The notes beneath the pieces are model-generated. The model saw nothing but the letters and a program-made list of their open reading frames with translations. It ran no database searches and had not been told where the DNA came from. From contig CAMAUY010000006.1 of assembly GCA_945861565.1 (NCBI GenBank), positions 22,211 to 86,210 on the forward strand: a DNA stretch of 64,000 bases. Reading direction: 5' to 3'. The translations under genes were made by a program, and so were the position numbers. Of this stretch, positions 1-64,000 are shown in pieces. Source of the DNA: Akkermansia muciniphila. Lineage in GTDB: Bacteria; Verrucomicrobiota; Verrucomicrobiia; Limisphaerales; UBA9464. Positions within the stretch are counted from its first letter, which is position 1. Every line of letters starts with the position of its first letter.

Positions 1-1
1 C

Positions 2-556
2 GAATTTCTCACCGCCGTGGCCGCCGGCCGCCTCGGCCGCTTAGAAGAGCTTAACCGGCGGTTCTCGGCAGCTGAATCGATTGCCCGTACGAACCAGCCT
101 CAGATCCTCGATCACCGGTTTTATTTCCAATGGGGCGCGGCCGGGGAACGGCTGGGAGATCGTGCCAATGCGGTGGAACATCTCCAGAAATCCCTCGAAC
201 TCAATCCCGATTTCGCCGAAGGACTCAACCACCTTGGGTACCTGTGGGCGGAGAGAAAGGAGAACTTGGATAGGGCTCATGCAATGATCCGAAGGGCGGT
301 CGAGCTTGAACCGGAGAACGAGGCGTATCTTGATAGCCTAGCCTGGGTTTTATTTCAGTTGAATCGGCCCGCGGATGCGCTTCCGTGGATGGAAAAGGCC
401 ATCAAGCTGGCTCCAAAACCCGATCCTACATTGTTCGATCACCACGGCGACATCCTGGCGGTCCTCGGACGGATGCCGGAAGCCCAGGCCGCTTGGAGGA
501 AATCCCTTGCCGTCGTCGACGATCCCGAAGTGCGGCGGAAACTGGATGGTCCGTGA
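2..556 (+). CDS. TPR-repeat protein, C-terminal part (gene runs off the window start)
   Basis: Reading frame is open to the window edge; TPR-like motifs (AVEHLQKSLELNPDFAEGLNHLGYLWAE, AYLDSLAWVLFQLNRPADALPWMEKAIKLAP). Confidence 0.8.
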   Translation, partial: EFLTAVAAGRLGRLEELNRRFSAAESIARTNQPQILDHRFYFQWGAAGERLGDRANAVEHLQKSLELNPDFAEGLNHLGYLWAERKENLDRAHAMIRRAVELEPENEAYLDSLAWVLFQLNRPADALPWMEKAIKLAPKPDPTLFDHHGDILAVLGRMPEAQAAWRKSLAVVDDPEVRRKLDGP

Positions 557-562
557 GCCGCA

Positions 563-946
563 ATGAGCCGACAATTCAAGAGACACTACACGGTGGTCGA
601 GGCCCGGGCGCTGTTGCCTTCGGTGCGCGTTTGGCTTCGGGATCTGCGTCTCATCCGGCAGGAAATTGACGGGATGGACGAACGGTTCCGCGAACAGCTT
701 TATGAGGGGGCTGATCTCGGTGGGCGGATGGTGAATGAATGGGTTCGACGCATGCTTCGGCTTCGCGAGCTCCTTGCCGAATTCACCCGCCGCGATATTC
801 AGATCAAGGATTTCGACCGTGGGCTTATTGACTTCCCATCCCTCCGGGGCGATCGAGAAGTCTTTCTCTGCTGGGAAGAGGATGACGATGATATCGAATT
901 CTGGCACGATCTCGACACCGGCTATGCGGGGCGCGAGAAACTCTGA
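563..946 (+). CDS. DUF2203 family protein
   Basis: N-terminal RHYTVVEARALLPSVR and C-terminal FLCWEEDDDDIEFWHDLDTGYAGREKL pattern recognised as DUF2203. Confidence 0.75.
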   Translation: MSRQFKRHYTVVEARALLPSVRVWLRDLRLIRQEIDGMDERFREQLYEGADLGGRMVNEWVRRMLRLRELLAEFTRRDIQIKDFDRGLIDFPSLRGDREVFLCWEEDDDDIEFWHDLDTGYAGREKL

Positions 947-987
947 CTTTCATTTCTCCACCCGGCCGTTCTCGGAGGTTTTTTCAC

Positions 988-2091
988 ATGACGGTTCCAT
1001 TCCTGAATCCGGGAGCGCAGTTCGCAGGGCTTCGCGATGCTCTCCTGGCGGCTCTCGAGAGTTCTCTGGCCCGGGGGCACTTCATTTTGGGGCCCAACGT
1101 CACCGCGTTTGAGGCAGAGGCCGCCGCGTATCTGGGCGTTCGATACGCCGTCGGGGTCAATTCTGGCTCCGACGCCCTCACGCTCGCCCTCAAGGCCCTG
1201 GGGATCGGCCCGGGAGATGAGGTGGTTACCTCCCCGTTCACCTATATTGCCCCCGCTGAAGCGATCCATCAGGTGGGTGCGCAGATAGTCTTTGCCGATA
1301 TCGATCCGAAGACGTTCTGCCTGGATCCGCTGGATGTGGCGCGCCGGATTTCAATTCGCACCCGTGCCGTGATCCCGGTGCATCTCTTCGGCCAGGCCGC
1401 GGATCTTGACGCCCTCGCCGGCGCGATCGGAGACCGCGACATTGCCGTGGTCGAAGATTGCGCCCAATCCATCGGAGCGGAACGAAACGGTCGCCGGGTC
1501 GGTGGATCAGGCCGGGTCGGTTGCTTCAGCTTCTACCCCACCAAAAACCTGGGTGCGGCCGGGGACGGCGGATTGTGCGTCACGGATGACGAAGGCACGG
1601 CAAAAACACTTCGCATGCTCCGGATTCACGGAATTGAAAAGCGCTACCACCACAAATTGCACGGATTCAATTCCCGTCTGGACGACATTCAGGCGGCCAT
1701 TCTTAGGGTAAAGCTTCCGTATCTCGATGCCTGGAATGCTCGCCGCCAGGAAATCGCCAAGCAGTACACAACCGGGTTGGCGGACCTGCCCTTGCAAGTG
1801 CCCGTGACCGGCCGGGCAAATACGCACATCTACCACGTGTACGCCGTCCTGACCGATCGTCGCGATGCGTTGCAAACTCATCTGGCCGCAAATGGGGTTC
1901 CCACGCTGATCTACTATCCGCTGCCGCTGCATCTCCAAGAGGTGTACGCCGATCAGGGTTGGAAGGCAGGGGATTTTCCGGTGGCGGAGGCGACGTCTGC
2001 GCGAATCCTGCCGCTACCCATGTATCCGGAACTATCCGATGAACAGGTGGATTGGGTGATCGCGAAGATGCGCGAATTCTTCGTCAGCTAA
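988..2091 (+). CDS. DegT/DnrJ/EryC1/StrS family PLP-dependent aminotransferase
   Basis: GVNSGSDALTLALKALGIGPGDEVVTSPFTYIAPAEAI, VEDCAQSIGAERNGRRVG, FSFYPTKNLGAAGDGG (PLP lysine motif). Confidence 0.92.
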   Translation: MTVPFLNPGAQFAGLRDALLAALESSLARGHFILGPNVTAFEAEAAAYLGVRYAVGVNSGSDALTLALKALGIGPGDEVVTSPFTYIAPAEAIHQVGAQIVFADIDPKTFCLDPLDVARRISIRTRAVIPVHLFGQAADLDALAGAIGDRDIAVVEDCAQSIGAERNGRRVGGSGRVGCFSFYPTKNLGAAGDGGLCVTDDEGTAKTLRMLRIHGIEKRYHHKLHGFNSRLDDIQAAILRVKLPYLDAWNARRQEIAKQYTTGLADLPLQVPVTGRANTHIYHVYAVLTDRRDALQTHLAANGVPTLIYYPLPLHLQEVYADQGWKAGDFPVAEATSARILPLPMYPELSDEQVDWVIAKMREFFVS

Positions 2092-2144
2092 CGCTCCAAC
2101 TCCGCTCGTCGCACTACGGCGCGCGCCATCGCTTCATTGGTTTC

Positions 2145-4925
2145 ATGGATCCCTCGCTCGTACTCACTCCTCACGGACGCCTTTTCGTACCCCAAATCAC
2201 CGATTCTTCCGAGGCGGTGCGGATGGAGTCGCCTTCGGCCACGCGGCAGTGGCAGTGGGCCGAAGCGTTTGCGGAGTCCTCGGCGGCGGGGTTGCTCGCG
2301 TTGGCGGGACAATCGATGGGCGATTTCGCGCATTTGCCAGCCGCTCTCTTTTGGCGCGAGTTCGCAAATCGTTATCTAGAAATGCTCGCCCACTCGCCCG
2401 ACGTTCCGGACGGCGAGATTCCACCGCCGCTGCCTGCACCGCGCGAGGTGTTTCCCGAATGGGTTTTGCGTTTTCCGGCCATGCCAGGCGCTGAATACGC
2501 TTCCCTGGAAATTTTTGTGCGATTGTGGGATGAATTGGGTCGACACATTGTTGGGCAGATTCCCGCGGGCCAGAGTCAAAGGAAATGGCTCCAGACGCAT
2601 TTTCCTGCCCTCTCCTTGCTCGGGAAGGTCACGTTTCATTTGGCGGAGAACAAACGCACGCCAGCCACCCCGTTTGCGTTCATGGCGACTTATACGCATC
2701 GGCTTTCCGCCCAGGAAAAACCGGTTCACCTGCCGCTGGCACGAGCGCTTCAGGAGTTCGCCGGTGCCCAAAACCAGGCGGCCTTACGATCGCTGCTCGA
2801 GCCGGTCCAACGGGCCAGCGAAAAGAGCAAATGGGTGCGTGAGTTGCTCGATTCCCGGCGGGTCTTTCAACCGCAGGCCTGGACGCCTACCGATGCCTAT
2901 GAATTCTTGCGCGAAGTCAGTGTGATTGAGCAGTCCGGCATCACGACCCGAATACCGGACTGGTGGAAGGGCGGTCGCGGTCCCCGTCCAACGGTTAAAG
3001 TCAGAGTTGGCGGCAATCCCGATTCGGTGCTCGGGCTTGATACGATGCTGGATTTTGCCGTTGAAAAATCGCTTGGCAATGAATCGCTTTCCGAAGAGGA
3101 GTGGCGGCAGTTAATGGCTGCGGGGACTGGACTTGTGCAGCTCCGCGGTCAATGGGTCGAAGCAAATTCAGAGAAACTTCAGGCAGTTCTGGATCACTGG
3201 AAATCCGTGCAACGCCAGGTGGGCGGGGACGGAGTTTCGTTCCTCGACGGCATGCGTCTTATCTCGGGCTTGCCGACCGGTGATCGCCTGAGTGACGCCA
3301 CCAGCGACGGGGTGGCGGACACCGCGGATTGGTCCGAGGTCACTGCTGGCGGTTGGCTCCAGGAAACCCTCGAACGATTGCGTCAACTGAACGGTCCACC
3401 CGGATTAGCAACCGTCTGGGACCACCAGCGGGATGGTCAATTGCAGGCCATACTGCGCCCATATCAAGTGACCGGCACGGAGTGGCTCTGGTTCCTTCAG
3501 AATATTGGACTCGGGGCGTGTCTGGCGGATGACATGGGGTTGGGCAAGACGATTCAAGTGATCGCGCTCCTGCTCCGATTGAAGCACGGACCCCGCCTGG
3601 CAGGACGCGGCTCCAAGTCCACCACGGCGCCGTCTTTGCTCATCGTTCCTGCCTCATTGCTGGGTAATTGGAAGAACGAGCTTTCACGGTTTGGCCCTTC
3701 GTTGCGCGTCGGCTTTGCCCATCCGGCGGAAACACCCACTGAACGTTGGAGTTCGGATGCGGCCGCGGGGGAGTTTCTCCGTGAGCAGGATCTCGTGGTG
3801 ACGACCTATGGCCAGACGCTCCGGCTGTCGTGGTTGAAGGACTACACATGGAACCTCCTGGTGATCGATGAGGCCCAGGCGATCAAGAACCCGGGTGCCC
3901 GCCAAACCCGCGCACTCAAAGCACTCCGGTCACGCGCGCGGATCGCCCTCTCCGGAACGCCCGTGGAAAATCGCCTCAGTGACCTCTGGTCGCTCTACGA
4001 TTTTCTCAATCCGGGCCTGCTTGGAAATGGGACGGATTTTTCGCGTTTTGTCAAAAAGATCCAACAAACGGACTCGCCCGATTTTAGTCCCCTGCGACGT
4101 CTGGTACGCCCTTATCTGTTGCGACGATTGAAGACGGACCGCTCGGTGATCGCAGATTTACCGGACAAGACCGAGGTGACGACCTGGTGTTCCCTGACAA
4201 AGCCGCAGGCGGTTCTTTATCAGAAAAGCGTGGAAGAACTGGAGGAAAGACTCGAGGAATCCGTGGATGGCATCCAACGGCGGGGCCTCGTGCTGTCGTT
4301 CCTGATGCGGTTCAAACAGATTTGCAATCATCCCACGCAATGGACGGGGCTGGGAGGTTATCCCGCGGGCGAAAGCGGCAAGTTCCAGCGGATTTCAGAA
4401 CTGGTTGAAGAAATGGCGTCCCGACAAGAAAAGGTTCTCATTTTCACCCAGTTTCGCGAACTGACCCTACCGCTTGCGGCGCACCTCGGTCCGATCTTTG
4501 GACGGACCGGCCTCACCCTGGACGGCACCACGCCGATCAAACAGCGGCAGCAACGAGTCGCCGATTTTCAGCGTGAGGAGGGGCCTCCGTTCTTCGTTCT
4601 TTCCCTGAAAGCGGGTGGCACAGGACTCAACCTGACGGCTGCCAACCATGTCATTCATTTCGATCGATGGTGGAATCCAGCGGTCGAGAACCAGGCGACG
4701 GATCGTGCGTTTCGGATCGGCCAGAGGAAGAACGTACTGGTTCACAAGTTTGTCTGCCGCGGGACCATTGAGGAGCGCATTGACCAGCTACTTCTGGAGA
4801 AAAAAAGACTAGCGGACTCGGTGCTGGGAAGTGAGGGTGGTGCCGAGAAACTTCTCACTGAAATGTCCAACGATCAATTGCTTAGGTTCGTCTCGCTCGA
4901 CCTGAATTCCGCGGGGCACGATTAG
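2145..4925 (+). CDS. SNF2-family DEAD/DEAH helicase (Swi2/Snf2-like)
   Basis: LADDMGLGKTIQVIALLL (Walker A), LVIDEAQAIKNPGARQTRALKAL (DEAQ), GGTGLNLTAANHVIHFDRWWNPAVENQATDRAFRIGQ (motifs V/VI). Start set at ATG 2145 (MDPSLVLTPHGRLFV) to avoid overlap with the previous gene. Confidence 0.95.
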   Translation: MDPSLVLTPHGRLFVPQITDSSEAVRMESPSATRQWQWAEAFAESSAAGLLALAGQSMGDFAHLPAALFWREFANRYLEMLAHSPDVPDGEIPPPLPAPREVFPEWVLRFPAMPGAEYASLEIFVRLWDELGRHIVGQIPAGQSQRKWLQTHFPALSLLGKVTFHLAENKRTPATPFAFMATYTHRLSAQEKPVHLPLARALQEFAGAQNQAALRSLLEPVQRASEKSKWVRELLDSRRVFQPQAWTPTDAYEFLREVSVIEQSGITTRIPDWWKGGRGPRPTVKVRVGGNPDSVLGLDTMLDFAVEKSLGNESLSEEEWRQLMAAGTGLVQLRGQWVEANSEKLQAVLDHWKSVQRQVGGDGVSFLDGMRLISGLPTGDRLSDATSDGVADTADWSEVTAGGWLQETLERLRQLNGPPGLATVWDHQRDGQLQAILRPYQVTGTEWLWFLQNIGLGACLADDMGLGKTIQVIALLLRLKHGPRLAGRGSKSTTAPSLLIVPASLLGNWKNELSRFGPSLRVGFAHPAETPTERWSSDAAAGEFLREQDLVVTTYGQTLRLSWLKDYTWNLLVIDEAQAIKNPGARQTRALKALRSRARIALSGTPVENRLSDLWSLYDFLNPGLLGNGTDFSRFVKKIQQTDSPDFSPLRRLVRPYLLRRLKTDRSVIADLPDKTEVTTWCSLTKPQAVLYQKSVEELEERLEESVDGIQRRGLVLSFLMRFKQICNHPTQWTGLGGYPAGESGKFQRISELVEEMASRQEKVLIFTQFRELTLPLAAHLGPIFGRTGLTLDGTTPIKQRQQRVADFQREEGPPFFVLSLKAGGTGLNLTAANHVIHFDRWWNPAVENQATDRAFRIGQRKNVLVHKFVCRGTIEERIDQLLLEKKRLADSVLGSEGGAEKLLTEMSNDQLLRFVSLDLNSAGHD

Positions 4926-4974
4926 TGTTTATTCGCCTTCTCGAGATTCGCGCCCTAAACCTTCCGCAACTTCG

Positions 4975-5874
4975 ATGTCCTGGCACCAATTTCGCCCCTA
5001 CGTTTCCGTCGCCCAACGGCGGCAGCAAGCCGCAATGACCGCCAAGAAAATGGCGAAGCAAGGGCAGGCATTATCGCCGGTGCAACCGGAGGGGCGGGCG
5101 ATAGCAACAACTTTTTGGGGCCTGGCTTGGTGCACCAACCTGGAATCCTATAGCGACTATTCGAACCGACTTCCGAGAGGGCGCACGTACCTCCGTAACG
5201 GGTCGGTTATTGACCTCCAAATTGCGCCCGCTCTTATCACGGGCTTGGTACAGGGCTCATCTCTGTACAAGATCCGGATCCAGATTGAATCGCTCCCCGG
5301 CTCCCGTTGGAAATCATTCTGTGCCGACAGTGCGGGTAAAGTTACGAGCCTGCTCGATTTGCTCCAGGGTCGCCTTTCGAAAGGTGTCCTCGAAGCGATC
5401 GCCCGTCCGGCCGATGGATTATTTCCCACTTCGAAGCAGATCAAGATGTCCTGCTCCTGCCCGGATTCGGCGGGATTGTGCAAGCATCTTGCCGCGGTGC
5501 TGTATGGAGTCGGCACGCGCCTCGATGAAAAGCCGGAACTTTTCTTTACGCTCCGTTCCGTTGACATGAAGGATTTGATCAGTGCCGCCACGGCGTCGGC
5601 AACTCAATCGAGCGCGATTCAACGCGGAAATCGTTCGTTGGAAGGAGAAGATCTCAGTGCCTTGTTTGGCGTGGACGTCGAGTCCTCCGCTGTCGATGTG
5701 CCTGCGCGGAAGTCGGACCCGAAGCTCCGCAAAAAGCCGAAGAGACCAGTGAAGTCCCTCAAAGCGGCTGCGGCCGAACCTATGCCCGTGCCCATTGTTC
5801 CGGTTAAGAAGGCATCAGCCCCGCGGAAGTTCCGGGCCACTGCCTCGGCGGCAAAAAAGAGGTCTTCGAAATAA
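4975..5874 (+). CDS. SWIM zinc finger protein, partner of the SNF2 helicase
   Basis: SWIM motif CSCPDSAGLCKHLAAVLYG; FWGLAWCTNLESYSDYSNRLPRGRTYLRNGSV N-terminus; lies directly after an SNF2 helicase. Confidence 0.9.
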   Translation: MSWHQFRPYVSVAQRRQQAAMTAKKMAKQGQALSPVQPEGRAIATTFWGLAWCTNLESYSDYSNRLPRGRTYLRNGSVIDLQIAPALITGLVQGSSLYKIRIQIESLPGSRWKSFCADSAGKVTSLLDLLQGRLSKGVLEAIARPADGLFPTSKQIKMSCSCPDSAGLCKHLAAVLYGVGTRLDEKPELFFTLRSVDMKDLISAATASATQSSAIQRGNRSLEGEDLSALFGVDVESSAVDVPARKSDPKLRKKPKRPVKSLKAAAAEPMPVPIVPVKKASAPRKFRATASAAKKRSSK

Positions 5875-6038
5875 TCCCGCTTTCTTCGAGAGTCTAGATT
5901 CAATCAGTCAACCATCCATCCAGCGCAGTGTTCGAACATTCTGAGGCCCTGCGTCTGAAGGCTCGCAGCTTTCAGCTGGGCTGTGAGTCATTTTACGGTC
6001 AATTAAGAATTGGAGACAGGTCATTGCCTGGAAGGAAC

Positions 6039-7754
6039 TCACACCGTCGGTTTCGCTCGATTGGCGGTCTCGAGGATGGCATCAAGTACTTGGGACACTT
6101 CGGAGGCGATTTCTTTGACCGGGATGACGTCCGCGAGGCCGTGATAGTCGCGTTTGAAAGTTCTCTGCGGTGTGCCCAGCCGCTCATAAAACAGTTTGAA
6201 CAGGGGATCAAGAAAGTCATCCGTCACTTTAATATCTGGCCCCCAGGGATCGGGTTTGTTGGTGAGGCGCAACGCGTTAACTAGTTCGCCGACGCACGTC
6301 TCGAGGATGGCGAGGCGGTTCTTACGTTCGGCTTGCTCGATCAAGTCGTCGCTGCGGAGTCCGATCTGGATGAACGCACGCAAACTAGCCGGTGTGACGA
6401 GATAGTTTTCGATTTCACGCCGCGACCACATACGCTCGATCAGTTGCGAACCCGTTTGCAGTTCCTTTTCCAGCCGGTCGAAGAGCGCCAAGCCGACGAG
6501 GTCGGGTTTAGCTTCGCGCAACCCCAGATAATGTTGGCGGGCTTCCTGGGGCTGATTTGAGCCAAGGTGAATCACGGGAACCGAGTCGTGAAGAAGGGAG
6601 GCTGCGGGGTGTTGGGTGCGCGCGGCGAGACTACGAAGGATGACAAGATCGGTCGAGCCTTCCAGGTAGAGCATCCAACCTTTTTGTTCGGCAAGGTAGT
6701 AATCCGCCATGCGGATGCTTTCGAGAGCCTTTTTCACCTGGCTACGGGAGCGGGCGTCGACGCGGTGAGGCTTCCCCACAAACGCAATGACCACGTCGCG
6801 TTCCGCTGCTTCCTGAAGGACGATTTCAGAATGGCTGGCAGCGATGATCTGCGAGCGCTGCTGGGCGGCGATGTCTGTTAGCAGATTGTAAACATCGCGC
6901 TGGCGGAGGATTTCAAGATGGGCGTCTGGTTCATCGAGCAGGAGGATTGCGCCCGGATTGGCGAGCATGTAGCTGAGCAGCAGAAGAACTTGTTGGCATC
7001 CCCGACCGGACGACGACAAGTCGAGCTCGACACCCGAATTCTCGCGATAGCCCAGGGAAAGTTCGGCGCGCTCCTTGATATAGGTGGGTTCGAGCAGCGT
7101 GATGTGGAACAGGGTGCGGATATGCTCGACGAGAGCCTGCCACGCGCTCTTGTCCTCGCGGGAGGACAGTTGCCAGCAAAGGTTGCGGAGCACCTCGGCC
7201 GTTCTGCCTTCACCGATAAGGACGCTGATTTCGCCGCCCTCCTTTCGGTGTTCGCGCTCGGCGAGGCCCGACATGGGCGGGAGAAAAACGATGGGGTGAC
7301 GTCGAGCTCCCTCCGGAACTTTTCCGTCGGCCGTATCTTTCAACCGGCAGTAGAAGGATTCCTCGTTGGCGTAGTAAAATTCCATCGAGCAAATCCATGG
7401 CTTATCCTCGTGCACACCCTCCGCCGTCAGTGTGATGTAAACCTTTTCGGTTCTTTGCTTGCCTTCATCGGACTTGGTGTCCTGCGTGTGAAGGTCGTTC
7501 CAAAGCAGCCGCGCGCTGGGGATGGGAATGGGATACAAATCCCGGCGGTTGATGGTGACGCCTTTGCGTTCGCTGGCGGCACTGTCATCGCGCTTTTCGG
7601 TCCAACGCCGCCAGCCGACATCCCATAGCGTCATCGCCTGCAGCGCGGAAGTCTTGCCGGAGTTGTTGGGCCCTACGAGAACCACGGCGTTGCCGAGTTC
7701 CAGCGTCGCGTATTCGAGTCGCTTGAAATTGGAGATGGTAAAGCGAGTGATCAT
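6039..7754 (-). CDS. OLD-family AAA ATPase with TOPRIM-like C-terminus
   Basis: N-terminal ITRFTISNFKRLEYATLELGNAVVLVGPNNSGKTSALQA (Walker A), LLLLSYMLANPGAILLLDEPDAHLE (Walker B), IIAASHSEIVL, then YLEGSTDLVILRSLA and RREIENYLVTPASL as in OLD-type nucleases. Confidence 0.8.
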   Translation of the reverse strand: MITRFTISNFKRLEYATLELGNAVVLVGPNNSGKTSALQAMTLWDVGWRRWTEKRDDSAASERKGVTINRRDLYPIPIPSARLLWNDLHTQDTKSDEGKQRTEKVYITLTAEGVHEDKPWICSMEFYYANEESFYCRLKDTADGKVPEGARRHPIVFLPPMSGLAEREHRKEGGEISVLIGEGRTAEVLRNLCWQLSSREDKSAWQALVEHIRTLFHITLLEPTYIKERAELSLGYRENSGVELDLSSSGRGCQQVLLLLSYMLANPGAILLLDEPDAHLEILRQRDVYNLLTDIAAQQRSQIIAASHSEIVLQEAAERDVVIAFVGKPHRVDARSRSQVKKALESIRMADYYLAEQKGWMLYLEGSTDLVILRSLAARTQHPAASLLHDSVPVIHLGSNQPQEARQHYLGLREAKPDLVGLALFDRLEKELQTGSQLIERMWSRREIENYLVTPASLRAFIQIGLRSDDLIEQAERKNRLAILETCVGELVNALRLTNKPDPWGPDIKVTDDFLDPLFKLFYERLGTPQRTFKRDYHGLADVIPVKEIASEVSQVLDAILETANRAKPTV

Positions 7755-7857
7755 TAGCGGTATTCTATAAGCGACATGGTGTTACAGACGGTGCAATCCA
7801 AGGCATTCAGAGCCATGGTGAATTAAAGTGCAACCGTCGGCGAGCCGGTTTTCAGGC

Positions 7858-8997
7858 TCAATCGTTTCGTAGCCACGCCTTGGTCCCGGCTTGAGATCGA
7901 CGTTTATTGACCCGGTACGTGTGCTCCTTGCGTCCTTCGGATGTGGCGGCGAGCTCGCTTTGGAGTTTGAGAAAACTCGCATACCGTTCACTCGCCAATT
8001 GGCCGGCGTCCACGGCGGCCTTCACGGCACAGCCCGGTTCTTTGTTGTGCGTGCAATCTCGAAATCGACAACCTGCACCGAATGCCATTAGATCCGGGAA
8101 TGTCTCGCCGAGACCCCCGCCTCCGACCCACATGTGAAACTCCCGCATCCCGGGCGTGTCAATCACAAGACCGCCACAGGGAAGGGCAATGAGCTCCCGC
8201 CAGGTGGTCGCGTGGCGCCCCTTCGAGTCGCTGTCACGAACTTCCAGTGTCGGTTGGGTTGCCTCGCCCAGGAGTCGGTTGATCAGACTCGATTTGCCAA
8301 CCCCCGATGTGCCGATGAATACGACCGTCGAGCCAGGGGTGATGAATTCCCGCAGTTGACCAATGCCCTTCCGCGTCTTGGCGCTGACCAAAATGACGGG
8401 GATGTCGCCCGTCGCCTTCCGGATCTCGGCGACCCGCTCATCGACCTCGTCACACAAGTCTGCCTTATTGAGGAGTACCACGGGGCGCCCACCCCCTTCG
8501 TGGACCATGACAAGAAACCGCTCGAGTCGACGCAGGTTGAAGGTCGCGTCTAATGCCTGGACGACGAATACCGTGTCGATGTTGGTTGCCAGCACTTGCT
8601 TCGCCATCTCCCGGCCGGTGACCTTGCGGGTCAAGGTTGTGCGACGGGGCAGGACGGCGCGTATGACGGCCTTCTCCTCGCCCGGTTGTCGGGCGATGGC
8701 GACCCAATCCCCCACTTTCGGGAGCGCGGAGTTTGTCCCACGGCGGTGATGGAGTTCACCCGCGATGACCGCCAGCAGGTCGCCCTGCTCTCCGACAACG
8801 GTATAGAAATGTTTGTCTTCCGTCACCACCCGAGCCGGCGTCAGTCCTTGGGCGTGAAAGGGCGTAAACGCATTCGCGAAGAAGGGGTTCCATCCGAGAG
8901 AGGCAAGTTCCATGCGGGCGGTTGGGTCATCCGGCAGGGGGGCCGCAAGGGAGACGCCGGAAGCGGTGAACGTTCCCGGGGCATCGATGGCCGGCAT
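7858..8997 (-). CDS. rsgA: Ribosome small subunit-dependent GTPase A
   Basis: Circularly permuted GTPase: VLLNKADLCDE (G4), GTSGVGKSSLINRLLG (G1), HATTWRELIALPCGGLVIDTPGMREF (G3), zinc-binding CRFRDCTHNKEPGCAV. Confidence 0.95.
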   Translation of the reverse strand: MPAIDAPGTFTASGVSLAAPLPDDPTARMELASLGWNPFFANAFTPFHAQGLTPARVVTEDKHFYTVVGEQGDLLAVIAGELHHRRGTNSALPKVGDWVAIARQPGEEKAVIRAVLPRRTTLTRKVTGREMAKQVLATNIDTVFVVQALDATFNLRRLERFLVMVHEGGGRPVVLLNKADLCDEVDERVAEIRKATGDIPVILVSAKTRKGIGQLREFITPGSTVVFIGTSGVGKSSLINRLLGEATQPTLEVRDSDSKGRHATTWRELIALPCGGLVIDTPGMREFHMWVGGGGLGETFPDLMAFGAGCRFRDCTHNKEPGCAVKAAVDAGQLASERYASFLKLQSELAATSEGRKEHTYRVNKRRSQAGTKAWLRND

Positions 8998-9257
8998 TCG
9001 TGTTGATCATGGCTCGGGCGGAGTAGGCTCGTTCATCGCATTTCGATGATCGCTGGTTTCTGCACGAGCCAAACCTTGTGGACCTCGGCTTTCTTCCGAT
9101 TCGAGCTCGTCGGATAGTTGGCCACTTTCATTTGGCCGTCGAGGTGTTTTGCGTTTTGGGACGTGGCGGCAAGGGGGAAGAAGTAAGGGCCCGTTGCCGT
9201 CCTGTCGATGCAGCATTTCTCTTTGCCACCGGCCCGGGACCTCACACACTTTCACTC

Positions 9258-10385
9258 ATGGCCCTGCATGTATTGATCTGTCCTGACAAATTCAAGGGGA
9301 CACTGTCGGCGCAGGCGGCGGCGGGCGCGATTGCCAACGGGTGGTGGTCCGCCCGACCTCAAGACGAAGTGGAGTGTATCCCGATGAGTGATGGGGGGGA
9401 TGGGTTTGGGGAAATATTGAGCCGGTTGATGGGGGCTCAAGAGCGGCTGGTTGCGACGGTGGATGCCGCAAACCGACCGCGAGAGGCCCGGTGGTGGTGG
9501 CAAGCCGAAACACGGACCGCTGTGATTGAGTCTGCGGAAGTCATTGGATTGGCGTTGCTCCCGGCGGGAAAGTTTCACCCCTTTGATTTGGATTCCCGGG
9601 GATTGGCCCCGGTGCTGAGGGCGGCGTGGGAGGAGGGTGCGGCGCAAGTCATCTTCGGGATCGGTGGCAGTGCAACCAACGACGGAGGCTTCGGCATGGC
9701 ACGTGGGTTGGGTTGGAGATTTTTGCGGGGCGACGGGCAAGCGATTGAACGTTGGATACGGTTGGATGAACTTGCGAATTGGCAACCGGCGAGTGACCTA
9801 CCCGCTGCAGCGGGCCTGACCGTGGCAGTCGATGTTGAGAATCCGCTGCTTGGATTGCAGGGTTGTACCCGGATTTTCGGACCCCAGAAGGGGATTCGAG
9901 GAGACCAGGCGCCGGTGGCAGAGGCATGCCTCGAGAAACTGGCCCGAATGGCCCGCGAGGATCTTGGAACCGATTTTGCGCGGGAGCCCGGCGCGGGAGC
10001 GGCGGGAGGATTGGGCTTTGGATTCCGCGTGTTTGCCGGCGCCCGGTTGGAGTCGGGTTTCGGGTTGTTTTCTAATTATGCAGGCCTCGCTCAGAAGATC
10101 GAGGCGGCGGATCTCGTGCTGACGGGTGAGGGAATGTTGGATCGCCAAACATGGATGGGGAAGGGGACCGGCCAACTGGCGCGACTGTGTCGCGAATTGG
10201 GTAAACGGTGTGTCGGCTTTGGAGGCATTGTGGAGGGAGCAACCTTGGAACCTGGCGGGGAACGGTTGTTTCATAGCCTGCATGGAATCGCTCCCGGTCT
10301 GACCAACCCCGGTCAGGCCAAGGCTGAGGCGGCGAAGTGGCTCGAAATCCTGGCACGCAAGGTCGCCGCGGAACACGATTGGTGA
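9258..10385 (+). CDS. Glycerate kinase (GlxK/GarK type I family)
   Basis: ICPDKFKGTLSAQAAAGAIANGW, SDGGDGFGEIL, IGGSATNDGGFGMARGLGWRF, GAAGGLGFG, LTGEGMLDRQTWMGKG. Start set at ATG 9258. Confidence 0.92.
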   Translation: MALHVLICPDKFKGTLSAQAAAGAIANGWWSARPQDEVECIPMSDGGDGFGEILSRLMGAQERLVATVDAANRPREARWWWQAETRTAVIESAEVIGLALLPAGKFHPFDLDSRGLAPVLRAAWEEGAAQVIFGIGGSATNDGGFGMARGLGWRFLRGDGQAIERWIRLDELANWQPASDLPAAAGLTVAVDVENPLLGLQGCTRIFGPQKGIRGDQAPVAEACLEKLARMAREDLGTDFAREPGAGAAGGLGFGFRVFAGARLESGFGLFSNYAGLAQKIEAADLVLTGEGMLDRQTWMGKGTGQLARLCRELGKRCVGFGGIVEGATLEPGGERLFHSLHGIAPGLTNPGQAKAEAAKWLEILARKVAAEHDW

Positions 10386-10504
10386 TGCCTCGGAGCTCGG
10401 AAGATTTTTTTATCAGAGACCCGTTCGATTTACCGCTTCCCGGGTTCTGCTTGAACTCATGCCCGATTTCTTCTTCAATGACTTGGGTTTAGAGGACTCG
10501 ACCG

Positions 10505-13474
10505 ATGAAAGCGTTGTTTTGGATCCTGGCACTTGTCGCCAGTGCTCACGTGAGCGCTGGGGGCGTCGGCGGCATTGACTATTCTCGCGAAATCAAACCG
10601 TTGTTGCGAGACCGTTGCTACGCGTGTCATGGAGCTCTCAAACAGAAAGCGGGTCTCCGTGTCGATACCGGCGCTGACGTTCGCCGAGGCAGCAAGGACG
10701 GGTTGGTAATTCTTTCCAATGATTTTTCGGCCAGCCCACTCTTGCTGCGTGTCGCATCGACCAATTTGGACCACCGCATGCCACCCGAAGGCGAGCGGCT
10801 CACGCCGGTCCAAATTGGATTGCTCCGTGCCTGGATCATGCAGGGTGCTGCCTCGCCCGTTGACGAAAAAGGAGAACCGGAGCCCGGCGAACACTGGGCA
10901 TTCAGGCCTCCGATCCGTTCGCCCCTTCCGATGATCGAGCGCCGGTCCGCCGCAATCTCCAACCCCATCGATGGGTTCATTTCGGCACAATACGAAAAGC
11001 AAGGCCTCACGCCGCAGCGGGAAGCGCCGAAGGGAGTTCTGTTGCGCCGAGTTTACCTCGACCTGATTGGCCTGCCGCCGACGCGGGAGGAACTACTCGC
11101 CTTTCTTGCCGATCCCGCACCGGATGCTTACGAGCGGGTTGTCGAGCGTCTGCTCAATTCCCCGCGGCACGGCGAACGCTGGGCGCGCCATTGGATGGAT
11201 ATCTGGCGTTACGCGGACTGGTACGGCCGCCGCACCGTGCCGGACGTGTGGAACAGCGCCCCGCAGGTTTGGCGATGGCGCGAATGGATCGTCGACTCGC
11301 TCAATGCCGATAAGGGCTATGACCGGATGCTGGTCGAGATGCTGGCGGCGGATGAGGTTGCGCCGGCGGACGATACCGTGCGGGTAGCCACGAGCTACCT
11401 CGTTCGCAACTGGTATGCGCTCAATCCAAACCAGTGGATGCGCGACATCGTCGAGCACACGGGCAAGGCGTTTCTCGGCCTGACGTTCAACTGTGCGCAT
11501 TGCCACGACCACAAATACGATCCGATTACGCAACGCGACTATTTCCAGTTCCGCGCGTTCTTCGAGCCGCTGCAAGTGCGGCAGGATCGCGTGCCAGGCG
11601 ATGCCGATCCCGGCCCGTTTCAAAAGTATGAATATTCGGTGCTTCGAAAAGTGAACACCAACGGAATGGTCAGTGTTTTTGACGAAAACCTTGACGCAAA
11701 AACGTTTCTCTATCTTCGCGGGGATGAGCGGAGCCTTCCGGAAGGCAAACCGACGGTCCCTCCGGGTATGCCTCTGTTCCTGGGGGGCGATTCATTGACG
11801 ATGCAACGGCTCGACCTGCCGGTGGGCGCTCATTACCCCGGCGTGAAACCGTTCATTCGGCAGGCCGAAAAGGAAAAGTACGAGCATGGCTTGGCCGCAG
11901 CCATGGACTCGTTGAGCTCCGCTACCCGGCAACTCGCCGATGCCCGCGGCAAGTTTGCCGCCGCGGAAGCGACGAACTCAATGGCGGTGCGAGCCATGGC
12001 GTTTTCCGACCTTCTCGGTGCCGAGATCCGGTGGCGTAATCAGTCGAATCAACTTGCCGTGGCGCGCACCGAGTTGGACGCCTTGCGCGCCCGTCTCGTG
12101 GCCGACGAAGCGCTCTACACCGTCCCGCTTAGCAGTCGAAGGGAAGGGCTTGATTCTGAAAAGGCGGACGTTAGTGGCGTGAAACCCCGAGTTAACGAGG
12201 CTCCCTCCGCCCGGTCCGCTGCGGATGAGTTGGCCGCTGCCGCCGGCCGAGCAGAACGGATGGTAAGCCTGCGCAAAGCGGAAGCCAAAATGTCGGCTGC
12301 GGACGGAGTGCTGGCGTTGCTGCAAGCGGAGCAAGCGGCGGCGGCGGCGCGACGCAGCGCCGAAGGAGCGGGCGAAAAAAAGGAAGAGAAGGAGAAAGCC
12401 GAAGCGGCGCTCAAGAAGGCGCAGGAACAAGTTTCCAGCGCGAAAACAAATTCCGAAATCGCTCACGCCGCACTCCAGACCAATACGACCGCCTACACCC
12501 CGCTGACGCCGGTTTACCCCGCGCAGAGCACTGGCCGACGCAGCGCACTGGCGGGTTGGCTCACCCGGCGTGACAATCCACTCGCGGCTCGAGTCGCGGT
12601 GAATCACGTCTGGGCGCGCCACTTCCACGCGCCGCTCGTAACCTCGGTGTTTGACTTTGGCCGGAATGGGTCTCCCCCGACGCACCCGGAACTCCTCGAC
12701 TGGTTGGCGGTCGAGTTTATGGAACATGGCTGGAGCATGAAGCATTTGCATCGCCTGATTGTCACCAGCAGCGTGTACCGCCAAAACTCCGTAACGGCCG
12801 AATTAAGGACGCCGGGTTCCGTCGATTCCAAAGTCGAAAATGACCTTCACGCGTCGACGGCTCGGAATAAAGCCCGCGATCCGGCCAATAAATTCCTTTG
12901 GCGGATGAATCCCGGCCAGATGGAGGCGGAGGTGCTGCGTGACAGTCTGCTCCATCTGGCCGATGCACTCGACTTGCCCCAGGGCGGTTATCCTCTGCCA
13001 AACAAGGACGCCGAAACATCGCACCGGCGCAGTCTTTACTTCGAATGTTTTCCGGAGCCGGGCGGCCAGAGCGAGTTTGCCACCCTGTTCGATCCGCCGG
13101 GAGCGATCGAGTGTTACCGCCGATCCAAAACGATTGTGCCGCAGCAGGCGTTGGCCCTGACCAACAGCCGATTTTCCAGGGAACAGAGTCGAGCAATTGC
13201 CCGGCGGCTGAATGATGCATTCCCAGCGGACGCCAGGCGCGGCGACTCAGACTTTCTCGCGGCCGCTTGGGAACAAATTCTCACCCGACGACCGTCCGGG
13301 GAAGAACTCGCGGCGTGCCAGGATTTTCTCCGACACGAGATGGAACCGGTGGTAGAGTCGAGCGCGGGTGGCGGGGAACCCAAAAAAGCCGACATTGCAC
13401 GAGCCCGACTCCATGCCCGCACCAGTCTCGTCCAGGCACTGTTTAACCATAACGGTTTTGTAACGATCCGATGA
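10505..13474 (+). CDS. PSCyt1-DUF1549-DUF1553 protein (planctomycete-type cytochrome c domain protein)
   Basis: Heme motif CYACH; HWAFRPP, IDGFISAQYEKQGL, RRVYLDLIGLPPTREEL, HCHDHKYDPITQRDYFQFRAFF, NPLAARVAVNHVWARHFH. Confidence 0.92.
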   Translation: MKALFWILALVASAHVSAGGVGGIDYSREIKPLLRDRCYACHGALKQKAGLRVDTGADVRRGSKDGLVILSNDFSASPLLLRVASTNLDHRMPPEGERLTPVQIGLLRAWIMQGAASPVDEKGEPEPGEHWAFRPPIRSPLPMIERRSAAISNPIDGFISAQYEKQGLTPQREAPKGVLLRRVYLDLIGLPPTREELLAFLADPAPDAYERVVERLLNSPRHGERWARHWMDIWRYADWYGRRTVPDVWNSAPQVWRWREWIVDSLNADKGYDRMLVEMLAADEVAPADDTVRVATSYLVRNWYALNPNQWMRDIVEHTGKAFLGLTFNCAHCHDHKYDPITQRDYFQFRAFFEPLQVRQDRVPGDADPGPFQKYEYSVLRKVNTNGMVSVFDENLDAKTFLYLRGDERSLPEGKPTVPPGMPLFLGGDSLTMQRLDLPVGAHYPGVKPFIRQAEKEKYEHGLAAAMDSLSSATRQLADARGKFAAAEATNSMAVRAMAFSDLLGAEIRWRNQSNQLAVARTELDALRARLVADEALYTVPLSSRREGLDSEKADVSGVKPRVNEAPSARSAADELAAAAGRAERMVSLRKAEAKMSAADGVLALLQAEQAAAAARRSAEGAGEKKEEKEKAEAALKKAQEQVSSAKTNSEIAHAALQTNTTAYTPLTPVYPAQSTGRRSALAGWLTRRDNPLAARVAVNHVWARHFHAPLVTSVFDFGRNGSPPTHPELLDWLAVEFMEHGWSMKHLHRLIVTSSVYRQNSVTAELRTPGSVDSKVENDLHASTARNKARDPANKFLWRMNPGQMEAEVLRDSLLHLADALDLPQGGYPLPNKDAETSHRRSLYFECFPEPGGQSEFATLFDPPGAIECYRRSKTIVPQQALALTNSRFSREQSRAIARRLNDAFPADARRGDSDFLAAAWEQILTRRPSGEELAACQDFLRHEMEPVVESSAGGGEPKKADIARARLHARTSLVQALFNHNGFVTIR

Positions 13475-14961
13475 AAACAAACTACTCCTCGTGTGGACGG
13501 GTCCCTCGCCGAACGTTCCTGGCAGATGTCGGGATGGGCTTTGCGGGATTGACGCTCGGCTCGATGTTGTGGCGCGACGGCGTGGCGCGCGCGGATCAGC
13601 CTGGGTCGATCTGGACGCCACCGACGGGGCAGCCACTCGTCAAGCCGAAAGCAAAATCAGTCATCTGGGTTTTTCTGAGTGGCGGTTACAGCCACCTCGA
13701 GACGTTTGACCCCAAGCCGGCCCTCGTTGATTACGCGGGAAAAACGTTCGATAAAACCCCGTTCGAGAACCCGATCGCTTCGCGGAAACACAAGAATCGG
13801 TTCCGGTCCGTGCCGGCGGATTCCGTCAATGTCCGGGACGTTTACCCCATTATCTACCCATCGCAGGTCGGCTGGAAGCCCTACGGCCAATGCGGGATCG
13901 GCATCACGGACTGGTGGCCCCATCTCGCGCAATGTGCCGATGACATCGCCTGGGTGCGTAACATGTGGACGACCGACAACGACCACTGGGCGGAGAACCA
14001 GATTCACACGGGCCGGCATCGGCTCGACGAGACGCAACCCAGCCTGGGCTCCTGGGTGCAATACGGTCTCGGCAGTCTCAATGACAATCTTCCCAGCTTT
14101 GTCACCGTTGGCGTGCCCAAGGCGCATACGACCAGTGAGATCGACCAGGGGTACTATTTGGGACCACAGCACGCTGCCGTCCCGTTGACCGTCGATCCAA
14201 AGAATCCCCTCCCGTTCGGCACGCGCCTCGAAGGCGTCAGTGCTGCCGAACAAGCCAACGAATACGAACTTATCGGCAAACTCAACCGGCTGGCCGCCGT
14301 CGAGTATCCGGATGACGAACGCCTGCGTGCCCGCATCCGGGCTTATGAACTCGCGTTCAAGATGCAGGCCGCCGTCCCCGAGGCGATGGATTTCCCGGCC
14401 GAGCCCGAACACATCCGCCGCCTCTACGGTCTCGATCAGGACCACACCAAAGTGGCGGGCGAACGTTTGCTATGCGCCCGGCGGTTGGTGGAACGTGGCG
14501 TGCGATTTGTGCTCGCCTATCCGAGTGGGCTTAGCGCATGGGACTCGCATCAAAAACTTAAGAGCAATCACGAGAAGCTCTGCGCCAACGTAGACCTTCC
14601 CGTCGCCGGGCTGCTGCGCGACCTCAAGCAGCGTGGGTTGATGGAGGATGTGGTCGTCGTTTTTTGCACTGAGTTTGGGCGGACACCCGGCCTCGAACAA
14701 CGCGCGGGCGGTGCTGACGGCCGCGATCATCACCCTCACGGGTTCACGATTTGGTTCGCCGGCGCCGGCATCCAAGGCGGAACCATTCATGGTGAGACGG
14801 ACGAGCTCGGCTACCATGCGTTGGGTGACGGCCACTACGTGACCGACATCCATGCGACCGTGCTGCACCTGCTCGGCCTCGATCCGCGTCGACTGGAGAT
14901 TCCGGGCCGCAAACGCCTCGAGATTGACCACGGCGCGCCCATTACGGAGATCCTGGCGTGA
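13471..14961 (+). CDS. DUF1501 domain-containing protein
   Basis: RRTFLADVGMGFAGLTLGSML start; KAKSVIWVFLSGGYSHLETFDPKPAL; VVVFCTEFGRTPGLEQRAGGADGRDHHPHGFTIWFAGAGIQGG. Overlaps the preceding PSCyt1 gene by 4 bp. Confidence 0.93.
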   Translation: MKTNYSSCGRVPRRTFLADVGMGFAGLTLGSMLWRDGVARADQPGSIWTPPTGQPLVKPKAKSVIWVFLSGGYSHLETFDPKPALVDYAGKTFDKTPFENPIASRKHKNRFRSVPADSVNVRDVYPIIYPSQVGWKPYGQCGIGITDWWPHLAQCADDIAWVRNMWTTDNDHWAENQIHTGRHRLDETQPSLGSWVQYGLGSLNDNLPSFVTVGVPKAHTTSEIDQGYYLGPQHAAVPLTVDPKNPLPFGTRLEGVSAAEQANEYELIGKLNRLAAVEYPDDERLRARIRAYELAFKMQAAVPEAMDFPAEPEHIRRLYGLDQDHTKVAGERLLCARRLVERGVRFVLAYPSGLSAWDSHQKLKSNHEKLCANVDLPVAGLLRDLKQRGLMEDVVVVFCTEFGRTPGLEQRAGGADGRDHHPHGFTIWFAGAGIQGGTIHGETDELGYHALGDGHYVTDIHATVLHLLGLDPRRLEIPGRKRLEIDHGAPITEILA

Positions 14962-15020
14962 AACAACATTGCCTCTCGTCTTCGGAGTGAGCTTCCGAAC
15001 GTTCTCCATGCGCCAGGCAT

Positions 15021-15060
15021 CGGTGTTTATCGGCGTTGATCCGTGGTTCCAACTCCGGTT
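15021..15060. repeat. Half-element of the ATCCGTGG family (copy 1, right arm only)
   Basis: CGGTGTTTATCGGCGTTGATCCGTGGTTCCAACTCCGGTT; matches the right arm and flank of copy 3 (TTTATCGGCGTTCATCCGTGGTTCCAAACTCCGGTT). Confidence 0.75.
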
Positions 15061-15063
15061 TCG

Positions 15064-16851
15064 ATGATGAATACCTCCGGTTCAAAACCTGCATCGCGAA
15101 AGCGCTGGCGGCTTTTGGCCACCGCGATTTGCCTTCTATCTGCGGCCATTGGACTTTCCTGTCACGCTGCCGATGCGGACTTAATTCTGCACAACGGCAA
15201 GGTGGCAATCGTGGATGGTGAATTCACCATTCACCAAGCCATTGCCGTCCAGGATGGCCGAATTCTTCAATCGGGGAGCAACGTTGACGTGTTAAAGCGT
15301 CGCGGCCCTCGCACGGAGGTTGTGGATTTGGAGGGTAAACTGGCCTTGCCGGGCTTGATGGACTCGCACGCGCATCCCGCCGACGCGTGCCTAACCGAGT
15401 TCGATCACGAGATTCCGCCAATTGAGCGGATCGCGGACGTACTTGATTACATCCAGGCTCGCACCCGGGCGGTGAAGAGCGGCGACTGGATTCAAGTGCG
15501 GCAGATATTTATCACACGATTGCGGGAGCAGCGGTATCCCACGCGCGCTGAGTTGGACCGCGTCGCGCCCAGGCATCCGGTCCTTTTCGCGACCGGTCCC
15601 GATGCCTCGCTCAACAGTCTGGCGTTGCAACTCAGCGGCATTGATCGCGACTTCAAAGTCACCGACGGAGGCACCGGTTTCATTGAGACAGATCCGAAAA
15701 CGGGCGAGCCAACGGGAATTCTCCGCAACTGCACCCGTTACGTGAAGGTGACGTCCGTGCCCCTCGTTCCATCTCAGGCGGACAAAATACACCGGCTGAG
15801 GGAACTGTTCGCGGACTACAATTCCGTCGGCATTACCAGCGTGTGCGACCGCGACGCGGGATTGGACGACATCGCCTTATATCGGGACTTGCGCGCCCGC
15901 GACGAACGGACGGCGCGAGTTCATATCTCGCAACACATTGAATCGATTGGTTCGCTTACGAACATTTTGGAGAACATCCGCCAGGTCGGCCGCGACCCGC
16001 TTTTCAAGGATCGGGACGATTGGCTGCGGATCATCGGGGTCAAAACGTATCTCGACGGAGGGATGCTTACGGGCAGCGCTTTCATGCGTGAGCCGTGGGG
16101 CGTCAGTGAAATTTACTCGATTCGCGATCCAAACTATCGCGGCGTGCGATTCATCCCGCCGGAACGGCTGCTGCCGATGGTGCGCACCGCCGTCGAGTGC
16201 GGCCTCCAATTTACGGCGCACTCGGTTGGGGACGGCGCGGTGCATGCCTTGCTTGATGCGTATGCCGCGGTGGGCAAGGAATTGCCCGTGCGGAAGACGC
16301 GTCCGTGCATCAGTCATTCGAATTTCATGAGCCGGTCGGCCATTGAGGAAGCGACTCGACTTGGTGTCATGATGGATATTCAGCCCGCCTGGCTTTATCT
16401 CGACGCCCACACGCTCATGAAACAGTTCGGCGACGAGCGACTGCGCTACTTCCAACCACTGCGCAGTCTTTTCGATGCGGGCGCGATCGCGGGCGGCGGC
16501 TCCGACCACATGCAGAAAATCGGTTCCCTGCGGTCGGTGAATCCGTATAATCCATTTCTCGGCATGGCGACGGCCATTACACGACGCGCGAAGCTCTTGG
16601 AGAAACCGCTGTACCCCGAGGAGGCGCTCACCCGGGAACAAGTCATCCGCTTCTACACGATCAACAACGCTCGAATTCTCGGGTGCGACGATAAACTGGG
16701 ATCGCTCGAACCTGGCAAGCTCGCCGATATCGTCGTGCTCGACACCAACTTGTTGACCTGTTCAGAAGCTAAAATCGTTGCGACGCAGGTGTTGCGAACA
16801 TACGTGGGAGGCAAGCTGGTTTACCGAAAAGAACCCACCGCAAGACCCTGA
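15064..16851 (+). CDS. Amidohydrolase family protein (YtcJ-like)
   Basis: ADLILHNGKVAIVDGEFTIHQAIAVQDGRIL, LALPGLMDSHAHPADACL, DGGMLTGSAFMREPWG, GSDHMQKIGSLRSVNPYNPFLGMATAITR, LGSLEPGKLADIVVLDTN. Confidence 0.9.
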   Translation: MMNTSGSKPASRKRWRLLATAICLLSAAIGLSCHAADADLILHNGKVAIVDGEFTIHQAIAVQDGRILQSGSNVDVLKRRGPRTEVVDLEGKLALPGLMDSHAHPADACLTEFDHEIPPIERIADVLDYIQARTRAVKSGDWIQVRQIFITRLREQRYPTRAELDRVAPRHPVLFATGPDASLNSLALQLSGIDRDFKVTDGGTGFIETDPKTGEPTGILRNCTRYVKVTSVPLVPSQADKIHRLRELFADYNSVGITSVCDRDAGLDDIALYRDLRARDERTARVHISQHIESIGSLTNILENIRQVGRDPLFKDRDDWLRIIGVKTYLDGGMLTGSAFMREPWGVSEIYSIRDPNYRGVRFIPPERLLPMVRTAVECGLQFTAHSVGDGAVHALLDAYAAVGKELPVRKTRPCISHSNFMSRSAIEEATRLGVMMDIQPAWLYLDAHTLMKQFGDERLRYFQPLRSLFDAGAIAGGGSDHMQKIGSLRSVNPYNPFLGMATAITRRAKLLEKPLYPEEALTREQVIRFYTINNARILGCDDKLGSLEPGKLADIVVLDTNLLTCSEAKIVATQVLRTYVGGKLVYRKEPTARP

Positions 16852-16930
16852 ACCAAGCCTTTCACAACCTCTTCACCCACACCGCTCAACAGGTTGGTAA
16901 AAACACCGACTTGACCCGCCGAATCATCCC

Positions 16931-18250
16931 ATGAAAACGACGACTCTCCTCGCCTGGTTTGCCCTGACATGTCTTGCCACGGCGGTGGATTCAGCCGCGG
17001 ACCTAGCCCCCAAACCTGACGAAACCCAGCTTCCGCGGGCGATGCACATGGCGATGACAGATCGTGCCCGTGTCACGGTCGGCCTGCGTACAGGCGATAT
17101 TTCAGGTGCCGACCACCGGGCGCTCCAGGCGGCGGTGGACTACGTTGCAAGCCTGGGCGGTGGCACGGTCGAGATTGGTGAAGGCGATTTCCTCATGCGC
17201 GATTCGCTCCACCTGCGCCCGAACGTCACCGTGCGTGGGCAAGGTGCGAAGACGATACTTCGCAAGGATAAGGCCAGCGTGTCCGTATTGGCGCTCGATG
17301 GCGATTACGGCGAGGAACAGTTCACGGTGAAAAGTCCGGCCGGGTTTGCGGTCGGCGATGGCGTGGCGATTTGGGATAAGAGCGCGGGTGGCTTTCATAC
17401 GACAGTCGCGCGAATCACGGGGCGCTCGGGAAACACCTTTGCCATCAGTCTCCCGCTAAACACGGACTGCCGGGTCGACCAAGGAGCCCAGGCGGCGACG
17501 GTATTCCCGGTCGTCAGCGGGTATCATGTTGAGGGCGCGCGGGTCGAGGACCTGACGATTGAAGGAAGCAAGGAAGATAACGTTGCTCTGAATGGCTGTC
17601 GTGGGGGTGGCATTTTTCTGTACCGCTGCCCCGGGGCGGTCATCGAGCGATGCACGGTCCGAAATTACCATGGAGACGGCATCAGTTTTCAGCAATGCAA
17701 CGATGTCACGGTGCGGGCGTGCGTGAGCGAAGGGAATGCGGGGTTGGGCTTGCATCCCGGCAGTGGCTCGCAGCGCCCGGTGGTGCGCCAGTCTATCGCG
17801 CGCAAGAATGGCGAAGATGGTTTGTTCCTTTGCTGGCGAGTCAAGCAGGGTGTGTTCGAGGAGAACCTTCTCGAAGCCAACGGCCGGTACGGCATCTCCA
17901 TCGGACACAAAGACACCGACAACTTGCTTCGCAATAATCAGGTCCGGGGGAATCACGAGGACGGTATTTTCTTTCGCAACGAGACTGAGGGCATGGCGGG
18001 ACATCGCAACCGCGTGGAGAACAATCTCATTGAAAACAATGGAGTGAAGCACGGGACGGCGGGCATTCGAGTTCGGGGCGAGACGCGCGATCTCATTTTC
18101 AAGGGTAACATCATCCGCGATACGCGCTCGGTGGGTGAACGGAAGCAAACCGTCGGTATCCGGTTGGAGGAAAAGGTCGGCGCGGTCACTCTCGATGGAA
18201 ACGAGGTTGATGCCAGCCAAGCACTCGTGGATAAACGCACGGCTCGATGA
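16931..18250 (+). CDS. Right-handed parallel beta-helix repeat protein (secreted)
   Basis: Signal-like N-terminus; [24 protein letters not shown]; repeated VxxNxxxxNxxxGI rungs ([44 protein letters not shown]). Confidence 0.88.
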
Positions 18251-18339
18251 GATCATCATACGGGCACGAATCCCCGGTATTCGATTTTTCAAGTTCTGAC
18301 TTTGGACTACCTATCTGCGAGAATATCTCCTTCCCGCTT

Positions 18340-19098
18340 ATGAATGCACGCCACCGCCACCGCCAACGCCCGGCTTTGCGAAATCCCAGCAGGACTCCGG
18401 GGTTCACCCTGATTGAGCTTTTGGTTGTGATTGCGATTATTGCCATCCTCGCCGGGATGCTTTTGCCAGCCCTCGCGAGGGCGAAGGCGCGCGCACTCCA
18501 GACCTATTGCCTGGGGAGCACTAAGCAGATCGGCCTCGCCGTGGCCGTCTATGGCCAGGACTACGGCCAACGGATTCCCCTCTGCCGCAATTGGGGTAAG
18601 CAATGGGGAGGGGATCATGCGCTCCGAGCCGACGAAAAATGGATGCCAGAGCTTTTGTACCCGTACATCGGGACCAACGTGAATCATGCCAGCAACAACG
18701 TTACAGTTGCTCAGTACAGTCCGAAGCAAGGGGTCTTCGCGTGTCCGGTTGCGCTCAAGACCAAGCTCAAGACTGGGTCGGCTGGCTCTGGATTCACCGA
18801 TGCCAAATTCAAGGATAATGATGGTGTCACCTACGTCTGGAACCATATCTACTTGAGCAAGAACCGCGGTACCTATGAGGATAAAAGACCCGTCAGTGGA
18901 CGCCGTGACACGGATATTCCCAATCCTTCCAAAGCCACCCTTACCTGGGAGATCCCCTATTGGGACTACAGGGGAATGCCGCACAATCTTGGGATGAACC
19001 TGGTGCTGGCAGATGGCCATGCGGAGCGAGTGAAAGGGAGTCCGAAGGAAGAAGATTGGTGGGCCTATCACAGCCGGGATGGCTGGGAGGTTGATTGA
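18340..19098 (+). CDS. Prepilin-type N-terminal cleavage/methylation domain protein (type II pseudopilin-like)
   Basis: [33 protein letters not shown]-terminal [13 protein letters not shown]. Start set at ATG 18340. Confidence 0.9.
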
Positions 19099-19134
19099 GC
19101 CCGTGTCGCCCTCGGAGTCCTTGCATCTCGGATC

Positions 19135-20142
19135 GTGCAGACCGTTTTTGAATTCGAAAAACCGGCCGCAGAACCCGCTCTGGCCGCCGGGCTTCACGGG
19201 CCGTTGGCGGCTTTGACTCGTCATGGCGTCCGCCTCGGGACCTCCTCGTGGAAGTACCCGGGTTGGCTGGGTTCCTTCTACCGACGGGACCGATACAGTT
19301 TCCGCGGCCGATTTTCGGGAAAACGATTTGAAGAGGAATGCCTGTCGGAATACGCGGAGACGTTCCCCACCGTTTGTGTGGACGCTGCGTACTATATGTT
19401 TCCTTCGCGACAAACTCTGGATCCATTGATGGCGGCGACACCGGCGGAATTTCAATTCGCGTTTAAAGTTACGGATGAGATTACCGTGAAGCGATTTCCG
19501 CAACTGGCCCGTTTTGGAGACAGAGCCGGGCAACGGAACGCAGGGTTCCTGCGGGCAGATCTCTTCGTCCGGCGTTTCCTGGAGCCGCTCGAACAGTACA
19601 AGGAAAAGGTAGGGCCGTTGATTTTCGAGTTCAGCCGGTTTTCGCCCACTGAGTATCCGACGGCGGCTGAGTTTGTCCAAGTGTTGGAGCCTTTTCTGTG
19701 CGGACTGCCCGGTGGTTGGCGGTATGGAGTGGAAATCCGGAATCGCGAGTTTCTGGTCCCGGAATATTTCCGTTGTCTTGCACAATCCGGTGTGGCGCAT
19801 GTTTTTAATGCTTGGGAAGCAATGCCCCCTCTGGCCGAACAACTCGATCATCCGGACAGTCGAACGGCGCCCTGGAGTGCGGCGCGGTTGTTGCTGAAGC
19901 CGGGGCGGCGCTATGAAGAGGCTGTTCGCGCCTTCCAACCGTACACCGAGTTGAAGGATCCGTACCCGGAGGGGCGCGCAGCAGCGATGCGACTGATCCT
20001 CGAATCGCTCCGGCTTCCCGATCGCCGGCAGGCGTTTGTTTACGTCAACAACCGGTTCGAAGGGAACGCTTTGAAGACCATTGTCGCAATCCTCGCCGCG
20101 GTGGCGGCGATACCGGGAAAGGCGGACTCATGGGAGAAATAA
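19135..20142 (+). CDS. DUF72 domain-containing protein
   Basis: RLGTSSWKYPGWLGSFYRR, FPTVCVDAAYYMFPSRQTLDPLMAATPAEFQFAFKVTDEIT, FVYVNNRFEGNALKTIVAI. Confidence 0.85.
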   Translation: MQTVFEFEKPAAEPALAAGLHGPLAALTRHGVRLGTSSWKYPGWLGSFYRRDRYSFRGRFSGKRFEEECLSEYAETFPTVCVDAAYYMFPSRQTLDPLMAATPAEFQFAFKVTDEITVKRFPQLARFGDRAGQRNAGFLRADLFVRRFLEPLEQYKEKVGPLIFEFSRFSPTEYPTAAEFVQVLEPFLCGLPGGWRYGVEIRNREFLVPEYFRCLAQSGVAHVFNAWEAMPPLAEQLDHPDSRTAPWSAARLLLKPGRRYEEAVRAFQPYTELKDPYPEGRAAAMRLILESLRLPDRRQAFVYVNNRFEGNALKTIVAILAAVAAIPGKADSWEK

Positions 20143-21080
20143 TGGAGTCCGCCACGGCCGGGGAGCCGTGTCTTGTTCTGGAAGGGGGAACTCGGGCGAG
20201 CGGAGTGATCAAGCACGGCACGGAGGGTCGGCCGCTCATTAGCGTAATCACCGTGGTGTATGATGGGGAAAGTGATTTGGACGCCACGCTGCAAAGCAGC
20301 ATTGGCCAGACCTATCCCAACATCGAGATTCTCGTCATCGATGGTGGGTCGACGGACAGGACCGTTGAGGTGATCCGGAGGTTTGACCGCTCGATTGACT
20401 ATTGGGTGAGCGAACGGGACAACGGCATTTACGATGCCATGAACAAGGGGCTGGCCCGGGCAACCGGCGATTGGGTCATTTTCATGAACGGTGGCGATCA
20501 GTTCCACTCTTCGGCCGTGATTCAGGCATTGCACGATCGAGGGGCATTTAGTCGTTACGACCTGGTCTACGGCGATTGTGAAATGGTCTGCGCGAATGGA
20601 TATAAGAGAATACTTCGATCCCGGCGGGTTGAAAACCTCTGGAAGGGCATCGTCTGCTCTCACCAGAGCCTTTTTGCAAAACGATCCCTGTTTAAAGACA
20701 ACCCGTTCGACAATTCTGGAGGCATCACCCGTGATGCCTCCAAACGGGAGACGGGAAACCGCCGACAACTCTTTGAATCTGAGTTTCAGTTTGCCCTGAA
20801 GTGTTATGTGGAAAAACGCTCCTTTGGACGAGTGCCGATCGTCATATCACGCGTCGCAGCCGGAGGGACATCTCACCCTGAGCGAGTTGCGATCGCATTT
20901 TCCCTTTACAACGTCGTCAAGAAATTCAAACCGAGTCTAAAGACAATCCTTTATCACTGGTTTAATATTGGCTGGCAGGCCGCAAAACTGAGTGTGAGAG
21001 CTGTTCTCTTCGCCTCGGTCACGGATGCCCTCATCAAGGCGAAGGGGTATATCTATACAGTGATGACGAAGCAGAGATGA
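20130..21080 (+). CDS. Glycosyltransferase family 2 protein
   Basis: PLISVITVVYDGESDLDATLQSSIGQTYPNIEILVIDGGSTDRTVEVIRRF, SERDNGIYDAMNKGLARATGDWVIFMNGGD. Confidence 0.92.
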   Translation: MGEIMESATAGEPCLVLEGGTRASGVIKHGTEGRPLISVITVVYDGESDLDATLQSSIGQTYPNIEILVIDGGSTDRTVEVIRRFDRSIDYWVSERDNGIYDAMNKGLARATGDWVIFMNGGDQFHSSAVIQALHDRGAFSRYDLVYGDCEMVCANGYKRILRSRRVENLWKGIVCSHQSLFAKRSLFKDNPFDNSGGITRDASKRETGNRRQLFESEFQFALKCYVEKRSFGRVPIVISRVAAGGTSHPERVAIAFSLYNVVKKFKPSLKTILYHWFNIGWQAAKLSVRAVLFASVTDALIKAKGYIYTVMTKQR

Positions 21081-21212
21081 AACCGCAGGACAACAGGCGA
21101 CGCTGGACAGCCGAAGCAGTATGGCGCACCGTGCTGACGTGAACCCGGAGGAAAGTCAATACGCCCCGAACGGCGCGGCGTCCGCCCCGAATCTCGCTCA
21201 TGCAGTGGCGTT

Positions 21213-22508
21213 ATGAAGCTGGGACTGACTTTGGCAATTTGCGCCTTGGCAACCGTTGGATTGGGGCAGGCTGACGATTGGGCGCATTGGCGCGGAGCGA
21301 ACCGCGACGGTGTGGCTGCCGATATTTCAGGGTGGGATTCGCCGGGCATCTGGCCGCCGCAGGCGGTCTGGAAGGCGAATGTCGGCGCGGGGGCTTCCGC
21401 CCCGCTGGTGGTCGCGGGAAAGCTTTATGCCATTGGCTGGGCGGAGGGTCAGGACACGCTACGTTGCCTCGAAGCAGCGACCGGAACGGTCATCTGGGAA
21501 CAAAGCGACACCGGGCCTGAATATGGTCGCCACTCGACGGGCGACAAGGGCCTGTACCGCGGGGCAACGGCCACACCGGAATTCGACCTGAAGACCGGCC
21601 TGCTCTTTACTCTTAGCTGCGATGGCAGCCTGAATGCCTGGGACACGAAGTCGCGAGGGAAAAGGGTCTGGTCGCTGAACCTATACGACCGCTTCGGAAT
21701 TTTGCGGCGCCCGCAGATTACGGAGCGGAAGAATACCCAGCGCGACTATGGTTATACCACTGCCCCGTTGGTATGGGGTGAGTGGGTCATCGTCGAGGCC
21801 GGCGATACGGAACGCGGATGCGTCATGGCTTTTGACAAGCGGAAGGGGGGCGATCCGGTGTGGACTTCGGAGAACCGTGACCCGGCTGGGCATAGTGGCG
21901 GCCTGGCGCTGATGATGGTCGAGGGTGTGCCCTGTGTGGCAGTCGCGACTTCGTATCACGCCCTGGTGGTGCGGCTGGATGGCAGTAATGCGGGAAAAAC
22001 GGTCGTGGCGTTTCTATGGAAAACGGATTTTTCCAATACGATTGCCGGCGTGGCGGTGGCGGGCGCGGATTTGTTGATCTCCTCACGGTACAACCAGATG
22101 GCGATGGCCCGCTGCGCGGTGAGTCTCAAGGGAGGTGGCCGGGAGGTCTGGCGGAATCGTCATCCGACGGGAGTCTGCACGCCCGTCATCCATAAGGGGC
22201 GGATTTATTTCGCGAATCACGGCGTGCATTGCGTCGATTTTGCTACCGGCGAGCGGATATGGGAGGGGGGCAAGATTGGTGATGCGGGTTCGTGTCTCGT
22301 AACCGGAGATGAGCGGCTGATCGTTTGGGGGAACGGCGGCGATTTGTCCTTGATTGAGGGGGCTGGGCGTTCACCGGAGAAGTGCACGGTGCTGGCGGAA
22401 CGCCCGCGGATATACAACGACATGGCGTGGCCGCATGTCGTGGTGGCAGGCGGGCAGCTCTATGGCAAAACCTTGAGCGGGGATCTGACTTGCTTTTCAC
22501 TCCGGTAA
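21213..22508 (+). CDS. PQQ-like beta-propeller repeat protein
   Basis: DDWAHWRGANRDGVA, LRCLEAATGTVIWEQ, GLLFTLSCDGSLNAWDTKSRGKRVWSLNLYDRFG. Confidence 0.88.
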   Translation: MKLGLTLAICALATVGLGQADDWAHWRGANRDGVAADISGWDSPGIWPPQAVWKANVGAGASAPLVVAGKLYAIGWAEGQDTLRCLEAATGTVIWEQSDTGPEYGRHSTGDKGLYRGATATPEFDLKTGLLFTLSCDGSLNAWDTKSRGKRVWSLNLYDRFGILRRPQITERKNTQRDYGYTTAPLVWGEWVIVEAGDTERGCVMAFDKRKGGDPVWTSENRDPAGHSGGLALMMVEGVPCVAVATSYHALVVRLDGSNAGKTVVAFLWKTDFSNTIAGVAVAGADLLISSRYNQMAMARCAVSLKGGGREVWRNRHPTGVCTPVIHKGRIYFANHGVHCVDFATGERIWEGGKIGDAGSCLVTGDERLIVWGNGGDLSLIEGAGRSPEKCTVLAERPRIYNDMAWPHVVVAGGQLYGKTLSGDLTCFSLR

Positions 22509-22651
22509 GTTGACCCATTATTACTCTCTTTATCCTTTATCCTTCGATCGGACGTTGTTACGGCAGAATCTGGGACGTTCGCTAGATCTGCGGCTGGCGC
22601 AGGCGGCGGCGGCGGCGCGCGCGGTAGGTCGCTGGCGCAAGGCGCCGATGG

Positions 22652-23956
22652 TCACACTTCCTCAAGTCGTTCCGTTGCGTCTCCGAAACGATCGAGACGC
22701 ACGTTCATTTTCTCCATGAGCGATAGGTAGAGGCGGCACATTTGTCGGTTCGGCTTCTCCTTGTAATCGAGGATTCGGCCGCCCTTTATCCTGCCGCCAC
22801 CCCCACCCACCAGGATCACGGGAAGTTGGGTGGCGTCGTGACTCCCGGTCATCATGCTGGAACAGAGCAAGAGCATTGAATTGTCGAGCGCGGTGCGGGG
22901 ACCCTCCTGAATGGCATCGAGTTTGCGAGCGACGTAGGCCACTTGTTGGAGGAAGAACTGGTTCACTTTGAGCCAGTCGGCGGTGTCGGAGTGGGAGAGC
23001 AGGTGATGGATCATGTAATCCACGCCCAAGTTTGGGAAGCGCAGCGAAGAATGGTCGTTGTTCAGCTTCAGGGTGCAGAGGCGGGTCGTATCGGTCTGGA
23101 ACGCCAGCACGAGGATATCGCACATGAGACGCATGTGCTCGGCAATGTCCTGCGGGATGCCATCGGGAGGTCGTGGGATATTGGGAGCGGCGAGCGTTGG
23201 GCGCCAACCTTGCAGTTCCCCCTTCTTACCGGCCTGTTCGATGCGAACCTCGACCTCTCGGACGGAGTCGAGATATTCATCGAGCTTGCGTTGATCATTG
23301 CTGCTGATGTGGCGGCGAACGTCCTGGGCATCCTGGAGGACGGCGTCGAGCACACTCTTGTCGCCACGCTGGACTTCGTCTTTGAACAGCCGGTCGAAGG
23401 CGAGAGCGGGATAGACCTCCAAAGGGGTTGGGGTGGTCGGCGATGTCCATGAAATATGCGAGCTGTAGAGCATCGAGTAGTTCTTATGGACCGACGGATT
23501 GGATTTTTCGCAACCCAGGACCAAGCTAGATACCTTGGTGGATTGGCCATATCGTTGCGCCAACAACTGATCGACGCTCGTGCCGGAGCGGATATCCCCC
23601 CCGGAGGCGAGGGGTGCGCCGGAGAGAATGTTGCCGGTTTGCGAGCTATGGATGTTTCCCTTGAGGGCCTCAGCATTGTAAAGGCCGCGGATGAAGAGGG
23701 TGTTTTTCCGGAAATCGGTTAGGGGCTCCAACACCTTGCCGAACTCCATGCCACTGCCCTCACCCTTTGCCCACCATTCTTTGCCGTGAAATCCGTTGCC
23801 GGCGAAGAAGGTGGCGAAACGCACCGGCGCCTCACTGGCGGGTTTTGTCGTGGTGGGTTCATCGCCCCAGACGGCCAGCGACTCCATCCATGGCAGGGCC
23901 ATGGTGACACCGGCACCGCGAAGCAGCGTACGACGTGAAAATCTGTGAGTACTCAT
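22652..23956 (-). CDS. DUF1552 domain-containing protein
   Basis: FSRRTLLRGAGVTMALPWMESL start; SVDQLLAQRYGQSTKVSSLVLGCEKS; HHLLSHSDTADWLKVNQFFLQQVAYVARKLDAI. Confidence 0.92.
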   Translation of the reverse strand: MSTHRFSRRTLLRGAGVTMALPWMESLAVWGDEPTTTKPASEAPVRFATFFAGNGFHGKEWWAKGEGSGMEFGKVLEPLTDFRKNTLFIRGLYNAEALKGNIHSSQTGNILSGAPLASGGDIRSGTSVDQLLAQRYGQSTKVSSLVLGCEKSNPSVHKNYSMLYSSHISWTSPTTPTPLEVYPALAFDRLFKDEVQRGDKSVLDAVLQDAQDVRRHISSNDQRKLDEYLDSVREVEVRIEQAGKKGELQGWRPTLAAPNIPRPPDGIPQDIAEHMRLMCDILVLAFQTDTTRLCTLKLNNDHSSLRFPNLGVDYMIHHLLSHSDTADWLKVNQFFLQQVAYVARKLDAIQEGPRTALDNSMLLLCSSMMTGSHDATQLPVILVGGGGGRIKGGRILDYKEKPNRQMCRLYLSLMEKMNVRLDRFGDATERLEEV

Positions 23957-24033
23957 GGGAGATCGGGGCTGATAGGATTGTTGGATAGTGGGATAAAATG
24001 GAGCGGCGGGGAAGGCGCGAATTGTAGTTAATT

Positions 24034-27000
24034 TCAGTCTTCAAAGGCCGCATCCCTACCGCGGATTTCGCGGAACTGGCGGCTGCGAACAATTGTTTCA
24101 ACGGCGGAACTGAACGGGTAGCCATTCAGCGCCAACTGCCGCTGCATCTCGGACAAAAGCGGATTGTCGGACAACTGCACGCCTCGCCCTAACGAGTATC
24201 CGAGCAACTTTCGGCAGAATTGCCGGAGCACCACGCTGCGCTTCTTGTTTAGCAAGTAGTCGCGAAGGCCATCGATCCCTTCGATGGTTGAACCGTCCAG
24301 GGCGATGCCCTGCGTTTCCACGGGCCGGTCGGCGAGATCCTTGACGCGCGCTCGCCCGATGGCGTCAAAACCTTCGAGCACGAACCCGTAGCCGTCGATT
24401 CTCCGGTGGCAACCGGCGCATTTGGGGTCGTTGGTGTGCTTTTGCACGAGTTGGCGGACCGAGAGGCTCTCGGTGGCCTCGTCTTCGGGTAGGCGGGGGA
24501 CATCTTTTGGCGGTCGGGGCAATTTGTCCCCAAGCAACGCTTCGGCCACCCAGTTGCCGCGCAGGATGGGACTTGTTCTCGACGCTCCGGATTGTTTGGC
24601 GAGGGTCGCGCCGAACGCGAGTATTCCACCGCGCGAATACTTCTTAACGCCATCGACGCGCCGCCATTCCGGCCCCGTCACGCCTGGGATCCCGTAATGT
24701 CCCGCGAGGCTCTCATTGAGAAAGGTGTGGTCGGCGTCGAAAATCGTGAGCAACGATCCGTCCCCACGAAACAAGTCGGTGAAGAATTGGATGGGTTCCT
24801 CATAGAGGGCACCACGCAGCCCGGCAAAGGTTGGAAAATGGCGCTCGCTCTTCTCATCCAACTGGTCGAAGTCATGGATATGGAGCCATTGGCAAGCGAA
24901 CTCGGTGGCCAATCGACGCACGCGGTCGTCGCGCAACATCTGCCGGGCGTGGGATGCGAGAACTTCCGGGTCGCGCAATTTTCCGGCCGCCGCCAGATCA
25001 CGGAGTGTTGCGTCCGGTTGCGAGGACCACAGGAAGTAGCTGAGGCGGCTGGCGAGTTCCCAATCGGAAACGGGCGTTGATTCCCGACCGGGGATGGTCC
25101 GCTCCAGGCGGTACAAGAACGCGGGCGAGACAAACACGCGCGCCAGCGTGAGTCGTATCGATTCGTCATGCGGAATCTCCTGCTCTCGCAGCTTCTTATA
25201 AAGTTCCCTCAACTCTTGCGATTCGGAAACCAGTAACGGCCGGCGATACGCGTTCTCCGCGAAAGTTAGCAGCGATTCGAGATGCTTTGGCTCCGTCGTG
25301 ATCAGCTCTCTCCGCAAGGCTGTCGCCCGCTCCTGAATCGGTTTCCGCAGCGGTTCGAACACCTTGGGATCGCCATCCTGGGTCGCATACTCCATTAACT
25401 GGGCAAAAGCATCCACGAGCGTCAAGGCATCCTGGCTGACGTAGTGAAGTTCATTCCACATCCGGTCGAGGGCGGCCTTTTGCGCATCATCCAACATCAG
25501 TCGGCTAAGTGCGTAATCCTCGCGGTGCAGAAGGGTCAGCGTGACGACTTCGTCGACGGGAACAATTTTCGTGTAACACAGCGCGGCGGGAAACGGCGCG
25601 CGAAAGTCGTCAAAATTGGATTCGATTCGACGACGGGCCGCGCTGCCGTCCCGGACGATGATCGGGGTACTGTGCGCCAGTTGATTTTTTTGTGACGTCC
25701 AGGATCCGCCGTCGCCCTTCACCGTGGCGGTTCCCGGCTGAAGCCGCGAGGGGGATTCGGGCTTGGCGGTTAGTACCTGCAGTTGAACACTGCCTTCGCT
25801 GCCGGTTCCATCTTCAAGCAGTCCGGTTGTGACGAATTCCGCTCCGGCGACGAGGTCGGCTGGGAGAGGGATCTCGATGAGCGAGGGGGCTTGCAGGCAA
25901 AGACTGGTGGGATCCAGGTTGCTTCCGTTGGGGTGCCGGCCGAACTGGCCGGGTTCGAGCCCCCACTTTGAAATGTCCGGCGTAGCCGTTCCTGGCTCCG
26001 GCGATGCAGCGTTGCCAGCCGTCTTTGCGGACGGCGCTGACCGAATACGTTCTCGGACGGCGACGTTTTGTGCTCCAGCAAGTAGCGGCCCGCCCAGTGA
26101 CGTCAACTGACGGTGCAAGACGGCGTCCGGGCCGTCCTTGGGGGATGGGGCATCCCGGCGGATCAGCGCCTGGACTGCGGTTGCGAATTTTTGTCGATCC
26201 GCAGCCCCTTCCGCGGATTGCCAATTGGAGAGCAATGATCCGACGGGAATCGACGGGCCGGCATCATGGCCGGAGACGGGCTCGGTATAGAAGTGCCAGA
26301 TTCCAGCCGTGCCAAAACGATCCGCGTGCGGATTGCCCGCGAGAACGTCGGGTGACACATCACGTGTGAGGCTCCACTCCGGGCCATCTGCGGCGGTGCT
26401 CTTGAGAACCAGCTCAACATCCGTCAGGTCGCAGGAATGATTGCCGTCGCGCGGGCCGATGAGCAGCGAGATCAGATCACCAGTTCTCACGGCGAGATTC
26501 TCGATCGGGCTGATCTTGATTCCCTTGCCGCCTTGGGCGGTGCCGGAAGCGAGGCGTTGGCGCTGGGTGCCACGACGCAGTTCGAGAGACCAGACCACGC
26601 CATTGCCGCACTCGGGATGCGCGTGCGTCACGGCGGCTTCGACGCGCATCCGGGCCGAGATCGGGCTTCGCCATCCGACGGCTGCGTTGAGTTTTGGGGA
26701 CGGATGCAAGGTGACGCCGTGCGCCTTCATATTACCCGGGATCCGCACCGCCTGGTCCGAGGAATTGGCGTACAGGCTGGGCGTGTCGGTGGTGCCCCAG
26801 CCATTGACGAAATCGTGGTTCGATGCTTTCTTCAGCTGATTCTTGAAATAGTCGAGCGGCTGGGTCGCAGTCGAGGTGATGCCGAGGTATTCGAACCAGG
26901 CCGTCAGCACTTCAGAATCCACATCGTGACGACGGGCCAGTCCGGCAATATCGGTCTGACCCGTCGCAGCGCCGACCTCGGCCGCGGCCTGGAGACAGCG

Positions 27001-28386
27001 CACGACCGAAGCGGAGATCTTGTCGCGGCGAGCCTCCATTTCTCGGAGGAATTCGCGGACATCGCGCAGCGCCAGATCAGGGCGTCCGGTTAACACGAGC
27101 CTGGGTTGCTGCCAAACGACGTAGTCTCCGGCATTGCCGTCCCCGGCGTCATTCGCATTCAGATACAGGAAGACGTTATTTCCGTTCGTGGGCGCCGCCA
27201 GCTTGAGTCGCACCTCTAACTTGGAGATGAGGGGATTGACCGGTTCCATCCACGCCTTCGGCCCGCCAATTTTTCCGATATGTCCGACGCTGCTGAATTT
27301 CCAGAGAACCTTCTGCCAGTTGGCAATGTCAGCCGCGAGTGAGGCGCTGTCGGCCGGTGCTGACGAACGCCACCGGGCGCGAATGGGATCGAGAACGAGC
27401 GAGGGTTCCCGGCTGTTGAGAGTCTCCCACAAGGTCCCGAGGTACCGCGCATTGAGTCCGCGCTCCCGTGCGAGGGTCTGACGCGCACTTCCGATGTCGC
27501 TGGCCGAGGAGGATCCTTCCTTTGCCTCGCTCCGTACCCGTAGCTCCAGTGTAGCGGAGAGGTACTTCTCAAGTGGAAGTCGTCCCCCCTCGTTGGTATC
27601 GAAGACAATTCCCTGCAGATTCACCTTGTCGCCGCCTCGGGGATCGGTGAACTGACGGTAGAAACTCCGGATCTGAGCCAGCGTTTCATCCGTCCAGTCG
27701 CGGCGGGTCGTTGCGGGCGAAAACCGAATTCCATCCGGCAACAGGACGGCGTGGGCAGCGATCTCTTTGCCGGCGGCGAGATACTTGGTAATCAGGGCGG
27801 GGGACATCACGAGCGAGTTACCGGTGTTCATGAAACCCTCGCCGGCGGCACTGTCCCCGGGGAATTCCCGAGCGGGATTGAGCGAGTCGACCCCCGTCAG
27901 ATCCCGGACGGTGAATGTGTATTCGGTGTTGTTGAGGCGGCGTAGGACGACCGGACCCGGGTCCCCAGCGCGGGCCTTCGCGGCTTCGTCCAGAACGACC
28001 TCGATCGAGTTGACGAGTCGTTCGCGATCGGCCGGTGTCGGCTGCGGCTTGTCTCGCGGTGGCATCTCGCCGAGCAAGAGCTGCTCGACCGCGGTCTGCC
28101 AAACCTTGGGGTGCTTCATCAACTCGCTCAGCGTTGTGACGTGTTCGAAGTCGACGTCGCCTTTGTGTTTTTCCGTGGAATGGCAACCCAGACAATATTC
28201 TTTGATCATCGGGCGGATCGTCTTGTCGAACACCGCCGGATCAAACGAGCTCGACTCCACGGCGATGAGCGAACGCGGGGCCAGGCAGTACGAAATCACG
28301 AGGAAAATTGCAAAGCGCGTGAACTGCTGGGGGCGATGGACGGTCATCAAGAGTGGTTTCAAAGCTTGGGTCCGGTTGGCTTTCAT
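24034..28386 (-). CDS. Very large DUF1592/DUF1588/DUF1585 (with DUF1587, DUF1595, PSCyt1) domain protein
   Basis: CLGCHSTEKHKGDVDFE, VLRRLNNTEYTFTVRDLTGVD, LASRLSYFLWSSQPDATLRDLAAAGKL, CAGCHRRIDGYGFVLEGFDAIGRAR; 1450 aa; directly upstream of a DUF1552 gene. Confidence 0.93.
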   Translation of the reverse strand: MKANRTQALKPLLMTVHRPQQFTRFAIFLVISYCLAPRSLIAVESSSFDPAVFDKTIRPMIKEYCLGCHSTEKHKGDVDFEHVTTLSELMKHPKVWQTAVEQLLLGEMPPRDKPQPTPADRERLVNSIEVVLDEAAKARAGDPGPVVLRRLNNTEYTFTVRDLTGVDSLNPAREFPGDSAAGEGFMNTGNSLVMSPALITKYLAAGKEIAAHAVLLPDGIRFSPATTRRDWTDETLAQIRSFYRQFTDPRGGDKVNLQGIVFDTNEGGRLPLEKYLSATLELRVRSEAKEGSSSASDIGSARQTLARERGLNARYLGTLWETLNSREPSLVLDPIRARWRSSAPADSASLAADIANWQKVLWKFSSVGHIGKIGGPKAWMEPVNPLISKLEVRLKLAAPTNGNNVFLYLNANDAGDGNAGDYVVWQQPRLVLTGRPDLALRDVREFLREMEARRDKISASVVRCLQAAAEVGAATGQTDIAGLARRHDVDSEVLTAWFEYLGITSTATQPLDYFKNQLKKASNHDFVNGWGTTDTPSLYANSSDQAVRIPGNMKAHGVTLHPSPKLNAAVGWRSPISARMRVEAAVTHAHPECGNGVVWSLELRRGTQRQRLASGTAQGGKGIKISPIENLAVRTGDLISLLIGPRDGNHSCDLTDVELVLKSTAADGPEWSLTRDVSPDVLAGNPHADRFGTAGIWHFYTEPVSGHDAGPSIPVGSLLSNWQSAEGAADRQKFATAVQALIRRDAPSPKDGPDAVLHRQLTSLGGPLLAGAQNVAVRERIRSAPSAKTAGNAASPEPGTATPDISKWGLEPGQFGRHPNGSNLDPTSLCLQAPSLIEIPLPADLVAGAEFVTTGLLEDGTGSEGSVQLQVLTAKPESPSRLQPGTATVKGDGGSWTSQKNQLAHSTPIIVRDGSAARRRIESNFDDFRAPFPAALCYTKIVPVDEVVTLTLLHREDYALSRLMLDDAQKAALDRMWNELHYVSQDALTLVDAFAQLMEYATQDGDPKVFEPLRKPIQERATALRRELITTEPKHLESLLTFAENAYRRPLLVSESQELRELYKKLREQEIPHDESIRLTLARVFVSPAFLYRLERTIPGRESTPVSDWELASRLSYFLWSSQPDATLRDLAAAGKLRDPEVLASHARQMLRDDRVRRLATEFACQWLHIHDFDQLDEKSERHFPTFAGLRGALYEEPIQFFTDLFRGDGSLLTIFDADHTFLNESLAGHYGIPGVTGPEWRRVDGVKKYSRGGILAFGATLAKQSGASRTSPILRGNWVAEALLGDKLPRPPKDVPRLPEDEATESLSVRQLVQKHTNDPKCAGCHRRIDGYGFVLEGFDAIGRARVKDLADRPVETQGIALDGSTIEGIDGLRDYLLNKKRSVVLRQFCRKLLGYSLGRGVQLSDNPLLSEMQRQLALNGYPFSSAVETIVRSRQFREIRGRDAAFED

Positions 28387-28601
28387 GCGTATTTAAACGG
28401 GAGTCCCCTGGAAGCTATCGGTTTCTCGGAACACATTCCAGGGGCTACATGTTTTTTTTGGAATTTTCCGAACGTGGATGCTTCGCTGCAGGCGGGAGGA
28501 TTCGGCCGGATCGGAGCCGTTGCCAATTTTGGAGGGTAACGCAACCGCAGCGGGCTCTCTGGCGGGCCCTCGAACAACTCTGTAAATATTTAGTCAAACA
28601 G

Positions 28602-28630
28602 TTGACATTGTTAAAATATTGGTCTTCAAT
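28602..28630 (+). promoter_or_regulatory. Putative sigma-70 type promoter of the sigma factor gene
   Basis: TTGACA (28602-28607), 17-nt spacer, TTCAAT (28625-28630) in a distinctly AT-rich intergenic stretch upstream of 28697. Confidence 0.5.
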
Positions 28631-28696
28631 ACCGTTAAATATTAGACAAGTAATTAACAGACCTGGTTTTAATTTAGAATTCAACCGTGTGAAATC

Positions 28697-29647
28697 ATGA
28701 AAAAGCGAAACAAGGAAAACCTACCTGCTGAAGTCAACCTCTCGATGGTACCGAGATTCTCGTTTATTCTCGGCGACGCTCAGTTTGCGAGTGTTGAGGC
28801 AGATCGGACCGCGGAACCAGCCACTGCGTTAGGCCGGTACATGAGGGAGGTGGGCGAAGTTCCGTTGTTGACCGTTGACGAGGAGATCGAATTAGCGGCC
28901 CGCATCCGGCGGGGTGACGAGGCGGCTCGCGAGCACATGATTCGGGCTAATCTCCGTCTGGTGATTAAAATGGCCCGGGGCTACGAGGGATTGGGTCTAC
29001 CTCTGCTCGACCTGATCAACGAGGGCAATCTGGGTTTGATGAAGGCGGTTGAGCGATTTGATCCGGCCAAGGGCGGCAAGCTTTCCACCTACGGATCTTG
29101 GTGGATCAAGCAATCGATCAGGCGGGCGATTGCCAATCAGTCGAAGACCATTCGCCTTCCCATTCACTTGATTGACAAAGTGACAAAGATGCGTTGGGCG
29201 AGCAATCGGTTGCAGGAGCAGAACGGCCGGGAGGCGACGGACAAGGAACTGGCCATTGAGTTGAAGACCTCGATCCGCAAGGTTCAACTCTGGAAGCGGG
29301 CCTCGATGCAGGTGACCTCCCTGGAGATGCCATTGGGCGCGGAGGACGACGGAGGGCGACTTGCGGATGTTTTGGCAGATGAGAAAGTGGCATCACCTTA
29401 TGAGCAGTTGGAGGAAGAGGGGAACCACTCCATGGTTCGGAACATGTTATCGCTGCTGGATGCCCGGGAACTGACCATTATTCGGGAACGGTTTGGTTTT
29501 GCCGGTGGGCGGGAGCGAACGCTGGACGATATCGGGCTAAAGTTTGGGGTGACCCGGGAGCGAATTCGGCAGGTTCAGAACATTGCTCTCGATAAGATGC
29601 GTCGGGCGATCGAGGCATTTGAAGCAGTGCGGGTGGTGTCCGCTTGA
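28697..29647 (+). CDS. RNA polymerase sigma-70 family factor (RpoD/RpoS-like, group 1/2)
   Basis: YMREVGEVPLLTVDEEIELAARIRRGD, NLRLVIKMARGYEGLGLPLLDLINEGNLGLMKAVERFDP..GKLSTYGSWWIKQSIRRAIANQSKTIRLPIHL, RTLDDIGLKFGVTRERIRQVQNIALDKMRRA. Confidence 0.95.
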   Translation: MKKRNKENLPAEVNLSMVPRFSFILGDAQFASVEADRTAEPATALGRYMREVGEVPLLTVDEEIELAARIRRGDEAAREHMIRANLRLVIKMARGYEGLGLPLLDLINEGNLGLMKAVERFDPAKGGKLSTYGSWWIKQSIRRAIANQSKTIRLPIHLIDKVTKMRWASNRLQEQNGREATDKELAIELKTSIRKVQLWKRASMQVTSLEMPLGAEDDGGRLADVLADEKVASPYEQLEEEGNHSMVRNMLSLLDARELTIIRERFGFAGGRERTLDDIGLKFGVTRERIRQVQNIALDKMRRAIEAFEAVRVVSA

Positions 29648-29693
29648 AACGGCAGGTCGATCGGCATCGGCTGTTGTGCGGGTGTTGGCAGCG

Positions 29694-31511
29694 CTAATGC
29701 CCCCCCTCGTGCTCGCGGATATACTCTTGCTTCAGCCCGAGTTTCTCCGGCGCGTGTAGCACCAGCATCTTCATTCGTATATCCGTCGGTATTGTGCGCG
29801 CCGTCAGCTTTGACACGACCACCATCAATGCGATTGCCAGGGGGACCGCCCACAGCGCCGGTTGTTCGCAGAGGATTCGTTGCAGCGGGTGGGCGGCCCA
29901 GAACGCTTCGAGCGAATGGGCTTTCATCCAGGCCAGCCAGTCGGGCATTGGCCGGTCGGCAAATTTCCCCGCCATGGTGGATACAAAAGTTGTATAGCTG
30001 GTGAGGGAGATGGCGGCGACGGCGCAGAGGCCGCCCCCCAGCATCCCGGTGGCGGCACCGCTGGTTGTCATACCCCGCCACCATACGCTCATGAAGAGCA
30101 ACGGAAAATAGCTGGCGGCGGCGATGGCGAACGCCTGTCCAACCATGAAGTTGATTTCAAAATTCTCGACGAGTGTACCGAGGCTGATGGCCACGAGGCC
30201 GATGAACAGGGCGCACCATTTGAACATGCGCATTCGGTCCGCCGCTGAGGCGTTGGGTCGGAGAATTCGCCCATAAACGTCATGAGCCAGCGCTCCGGTC
30301 ATGCTCACCAGCAAGCCGGAGAACGTACTCATGAACGCAGCAAACGCCCCCGCGCACGTGATCCCGCTGAGCACCGATCCAAGCATGCCGTAGCGCTCGC
30401 GCAGAATCACGGGAAGCCGTAGCACAATGCCATCGGTTCCCTTAACGCCGCTCAACCCATTGTACAACTCCGGCATCCAGTTGCGTCCCAGGGCTCCGAA
30501 TATGGGCGGAAAGACGTAAAACACTCCGATCAGAACCATGACCCACATCGTCGTTCGCTTGGCGGCGACGCCATCGGGATTGGTGTAAAAGCGAACCAGA
30601 ATGTGAGGCAGACCGGCCGTCCCACAAACGAGAGCAATGATAAGGGAATACGTGTAGAGCAGCGCATAGCGCCGGGTGGTGGGTGCGTCGAGTTTCGCGG
30701 CCTTAGCCGCCTTGGTGGTGAGGGGGCCAAACGGGGCGAGCCAGGTGGCGTCGGTCGGAGCCTTGGCTGGAAGGGCTTGGCGGATCGTTTCGCGGCTGCG
30801 AATTTGCGCGCGACTGGCACCCGAATCATTCAGTTGCAACTGCCTTCCATAGCCTCCGTAGACCGACAGTAGCACGAAGATCGGAGTGGCGATGGCAAAC
30901 ATTTTTATCCAATACTGGCCTGCTTGAACGAGCGTGATCCCCTTCATCCCGCCCAGGGCGACATTGAAAGTGATCACCGCTCCAACGAGGACCACACCCA
31001 CGGGGTAGGGCAACCCCGGTCGACCAAACCAGGTGATATCTTGGAAGATGTAGGCAAGGGTTGTGCCCGCACCCTTCATCTGCGGCATCGTATAGAAAAA
31101 TCCAATGAATAAAACAAATACCACCGCAATGCGTCGGAAGAGAGGGGAGTCGTAACGTCCTTCCGCAAAATCCGGAATGGTATAGGCCCCAAACCGCCGC
31201 AGGGGTCCGGCGATGAACAGCAGGAGAAACAAGTACCCGCACGCATAACACACCGGATACCACAGGGCATCGTAACCGGAAGACATCACCATTCCGGCGA
31301 CGCCCATAAACGAGGCGGCGCTCAGGTATTCACCCGAGATGGCCGAGGCATTCCATCCGACACTGACGCCGCGGCCCGCGACAAAAAAGTCCGAAGCGGT
31401 TCGGGAACGACCCGCCGCCCAGAAGCCCATCACGATGGTGCCTAGCACCGTGAAGCTGCTACAGGCGAGAATCCAGGGATCGACGGCGGCGAAGAGGAGC
31501 GGAGTGAACAC
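29694..31511 (-). CDS. Sodium:solute symporter (cation/acetate symporter ActP-like)
   Basis: RTASDFFVAGRGVSVGWNASAISGEYLSAASFMGVAGMV; multiple TM stretches; TAGLPHILVRFYTNPDGVAAKRTTMWVM. GTG start at 31511 proposed because the longer ORF would overlap the DUF485 gene. Confidence 0.88.
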   Translation of the reverse strand: MFTPLLFAAVDPWILACSSFTVLGTIVMGFWAAGRSRTASDFFVAGRGVSVGWNASAISGEYLSAASFMGVAGMVMSSGYDALWYPVCYACGYLFLLLFIAGPLRRFGAYTIPDFAEGRYDSPLFRRIAVVFVLFIGFFYTMPQMKGAGTTLAYIFQDITWFGRPGLPYPVGVVLVGAVITFNVALGGMKGITLVQAGQYWIKMFAIATPIFVLLSVYGGYGRQLQLNDSGASRAQIRSRETIRQALPAKAPTDATWLAPFGPLTTKAAKAAKLDAPTTRRYALLYTYSLIIALVCGTAGLPHILVRFYTNPDGVAAKRTTMWVMVLIGVFYVFPPIFGALGRNWMPELYNGLSGVKGTDGIVLRLPVILRERYGMLGSVLSGITCAGAFAAFMSTFSGLLVSMTGALAHDVYGRILRPNASAADRMRMFKWCALFIGLVAISLGTLVENFEINFMVGQAFAIAAASYFPLLFMSVWWRGMTTSGAATGMLGGGLCAVAAISLTSYTTFVSTMAGKFADRPMPDWLAWMKAHSLEAFWAAHPLQRILCEQPALWAVPLAIALMVVVSKLTARTIPTDIRMKMLVLHAPEKLGLKQEYIREHEGGH

Positions 31512-31536
31512 GCGGGGAATGTGTTGGGGGGGGGCC

Positions 31537-31854
31537 TCAGCGATGCAGGGAGGGAGATTCCTGACGAGCCGTGACTTCACGAATCTCCGCGTTTTCCAGG
31601 TCGATGGACTTGCGGATGAAGAAGGCGGCAATGATCCAGACGAGCGGGAAAAAGAGGACGCCGAGCAGGAGCCATGTCAGCGTGAATCCGCCGATCCGTT
31701 GGGCCATGAAATCCGGAGCGAGGAAGTTGCACAGCGGCAATCCCAGCAAGGCAACGAGAAAAATGGCCGCGCAGTAAATGGACAGGCGCAGCTGCCGGGA
31801 CATCAATTCGCGGAGGAACGCTTCACTGTGAACACGATCCGATTGGGTTTGCAC
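31537..31854 (-). CDS. DUF485 domain-containing membrane protein
   Basis: ELMSRQLRLSIYCAAIFLVALLGLPLCNFLAP..GGFTLTWLLLGVLFFPLVWIIAAFFIRKSIDLE; located immediately upstream of the ActP-like symporter, the usual arrangement. Confidence 0.88.
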   Translation of the reverse strand: MQTQSDRVHSEAFLRELMSRQLRLSIYCAAIFLVALLGLPLCNFLAPDFMAQRIGGFTLTWLLLGVLFFPLVWIIAAFFIRKSIDLENAEIREVTARQESPSLHR

Positions 31855-32241
31855 CCGGGTTGTTTACCAGTGAAGAGCCGTCGTCACAAGCCGAGGGTTT
31901 TCCGGTTGTGCAACCGGGTGAAATTAAACTAGCATGACGGAATCAAAATGGTACCTTTTACTCACCATGCCGTCACTCGGCCGCAGCTCATCGGCGTTCC
32001 GTCACGCAGGAAACCATCCACCTGATTGAAATCGCGATCCTCGCCGAGGAGAAGTTGCAACCACCCATTGCGCCCCGAGTATCCCATTGGGCCAAACGGC
32101 CACTGCTCCCAGAATACGAAGCGCTTGTCCGCTCGGGAGCGCTTTCTGGCGGTACCGATTCCACACAAATAATCGCCGAGGAACGCGGTGCTTGATGAAC
32201 TCCCTGTATCCAACGACCGCGTCCTCCTCGCTGCTGCTCCA

Positions 32242-32282
32242 CTTTTTGGACTGCGCGGCGTGAATGTCATTCCGTGAAATTC
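32242..32282. repeat. Dispersed ~40-bp repeat, copy 1
   Basis: CTTTTTGGACTGCGCGGCGTGAATGTCATTCCGTGAAATTC; about 82% identical over 39 bp to 43034-43072. Confidence 0.75.
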
Positions 32283-32285
32283 ATC

Positions 32286-33218
32286 TCAATGCCCCGCGGC
32301 ACTCCGTTCGGCGGACAACCACTTTAGAATCTCGGGGATGGCCTCGATCTCCGAGCGAGCCCCCGCCTGTTCCAACCGGAAGAGATCGCTCCGGGGTCGC
32401 CAGATCGTGGCGTTGGATTCCCTCCACAAGGCAACCCCTCGCAGACCCACCGCAGCCGCCAGGTGCGAGATGCCGGAATCGTGCCCCACAAATGCGCCGG
32501 CACCGGCGAGCCTCCGCGCAACCTCCGGAAGGGGGCACCCTGTCAATAGTTCGCAGCGGTCACTAGGGAGTCTTGCCACCATTTGATCGAGGCGATTTCC
32601 TTCGGCCTCTCCGCCAATTAGCAGGAACCGATTGACGCCACCCTCTCCGAGGCGCGCCATCAATGCTTGCCAGAATTCAGCCGACCAGTTTTTGCGGGCG
32701 CTGCCGCTCCCCGGATGGACCGCGATGAGGCGTGGGTCGCGTGGGGATGGGCTGAACCCGGAACCCGCCGTGATGCGTGGGATTGAATCCGCACCGAAAA
32801 TAGCCATCCGTTCGAGCGGTCGGAGCAATTGTTCCGCGGCATGTTCCGTTCGCGTTTCGTCTGGACGATGAGGCCCCTGGATTACCTGCGCCCGCGTGAC
32901 CCGGGACAAGTTTTCACGGAAGATTTCGTCCGGATCAAACAGGTAACTGAAGATGACCTGACATCCGGCGAAATACTCCGACATGGCAGGATCGAGGGAT
33001 CCATTGCGCGCGAAGAAGCTCGCGAGGGCGCGGGACTCAATTGGGACGACGGCATCAACAACTCCCGCTGCATTCGCCAGACTGGCGATATGCGGATATC
33101 CAAGCACCTCCACGCGGGTGTCGGGAAATGTCGATCGCAGCGCGGCGAGAGCCGGCAGGGTTAAAATGAAGTCACCGATCGCGCCACCCCGAATGACTAG
33201 TATTCGCCCTTGTTTCAT
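32286..33218 (-). CDS. Glycosyltransferase family 9 (heptosyltransferase-like)
   Basis: ILVIRGGAIGDFILTLPALAALRSTFPDTRVEVLGYPHIASLANAAGVVDAVVPIE; IAVHPGSGSARKNW; FVGHDSGISHLAAAVGLRGVALW. Confidence 0.92.
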   Translation of the reverse strand: MKQGRILVIRGGAIGDFILTLPALAALRSTFPDTRVEVLGYPHIASLANAAGVVDAVVPIESRALASFFARNGSLDPAMSEYFAGCQVIFSYLFDPDEIFRENLSRVTRAQVIQGPHRPDETRTEHAAEQLLRPLERMAIFGADSIPRITAGSGFSPSPRDPRLIAVHPGSGSARKNWSAEFWQALMARLGEGGVNRFLLIGGEAEGNRLDQMVARLPSDRCELLTGCPLPEVARRLAGAGAFVGHDSGISHLAAAVGLRGVALWRESNATIWRPRSDLFRLEQAGARSEIEAIPEILKWLSAERSAAGH

Positions 33219-33223
33219 TGGGC

Positions 33224-33991
33224 TTAGACCAATGGCCGCGTCAACTCGTGCTGGATGACCGCAATGGCGGCGATGGCGGCGGTGTCCGCCCGCAAGACAT
33301 GCCGGCCCAGGGTGATGGGAATGGCATTCGCAGTTTTGAAGGCCTCGAGTTCGTCGGGTGAGAAGTCACCTTCGGGACCGATGGCGATGGCAATCGTCCG
33401 TGGTTGACGGTGATGCTCTTGGAGAAACTCGGAGAAGACCGTTCCGAGGTGGCCTGCGGCGGATTCCAGAGAACAGAGCAGCAACATGTCTGGGCGGGCC
33501 GAGGAGTTGCCGTTATTTTGGAGCCATTTCCCGGGTATCACGGGAGTCTCGATTACCGGCAGCCACGGAGTTCCGCACTGTTTGGCGGCTTCGATCATGG
33601 TGGTTCGCCATCCGGAAAGTTTGCCGACTGCGTCCGCTGGGGAGTGCACACTGACACTGCGGGCTGCGGCAAGGGGAACGATGCGATTGGTCGCGAGCTC
33701 AGTCGCTTTCTGGAGGATGGCATCCCACGCCTTGGCTTTGACGAGGGCTTGCAGGAGCGTGATCGAGGCCGTGGGAGCTGGAATTTGTTGCCGTCGGAGG
33801 ACACGGGCCGAAACGGCGGATTTGCCCGCATCGGTTACGACGCAATGGAGGACATTTCCGGCACCGTCCAGAATTTCGATTGGATCCCCAGGGTTAACCC
33901 GCAAGACGCGTGCGGCGTGTCGGCCATCATCGTCACTGAGCGCAACGAGTTCCTGTTGGCAGGCTTCTGGCGGCAGAAAGAAGCGGTGCAT
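33224..33991 (-). CDS. rsmE: 16S rRNA (uracil(1498)-N(3))-methyltransferase
   Basis: HRFFLPPEACQ, HAARVLRVNPGDPIEILDGAG, IAIGPEGDFSPDELEAFKTANAIPITLGRHVLRADTAAIAAIAVI. Confidence 0.93.
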   Translation of the reverse strand: MHRFFLPPEACQQELVALSDDDGRHAARVLRVNPGDPIEILDGAGNVLHCVVTDAGKSAVSARVLRRQQIPAPTASITLLQALVKAKAWDAILQKATELATNRIVPLAAARSVSVHSPADAVGKLSGWRTTMIEAAKQCGTPWLPVIETPVIPGKWLQNNGNSSARPDMLLLCSLESAAGHLGTVFSEFLQEHHRQPRTIAIAIGPEGDFSPDELEAFKTANAIPITLGRHVLRADTAAIAAIAVIQHELTRPLV

Positions 33992-34053
33992 GGGGAGGTT
34001 GACAGAACGTTCTGTCCGTTGGGGCGACGCGAGGTCGGGTGAGGGACCTCGGG

Positions 34054-35220
34054 TTAGCTGAAGAAGGAGCGTGCCCGTTCGAAGAAGGAGCGGTTATTAG
34101 GGTTTACGTCGTGGCCGCAAAGGTGAGCGAACTCTTCGAGCTTCTGGCGCTGGGCGGCATTGAGATTGGTGGGGATTTCGACGACAATGCGCACCATGAG
34201 GTCGCCGGTACCATGGCCTTGCAGGTCCTTTGCACCGCGCCCTTTCAAACGGAACACGGTACCGTTTTGGGTCCCGGCAGGTAGGCGAATTTGTGCACCG
34301 CCAGAAAGTGTGGGCACGTCGACATCGGCACCCAGAGCCGCCTGAGAAAAGGTGACGGGAACTTCACAGACGAGGTTGCTGCCATCGCGTTGGAAAATCT
34401 CGTGTTCGCGAACTTGGAGCTGGACATAGAGGTCGCCGGAAGGCCCGCCTCGGAAACCGGCAACACCATTTCCGGTCGAGCGCAGGCGCATGCCGTCGTC
34501 CACACCCGCCGGAATCTTCAGGGTGATGGTGGAAGACTGATTTCTGCGGCCCTGTCCGTTGCAGGATTTGCAGGGTTTTTCGAGAGTTTGACCGGCCCCG
34601 CTGCAGCGCGGGCAAGTTTGCTGGATGCTGAAGATGCCTCGGGACATGACGACCCGGCCGCGTCCGCCACATTGAGTGCAGGCGATCCGTCGGGACCCTT
34701 TTTCTGCGCCTGTGCCGGAGCATGTGTCGCACGCTGCGGGTTTGGAGATGGTGATCTGCTTTTCCGCCCCGTGGATCGCGTCTTCGAGAGAAATCTCGAG
34801 GTCATAGCGCAGGTCGTCGCCTCGTTGCGGTCCGCCGGGGTCGGCTTCCTCACCGCCGCCGCTGCCGCCAAAAAAGCTTTCAAAGATGCTGCCGCCGCCC
34901 CCCCCCCCGCTGAACACTTCACGGAAGATATCCATGGGGTCGTGGAATCCGCCACCACGGGAACCCGCTCCGTTACCCGCGCGCGCGCGGGGATCGAAGG
35001 CGGCATGGCCAAACTGATCATAAGCGGCCCGCTTTTGGGGGTCGCTGAGGGCTTCGTAGGCCTGGCTGAGTTCCTTGAACTTGTCCTCGGCTGACTTGTC
35101 GCCCGGGTTTTTATCCGGGTGAAATTTCACCGCGAGTTTGCGGTAAGCCTTCTTGATTTCCTCGTCGGACGCGGAGCGGGCGATGCCGAGGATCTCGTAA
35201 TAATCGCGTTTGCTAGCCAT
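34054..35220 (-). CDS. dnaJ: Molecular chaperone DnaJ
   Basis: [39 protein letters not shown]; four CxxCxGxG zinc motifs ([32 protein letters not shown]). Confidence 0.97.
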
Positions 35221-35230
35221 CGAGTCAGTC

Positions 35231-35815
35231 TTAAGTAGATGCGGACGGAGTGGGATCGGTAGCGGGGGACTTCGCCACGACGACGCTGGCGGGCCGGAGG
35301 AGACGTTCGCGGAGACGGAAGCCTTTGCGCAGTTCTTGGACGACTTGACCCTCGGGCACCCCGGATGTTTCGAGTTGGGAGACGGCTTCGTGCAGCGCTG
35401 GATCGAAGAGTTGCCCGAGGACGGAGATCTCTTCCAGGCCGAGCTCAGAGAATGCGCTCCGAAGTTGACCGTGGATCATCGAAACACCGGCCTTGAGGAC
35501 GTCAAGGTTGGTGTTGGGTTGGTTTGCGGCGGCCATGGCCATGTCGAAATTGTCGAGAACGGGCAGGAGGCGCATGATGACGCCTTCGGTGGCCGCCTTG
35601 CGAGTTTCGTCGCGCTCACGGGCGGCCCTTTTCTTGAAGTTATCAAAATCGGCAGTTGTTCGGAGTAGGCGCTCAAAGAGCTCGGCTGCTTTGGCGGCCT
35701 CGACCTTCAAGGACTGGATCTGATCGGGAGTCAGCGTCTCGGCAGTGAGGTCTTCCGACGTCGGGGCGGTCTCCCCGGGTTGAACGGTGTTGGGTTCCTT
35801 CGGTTCCTGGCTCAT
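35231..35815 (-). CDS. grpE: Nucleotide exchange factor GrpE
   Basis: [45 protein letters not shown]; upstream of dnaJ. Confidence 0.95.
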
Positions 35816-35880
35816 TTCCTTTTAAGTGGCGGCCAACCTAGAAGCCGGCGGGAGGCAGTGCAAGGGGGTGAACGGATTGA

Positions 35881-36936
35881 TCAAATCAACCCGGCGGTTT
35901 CGGGGTAACCGCAGACGATATTCATGCTTTGGACGGCTTGGCCGCTGGCGCCTTTGATGATGTTGTCTTCGGCGCTGACGACAATCAGCCGGCCGGTGCG
36001 TGGGTCGAGGCGCCAAGCAATTTCCACGACATTGGTGCCGACAACATTCTTGGTATCGGGGAGAGCTTTGCCTTCCAGGATGCGAACGAACGGCTCGGAA
36101 GCGTACGCAGTGCGATAGCAGTCCGCGATCCTAACCGCGAGAGCGGCGGCTTCCGTCTCGGAGCTGAAGTGGTGGGTTGGGGCGAGATAGAGGGTCGTGA
36201 GGATGCCGCGGTTCACGGGGACCAGATGGGGCGTGAACTGGACCGTGACGGGAGTGCCGGCTGCGAGGCTCAATTGTTCCTCGATCTCGGACAAGTGGCG
36301 GTGTTTAGGGATTCCATAGGGGCGGACGCTCTCGTTGCATTCGCAGAAGAGGTAGTCCAGTTCGGCCTTGCGGCCGGCTCCGCTGACGCCGCTTAGGGAA
36401 TCCGCGATGATTCCGGCGGATTTAATCAGACCCGCTCGGAGGAGTGGAACGGTGGGGACAAGAATACTGGTGGGATAGCAACCAGGCGAGGCGATGAGCG
36501 AGGCCGACTGGATTTGAGAGCGGTAGAGTTCCGGCAGGCCGTAAACTGATTTTTCGAGAAGAGAAGGGGCGGGATGTGGATGGCCGTAGAACTCGGCATA
36601 GACGGCGGGGCTTTTGAGACGGAAATCGGCACTGAGATCGATCACAGTGCAGCCGGAGTCGAGGAGAGGAACAGCGAACTCAGCGGCGACCCCGTGGGGG
36701 AGGGCAAGAAAAACCAAATCCGCCTGAGTCGCTAAAACCGGGGCGTTGGGATCAGAGAATCGGAGGACCTTGGATCGCGGGTGGCTGGCAAATTTGGGAA
36801 AGACTTGTGCGACGGTCAGGCCGGCGCTTTGCCTCGAGGTCACGGCTACGAGGTCGACGAAGGGGTGATTCAGGAGGAGGCGGACGAGCTCTTCGCCCGA
36901 GTAGCCGGACGCACCGATGACGGCAACGGTTTTCAT
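35881..36936 (-). CDS. argC: N-acetyl-gamma-glutamyl-phosphate reductase
   Basis: VAVIGASGYSGEELVRLLLNHP, VFLALPHGVAAE, ASPGCYPTSILVPTVPLLRAGLI, SGVSGAGRKAEL, VQFTPHLVPVNRGILTT. Confidence 0.95.
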   Translation of the reverse strand: MKTVAVIGASGYSGEELVRLLLNHPFVDLVAVTSRQSAGLTVAQVFPKFASHPRSKVLRFSDPNAPVLATQADLVFLALPHGVAAEFAVPLLDSGCTVIDLSADFRLKSPAVYAEFYGHPHPAPSLLEKSVYGLPELYRSQIQSASLIASPGCYPTSILVPTVPLLRAGLIKSAGIIADSLSGVSGAGRKAELDYLFCECNESVRPYGIPKHRHLSEIEEQLSLAAGTPVTVQFTPHLVPVNRGILTTLYLAPTHHFSSETEAAALAVRIADCYRTAYASEPFVRILEGKALPDTKNVVGTNVVEIAWRLDPRTGRLIVVSAEDNIIKGASGQAVQSMNIVCGYPETAGLI

Positions 36937-37011
36937 GGATGGAGAGGGAAAGAACCGGGCGCTTTGCGCTCGGGGAGTTTAGGGGGCTGAAAGGTGATTG
37001 GGATAGGGTGC

Positions 37012-37050
37012 AAAACAAAAACCCCGCCGTCGGCAAGGCCGGGCGGGGTT
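37012..37050 (-). terminator. Rho-independent terminator downstream of rplM-rpsI
   Basis: On the minus strand AACCCCGCC-CGGCCTTGCCGAC-GGCGGGGTT followed by TTTGTTTTG; 9-bp perfect stem plus T-rich tract, just after the rpsI stop. Confidence 0.85.
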
Positions 37051-37066
37051 GGAAGAAATTGCACGA

Positions 37067-37465
37067 TCAGCGTTTCGAGAACTGGAAACGAGCACGCGCA
37101 CCCGGCTGGCCGTACTTCTTACGTTCCTTCATACGAGGATCCCGTGTCAGCAGTCCTTCGGCTTTGAGGAGGGGACGGTAGGCGAGATCCGCTCTGAGGA
37201 GCGCGCGGGCGATACCGTGGCGAGTTGCGCCGGCCTGGCCAGTGGGGCCACCGCCCTGCACGTTCACTCGAACGTCAAACTTCCCCGTCGTCGATGTCGC
37301 CGTAAACGGCTGCAGCACGGCCATCCGCTGTTGTTCGAGCGGAAAGTAGATTTCGAATGGGCGGTTATTTATGGTGACCTTGCCTGCGCCGGAGGCGAGG
37401 CGGACCCGGGCGACGGATGTCTTGCGGCGGCCGGTGCCGAGAAATTCTGCGACTTTAGTAGCCAT
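37067..37465 (-). CDS. rpsI: 30S ribosomal protein S9
   Basis: [60 protein letters not shown]-terminus. Confidence 0.97.
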
Positions 37466-37484
37466 GATTTAATTTGGAAAAAGT

Positions 37485-37919
37485 TTAGCCTGCGTACTCA
37501 AGCTTGGCCGGCATTTGGGCGGCGTGCGGATGATCGGCACCTGGATAGACCTTCAGTTTGGTTAAAAGCCGGTCTGCGAGGCGATTCTTGGGCAGCATTC
37601 CTTTGACGGCGTGAAGCACGAGACGTTCGGGATGAGCGGCTCGTACCTGAGCGACCGTGCGGTACTTTTCTCCGCCCTTCCATCCGGAATAGGACATGTA
37701 CTCCTTCGCAGTCTCCTTCTTGCCCGTGAGCACAACTTGAGCGGCGTTGATCACGACCACGAAATCGCCGGCATCAAGGTGCCGCGTGAAGGTCGGTTTG
37801 TTTTTGCCGCGCAAAATGTCGGCTACCTGGACCGCCAATCGGCCCAGGACGGCACCGTTGGCATCAATAATCTGCCAGGCACGTCTCTGCATGTCCGGCT
37901 TCGGAAGATAAGTCTTCAT
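37485..37919 (-). CDS. rplM: 50S ribosomal protein L13
   Basis: KTYLPKPDMQRRAWQIIDANGAVLGRLAVQVADILRGKNKPTFTRHLDAGDFVVVINA; AVKGMLPKNRLADRLLTKLKVYPGADHPHAAQMP. Confidence 0.97.
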   Translation of the reverse strand: MKTYLPKPDMQRRAWQIIDANGAVLGRLAVQVADILRGKNKPTFTRHLDAGDFVVVINAAQVVLTGKKETAKEYMSYSGWKGGEKYRTVAQVRAAHPERLVLHAVKGMLPKNRLADRLLTKLKVYPGADHPHAAQMPAKLEYAG

Positions 37920-37971
37920 CAAAAGTTCCAATCAAAAGGAGCGAAGGAAGTATCAATCGCCCGGGGACTCG

Positions 37972-39240
37972 TCAACTCTGTTTTCCTGTTGTTTCATCCA
38001 GGCAGGTGACTCCAGGAAGTGGAGCGCCCTCCAAGAACTCGAGACTAGCTCCCCCGCCAGTACTCGCAAAACTAACCTTGCCCCCCAGCCCGGCCTTGTT
38101 CACGGCCTTCACAGAATCGCCGCCACCAATGATCGATTTGGCACCGTGATCCCGGGTGGCGGCGACCGCCGCCTGCGCCACCGCCGTAGTTCCTGCGGCG
38201 AACCGGGCATCTTCAAACATACCCATCGGCCCGTTCCAAAGAATCGTCTTGGCACCAGCCAGCACGGCCGCGTACTGCTTCGCTGTTTCGGGACCGATGT
38301 CGAACCCCTCCGCATCCTCCGGAATGTCACCGCTGACTACCCGGGGATTCTGGAGATCATAGACGGGTCTGCCCTTTTTGTTCAGTTTTCCAGTGTCAAC
38401 CGGCGTCGCTATCACGGTGTCGGAAGGGAGCAGGAATTTTACGCCGCGCTTCCGAGCTTTCTCTTCGGCAGCGAGCGCCGTGCCGACGTGGTCCTTTTCG
38501 ATCAGGGATTTCCCGGTTTTTCCGCCGTGGGCCAGCTTGAACGTGTAGGCCATGGCACCGCCAATCAGAATCGTATCCGCCTTGTCGAGAAGGCGGTCGA
38601 TAACTTTGATTTTATCCGAAACCTTTGCCCCGCCGAGGATGACGACGAACGGGCGGGCGGGCTGTTCCAATTCATCCCCCAAGAACTGGAGCTCCCGTAG
38701 CATCAGAAGTCCCGCCGCACAGGTCCCCCCCCACGCTTTAATGATCCGGGCGACGCCGCAGGTCGAGGCGTGGGCGCGGTGCGCGGCACCGAAGGCGTCG
38801 TTTACGTAAATATCTGCGAGTCGCGCGAGGCGAGCGGCGAAAACGGGGTCGTTTTCCTCTTCCTCAGCGTGAAATCGTACATTTTCCAGCAGAAGAATCT
38901 CGCCGTCTTTGAGGTTTTTCGCAGCGGCTTCGGCCTTTTCACCCACGCAGTCGTCGGCGAATTCAACCGGACGCCCAAGCATTGTCGCCAGTTTTTCCGC
39001 CACGGGCCGCAAACTCATCGTGGGCTCCCGTTTGCCGTCTGGACGCCCCAGGTGTGCAGCGAGCACGAGGCGTGCTCCCCGGCTGACAAGGAGCTGGAGC
39101 GTAGGCAGGGTTTCCTTGATCCGGGTGGAATCGTTGATGACCATACCGCCGTCCTTTTCCTCCATCGGGACATTGTAGTCCACGCGCAGGAAAACCCGCT
39201 TGCCGGTGACGTTCAGGTCGGTGACCGAGAGTTTGGCCAT
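37972..39240 (-). CDS. pgk: Phosphoglycerate kinase
   Basis: KRVFLRVDYNVPMEEKDGG, LVLAAHLGRPDGKREPTMSLRPVAEKLATMLGRPVEF, NDAFGAAHRAHASTCGVAR, ILWNGPMGMFEDARFAAGT, IGGGDSVKAVNKAG. Confidence 0.97.
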   Translation of the reverse strand: MAKLSVTDLNVTGKRVFLRVDYNVPMEEKDGGMVINDSTRIKETLPTLQLLVSRGARLVLAAHLGRPDGKREPTMSLRPVAEKLATMLGRPVEFADDCVGEKAEAAAKNLKDGEILLLENVRFHAEEEENDPVFAARLARLADIYVNDAFGAAHRAHASTCGVARIIKAWGGTCAAGLLMLRELQFLGDELEQPARPFVVILGGAKVSDKIKVIDRLLDKADTILIGGAMAYTFKLAHGGKTGKSLIEKDHVGTALAAEEKARKRGVKFLLPSDTVIATPVDTGKLNKKGRPVYDLQNPRVVSGDIPEDAEGFDIGPETAKQYAAVLAGAKTILWNGPMGMFEDARFAAGTTAVAQAAVAATRDHGAKSIIGGGDSVKAVNKAGLGGKVSFASTGGGASLEFLEGAPLPGVTCLDETTGKQS

Positions 39241-39443
39241 AAAAGAAACGCTGTCGAAATCAGGCAGTCAAATAAACACCGCAATCAGGCATGGGTCCGT
39301 CGCCGGAAATCGTAACGCCGAAATCCGAGCGTGGAATCCCGAATTCGCAGGAATCGGGCCGCGAACCATAGCGAGCAGCCAGTCCGTGTCCAATGGGTTT
39401 TTTAAACTGGGCAATCTCCAGGAAGCTCGCACCCTTACCGGAG

Positions 39444-40511
39444 ATGCCCAACCCGAACGCAGCCACCGTGCCCCATCGCGCGCGCACGGGCCTCTTTAGC
39501 CGCCGGACGGCCGGGGCGTTCGCGCTCGGCCTTCTTTCAGTCTCATTGATGTTGGCCCGCGAGAGCCGGGTCCGGCCGCCGACGTTCCGCCAATTTATGG
39601 AGAAACGCGGATACACGGTCGTCAATGTGGACCGAGCTGTGGAACAACACCTGATGGTGAACGGGCGGATCGACGGCAAGCGAGCGCGGTTTCTCGTCGA
39701 CACCGGTTTCACCTTCAATGCGGTGGAAACCAACCGGGCGACGCGCCTGCCGCGGGTGTCCGCATCGGAGCAAACCGTACTGACTCCGCCGGGGTACCCG
39801 CCGGGATCCTTTCAGTTTGTGCGCCTGGACCACTTTGAATTGGCGGGGCGGAAATTTCCCGCGGAAGTGGCCATCGTGACCCGGTGGTGGCAGCAGGGTA
39901 TATCTCTTCCGCGGATGCCAATTTTCGGGATGAAAGGCGTGCTCGATTGTGATGCGGTGCTAGGTGTTCCCTTTCTGCTCCGGCATCGGACGGTCATTGA
40001 CTACGGTCAGCCGCCGGGACTGTTTGTTCGCGATGCGGCGCGTTCGGCCTTGGAAACAAAGGAAATCGAAGAATCCTTCCGGTTGAGTGGCTTTGCTCCG
40101 GTGGTCCCGATCTACCTGCCACCGGGACAATGGTTGGTGTCCGCCCGCGTGAACGACCGACGGGTGAGTTTGCTGGTTGATACCGGGGGATACCGCACGG
40201 TCTTGGATCGAGGCCTGGCCCAAGAATTGGGCGTGAAAATAGGCTCGGGTGTGCATTGGATGCAGGGAGGTGTCGATGGGAGACTTTCGACCGCGACGGA
40301 CGTTCGAATCCCGCGATTCGAACTGGGTTAGTCGGTATTCACCAATCTCACGATATCAGTGGCAGATCTGGCGCCGTGGAATCTAAGTTCAACCCAGCAA
40401 AGCCTGCTTCTCCCGCGCGGAATTCTCGGCTCCGACCTCCTGACGGCTACCCGAGCGGTTCTTGACTGCGAAGCGCCCCGGATCTGGTTTCTAAAATCCG
40501 CCGTCCGGTAA
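39444..40511 (+). pseudogene. Retropepsin-like aspartyl protease family protein interrupted by an in-frame TAG at 40329-40331
   Basis: Two catalytic motifs (RFLVDTGFTFNAVE and SLLVDTGGYRTVLD). After TAG the same frame continues for 59 codons to TAA at 40509-40511, encoding SVFTNLTISVADLAPWNLSSTQQSLLLPRGILGSDLLTATRAVLDCEAPRIWFLKSAVR, which contains a family-like GILGSDLL C-terminal motif. Confidence 0.8.
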
Positions 40512-40531
40512 TTGTTCGCGGCGTCGCGCGT

Positions 40532-41236
40532 CTACGGTGGTCTCGTCCGGGTATAGGGTTCTTCTTCCCAGTTGTTAGCGGGCCAGAAAAAACTGTCCAC
40601 GGCACCGTCATATCGCAGGGCGAGGTCACGAACGTTGGTCTTCTTCCATAAACCGGGTTGCAGTTTGGCCGTCCATCCGCTGTAGAGATGTCGATGCCAG
40701 GGGCAGGCAGCCACGATGAAGCGTCCCTGCCAGCGACTAATCTGATCCTTGAGCCACTGCTTTCCTTCGGGAGTCACTTGCTGAGACGCGCCCATGTGGT
40801 AGGCGTAACTGGTGGTGAATTCACCGAGCGTCCCGTAGTACTCCCACCCCAGATCAATGGGTATCCGTCCGCTCGTACGGTCGGATTTGCAGATAAATAC
40901 ATTGGTGGTGGAAAGATACTTAGAGCCCTCCAGGTAGTTGGTGCCGCCTCCGGCAAAACCGCTGCGAAGCCCTGGATTGACCAGGAAAAGCGGGGGACGA
41001 TCCCGATTGTCCTCCTGGTAGAGTCGGATTCCGAGACCCACCTGCTTGAGGTTGTTCACGCAATGCATTCGACGGGCCATCTCGGTCGAGCGACCGAGCA
41101 TCGGCAGAAGCATCGACGCCAGAATTGCAATGATCGCGATCACGACGAGCAGTTCGATCAGCGTGAAACCACGTGACGGTTTAGCCACAAGGCGGCACCG
41201 GAAGGGGCGCCGAAGAGAGCGGGAACCGGGATTCAT
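40532..41236 (-). CDS. Prepilin-type N-terminal cleavage/methylation domain protein
   Basis: [56 protein letters not shown]. Start at MNPGSRS (41236) or upstream 41278. Confidence 0.88.
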
Positions 41237-41300
41237 GGAGTAATCCAATCGTGCCGCGGCCCGAAAGGCAATACTCAAGCAACGCGTGCCTGGATGGCCG

Positions 41301-41460
41301 GTGCATCCCGAAGTTGTTGGTAGAGGTTGTCGCGCTGCGACAACCCCGCCCGCGTACAGCGGGCGGAACAGGGCCGCAGGGCGGTTCGTGCCGCGCCTGA
41401 ACGGCGCGGGGACGCCGCAGCGCGGCGTCCGCTACCTTCTCCAACAACTTCGGAATGCAC
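41301..41460. repeat. 160-bp multi-hairpin element with 20-bp terminal inverted repeats (MITE-like or structured RNA)
   Basis: Left end GTGCATCCCGAAGTTGTTGG; reverse complement of right end is GTGCATTCCGAAGTTGTTGG (19/20). Inside: GTTGTCGC-GCT-GCGACAAC, CCGCCCGC-GTACA-GCGGGCGG, CCGCGCC-TGAAC-GGCGCGG, GACGCCGC-AGC-GCGGCGTC. Confidence 0.8.
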
Positions 41461-41469
41461 GGTGCTCCG

Positions 41470-41730
41470 CTACCGCTGTGGTTTTGTCACTTCCCTCTTT
41501 TTCGTTTTCATCGTGGTAACCTTATAGACCTTTCCCTTCTTGTCGTAGGTGGTCCACTCGCCAGTTTGCTGGCCATTATCGAAGTGCCCCGAGCGCATCT
41601 TCGTTCCGTCTAATCGGAACCACTCCCAATACCCAGAGGGGACTCCGTTGGCAGTCTGGCCTTTGGCCCAAATGCTGCCGTCTTTGTGAGACTCGATGTG
41701 TTCCTCTTGGGGTGTTCTTTTGGTAGGCAT
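41470..41730 (-). CDS. Small YwqK/MORN-like repeat protein
   Basis: IESHKDGSIWAKGQTANGVPSGYWEWFRLDGTKMRSGHFDNGQQTGEWTTYDKKGKVYK; start at MPTKRTPQEEH (41730). Confidence 0.6.
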   Translation of the reverse strand: MPTKRTPQEEHIESHKDGSIWAKGQTANGVPSGYWEWFRLDGTKMRSGHFDNGQQTGEWTTYDKKGKVYKVTTMKTKKREVTKPQR

Positions 41731-42000
41731 AATGACGAAGTTCATTGGGCTGCATTTCGATATGCACGGTGCCTGATAGGAGTCCGCCTCGCAAGCGCTG
41801 GCGAACACGGCCGCATCGAAATTCGGGAAGCGCCAGGTCAAGGCCCCCTCAAGATCTGCCTTCGTAGCGTCGCGGATATCTGGAACAAAAGTTGAGGGGC
41901 CGGTGGCCGGTCTGAGCAGCGAATTGTCGGAGTTTGGAAATAACTCCACTCATCTGCAAGTGTCCGACATTGATGGGGCCCCCAAATCTGCGGATAAGGA

Positions 42001-42076
42001 GAACCGCGGATGAACACGGATTGACGCGGATAGAAAGGGCATGGAATCTGGGTCTATCGGCGTTTATCCGTGGTTC
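42001..42076. repeat. Inverted-repeat element, ATCCGTGG family (copy 2)
   Basis: GAACCGCGGATGAACACGGATTGACGCGGATA ... TCTATCGGCGTTTATCCGTGGTTC; near-identical element at 56796-56900. Confidence 0.8.
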
Positions 42077-42152
42077 TCATTCCCCAATAGTCGGTGGCGA
42101 CAAATTCAATTCTCATGGCAAACACAGTCTACTCGGAAATAGCGCTGCGTGC

Positions 42153-42719
42153 TCAATCTGAAATTCGATACCATAATGGCTTCACTGCTCGTCGCCTTGG
42201 CCACCGCGAATCGGCGAGAGAACCTCTCTCGATGACATCCGACGAACAATACAAGTAACCGGAGTGCTTCACGGGAAACCCGCCGCCGGTAAGAAACTCC
42301 ACGGTCAAAACGCCGTTGGTGCCCCGCTGTGCCAGGACGGTGTATGCCAAACTGCCCTCGGCCTGCGAGATGCGGCGCAACTCTGACGAAACCGGAACGC
42401 TGCCTGCCTCCATCTGCTTGATGAGGGCCTCGTAGTTCGGCAGCGCCCGCTGAAAAGTGAAGTGGCGAATGGCCGCCCCAACCACTGGCGCGAATACAAC
42501 CACCAACACGGACACGCCCACAGGCACAAGTGTCCGCCAACGCTCTCGCTGCCAGTGAGTGAACACCCGCACGGAACAGATGAAACCGAACACAAGCAGC
42601 CCAAGTGTCAACAGCATCGAGAAAAGCTGTGTGACCGGAGACGGGTGTGCCGCAAACGCTGCGAATACAAGAAACCAAAGTCCAGCGACCGCGAGCGTGA
42701 TTTTGGTAATGCGCGACAT
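42153..42719 (-). CDS. Hypothetical small membrane protein, putative integron cassette ORF
   Basis: MSRITKITLAVAGLWFLVFAAFAAHPSPVTQLFSMLLTLGLLVFGFICSV... with several TM stretches; ATG lies 5 nt after an attC-type GTTAGGC core site. Confidence 0.6.
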   Translation of the reverse strand: MSRITKITLAVAGLWFLVFAAFAAHPSPVTQLFSMLLTLGLLVFGFICSVRVFTHWQRERWRTLVPVGVSVLVVVFAPVVGAAIRHFTFQRALPNYEALIKQMEAGSVPVSSELRRISQAEGSLAYTVLAQRGTNGVLTVEFLTGGGFPVKHSGYLYCSSDVIERGSLADSRWPRRRAVKPLWYRISD

Positions 42720-42724
42720 ACGCC

Positions 42725-42817
42725 GCCTAACGCTGCTGCTCAGTGACGCGCCGCCGAGGGCATCCAGCATGGAACCACGACGCAACCGGCGCGTTCACTG
42801 GAGCAGCCTGGTTCGGC
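42725..42817 (-). other. attC-like (59-base element) recombination site
   Basis: Minus strand: GCCGAAC CAG GCTGCTCCAGTGAACGCGCCG ... CGGCGCGTCACTGAGCAGC AGC GTTAGGC. R' fits GTTRRRY exactly; R'' matches 6/7; the long arms pair with two extrahelical bases; unpaired 3-nt spacers. Confidence 0.72.
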
Positions 42818-42856
42818 CTCCGGACCTCGAAGAACACCCGCGTCAATCGGCCCGGG

Positions 42857-42923
42857 CATTCGTGTGATTGGTGTGATTCGTGGGCAAAAGCAAATGCGGG
42901 AGTGCCCACGAATGACACGAATG
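42857..42923. repeat. Inverted-repeat element, ATTCGTG family
   Basis: CATTCGTGTGATTGGTGTGATTCGTGGGC ... GCCCACGAATGACACGAATG. Confidence 0.75.
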
Positions 42924-43033
42924 AAAACCTAGCGCTCTCATGTTGAACGTGGAGAGTGGACCGACCGAACAGATATTGGGCCAATCTTGGATATAGCCCA
43001 ACGCGGACTGATTTATTCTAGCCGGGTGCCGGC

Positions 43034-43072
43034 TTTTGGACTGTGTGGAGTAAATGCTATTTCGTGAAATTC
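43034..43072. repeat. Dispersed ~40-bp repeat, copy 2
   Basis: TTTTGGACTGTGTGGAGTAAATGCTATTTCGTGAAATTC; ungapped alignment to 32244-32282. Confidence 0.75.
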
Positions 43073-43079
43073 CCGGCCA

Positions 43080-44903
43080 TCAGCTCTTTTTGAAGGCCTC
43101 GATATGCTCGATTCGGAATCGCCGCTTTTCGCCGATCTCGGTGAATTCGACTTCCTTGCCGACAGGCTGTCCAACGAACGCCTTCGCCAGGGGGGTCAGA
43201 TAGCTCAGGATATTCTTGTCGGGATCACCGTCCCAAGCCCCGAGAATGGTGTAGGTCTCAGGTTTGTTGGTGGTGAGGTCGAGGACGCGAATAATGGTTC
43301 CGGGGCTGACGACATCGAGTCGGGGATTATCGAAGTCGGTGCCGCGGGCGCGGTTCAATTCCACTTCGAGCTCATGTTTCCGGCGAGAAAGGACCTTTTG
43401 GGTTTCTTTGGCTGCCTTGTATTCCGCGTTCTCGCGGAGGTCCCCGTAACTGCGAGCGAGGGCGATATCCTTCACGTTGGCCGGAACCCGTTTCTGGACG
43501 AGCTCTTCGTACTCCGCTTTCCGCCGCTCGAGGCTCGGCCACGAAACGACGAACGTCTGGTCCTCTTTGTCCTTCTTTTGATCCCCGGTGATCATGCTCT
43601 GAATCGCCGGATATTGCTTAACGATACGGCCGAGGAGCGAGCGCTTATCCATGTCGTCAAACGCAGGGGATAACTGGAGATTGCGGGTCAAATCCTTAAT
43701 CACGTCGAAATCGGTGGACTCGATCAATTCCGGGAGCAGTTGTTGATCGGAGAGGATGAAATCGTGCAGGCGATTGGATTTCTTTTCGTTGAAGGCATCC
43801 CGTTCCATGGCCGTGAGCATGGCGCGGAAGACTTCCGGGGTGAACAGTTCCACGAACGCCTCGCTTCGTTCCTTTCCGAACCATAACAAGAGCTCGCTGC
43901 TCGCTCCGTGCTGGCCAATCAGTCGTGCGAGCGTGTCGTACAGCAGCTGGGTCTTCCCCTCCTGCATCAGCAGGCGGGCCGTTTCGCCGCAGAGCCGGGC
44001 GCCGCTGGAATTGAGAATTCCAACGAGCTGCGGACCCCATTCCGTTACGTGGTTCTTGAACGACTCGAGGGCGCGCCGTTGCCGAGGCGCAGAGGTTTCA
44101 TCAAAAAACGTATGGAGGCGCTGGCTATGAGCCCACACAGCGGCTTCGGTGGGGTGGGCCGGGTCGGCGGGGAGTCCCGCCGCCACTCGGACATCGTCCC
44201 GTGCAAAAATCCCCTCCAGAGCGAGCGAGGGCATCGTCGTCAGATGCGATTGGATGTCGGCATTCAGTACCCCGAGCACTTCGGTTACAACCGACTGCTT
44301 GTCTTGGAGGTCCCCCATGCACTTGGCGACCTCGAGCGCGACCGCAATGCGCGCCTTCAACCCCTTGGCGGTGCGGAACTCGGAGCCGAGGCGCGTCTGG
44401 AGCGACACCTCCGTTTCCTGGAGCAGGATCGGTTCTGACTTCTTGGCCGGGATGTTGAAGTGGCCGTCCTTTTTCATCTCGGTTCGGGCGGCTTCCCACC
44501 ATTTCTTCCAGTCCTCGCCGATAACATCCGGTACGAGGGCAGCCTGGATCTGATCGATAGTCGCGCGGTTATTGAAACTTCGCAGCACGAGGCGAACAAC
44601 GTCCAGATGGTGCAAGGCCGCCTGTTGTTTGAGGCCGGGGAGGTCCGTGGCCTTCCGTGCGAGGATATGCTCCTTGCCCACGGGCTTCAGGGATTCGGCC
44701 GCAAACGACAGGTCCATGGCGTGTCCTGCCTTCGAATGAAAATCGATCGACATCCGCCCGAGAACGACGTCCACGGTTCGGATCCGGCCAAAACCCCAGC
44801 TTTTGTGCACTCCAAAGCCACCTTGGACCAGAGCCATTAGCGGTTCGATGTGCCGGTGAGTGATCTTCCCAGTGGCGACCAGTTTCTCGAGTTCTTCCTT
44901 CAT
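43080..44903 (-). CDS. greA: GreA/GreB family transcription elongation factor with long N-terminal domain
   Basis: C-terminus: ALARSYGDLRENAEYKAAKETQKVLSRRKHELEVELNRA and TIIRVLDLTTNKPETYTILGAWDGDPDKNILSYLTPLAKAFVGQPVGKEVEF; preceded by about 440 aa not part of canonical GreA. Confidence 0.85.
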   Translation of the reverse strand: MKEELEKLVATGKITHRHIEPLMALVQGGFGVHKSWGFGRIRTVDVVLGRMSIDFHSKAGHAMDLSFAAESLKPVGKEHILARKATDLPGLKQQAALHHLDVVRLVLRSFNNRATIDQIQAALVPDVIGEDWKKWWEAARTEMKKDGHFNIPAKKSEPILLQETEVSLQTRLGSEFRTAKGLKARIAVALEVAKCMGDLQDKQSVVTEVLGVLNADIQSHLTTMPSLALEGIFARDDVRVAAGLPADPAHPTEAAVWAHSQRLHTFFDETSAPRQRRALESFKNHVTEWGPQLVGILNSSGARLCGETARLLMQEGKTQLLYDTLARLIGQHGASSELLLWFGKERSEAFVELFTPEVFRAMLTAMERDAFNEKKSNRLHDFILSDQQLLPELIESTDFDVIKDLTRNLQLSPAFDDMDKRSLLGRIVKQYPAIQSMITGDQKKDKEDQTFVVSWPSLERRKAEYEELVQKRVPANVKDIALARSYGDLRENAEYKAAKETQKVLSRRKHELEVELNRARGTDFDNPRLDVVSPGTIIRVLDLTTNKPETYTILGAWDGDPDKNILSYLTPLAKAFVGQPVGKEVEFTEIGEKRRFRIEHIEAFKKS

Positions 44904-44952
44904 TTTTGGTAATTCCTCGCACGTTTCCGTGAGGTCCGGCCACTATGCCTTC

Positions 44953-46272
44953 GTGGCCGCATCGAAACCAAGAGAATTTGCCGTCCGTAGTTTACTCAAT
45001 GCCGGACAACCCGGAGATTTCATCGAGCATCGTCTCGATGAGGATCCCGGCTGGGCCGCGCTTTCGCCGGCCGACGGCCGCCTTGCACGCGAACTGATTT
45101 TTGGAGTCATTCGGTGGTCCGCAACCCTCGATTGGCTGATCAACCGCCGAACCCAGGGCCGGCCCCAAAAGCCGGCCTTGAGACAGCTCCTTCGAACCGG
45201 GCTTTATCAGTTGTTTTGGCTCGACCGGATTCCGCCCCACGCTGCGGTGAATGAAACGGTGCAACTCGCGAGAGATCTGGGGTTTGGGTCACAGAGTGGG
45301 TTCGTGAATGCGGTCTTGCGCGGCTGTCTTCGGGAACAAGAATCCCTCCGAAAAGAACTGCTCGATTTACGCGAATCGGAGCCTGCCATGGGTTGGTCGC
45401 ATCCGGCCTGGCTTATCGACCGGTGGCAGGATCGATGGGGACGGCTCGACACTACGCGATTGCTGGCCCTGAATAACACCCCGCCGGGGACTTTCGCCCG
45501 ACTCAATACCCTGCGAACGGACGCTGTTTCGTTGACCGCCCGGTGGCGAGAAGAACTCGTCGATTTTCAGCCTGTTCACCGTGATTGGTGTCCGGATGGC
45601 ATCCTTTTTGAACTGAAAGACCATCCCTCGCTGGCGACATTGGGATCTTTTGTGGGGGGGGGATTCTACGTGCAAGACCCCAGCACCCTGCTGGCGGTGG
45701 AACAATTGGATCCACAACCGGGCGAGGTGGCACTCGATTTCTGTTCCGCACCAGGCGGGAAGACGACCTGGATGGCGGCACGGATGAAAAATCAAGGTCG
45801 ACTCGTGGCGCACGATAATAGTCGTGACCGGTTGCGTTGGGTGCTGGAGAACTGCCGGCGGCTTGGGGTGACCTGCGTGGAGACAACCGAGGCGGGTGCG
45901 GGCGTGGTGGCGGAACCGTCGACGTTCGACCGGATCCTGGTCGATGCGCCCTGTTCCAACACGGGAGTTCTGCGTCGGCGAATTGAATTGCGGTGGCGGA
46001 TTCGCCCCGAGGAAATTAATCGACTTGCGACCGAACAGCTGAGGCTGCTGATGCTGGCCGCGCCGTTGCTGAAGCCAGGGGGAACATTGGTTTACAGTAC
46101 GTGCAGTCTCGAGCCGGAGGAGAATTCGCAAGTGGCCAGTGAATTCTCGGCGAGACACCCCGCTTTTCAACTTGCGGCGGAACGGCAACTTCTGCCCTTT
46201 CGAGATGGCGCGGATGGCGTGTATGTGGCGCGCTGGGTTCGGAGTCTGGGTCCCGATGCACCCACCGGATGA
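44953..46272 (+). CDS. rsmB: 16S rRNA (cytosine(967)-C(5))-methyltransferase
   Basis: NusB-like N-terminus (RSLLNAGQPGDFIEHRL, RLARELIFGVIRWSATLDWLI), DFCSAPGGKTTWMAARM, VDAPCSNTGVLRRRIELRWR, LVYSTCSLEPEENSQV. Start uncertain (longest ORF begins at 44860 inside greA). Confidence 0.92.
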   Translation: MAASKPREFAVRSLLNAGQPGDFIEHRLDEDPGWAALSPADGRLARELIFGVIRWSATLDWLINRRTQGRPQKPALRQLLRTGLYQLFWLDRIPPHAAVNETVQLARDLGFGSQSGFVNAVLRGCLREQESLRKELLDLRESEPAMGWSHPAWLIDRWQDRWGRLDTTRLLALNNTPPGTFARLNTLRTDAVSLTARWREELVDFQPVHRDWCPDGILFELKDHPSLATLGSFVGGGFYVQDPSTLLAVEQLDPQPGEVALDFCSAPGGKTTWMAARMKNQGRLVAHDNSRDRLRWVLENCRRLGVTCVETTEAGAGVVAEPSTFDRILVDAPCSNTGVLRRRIELRWRIRPEEINRLATEQLRLLMLAAPLLKPGGTLVYSTCSLEPEENSQVASEFSARHPAFQLAAERQLLPFRDGADGVYVARWVRSLGPDAPTG

Positions 46273-46399
46273 GTTGGCAGTCAATGCCTGCGGTGCGGTC
46301 CGTCCGGGCACCCGGAACTCGGTCCACCGTCGCAGCGGAAAAATTCGTATATCAGCGGAGACGAATTTCCGGCATCAATTACCGGGTCCGTCTCCGTGC

Positions 46400-47089
46400 A
46401 TGAACATCTCCTCCGCCATCTTTCACCGCAGCGCCCCGGATCTGGAGTCGTGTCCGGACGAATCTCTACCGGAATTCGCCTTTATTGGCCGATCCAATGT
46501 GGGTAAGTCCTCGCTGCTAAACATGCTCTCCGGTAAGCCTGATCTCGCCAAGGTTTCGGCCACTCCCGGGCACACCAAGATGATCAATCTCTTCACGATC
46601 AATAAGACGTGGCGATTGGTCGACTTGCCGGGATATGGGTTTGCCCACGTGGCGCGGAAGGACATGGCAAAATTTAATCACGCTGTGTCCAACTACTTGG
46701 AGAACCGGCCCAACCTCCGCGGGGTCTTTGTCCTTCTCGACTCCAGCCTTCCACCGCAGAAGCTGGACCTCGAGTTCGTGCAGTGGCTCGCGCGGATCTC
46801 CGCGCCGATTGTCCTCATCTTCACCAAGATCGATAAATCGTCGCCGACCCATGTGCAGACGAACATCGAGGCCTTTAAAGCACACCTCTCGGCTTGGTGT
46901 GAGCAATTGCCGGAGATTTTTATCTGCTCGTCTGTGACGAAACAGGGCCGGAGCGAGCTTCTCGGGGCGATCGAAAAGACCCTCGTTGCCGAACGGGGAA
47001 AGAGCGCGAGCTCACCCCAACGATCCGAGCGAAAGCGGGAGTCATCGAAGATCGAGCAGCAGCGTGCCCCTTGGAACCGCCTCCTCTGA
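46400..47089 (+). CDS. engB: Ribosome biogenesis GTP-binding protein YihA/YsxC
   Basis: EFAFIGRSNVGKSSLLNMLSGKPDLAKVSATPGHTKMINLFTINKTWRLVDLPGYGFAHV; IFTKIDKSS. Start at ATG 46400. Confidence 0.95.
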   Translation: MNISSAIFHRSAPDLESCPDESLPEFAFIGRSNVGKSSLLNMLSGKPDLAKVSATPGHTKMINLFTINKTWRLVDLPGYGFAHVARKDMAKFNHAVSNYLENRPNLRGVFVLLDSSLPPQKLDLEFVQWLARISAPIVLIFTKIDKSSPTHVQTNIEAFKAHLSAWCEQLPEIFICSSVTKQGRSELLGAIEKTLVAERGKSASSPQRSERKRESSKIEQQRAPWNRLL

Positions 47090-47127
47090 CGAAAAATTGG
47101 GCCCGCAACTAATGGGGGGAACTGGCT

Positions 47128-47844
47128 GTGACGAACAAGAGCATCCGCCTCCAAGCGACACGCCGATCAGGGCGGGGGTTCACGCTGATTGAGCTACTCG
47201 TCGTAATTGCCATCATTTCGATCCTGGCATCGATGCTTCTGCCGGCGCTCAGCAAGGCCAAGGAAGCCTCCAGAAAGGCTCGTTGCCTTAGCAATCTCCG
47301 CCAGATGGGACTGGGCATGATGATGTACGCTGAAGACAACAACGGATCGATCCCGCGGGGAAACTTCCCAATCTGGTGGAAAATCTTCACACCGATGCTT
47401 GGCGGACAGAGCGAAAAGGATTATGCCAAGGTTCAGATATATACCTGCCCCAGTTATCCCGAAAAGAAGCAGCTCATTTGTTACGTGGACAACGCATGGA
47501 CTTTTAGCAGCCCGCGCGACAGGGTTGGTAAAGAGGTGACCGGAGTGACCCGCGTGGCCGCTTTTCAGCAACCTTCAGATTCAGTATATTTCGCCGACAA
47601 CGAAGACGGCCCGTGGAGACCTGTCATCAGGGCTCTGTCGATTAATGGCTCTGCGGAAGTGAACGACGTGTGGAATCCCAGCCACTTGCCCTATGCTCCG
47701 GGCGGAAAAATCCTAAACCGCGAGCGTCGTGTCGCGCGGGCACGACACGGGGCCGGCCCCAACTTGTTATTTTTTGACGGCCACGGAGCTTGGAAAAAGG
47801 CTCAGTTAATCACGGTCGATGACTGGCGCGAGCAACGTTGGTAA
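47128..47844 (+). CDS. Prepilin-type N-terminal cleavage/methylation domain protein
   Basis: [59 protein letters not shown]-terminal [12 protein letters not shown]. Confidence 0.92.
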
Positions 47845-48006
47845 CGGGCAGGCGAATTCCGGTGGGAAGTGAAATAGAATTCAGGCTGCGATTAGAAGCT
47901 CGGATAGGCTATGGCAATGGGCTTGCCACTGGAGAGCCAATTATTGACCGCTTCGCGCTTAAAGATTTGGTCGAATTTGCGGCGGACTTTGAGAGAAGAA
48001 TTTTTA

Positions 48007-48905
48007 ATGGCTTTCACGATACATGATTTGCCCTATTCTCTCTCCACCAATTTGAAGCAACTTCAGATTGACCCCACCTTCAGCGATGAGAATTGGATCA
48101 GCATGGGCGGGTACTCGGGGGTCAACGGAGGAGTGTGGGACATGGTCGCGGATGCCGCCGGCAACTTCTACATCGGCGGCGATTTTACTGCCGTGGGCAA
48201 TGTCACTGCGAACTGTGTGGCAAAGTGGGACGGGATCGCATGGTCAGCGTTGGGCTCAGGGCTGGACAGCGGTCCGCCCATGCGAGCGTCTATGCACTGG
48301 CGGTTTCAGGCGCAAACCTCTACGTGGGCGGAATCTTTACGAGCGCGGGCGGCACGCCAGCCAGCAGCATTGCCAATTGGGACGGGAGCACGTGGTCGCC
48401 CTTGGGATCGGGCTTGGATGCCAGAATTAGCGCCCTGGCGGTATCGGGCACCAACCTGTATGTGACCGGCGACTTCATGACGGCAGGTGGCATTACGTGC
48501 AATAACATAGCCAGATGGGACAGGAGCGTTTGGTCGCACATGGGATCAGGGTTGAATTTCCGTGGAAATGCTCTGGCGGTTTCAGGGCCTGATCTCTACG
48601 TGGGCGGGGACTTCGACGTGGCGGGCGGCAAGGTTTCAGCTCGTGTGGCCAAAGCGAATATTTCGCCGCCTTCAGCGCCGGTCATCAGGAACATCGGTCA
48701 GGCCGGAGCCAACGTGGTGCTCCGCGGCACGAACGGTCCGGCGGGCGCGGCGTATTACGTCCTGACCGGCACGAATGTCGCCCAGCCCAGGGTGAATTGG
48801 ACGCGTCTGGCGACCAACCGGTTTGACGCCGCCGAGATTTTCACGTCCACCAACACAATCGCTCCAGTTGTCCCACAGCGATTCTATTCGTTGGAGGTGC
48901 CGTAG
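48007..48905 (+). pseudogene. Repetitive beta-propeller-like protein, disrupted by a frameshift near 48250-48285
   Basis: Frame 1 (ORF 47911-48465) encodes FYIGGDFTAVGNVTANCVAKWDGIAWSALGSGLDSG; frame 2 (ORF 48093-48905) resumes VYALAVSGANLYVGGIFTSAGGTPASSIANWDGSTWSPLGSGL plus two further repeats and a C-terminal domain. Confidence 0.8.
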
Positions 48906-48952
48906 GCTGATAAAGGGTGCGAGCAGCGGTGGGATCAACTTGCCGCCCCACA

Positions 48953-49957
48953 CTAGAAGGTGGCGATCGGATTCACGGGAGAACCTGTTCCTTTAGGCAC
49001 GGCCCAGGGCGCAAGCGTCAGCAAGAATTCCCAGCGCTGGCGCTTCTCGCAGGCGGCGCCGAGGGCTTCCAGGTCGCAACAGTCCAGAATGTGAATTCCG
49101 GCGGCGATCAGCATCACCTGGTGAATGGGGTGAGTCACTCCTTCGATTTGCGAGGGGGCCACGTCACTCCCGTCATCGCTGCCGAGCATGGCAATGTCCC
49201 GCTTTTTGAGCCAGGCGGCGCAACTGGCATGCAAGCCGGCCGAAAGATTGCCCACATCCCAAGCCCCTTTGGCGGCTCGGCGCGCCCAACGCCCCGTGCG
49301 TATAATCACGATGTCCCCCGGGCCGACCCGCAGTCCGGACTGCTTCTCCCACGCGTCCAGATCCTCAGGATGAATGGCGGCGCCGGCATCGAGATAGGGA
49401 ACTCCCTTGAGTCGGGGGATATCGACGAGGATTCCACGGGATACAATGCCGTTCTGCACATTCAACATGCCCAGCTTCGACGCGCCATCGGCTGTGATCG
49501 TCTCCTGGGGAACGCCGTTGTACATCTTGCCCTTATAAAACATGTGTCCCAACGAATCCATGTGGGTATGAGCGTGTCCATGATACGAAACGATGTAGGT
49601 ATCGGCCGCGAACTGGCCGGGGTTGTTCAAACCCGTCAGCATCATCTTGTGGATGAACGGGGCGGGATTGTCCGCCGCTGCCGTTTTCTCCAACGGGCGC
49701 GCCAGTGAAAGCGTCACACCCTCCCTGACCAGACTGTAAGCCTGACGCCGCTTCTCCGGCGTGATGAGATTCATGGTCCCAAGCTGATCGTCGTTACCCC
49801 AGCGCCCCCAATTGGAAAGCTCAGTCATCAAGAGGTCGATGTCGGCTTTCGTCTTCGGCCGGGCGGCTGGGCTTGTCGACTGGGCAATAACCGCCTCGGC
49901 TGTGGACAAGGCCAAAGCGGCCAGCATGCAGTGGGTGATGATCGTCAAGCGGTGCAT
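48953..49957 (-). CDS. Cyclase family protein (kynurenine formamidase-like)
   Basis: LSNWGRWGNDDQLGTMNLITPEKRRQAYSLVREGVTLSLARPL, HGHAHTHMDSLGHMFYKGKMYNG, GDIVIIRTGRWARR. Confidence 0.85.
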   Translation of the reverse strand: MHRLTIITHCMLAALALSTAEAVIAQSTSPAARPKTKADIDLLMTELSNWGRWGNDDQLGTMNLITPEKRRQAYSLVREGVTLSLARPLEKTAAADNPAPFIHKMMLTGLNNPGQFAADTYIVSYHGHAHTHMDSLGHMFYKGKMYNGVPQETITADGASKLGMLNVQNGIVSRGILVDIPRLKGVPYLDAGAAIHPEDLDAWEKQSGLRVGPGDIVIIRTGRWARRAAKGAWDVGNLSAGLHASCAAWLKKRDIAMLGSDDGSDVAPSQIEGVTHPIHQVMLIAAGIHILDCCDLEALGAACEKRQRWEFLLTLAPWAVPKGTGSPVNPIATF

Positions 49958-50099
49958 TTCTCGGTTCAGGGTTTCGTTTCGTCAACGGGGAGGCTCTTGG
50001 GACCCTCCGCCGCCGGTTTTGGGCTGTCAAACTTGAAACCGAAGATGCCCGGCCTCGCGGCGCATCCCGCCCGATCTTGTCGGAGCAGGTAGCGGACGA

Positions 50100-50942
50100 T
50101 CAACGTTCGAAGCCACCGGCAACGTTGCCAGCGCTGACCTTGCGGTCGTGCAGGGACTGGACCGGGCGGTTGTTGTGGTGCAGGCGCGCGGCAAACGCCT
50201 CCAACTGGGCGCGATTGGCCTTGATCGGATCACGCAACACGATCCACTCGACATTCTCGGTGCAGGGCGGCGTGGTGAACGAGCCGATGTAGGAATAGGC
50301 CGCCTGGCTGGCCGGCAGATGCAGTTGCAGATCAATCTGCTTGTCTGGGAAATGCGCGGCATCCCCCTTGGCTTTGGGGAAGTGGGAAATTATTTGCGCA
50401 AGGTGCTCGCTGGCCGGGCCTTCCTCGAAAAGCGCGCCCACCACGGCGAAGTTGCCGTCGGCGCTCTGATGCACGAAATGCACCTCCATCGGGAAATGCT
50501 TCCCGTTGACGGTGTGCTCGCTCGGCGTGTGAAAGTGGAACTGTTTCAACTGATACGTATTGCGCGCCGTGGTCAGCGTGCTGCCCTCGTCCACCGTCAC
50601 TTGGATCGTGTGGCCGTTGTCCACGATGTCCACGACGTGCTCATGATGCGCGATGCGCAGCGAGGTGGACTTGTAATCGAGCTTCCACGGCTTGCCGGTG
50701 CCGGGGCCGGTCTTCGAGATGTCGATGGGCGACTGTGCGGTGCCCTTGCCGCAGGCGGCGTAGGCCGGGTCCAGCGCGCCCCAGTGACGCGGGCCTTCGT
50801 GGCCTTCGTAACCCCAATGCACGGGGCGCGCGACCTTCGCGCTGGAACTCTTGGTGGCTGAATAACCGCTCGCGAGCAGCGCGATCACGGGCGCGGCGGT
50901 GAGCAGCAAGGCGAGAAAACGGAGGGTGCGATGTGGTTTCAA
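50100..50942 (-). CDS. Alpha-type carbonic anhydrase
   Basis: HWGYEGHEGPRHWGALDPAYAACGKGTAQSPIDI, QLKQFHFHTPSEHTVNGKHFPMEVHFVHQSADGNFAVVG, SYIGSFTTPPCTENVEWIVL. Confidence 0.95.
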   Translation of the reverse strand: MKPHRTLRFLALLLTAAPVIALLASGYSATKSSSAKVARPVHWGYEGHEGPRHWGALDPAYAACGKGTAQSPIDISKTGPGTGKPWKLDYKSTSLRIAHHEHVVDIVDNGHTIQVTVDEGSTLTTARNTYQLKQFHFHTPSEHTVNGKHFPMEVHFVHQSADGNFAVVGALFEEGPASEHLAQIISHFPKAKGDAAHFPDKQIDLQLHLPASQAAYSYIGSFTTPPCTENVEWIVLRDPIKANRAQLEAFAARLHHNNRPVQSLHDRKVSAGNVAGGFER

Positions 50943-52663
50943 AGTCTTGGTGCAGGCGGTTTAATTGGCGGCTGGAAAGAGAGCACTCCTTTCGTCTTCA
51001 GTTTCCGTTTGTAGACCTTGTCGCCCGCGGTGGCGAACAGTTCGTCGAATTTCGGTCCGCCAAAGCATAGGTTTGCCAACCAACCCCGTTGCGGCTTCTC
51101 GAGGATGCTGTTGACGCGGCCGGCCTGATCGCAAATCTGCACACCCATCTTCGTGGCCACATAGAGCCAGCCGTCGGCATCGACCGTCATGCCATCCGCC
51201 CCGCTGCCGGTTTCACCGTCGGGAATGTGCAAATGATAGTAGCGCTGCTTTGCCGTCAGTGAGCCATCGGGTTGACGGACGTAGCTGTGAACGAACTGCC
51301 CGTTCATGTCGGCCACGTAGAGCAGGCTTTGATCAGGCGACAACAACACGCCATTGGGAAAACTCAGTCCCTGGTCCACCACCTTTTTCTCGCCGATCTC
51401 GCTGATGAACCAAACCTGTTTGCTCCCGGGATCGGTGACGTAAAGCTCGCCTTTGTGGGTGATCGCCAGATCGTTGGATGCCAGGCCATCGGCCACGAGG
51501 GTGGATTTGCCCGTCTCATCATAGGCGACGATCTGCTTTTTGCCGTTGGCGCAGGCATGGAGCCGGCGGTCCGGACCGAACATCAAACCGTTCGCACCGC
51601 CGGTATTCTCGGCGAAAATGCTGATCTTGCCGTCCAGCCCGATCTTGTGGATGCGATTGTTCGGAATATCGGTGAAAAATATTTCGCCTTTCGCATTGGC
51701 CGCCGGTCCTTCGGTGAACTTGTATCCTTCACCCACCAATTCCCACCCGCTATCGCCAATGAGTGCGGCCACGGGTTGTTTCGATTTCTTCTCCGCGTTG
51801 GCTTTGATCCCTGCCGGATAATCGCGCCAGAGCCAGCGCAGGGCGTCGGGAAACACCTGGGTCGCCTGCTTGCCATTATGGCCGCCGTCGCCCCAAGCGT
51901 GGTTCACGTCGTAACCGGCAAAGACCAGCGCGCGTTCCATCTCCAGATTGGCCATCCACCAGTCACCCCCGTAGATGTTCTGATCCGCGGATCCGTCCTG
52001 GAGAAAAATCCGGAGGGGTTTTGGTTCAATCTTGCGGATGAGCGTGGGATAAACATTCCCGCCGCGCAGTCCGACGTAGGTGCCGATGCTGCTGAACACG
52101 CGACGAAAAGCATCGGGCCGTTCCCACGCCGCGGTGAAGGCGCAGATCGCGCCGCTGCTGGCACCGGCAATGGCGCGGTCATCAGGATTTGCCGAGAGAT
52201 TCACTCTCTGCTCCTTCGCAATGTGCGGCAGAAGTTCTTCGATGAGGAATCGCGCATAGGCATCGCCGAGACCGTCGTATTCGTAGCTGCGATTGAATCG
52301 GTCGAGCGCGTTGGTGGACGCCGCCTTGACCCGTCCGGGCGTGATGAAAATGCCGATCAGCGGAGGGATTTCCTTCTTGTGGATGAGGTTGTCGAACACG
52401 ACGGGCGCCTGGTACTGGATGCCATCCTGAAACACCATGAACGGATAGGTCCTGGCCGCGTCGAAACCGGCCGGAAGATAGACCCAGTAATCGCGATAGG
52501 TACCGGGAAAAATCTTGCTGGCCTCGAAATTGTATTTGGAGAGGACGCCCTTGGGCACACCCTCCTGTGCTGTGGAATCGGGACCGGGCACATAATCATC
52601 GGCCGCATGAAGCGAAGCGGCAGCGAGAGACAGAGCGAGTAGGGAGATGGCGAGGTGTCGCAT
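50939..52663 (-). CDS. Fusion of N-terminal esterase (enterochelin esterase-like) and C-terminal SMP-30/gluconolactonase domain
   Basis: N-term: FPGTYRDYWVYLPAGFDAARTYPFMVFQDGIQY, AIAGASSGAICAFTAAWERPDAF. C-term: FTEGPAANAKGEIFFTDIPNNRIHKIGLDGK, SFPNGVLLSPDQSLLYVADMNGQFVHSY. Confidence 0.88.
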   Translation of the reverse strand: MRHLAISLLALSLAAASLHAADDYVPGPDSTAQEGVPKGVLSKYNFEASKIFPGTYRDYWVYLPAGFDAARTYPFMVFQDGIQYQAPVVFDNLIHKKEIPPLIGIFITPGRVKAASTNALDRFNRSYEYDGLGDAYARFLIEELLPHIAKEQRVNLSANPDDRAIAGASSGAICAFTAAWERPDAFRRVFSSIGTYVGLRGGNVYPTLIRKIEPKPLRIFLQDGSADQNIYGGDWWMANLEMERALVFAGYDVNHAWGDGGHNGKQATQVFPDALRWLWRDYPAGIKANAEKKSKQPVAALIGDSGWELVGEGYKFTEGPAANAKGEIFFTDIPNNRIHKIGLDGKISIFAENTGGANGLMFGPDRRLHACANGKKQIVAYDETGKSTLVADGLASNDLAITHKGELYVTDPGSKQVWFISEIGEKKVVDQGLSFPNGVLLSPDQSLLYVADMNGQFVHSYVRQPDGSLTAKQRYYHLHIPDGETGSGADGMTVDADGWLYVATKMGVQICDQAGRVNSILEKPQRGWLANLCFGGPKFDELFATAGDKVYKRKLKTKGVLSFQPPIKPPAPRL

Positions 52664-52902
52664 AGAAAGCTATCGGAATTATGCGAAGCACGGGAGGAAG
52701 TGCAATGCAGACTTTCCGACACGCGTTCTTCTTGAAGCAGGACGCGAGGATAAAGGACCGAGGATAAATGGACAGGTCGTTTTCCCTTAACCGTGCGCCA
52801 ATGACAATCGCCTGCGTCCGATTGGAGCTTAGTTTATGTTCTGGGACAGTTTAGTTGGACAGCTTAGGAATTTGGGTAATTGTTCCACGGCTCTGCGCGC
52901 AA

Positions 52903-53850
52903 TTACTGGCCAGCACCGGCGACCGCGACTTTAATCGAGTAGAGGGACTTGCGTGCGGTGATGAAAAGGGTCTTACCGTCGGCCCCTCCAAAACAGAGGT
53001 TGGCGGGTGACTCGGCCATTAGAATTTTGCCAATTCGGCTGCCGTCGGGTGCAAAAATCTGCACGCCATCGCCAGCGCTCGACCACACCCGGCCGCTTTG
53101 GTCGACGCGGATGCCGTCCGGCCCGCCTTTGTCTATCACGCAAAAGACTTGGCCCCCCGTAAGCGCACTGTCGGTGGTGACGTCGAACACCCGGATGTGG
53201 TGGGGTGAGCCGGAGTCGGCGACGTAGAGCTTCTTTTCGTCCGGCGAGAAGGCGAGGCCGTTGGGCTGGACAAAGTCCTTCGCAACCGCGGTGGTCCTCC
53301 CGGTCCTGGGATTGTGATGGAAGACATAATTGCCGGCCTGCTCTTTACCCTCCTTTTTCTTGGTCTCGGGATTCGTCTTCAGTCCGTATTCCGGATCGGT
53401 GAACCACACCGTGCCGTCCGAACGCACCACGACGTCGTTCGGCGAGTTCAGCTTCTTCCCGTCGCATAAATCGACGAGCGTTTTCAGGCCACCGTTGGCG
53501 TCCTGAATTGCCAGGCGTCGCCCGGTGTGTTCGCACGTGAGGAGACGGCCTGCGAGGTCGAGGGTGTTGCCGTTGGCGTTGTGGCTTGGCTTGCGATAGG
53601 TCGTCAGGCCGGTGGTCGGCGACCATTGCTTCAGCTCGTCGTTGGGAATGTCGCTGAACACGAGCACTCCGCTGGACTTAATCCACACGGGGCCTTCGAC
53701 GAAGCCCATGCCGCCGGCGAGTTTTGTGACGGAAGCATCGGCAGATACGCAGCGCGCAAACTCGGCGGGATGGTCTGACTGCAAATCAGCAGCCAATAAA
53801 CGTCCACCGAGGATGGCGATGGCAAGGGAGGTAGTGCGTACGGATTTCAT
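52903..53850 (-). CDS. SMP-30/gluconolactonase/LRE family protein
   Basis: GFVEGPVWIKSSGVLVFSDIPNDELKQWSP, LNSPNDVVVRSDGTVWFTDPEYGL, QPNGLAFSPDEKKLYVADSG. Start at MKSVRTTS (53850) preferred. Confidence 0.9.
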   Translation of the reverse strand: MKSVRTTSLAIAILGGRLLAADLQSDHPAEFARCVSADASVTKLAGGMGFVEGPVWIKSSGVLVFSDIPNDELKQWSPTTGLTTYRKPSHNANGNTLDLAGRLLTCEHTGRRLAIQDANGGLKTLVDLCDGKKLNSPNDVVVRSDGTVWFTDPEYGLKTNPETKKKEGKEQAGNYVFHHNPRTGRTTAVAKDFVQPNGLAFSPDEKKLYVADSGSPHHIRVFDVTTDSALTGGQVFCVIDKGGPDGIRVDQSGRVWSSAGDGVQIFAPDGSRIGKILMAESPANLCFGGADGKTLFITARKSLYSIKVAVAGAGQ

Positions 53851-53989
53851 AGAGAATAGGATGGAGATCAGTAGCGGCGAAGCCACGGCACGGTGAGCAG
53901 GAGCGCCGGTAAACGCATGGTGCTTCCTTTTAGCGGCAAGGGCGCTGTCGGTCCAGCTTGCGTTTTGCTGGGAAGCGGCTGGAAGTGGG

Positions 53990-55171
53990 TCAGTCGGTCA
54001 AGGCGGAGCGCAGGAACGGCCGGTAAAGGTGGGGTTCGAGCAGAAATGAATCGTGTCCCTTGTCGCTGTGGACGGTGATTCGCGTGGCATCGACCCCAGC
54101 CTGTTTCAGTGCGGAGTGCAGATGCGCTTGTTCGTCCGGATAAAAACAAGAGTCGGAGTCGATGGTGAACACGAGATAATTTTGCGTTCGGCAGCGTTGA
54201 AACAGCGAGACGAGGTCCGCTGCAACGGCTTCCCGCACCAGATCAAAACGTTGCCACGCGTCGAGAATTCGCAAGTAAGAGTTGGCATCGAAGCGCTGCA
54301 CAAATTTCTGGCCCTGATGAAGCAGGTAGCTCTCGATCGGGCTGCGCAGTTGGTACCATGCCAGTGTGTCGTCACGGCGAACGACCTGGACCCGGGCGCG
54401 CTCTTCCAGTGCCGCCAGCGAAACAAAGGTCTTGTGCCCGATCATGCGGGCCAACGCCAGTCCGCGACCCGGTGGCGGCCTCCCGTAAAAGTCACCGCCG
54501 TGGAAATGCGGGTCCGATTCGATGGCGCAGATCTGTTCGAAGTTGTGGATGCGCTGGAGCGGCGTAATCGTGGCACCGGTCGCAAAGGGGATGACGGTTC
54601 GCACCCGTTCCGGTTGGCGTGACGCGAGACTCAGCGCCATCAGGCCCCCGAGCGAGGCGCCAATCGTTGCGTGCAACTGCTCGATGCGAAGATGATCGAG
54701 CAACGCCAGTTGCGAGTCCACGATGTCAGCGATGGTGAGTTGCGGAAAGCGGGGGCCATACGGTTGGCCGGTCCGGGGGTCTTTCGATCCCGGGCCGGTC
54801 GAGCCGTAACAACCGCCGATGTAATTAGCGCAAACGACGTAGAATTCATCCGTGTCGATGCCTTTGCCGGGGCCGATGAAATCATCCCACCAGCCGACGT
54901 GGCATTCGTCCGTCCAACGTTCGCCTACACCGGGGACCGCGCGGTTGACGCCGGCTGCATGTTGACTGCCGCTGAGTGCGTGGAAGACGAGTACGGCGTT
55001 ATTCCGTTTTCGATTGAGGCGGCCGTAAGTCTCGTAGGCGATCACGGCCGGCCCCACGGACTCGCCGCTCTGGAGGAAAAACGGCTTCGTCTCAGTCGCC
55101 AGATGGAAGAACTCCGTGGCGACCTCTCGGCAGGCACTCCGCGGAGGGCGTTCGGTAGATTTTCGGAACAT
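53990..55171 (-). CDS. metX: Homoserine O-acetyltransferase
   Basis: VIAYETYGRLNRKRNNAVLVFHALSGSQHAAG, FYVVCANYIGGCYGSTGPGSKDPRTGQPYG, IGASLGGLMALSLASRQPERVRTVIPFATGA. Confidence 0.94.
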   Translation of the reverse strand: MFRKSTERPPRSACREVATEFFHLATETKPFFLQSGESVGPAVIAYETYGRLNRKRNNAVLVFHALSGSQHAAGVNRAVPGVGERWTDECHVGWWDDFIGPGKGIDTDEFYVVCANYIGGCYGSTGPGSKDPRTGQPYGPRFPQLTIADIVDSQLALLDHLRIEQLHATIGASLGGLMALSLASRQPERVRTVIPFATGATITPLQRIHNFEQICAIESDPHFHGGDFYGRPPPGRGLALARMIGHKTFVSLAALEERARVQVVRRDDTLAWYQLRSPIESYLLHQGQKFVQRFDANSYLRILDAWQRFDLVREAVAADLVSLFQRCRTQNYLVFTIDSDSCFYPDEQAHLHSALKQAGVDATRITVHSDKGHDSFLLEPHLYRPFLRSALTD

Positions 55172-55243
55172 GGGGTGCCCTGGACGACCCGGTGACTTCA
55201 GGCCGCGACTGAATGCGCTTCGCGGCGCGAATCGGGAGACCCG

Positions 55244-56530
55244 TCATTTCGTTGCCGTCAGCGCTTGGTCAATATCCTCAACGATGTCATCAATGTGCTC
55301 TAGACCGACGCTGAGGCGGATGAGTTCGGGGGTAATGCCGCCGGCACGTTGCTGCTCCTCAGTGAGCTGTGAATGCGTCGTGGTCGCGGGATGAATCGCC
55401 AGGCTTTTCGCATCCCCCACGTTGGCGAGGTGCGAGAAGAGTTTCAATGCATCGACGAATCGGCTGCCGGCTTCTCGGCCGCCCTTGATGCCGAATACCA
55501 CAATGGCACCGCCTTTTCCGCGAAGGTACTTCTGGTTTTTTGCGAACTCGGGATCGTTGGGCAGCCCGGGGAATCGCACCCACTCGACGCGCGGGTGGGA
55601 CTGGAGGTGCTTGGCGACCGCAAGGGAGTTTTGACAATGACGCTCCATGCGCAGCGGGAGCGTCTCGATGCCCTGGAGAAACATCCACGAATTGTCCGGG
55701 GCGATACAGGCACCGAGATTGCGCAGCGGTACGGTACGCATCCGTAGAATGAACGCGAGAGGCCGCAACGGCTCCGGCAGATCCAGGCCCCAGCGGAGGC
55801 CGTGATAGCCGCTGTCGGGTGTCGTGTAAATTGGGTGTTTTCCCGCCGCCCAATTAAACCGGCCGCTGTCCACCACCACGCCGCCGATGCCCGTGCCATG
55901 CCCGCCGAACCATTTGGTCAACGAATGCACCACGATATCCGCGCCATGCTGGAGCGGTTGCGTCAGGTAGGGCGTCGAAAACGTCGAGTCCACGATCAGC
56001 GGGATGCCGCTCGCGCGGGCGATCTGGCCGACGGCGTCGAGATCCGTGATTTCGAGGGCCGGGTTCGAAACCGACTCGCAGAAGAGCGCGCGGGTCTTTG
56101 CATCAATTGCCCGCGCAAAGTTTTGGGGATCATTGGAGTCCACGAACTTCACGGTGATGCCGAGCGCGGGGAGGAGGGTGTCGAACTGGGTATAAGAGCC
56201 GCCATAAAGGTTGCGGGCCGAGACGATGTTATCCCCGGCCGCTGCCAGATTGATGATGGAATAGAAGATACCGCTGGTGCCCGAAGCCAAGCCCAGCCCT
56301 CCCATTTCGGGTGCGCCTTCGAGCAGGGCCACGCGCTTTTCCAACACGTCGGTCGTCGGATTCATGAGGCGGGTGTAAACATTGCCCAACTCCCGGAGAG
56401 CGAAAAGATTGGCCGCGTGCTCGGAGTTCTTGAAGACGAAGGAACTGGTCCGATAGATTGGCACTCCGCGGGAAAGTGTCGTGGGATCCGGCTGGGTGCC
56501 GCCGTGGAGGCAAAGAGTTTCGAGTTTCAT
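55244..56530 (-). CDS. metY: O-acetylhomoserine aminocarboxypropyltransferase/cysteine synthase
   Basis: [93 protein letters not shown]. Start at ATG 56530. Confidence 0.95.
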
Positions 56531-56795
56531 ACGGGGGGGCGGTTTATTATCAATGATGGGCACGTCGAACAACAAGTTTCGGGCGCACCCCAAAAGGCCG
56601 GGTGGATGACAAAAATCTTCACGAGTTCCAGCATCACCCCCGTTCCTCCTGCAAACGGGTCGATGCCTTGATCGGGCTCTTCCCGACCGGAGCCACCCGG
56701 TAGGATTCGCATGCGAAGCCGCGAAGCAAAGCAGAGGGCTTGGTCAAAACGTCTCCGGACAGCGTTCGAGTCGAAACGCAAAGTGCCGGGGGGAA

Positions 56796-56900
56796 GAACC
56801 GCGGATTCACACGGATTGACGCGGATAAGAGGAAGCCGTTGCCGCTCACTTTCTGAATGAGTGCCCGGAATCAGCGTTTATCGGCGTTCATCCGTGGTTC
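56796..56900. repeat. Inverted-repeat element, ATCCGTGG family (copy 3)
   Basis: GAACCGCGGATTCACACGGATTGACGCGGATA ... TTTATCGGCGTTCATCCGTGGTTC. Confidence 0.8.
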
Positions 56901-57155
56901 CAAACTCCGGTTCATTGGATTACTGGAATATCCAAGCAGAGGGCTTGGTGAGGTCATTTGTTGAAGGAGTGCGGTGCGTTAGGAGAAAAATGGATCATTC
57001 CTTGGGAAGGTATGTCTAGCGAATAGACATATTTCATCAAAAAAAAGCTGAAAAACTGAATCTTTTCAGATTTTTGTCCCACACCCCAAAAGGCCGCAGG
57101 ACGCGCGATCCGACTCCCGCATCCAATTCTATGGTGCTATCATAGATCGCCCGCA

Positions 57156-58655
<1,500 letters not shown>

Positions 58656-58831
58656 CACGGATGAATCGAGAGCCGTCAATTCCTTTCTTTCCCGCCGTGG
58701 AGATGATGACTCAGGGCTGCGTGACGATATCAAACGGGGACCTGCCGTTCCCTCAACCGGGCGGGAAATTAGAAGTGTCGCACTTGGAAGTTGCCCTCAA
58801 TCGCGAAACCGCTCAAATCTTAGCCCGATCA

Positions 58832-59791
58832 ATGACTCGCGTCCTCCTTTCCACCACTTCGTTCCAGGACACGCCTGGCATCCACCACGAAATGCTCGCG
58901 GCCACCGGCTATGAGATTGTCCGCGAACGGGGTCCGCTCCCGGAATCGAAAATGCTGGAACTCGCGGGCCAGTTTGATGCCTACCTGTGTGGTGACGATG
59001 CCTTGACCCGAGCGGTCATCGCCAAGTCGCTGCCGCGGCTAAAAGTTATCTCCAAATACGGTATCGGACTCGATAAAATCGACGTTTCCGCTGCCACCGA
59101 GCTGAAAGTGCCGGTGCTTTTCACGCCTGGAGTTAACCATACGACTGTTGCCGAGCACTGCTTCGCCTTGTTGCTTGCGGCTGTGCGCAATCTCGTCGTT
59201 GAGGCCAATCACACCGCAGCGGGTCGCTGGACGCGCATTACGGGCCACGAAGTCTGCGGCAAGACGCTGGCGATTGTCGGCTTCGGCCGGATCGGGAAGG
59301 AGGTCGCCGTCCGTGCCCACGCTTTTGGCTTGAAACTCATCGGCTACGGCAATTATTGGGACGAGGATTTTGCGCGCTGGTATGGCATAGAACGTGTCAC
59401 CCACTTTGATGACGCCCTCCGCCGCGCAGACTTCGTCTCCCTGCACACCAAGCTTACACCGGCCACGAAGCACCTCATCAATGCGGGGAACATCCGGCTG
59501 CTCAAGAAAGGTGCAGTGATCGTCAATTGTGCTCGTGGTGAAATCATTGAGCTCTCGGCGCTCGTTGAAGTCCTCAAATCGGGGCATCTGCTCGCCTACG
59601 CCGCCGACGTGCTTGACCAGGAGCCCCCCCCCCCGAACCACCCGCTGCTGGGCCTGCCCAATGTGGTCATAACTCCGCATATCGGATCGCGCACTCACGA
59701 GAGCGTCCAGCGCCAGGCCAGTTGCGCGGTGGAAAACCTCACTCTCTTCTTCGCCGGCCGGAAGCCCATTGCCCAGGCGAACGAAATCTAA
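58832..59791 (+). CDS. D-isomer specific 2-hydroxyacid dehydrogenase (SerA-like)
   Basis: LKVISKYGIGLDKIDVSAATELKVPVLFTPGVNHTTVAEHCFALLLAAVRN, GKTLAIVGFGRIGKEVA, GAVIVNCARGEIIE. Start at ATG 58832. Confidence 0.92.
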   Translation: MTRVLLSTTSFQDTPGIHHEMLAATGYEIVRERGPLPESKMLELAGQFDAYLCGDDALTRAVIAKSLPRLKVISKYGIGLDKIDVSAATELKVPVLFTPGVNHTTVAEHCFALLLAAVRNLVVEANHTAAGRWTRITGHEVCGKTLAIVGFGRIGKEVAVRAHAFGLKLIGYGNYWDEDFARWYGIERVTHFDDALRRADFVSLHTKLTPATKHLINAGNIRLLKKGAVIVNCARGEIIELSALVEVLKSGHLLAYAADVLDQEPPPPNHPLLGLPNVVITPHIGSRTHESVQRQASCAVENLTLFFAGRKPIAQANEI

Positions 59792-59816
59792 AGCGCCAAG
59801 CCCCTCTCTTACTCCC

Positions 59817-60914
59817 ATGCCTGATACCTACTTCATCGTCCCCGAGTCGCAGCACAACGGCCTGGTCCAGGCGGCATACTGCCAACGAGGATTCCATACG
59901 GATGAAGCGGCCGAGGGCACGCGCCTTTGCGCGGAAGCCGCCCGCCACGGTATCCGCACCCATAATGGCATCAAGGCCCTCCATCTCGACCACCTTTTCG
60001 GCTCGGGCTCAAAGGGGTGCGTGCCCGGTGCCCAGATCGAGGAGCGATCCTCGCGCTTTGCTGCGGCCAAGATTTGGAATGCCAATAAGAAGCTCGGACC
60101 GGCCACCGCCTATCGCGCAATGGCAGAGGCCTCCCGTCTCGCCGATCAGTACGGCGTTGGCATCGTGTCCGTCGATAACGCGTTCCACTACCTTTGGGGC
60201 GGCGGTTACGTGATGCAGGCCGCGCAGCAGGGGTACATTGCCTATACGAACTGCACGGCTTCCCTCGCCGAGGTCGTCCCCTTTGGCGGCAAGTTCCCCA
60301 CTCTCGGTACGAACCCCCACTCGTGGGCTTTTCCAACGACGGATGCTATCGGCTACCCGCTCGTCATCGATTGGGCGACATCGGTCGTGGCGATGGGCCG
60401 CGTGCAGCAACTGAAACGCGAGGGCAAACCGCTCCCACCGATGGCTGCGGTCGATAAGAATGGCAGCCCTACCACGGATCCGGGCCAGGCGGTTTCACTT
60501 TTGCCGTTCGGGGCTCACAAAGGCTACGGACTCTCGCTGATCAACGAAATCGTCGCGGGTTTCATTGGCGGCTCCCTCCCGACCCTTCGCAGCCGCTGGG
60601 AACAACAGCCTGAGGAAAAACACACGTGCGCGTTCTTCTTTCAGGTTATCCACCCCGACGCCATCAGCGGCGGTGCTTTCGCCAAAGGTCGCAATCAGCA
60701 ACAGAATGTGAAGGCCGTGATCGCCGACATCCTCAGTCACGGTAACGAGCAATGTCTGCTTCCGGGTCAGCTTGAAGCCGACTGGGCGAAGAAGACCGCC
60801 GCCGCGGGGGGACTGCTCTTCTCGCGGGCTGAGATCGACGCATTCAATGAACTAGCTAAGGAAGCGGGTCAACCGCTTTGGCAGGCCGACGCCTTTAAAT
60901 CGATTGTTGTTTAG
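59817..60914 (+). CDS. Ldh family oxidoreductase (malate/L-lactate dehydrogenase superfamily)
   Basis: RHGIRTHNGIKALHLDHLFG, VSVDNAFHYLWGGGYVMQAAQQGYIAYTNCTASLAEVVPFGG, LPFGAHKGYGLSLINEIVAGFIGG. Start at ATG 59817. Confidence 0.9.
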   Translation: MPDTYFIVPESQHNGLVQAAYCQRGFHTDEAAEGTRLCAEAARHGIRTHNGIKALHLDHLFGSGSKGCVPGAQIEERSSRFAAAKIWNANKKLGPATAYRAMAEASRLADQYGVGIVSVDNAFHYLWGGGYVMQAAQQGYIAYTNCTASLAEVVPFGGKFPTLGTNPHSWAFPTTDAIGYPLVIDWATSVVAMGRVQQLKREGKPLPPMAAVDKNGSPTTDPGQAVSLLPFGAHKGYGLSLINEIVAGFIGGSLPTLRSRWEQQPEEKHTCAFFFQVIHPDAISGGAFAKGRNQQQNVKAVIADILSHGNEQCLLPGQLEADWAKKTAAAGGLLFSRAEIDAFNELAKEAGQPLWQADAFKSIVV

Positions 60915-60991
60915 TATTTCTGACTCAATGATTCAACGCACTCGACCCATGTGTTCTGCGTTGCCATTGGAATCACTTCTATCACTTCTTT

Positions 60992-62089
60992 ATGAGCCTA
61001 CCCGTCAAACCTGCTAAATCCGTCGCGTTCGACCAGATTTCCCTCGGAGAAATTATGCTCCGCCTGGATCCGGGCGAGGGGAGGGTCCGCACCGCCCGCA
61101 GCTTCACCGCATGGGAAGGTGGCGGCGAATACAATACTTCCCGCGGACTGCGGAAATGCTTCGGGCTTAGAACCGCCGTTTGCACTGCCTTCGTCGACAA
61201 CGAGGTCGGGCACCTGATCGAGGATTTCATCATGCAGGGTGGAGTCGCCACCGACTTGATCCAATGGCGTGACGACGACGGAATTGGCCGCACGGTCCGC
61301 AATGGCCTGAATTTCACCGAACGTGGTTTCGGCATCCGCGGGGCGGTCGGCGTGCCCGACCGCGGCAATACCGCTGCCTCGCAACTCAAGCCGGGTGACT
61401 TCGACTGGGATCACATCTTTGGGACGCTCGGTGTTCGATGGTTCCACACCGGCGGCATCTTCGCCGCTCTCTCCGCCTCGACTGCGGAACTCACGGTCGA
61501 GGCCGTCCAGGCCGCCAAAAAACACGGTACGATCGTCTCCTACGACCTTAACTACCGACCCTCGCTTTGGAAGACCATCGGCGGACTCAAGAAGGCTCGC
61601 GAAATCAACCGTGAGATTGCCAAATATGTCGATGTCATGCTCGGTAATGAAGAGGACTTCACCGCGTCGTTGGGCTTCGAGGTAAAGGGCGTGGATCATA
61701 CCCTCTCCGGCATCGAGACCGGCGCCTTCAAACAAATGATCGAAACCGCGGTAAAGGAGTTCCCTAATTTCCAGGTCGCTGCGACCACTCTGCGGCGCGT
61801 GATAACGGCGACGAAAAACGACTGGAGCGCCATCCTCTGGCACGATGGTAAATTCTTTGAGAGCCGGAAATATGATGAATTGGAAATTCTCGACCGCGTC
61901 GGCGGCGGCGACAGCTTCGCTTCCGGATTGCAGTTCGGTTTCATGCAGTTCAACGACGCACAGCAGGCGGTTGATTACGGTGCCGCCCATGGTGCCCTGG
62001 CCTCGACGACGCCCGGTGACACATCAATGGCCACCCGCAAGGAAGTCGAAAAACAGATTAGCGGCGGCGGTGCCCGCGTCGTGCGGTAA
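60992..62089 (+). CDS. PfkB-family sugar kinase (2-keto-3-deoxygluconate kinase-like)
   Basis: DQISLGEIMLRLDPGEGRVRTARSFTAWEGGGEYNTSRGLRKCFGLRTAVCTAFVDNEVG; VSYDLNYRPSLWK; LDRVGGGDSFASGLQFGFM. Confidence 0.9.
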   Translation: MSLPVKPAKSVAFDQISLGEIMLRLDPGEGRVRTARSFTAWEGGGEYNTSRGLRKCFGLRTAVCTAFVDNEVGHLIEDFIMQGGVATDLIQWRDDDGIGRTVRNGLNFTERGFGIRGAVGVPDRGNTAASQLKPGDFDWDHIFGTLGVRWFHTGGIFAALSASTAELTVEAVQAAKKHGTIVSYDLNYRPSLWKTIGGLKKAREINREIAKYVDVMLGNEEDFTASLGFEVKGVDHTLSGIETGAFKQMIETAVKEFPNFQVAATTLRRVITATKNDWSAILWHDGKFFESRKYDELEILDRVGGGDSFASGLQFGFMQFNDAQQAVDYGAAHGALASTTPGDTSMATRKEVEKQISGGGARVVR

Positions 62090-62119
62090 TACGTTACACC
62101 CGCGGAAGGAAATAAATCG

Positions 62120-63493
62120 ATGCCTGCCCGTCTCGTAATAAAAGCAAATTCCAATCTCCTCCGCTGGCCCCGCGGTTGCGTGACTGCCTGGTTTTACGGA
62201 GTAATTGCGTCGCTCGCCGTCGTTCTGCATGCAGCGGAGCGTCCCGCCGTTTCAGTTCCCCGGGCGACTTCGGGCGATACCGCCATTGAGCCGGACTGGT
62301 CGCAGCGACTCACGATTACGGTCGGGCCCAACGGTGCGGATTTGGTCGGCACCGGTGACCGGGTGCTGCAGGCAGCGGTGGATTACGTGGCACGCCTTGG
62401 CGGTGGCACGGTGAATGTGCTGCCCGGGATCTATCGTTTGCGGAACGCCGTGTATCTCCAATCGAAGGTGCGCCTTGTTGGCAGTGGTTCGGAGACGGTG
62501 CTGATCAAAGAGCCTTCGGCAAAAACGATGCTCGCCGAGGACAGTGATTGGTATGATCAGGAGATCACGCTGCTGGACGCGAGTGGTTTCGCGGTCGGAG
62601 ATGGCGTATGTCTCCGCGCTAAAAATCCAGACACCGGTGGCGAAACGGTGGTCAAGCGGACGTTGATTGCCCGCCACGGCCAACGTTTCAAATTGGACCG
62701 ACCGTTGCGCGAAAACTTCTGGAAACTGGGCAACGCGACGGTTTCGACGCTCTTCCCCATTCTCAGTGGTGAATTCATTTCCGACATCGTCATCGAGAAT
62801 CTCGTGCTCGATGGCAACAAACCGCACAACGACAACCTGAACGGCAACTACGCCGGCTGCATTTTTCTACAGGATTGCAATCGCATCACGATCCGCGGGG
62901 TGCAGGCGCGCAACTATAACGGCGACGGGATTAGTTGGCAGATTTGCCATGATGTGCTCGTCGAGAACTGCGTTTCGGAAAATCATGCCGGCCTCGGCCT
63001 CCATCCGGGTTCGGGTTCGCAGCGCCCGATTATTCGCAACTGTCGGCTGGAAGGAAACGACATAGGTATCTTCTTTTGCTGGGGTGTGAAGTACGGTCTG
63101 GCGGAGAATAACCGACTTATCAGCAACCGCGTTGGGGTCTCGATCGGCCATCGGGACACGGATAATCTCGTGACGCGGAATGAGATTCTGCGCAGCTCGC
63201 AGGTGGGGGTGCTCTTTCGGCCCGAACGCGGCAAGGACTTCGCCGGCCATCGCAATCGCATTGAGAACAATCGCATCGTCGATAGCGGTTCGACCAACGG
63301 AGTGGCCATCGATGTCCAGGGCGCGACCGAAGCCGTGGTTCTGTCGGGGAACGAGATCCTGGAGACGCGGGAACCGGCCGGCCGCATCGCGGTGCGCCTC
63401 GGAGCGGCATCAAAATTGATCCAGGTTCAGAACAATCAGATCACGGGCTTCGCGACCGCGGTCAAGCAACTCTCCGAGCCTGATCCCCGGTGA
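62120..63493 (+). CDS. Right-handed parallel beta-helix repeat protein, paralogue of 16931-18250
   Basis: [110 protein letters not shown] closely matches the earlier gene. Confidence 0.88.
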   Translation: MPARLVIKANSNLLRWPRGCVTAWFYGVIASLAVVLHAAERPAVSVPRATSGDTAIEPDWSQRLTITVGPNGADLVGTGDRVLQAAVDYVARLGGGTVNVLPGIYRLRNAVYLQSKVRLVGSGSETVLIKEPSAKTMLAEDSDWYDQEITLLDASGFAVGDGVCLRAKNPDTGGETVVKRTLIARHGQRFKLDRPLRENFWKLGNATVSTLFPILSGEFISDIVIENLVLDGNKPHNDNLNGNYAGCIFLQDCNRITIRGVQARNYNGDGISWQICHDVLVENCVSENHAGLGLHPGSGSQRPIIRNCRLEGNDIGIFFCWGVKYGLAENNRLISNRVGVSIGHRDTDNLVTRNEILRSSQVGVLFRPERGKDFAGHRNRIENNRIVDSGSTNGVAIDVQGATEAVVLSGNEILETREPAGRIAVRLGAASKLIQVQNNQITGFATAVKQLSEPDPR

Positions 63494-64000
63494 AAAGATT
63501 GTCTCAGGGTACTGCGCTTGAATCGTTTTGAACAGCAGCACACAAAGAGAACGAAGATTGTTCCTGTCTTTGTCGGCCTTCGTTTCCTTCTGTCGTCATT
63601 CCGACAACTTCCGGATGCTCCGTTTCGGAGGGGTGTAAGACAAAGATCTGATTCCGTTGAAAAACAGGCGATTTTCTTGGCATGAAATCTCTAGGTCGCT
63701 GTGGGGCAGGACTCCCTCCTGCCGGTTTCGGGAGTTTTTGACTCCGCGAACCCGAATACTCGCGCGAAGTCCCGAAGCCGCGAAGAAAGCAGGAATTGGG
63801 AAATCCGCCGACGGGTGGGCCCTTTGGCGCGACAGATCGCTGCCGAAGTAGGTTCAGACCTCAGTAAAACCGGCAAAATCGGATAGTAAGACGCGGAAGT
63901 TCAATTCCGTGAAAGTGACGATAAACGGAGGCGCGCGGCGGCGCGGTTTTCAGACCGTTTTCCCCCCACTCAACCCGGGTGGGCTTTAGGTTTTCTGCGG

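Follow-up and report, generated by a model that had tools for sequence, protein, structure and literature searches.

A probable stranded pair of integron cassettes with a single attC site in a Verrucomicrobiota-like chromosome

The window analysed here, a 64-kb stretch of a Verrucomicrobiota-like chromosome, very probably carries a stranded pair of integron cassettes with one attC site, that is, a single-attC CALIN. It lies on contig C6 of a draft genome (G000; 5.92 Mb, 262 contigs, 93% complete). On the minus strand, an ORF-less cassette (cassette 1, 42969-42731) with its attC is followed by a second one, cassette 2, whose ORF (42153..42719) is predicted to encode a membrane protein of 188 aa. 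The upstream chromosomal neighbour and left anchor of the locus is a GreA/GreB-domain gene, assigned with Pfam (43080..44903, minus strand, 607 aa), whose orthologues are kept in congeners; downstream, homology with a congener, G002, resumes in a chromosomal ORF at 41470..41949 (minus strand). The first-pass annotation, made from the letters alone, had taken the site for an isolated attC or CALIN-type remnant, a reading now supported by a covariance-model score, by boundary-matched copies, by an integron integrase encoded on another contig of the genome, and by the position of an ORF homologue within a cassette array. Proteins of the prepilin-like N-methylation/DUF1559 type, several of which occur in the genome, are encoded in the window at 40532-41278 and 47128-47844.

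Read on the minus strand, the attC (42725..42817, 93 nt) has the layout GCCGAAC-CAG-GCTGCTC(C)AGTGA(A)CGCGCCG ... CGGCGCGTCACTGAGCAGC-AGC-GTTAGGC, with R'' (GCCGAAC) at 42817-42811 and R' (GTTAGGC) at 42731-42725, and is directly followed by GGCGT and the ATG at 42719. Letters, boxes and spacing to the ATG are as the first-pass annotation had described them, as are the two extrahelical bases on one arm, a C and an A, both on the R'' side. Folded as single-stranded DNA, the exact 93-mer reaches -27.1 kcal/mol (z -3.5 versus shuffles). As fold energy by itself is weak evidence for an attC, we built an independent attC covariance model, R1. Related genomes were searched for integron integrases, the contigs around the matches were taken, and attC candidates in them were found with a simple script scoring R''/R' boxes and arm pairing. 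Fifteen attCs near integrases, all from other genera and none from G000 or its congeners, were aligned for training, some of them picked by eye for attC anatomy, so that selection is present. In this alignment, 94% of cells are paired and 11 of the 19 pairs show changes on both sides (compensatory), compared to 20-38% paired in slid controls, an excess that is partly expected, since one member of the training set served as the template to which the structure was drawn by eye.

With filters off, 42817-42725(-) obtains 53.2 bits (E=1.7e-13) under R1, as against 14.9 bits for the same bases on the plus strand, so that the score is strand-specific. It is also far above background, so that the first refuting outcome named by the first-pass annotation did not occur: the best unrelated match is at 13.1 bits, and no other convincing attC was found in the 64-kb window. 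Both the model and the fold give a hairpin in which R'' pairs with R' and L'' with L', the extrahelical bases all lying on the same arm. The count of GTTAGGC motifs in the window (3 versus 3.3 expected) is uninformative alone. Searches returned no Rfam family and no tRNA. Taken together with the family of copies described below, this confirms 42817-42725(-) as a genuine attC.

The attC is part of a unit that recurs throughout the genome. A BLAST search with the 93-mer, one of the follow-ups that the first-pass annotation had proposed, gave about 18 matches in G000, some of them partial and most from one cassette family, and a longer query recovered the full ORF-less unit (TTCGGT ... attC ... 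G, about 239 nt) on many contigs; in all, related copies lie on about 15 contigs. When the copies are aligned, their common sequence extends from G^TTCGG as far as the G^TT of the attC, and they diverge beyond these limits. At the 5' boundary, mean pairwise identity in 20-nt blocks is 0.85 and 0.84 inside and drops to 0.37, 0.29 and 0.24 moving outwards; at the 3' boundary it is 0.87-0.90 inside and 0.46, 0.30 and 0.25 outside. These values refer to copies with a recognisable boundary, the truncated or rearranged C250, C29, C164 and C17b being omitted from the 5' count. Cassette 1 thus runs from a G^TT to its own attC, and is found at several sites; the G^TT limits that the copies have in common would fit recombination by an integron integrase at this position, though only as an indirect sign. 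The copy on C173 directly follows a different attC and hence sits in an array, while two copies on C53 (L102, 2780-3280) form a 408-bp tandem arrangement. An imperfect inverted repeat inside cassette 1 (CATTCGTG...GTGGGCA / TGCCCACGAAT...CACGAATG; approximately 42868..42920) is kept in the copies, and cassette 1 has no match among phages.

In the circularised cassette, R'' GCCGAAC pairs with GTTCGGT, the sequence at which the cassette starts. The one-base mismatch that had been read in R'' is therefore only apparent, because the R' that it now faces is that of the next cassette. The attC does precede the membrane-protein ORF, but it belongs to the ORF-less cassette upstream and not to this ORF; and it is isolated insofar as it is the sole attC in the window, but not in a genome with about 18 attC matches. 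In a draft assembly of 262 contigs, the copy number and the isolation of the other copies are uncertain: repeated attCs break draft contigs, and some copies may belong to fewer, longer arrays. The window copy is exempt from this caveat, as it lies far from the ends of its long contig and is flanked by chromosomal genes. A promoter scan, which with sigma-70 says little for this phylum, gave no sigma-70-like match in cassette 1. Gene-less cassettes of Vibrio often serve the next cassette as promoters (PMC11014356), and by analogy cassette 1 might do so too, a role for which the scan leaves room.

Neither the window nor the remainder of contig C6 yielded a match to an integron integrase (IntI), in line with the earlier statement that no tyrosine recombinase is encoded in the window. 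"No integrase in view", however, holds for the window and not for the genome. The closest matches are on other contigs, foremost an IntI ORF of 486 aa, counted from its TTG, on C119 (12789-14249), which is extended at its N-terminus when compared with the TIGR02249 model. This IntI is full-length and scores 393 bits, above the curated TIGR02249 cut-off of 265, and the conserved motifs of tyrosine recombinases and of the IntI patch are recognisable in it by eye. An attI-like leader and a truncated ORF-less cassette of the same family lie divergently from it. On C179 (380-1776), an interrupted IntI pseudogene with its middle missing adjoins an attC about 97% identical to that of the window, followed by a 135-aa ORF. 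IntI fragments are present on C17 (degraded) and C19 (the 5' part), and C38 has kept nucleotide similarity to the attI-intI leader.

The predicted upstream crossover of cassette 1 lies between 42970 and 42969. The 24 nt preceding it (42970..42993, minus strand; ...TTGGCCCAATATCTG^TTCGG) rank first among the 1849 GTT sites of the window when compared with the leader consensus of four loci (C119, C19, C38 and C147); the match is short and the margin narrow (7 versus 6), under a scoring scheme that was chosen once and not optimised. The window shares the variant form of its leader with C17 and with the orthologous locus in G002. This resemblance is suggestive of, but does not prove, an attI or attI-like target.

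In G002, the GreA-domain protein is 98% identical to the window's and is followed by the same ORF-less cassette in the same place. Homology then stops at the attC (window TTAGGCGGCGTATG, G002 TATAGATCACC) and resumes at window position 41949; no ORF follows the attC of G002, and the 188-aa ORF is absent from both G002 and a second congener, G001. The search with the longer query did not find the cassette family in G001, where synteny does not extend past the GreA-domain gene, so that this genome has no empty site to show. Searching for empty sites with the flanks of two other copies led to contig ends or divergent regions, and to no clean empty site. Another contig of G002, C349 (L204), carries seven attC matches of a different, roughly 123-nt type within 5 kb. 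The integron family of the window is carried by a 6.4 Mb congener genome (CAMDJH010000016.1 and CAMDJH010000004.1).

Cassette 2 begins at T42730 (TTAGGCGGCGT-ATG), where the attC before it has its crossover point, and its gene has the same orientation. By eye, the encoded protein has several apparent transmembrane segments. It gave nothing above cut-offs in Pfam, NCBIfam or PADLOC and no match among plasmids, in keeping with its earlier description as an uncharacterised cassette gene. Homologues are sporadic: among the 319 other genomes of the order, 8 have one. The one in genome G300, 33% identical over 180 residues, is placed between attCs at 1376-1459 and 2060-2152 of locus L194, within a run of five R1 matches in 3.4 kb, and is thus a true cassette gene. 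The remaining seven have no R1 match within the flanks fetched, indicating that the ORF family is not always in cassettes. The C-termini of the homologues and of the window ORF align, so that the latter is probably complete. As had been noted before, no second attC follows the ORF stop, and R1 found none in the rest of the window. Cassette 2 is therefore at most a truncated cassette, which can no longer be excised as such and whose 3' end has no definable limit, while cassette 1 is in principle still excisable. Behind the ORF stop, a dispersed GCGGATGAACACGGATT-type repeat (GCGGATGAACACGGATTGACGCGGATAG...) occupies 42010-42080, and a similar repeat is found beyond the C29 copy.

As we reconstruct it, the course of events would start with a circular cassette recombining, via its folded attC, into attI or an attI-like G^TT after the GreA-domain gene. 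The ORF cassette would later have been inserted at the attC, or else lost in the congener, and the attC of cassette 2 itself would have been lost. We infer IntI as the agent of these insertions. Against a stranded pair speak the presence of only one attC at the locus, the lack of a clean empty site, the short attI-like match and the draft state of the genome.

The stranded pair could have come about in two ways. The locus may be the relic of a full platform from which intI was deleted, leaving attI and the cassettes behind, an origin whose chances we put slightly short of even. The attI-like 24 nt before cassette 1 fit this, as do other copies with similar leaders that keep an IntI (intact on C119) or attI-intI remnants (C179, C17 and C19). 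However, no intI remnant lies between cassette 1 and the stop of the GreA-domain gene, about 110 nt upstream, and the window matches the attI-intI region of C119 over 32 nt only, largely within the cassette. The other origin, insertion by IntI away from a platform into an attI-like genomic site of the attG type, is a serious contender that likewise does not quite reach an even chance. It is favoured by a genuine IntI elsewhere in the genome and by the many loci that have a copy with G^TT boundaries but no detectable intI, whereas the empty site was found neither in congeners nor with the flanks of two other copies, several copies adjoin IntI relics, and the assembly is a draft. Loot et al. (Nat Microbiol 2024) reportedly described cassette insertion at attG sites away from the integron. 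Both cases involve cassettes at genomic sites off the integron, but the sites in the present genome, at which insertion would have taken place, resemble attI.

Many dispersed copies with an internal inverted repeat would also be expected of a MITE mobilised by a transposase and containing an attC by chance. We judge this very unlikely, since both ends of the unit coincide with IntI crossover points and one copy sits exactly behind another attC; nor did inspection by eye, which was not systematic, notice a target-site duplication. Slightly less probable still is an ordinary conserved intergenic hairpin (a terminator, REP-like element or RNA) mimicking an attC, the case that the first-pass annotation had named as fatal to its reading: despite the REP-like inverted repeat in cassette 1 and terminator-like matches of 3 versus 1.3 expected, the strand-specific attC score without any Rfam family, the recurrence of the hairpin with sharp boundaries at unrelated loci, its absence from the congener G001 and its real cassette neighbours all argue against it.

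The closest known systems include CALINs, clusters of attC sites without an integron integrase (Cury et al., via PMC8618304), for whose origin off-target insertion and intI loss are among the proposals (PMC8618304). The locus resembles them in combining an attC and cassettes with no integrase nearby, but differs in its single attC and in that cassette 1 comes from a many-copy family of the same genome. IntegronFinder 2.0 by default requires at least two attC for a CALIN and drops single attCs without integrase as possible false positives, although single-attC CALINs can be real according to its authors (PMC9024848); with one attC, the locus stays below this default. Nor is it a complete integron, in which intI adjoins attI and attC. 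Like the ORF-less cassettes of Vibrio superintegrons (PMC11014356), cassette 1 has an attC but no gene and is placed before a gene cassette; unlike them, its family is spread over many contigs and not within one array. The locus shares the attC anatomy and a frequent length of 93 nt with the sedentary chromosomal integrons that Verrucomicrobiota relatives carry (L059, L069 and G300), and with that of G300 also the gene family of the ORF, but those are arrays, several of them beside intI, whereas the window has one attC without intI.

What we describe is mobile DNA of a known kind; unusual is the copy number of one gene-less cassette across separate contigs. Default settings discard single attCs of this sort; the present one is shown to be real by an independent model, boundary-matched copies, an integrase in the same genome and a true array that contains a homologue of its gene. 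Its cassette family further offers a natural set of junctions, outside the well-studied Proteobacteria, for asking about off-platform insertion by the integrase and about what its target sites look like. We tentatively consider, as possible rather than probable, that this ORF-less cassette has turned into a MITE-like non-autonomous element, which IntI, acting in trans on attI-like sites, would have dispersed to many chromosomal positions of one genome, and which would occasionally bring or receive gene cassettes. If so, a natural genome would here record the insertion of cassettes off the integron platform.
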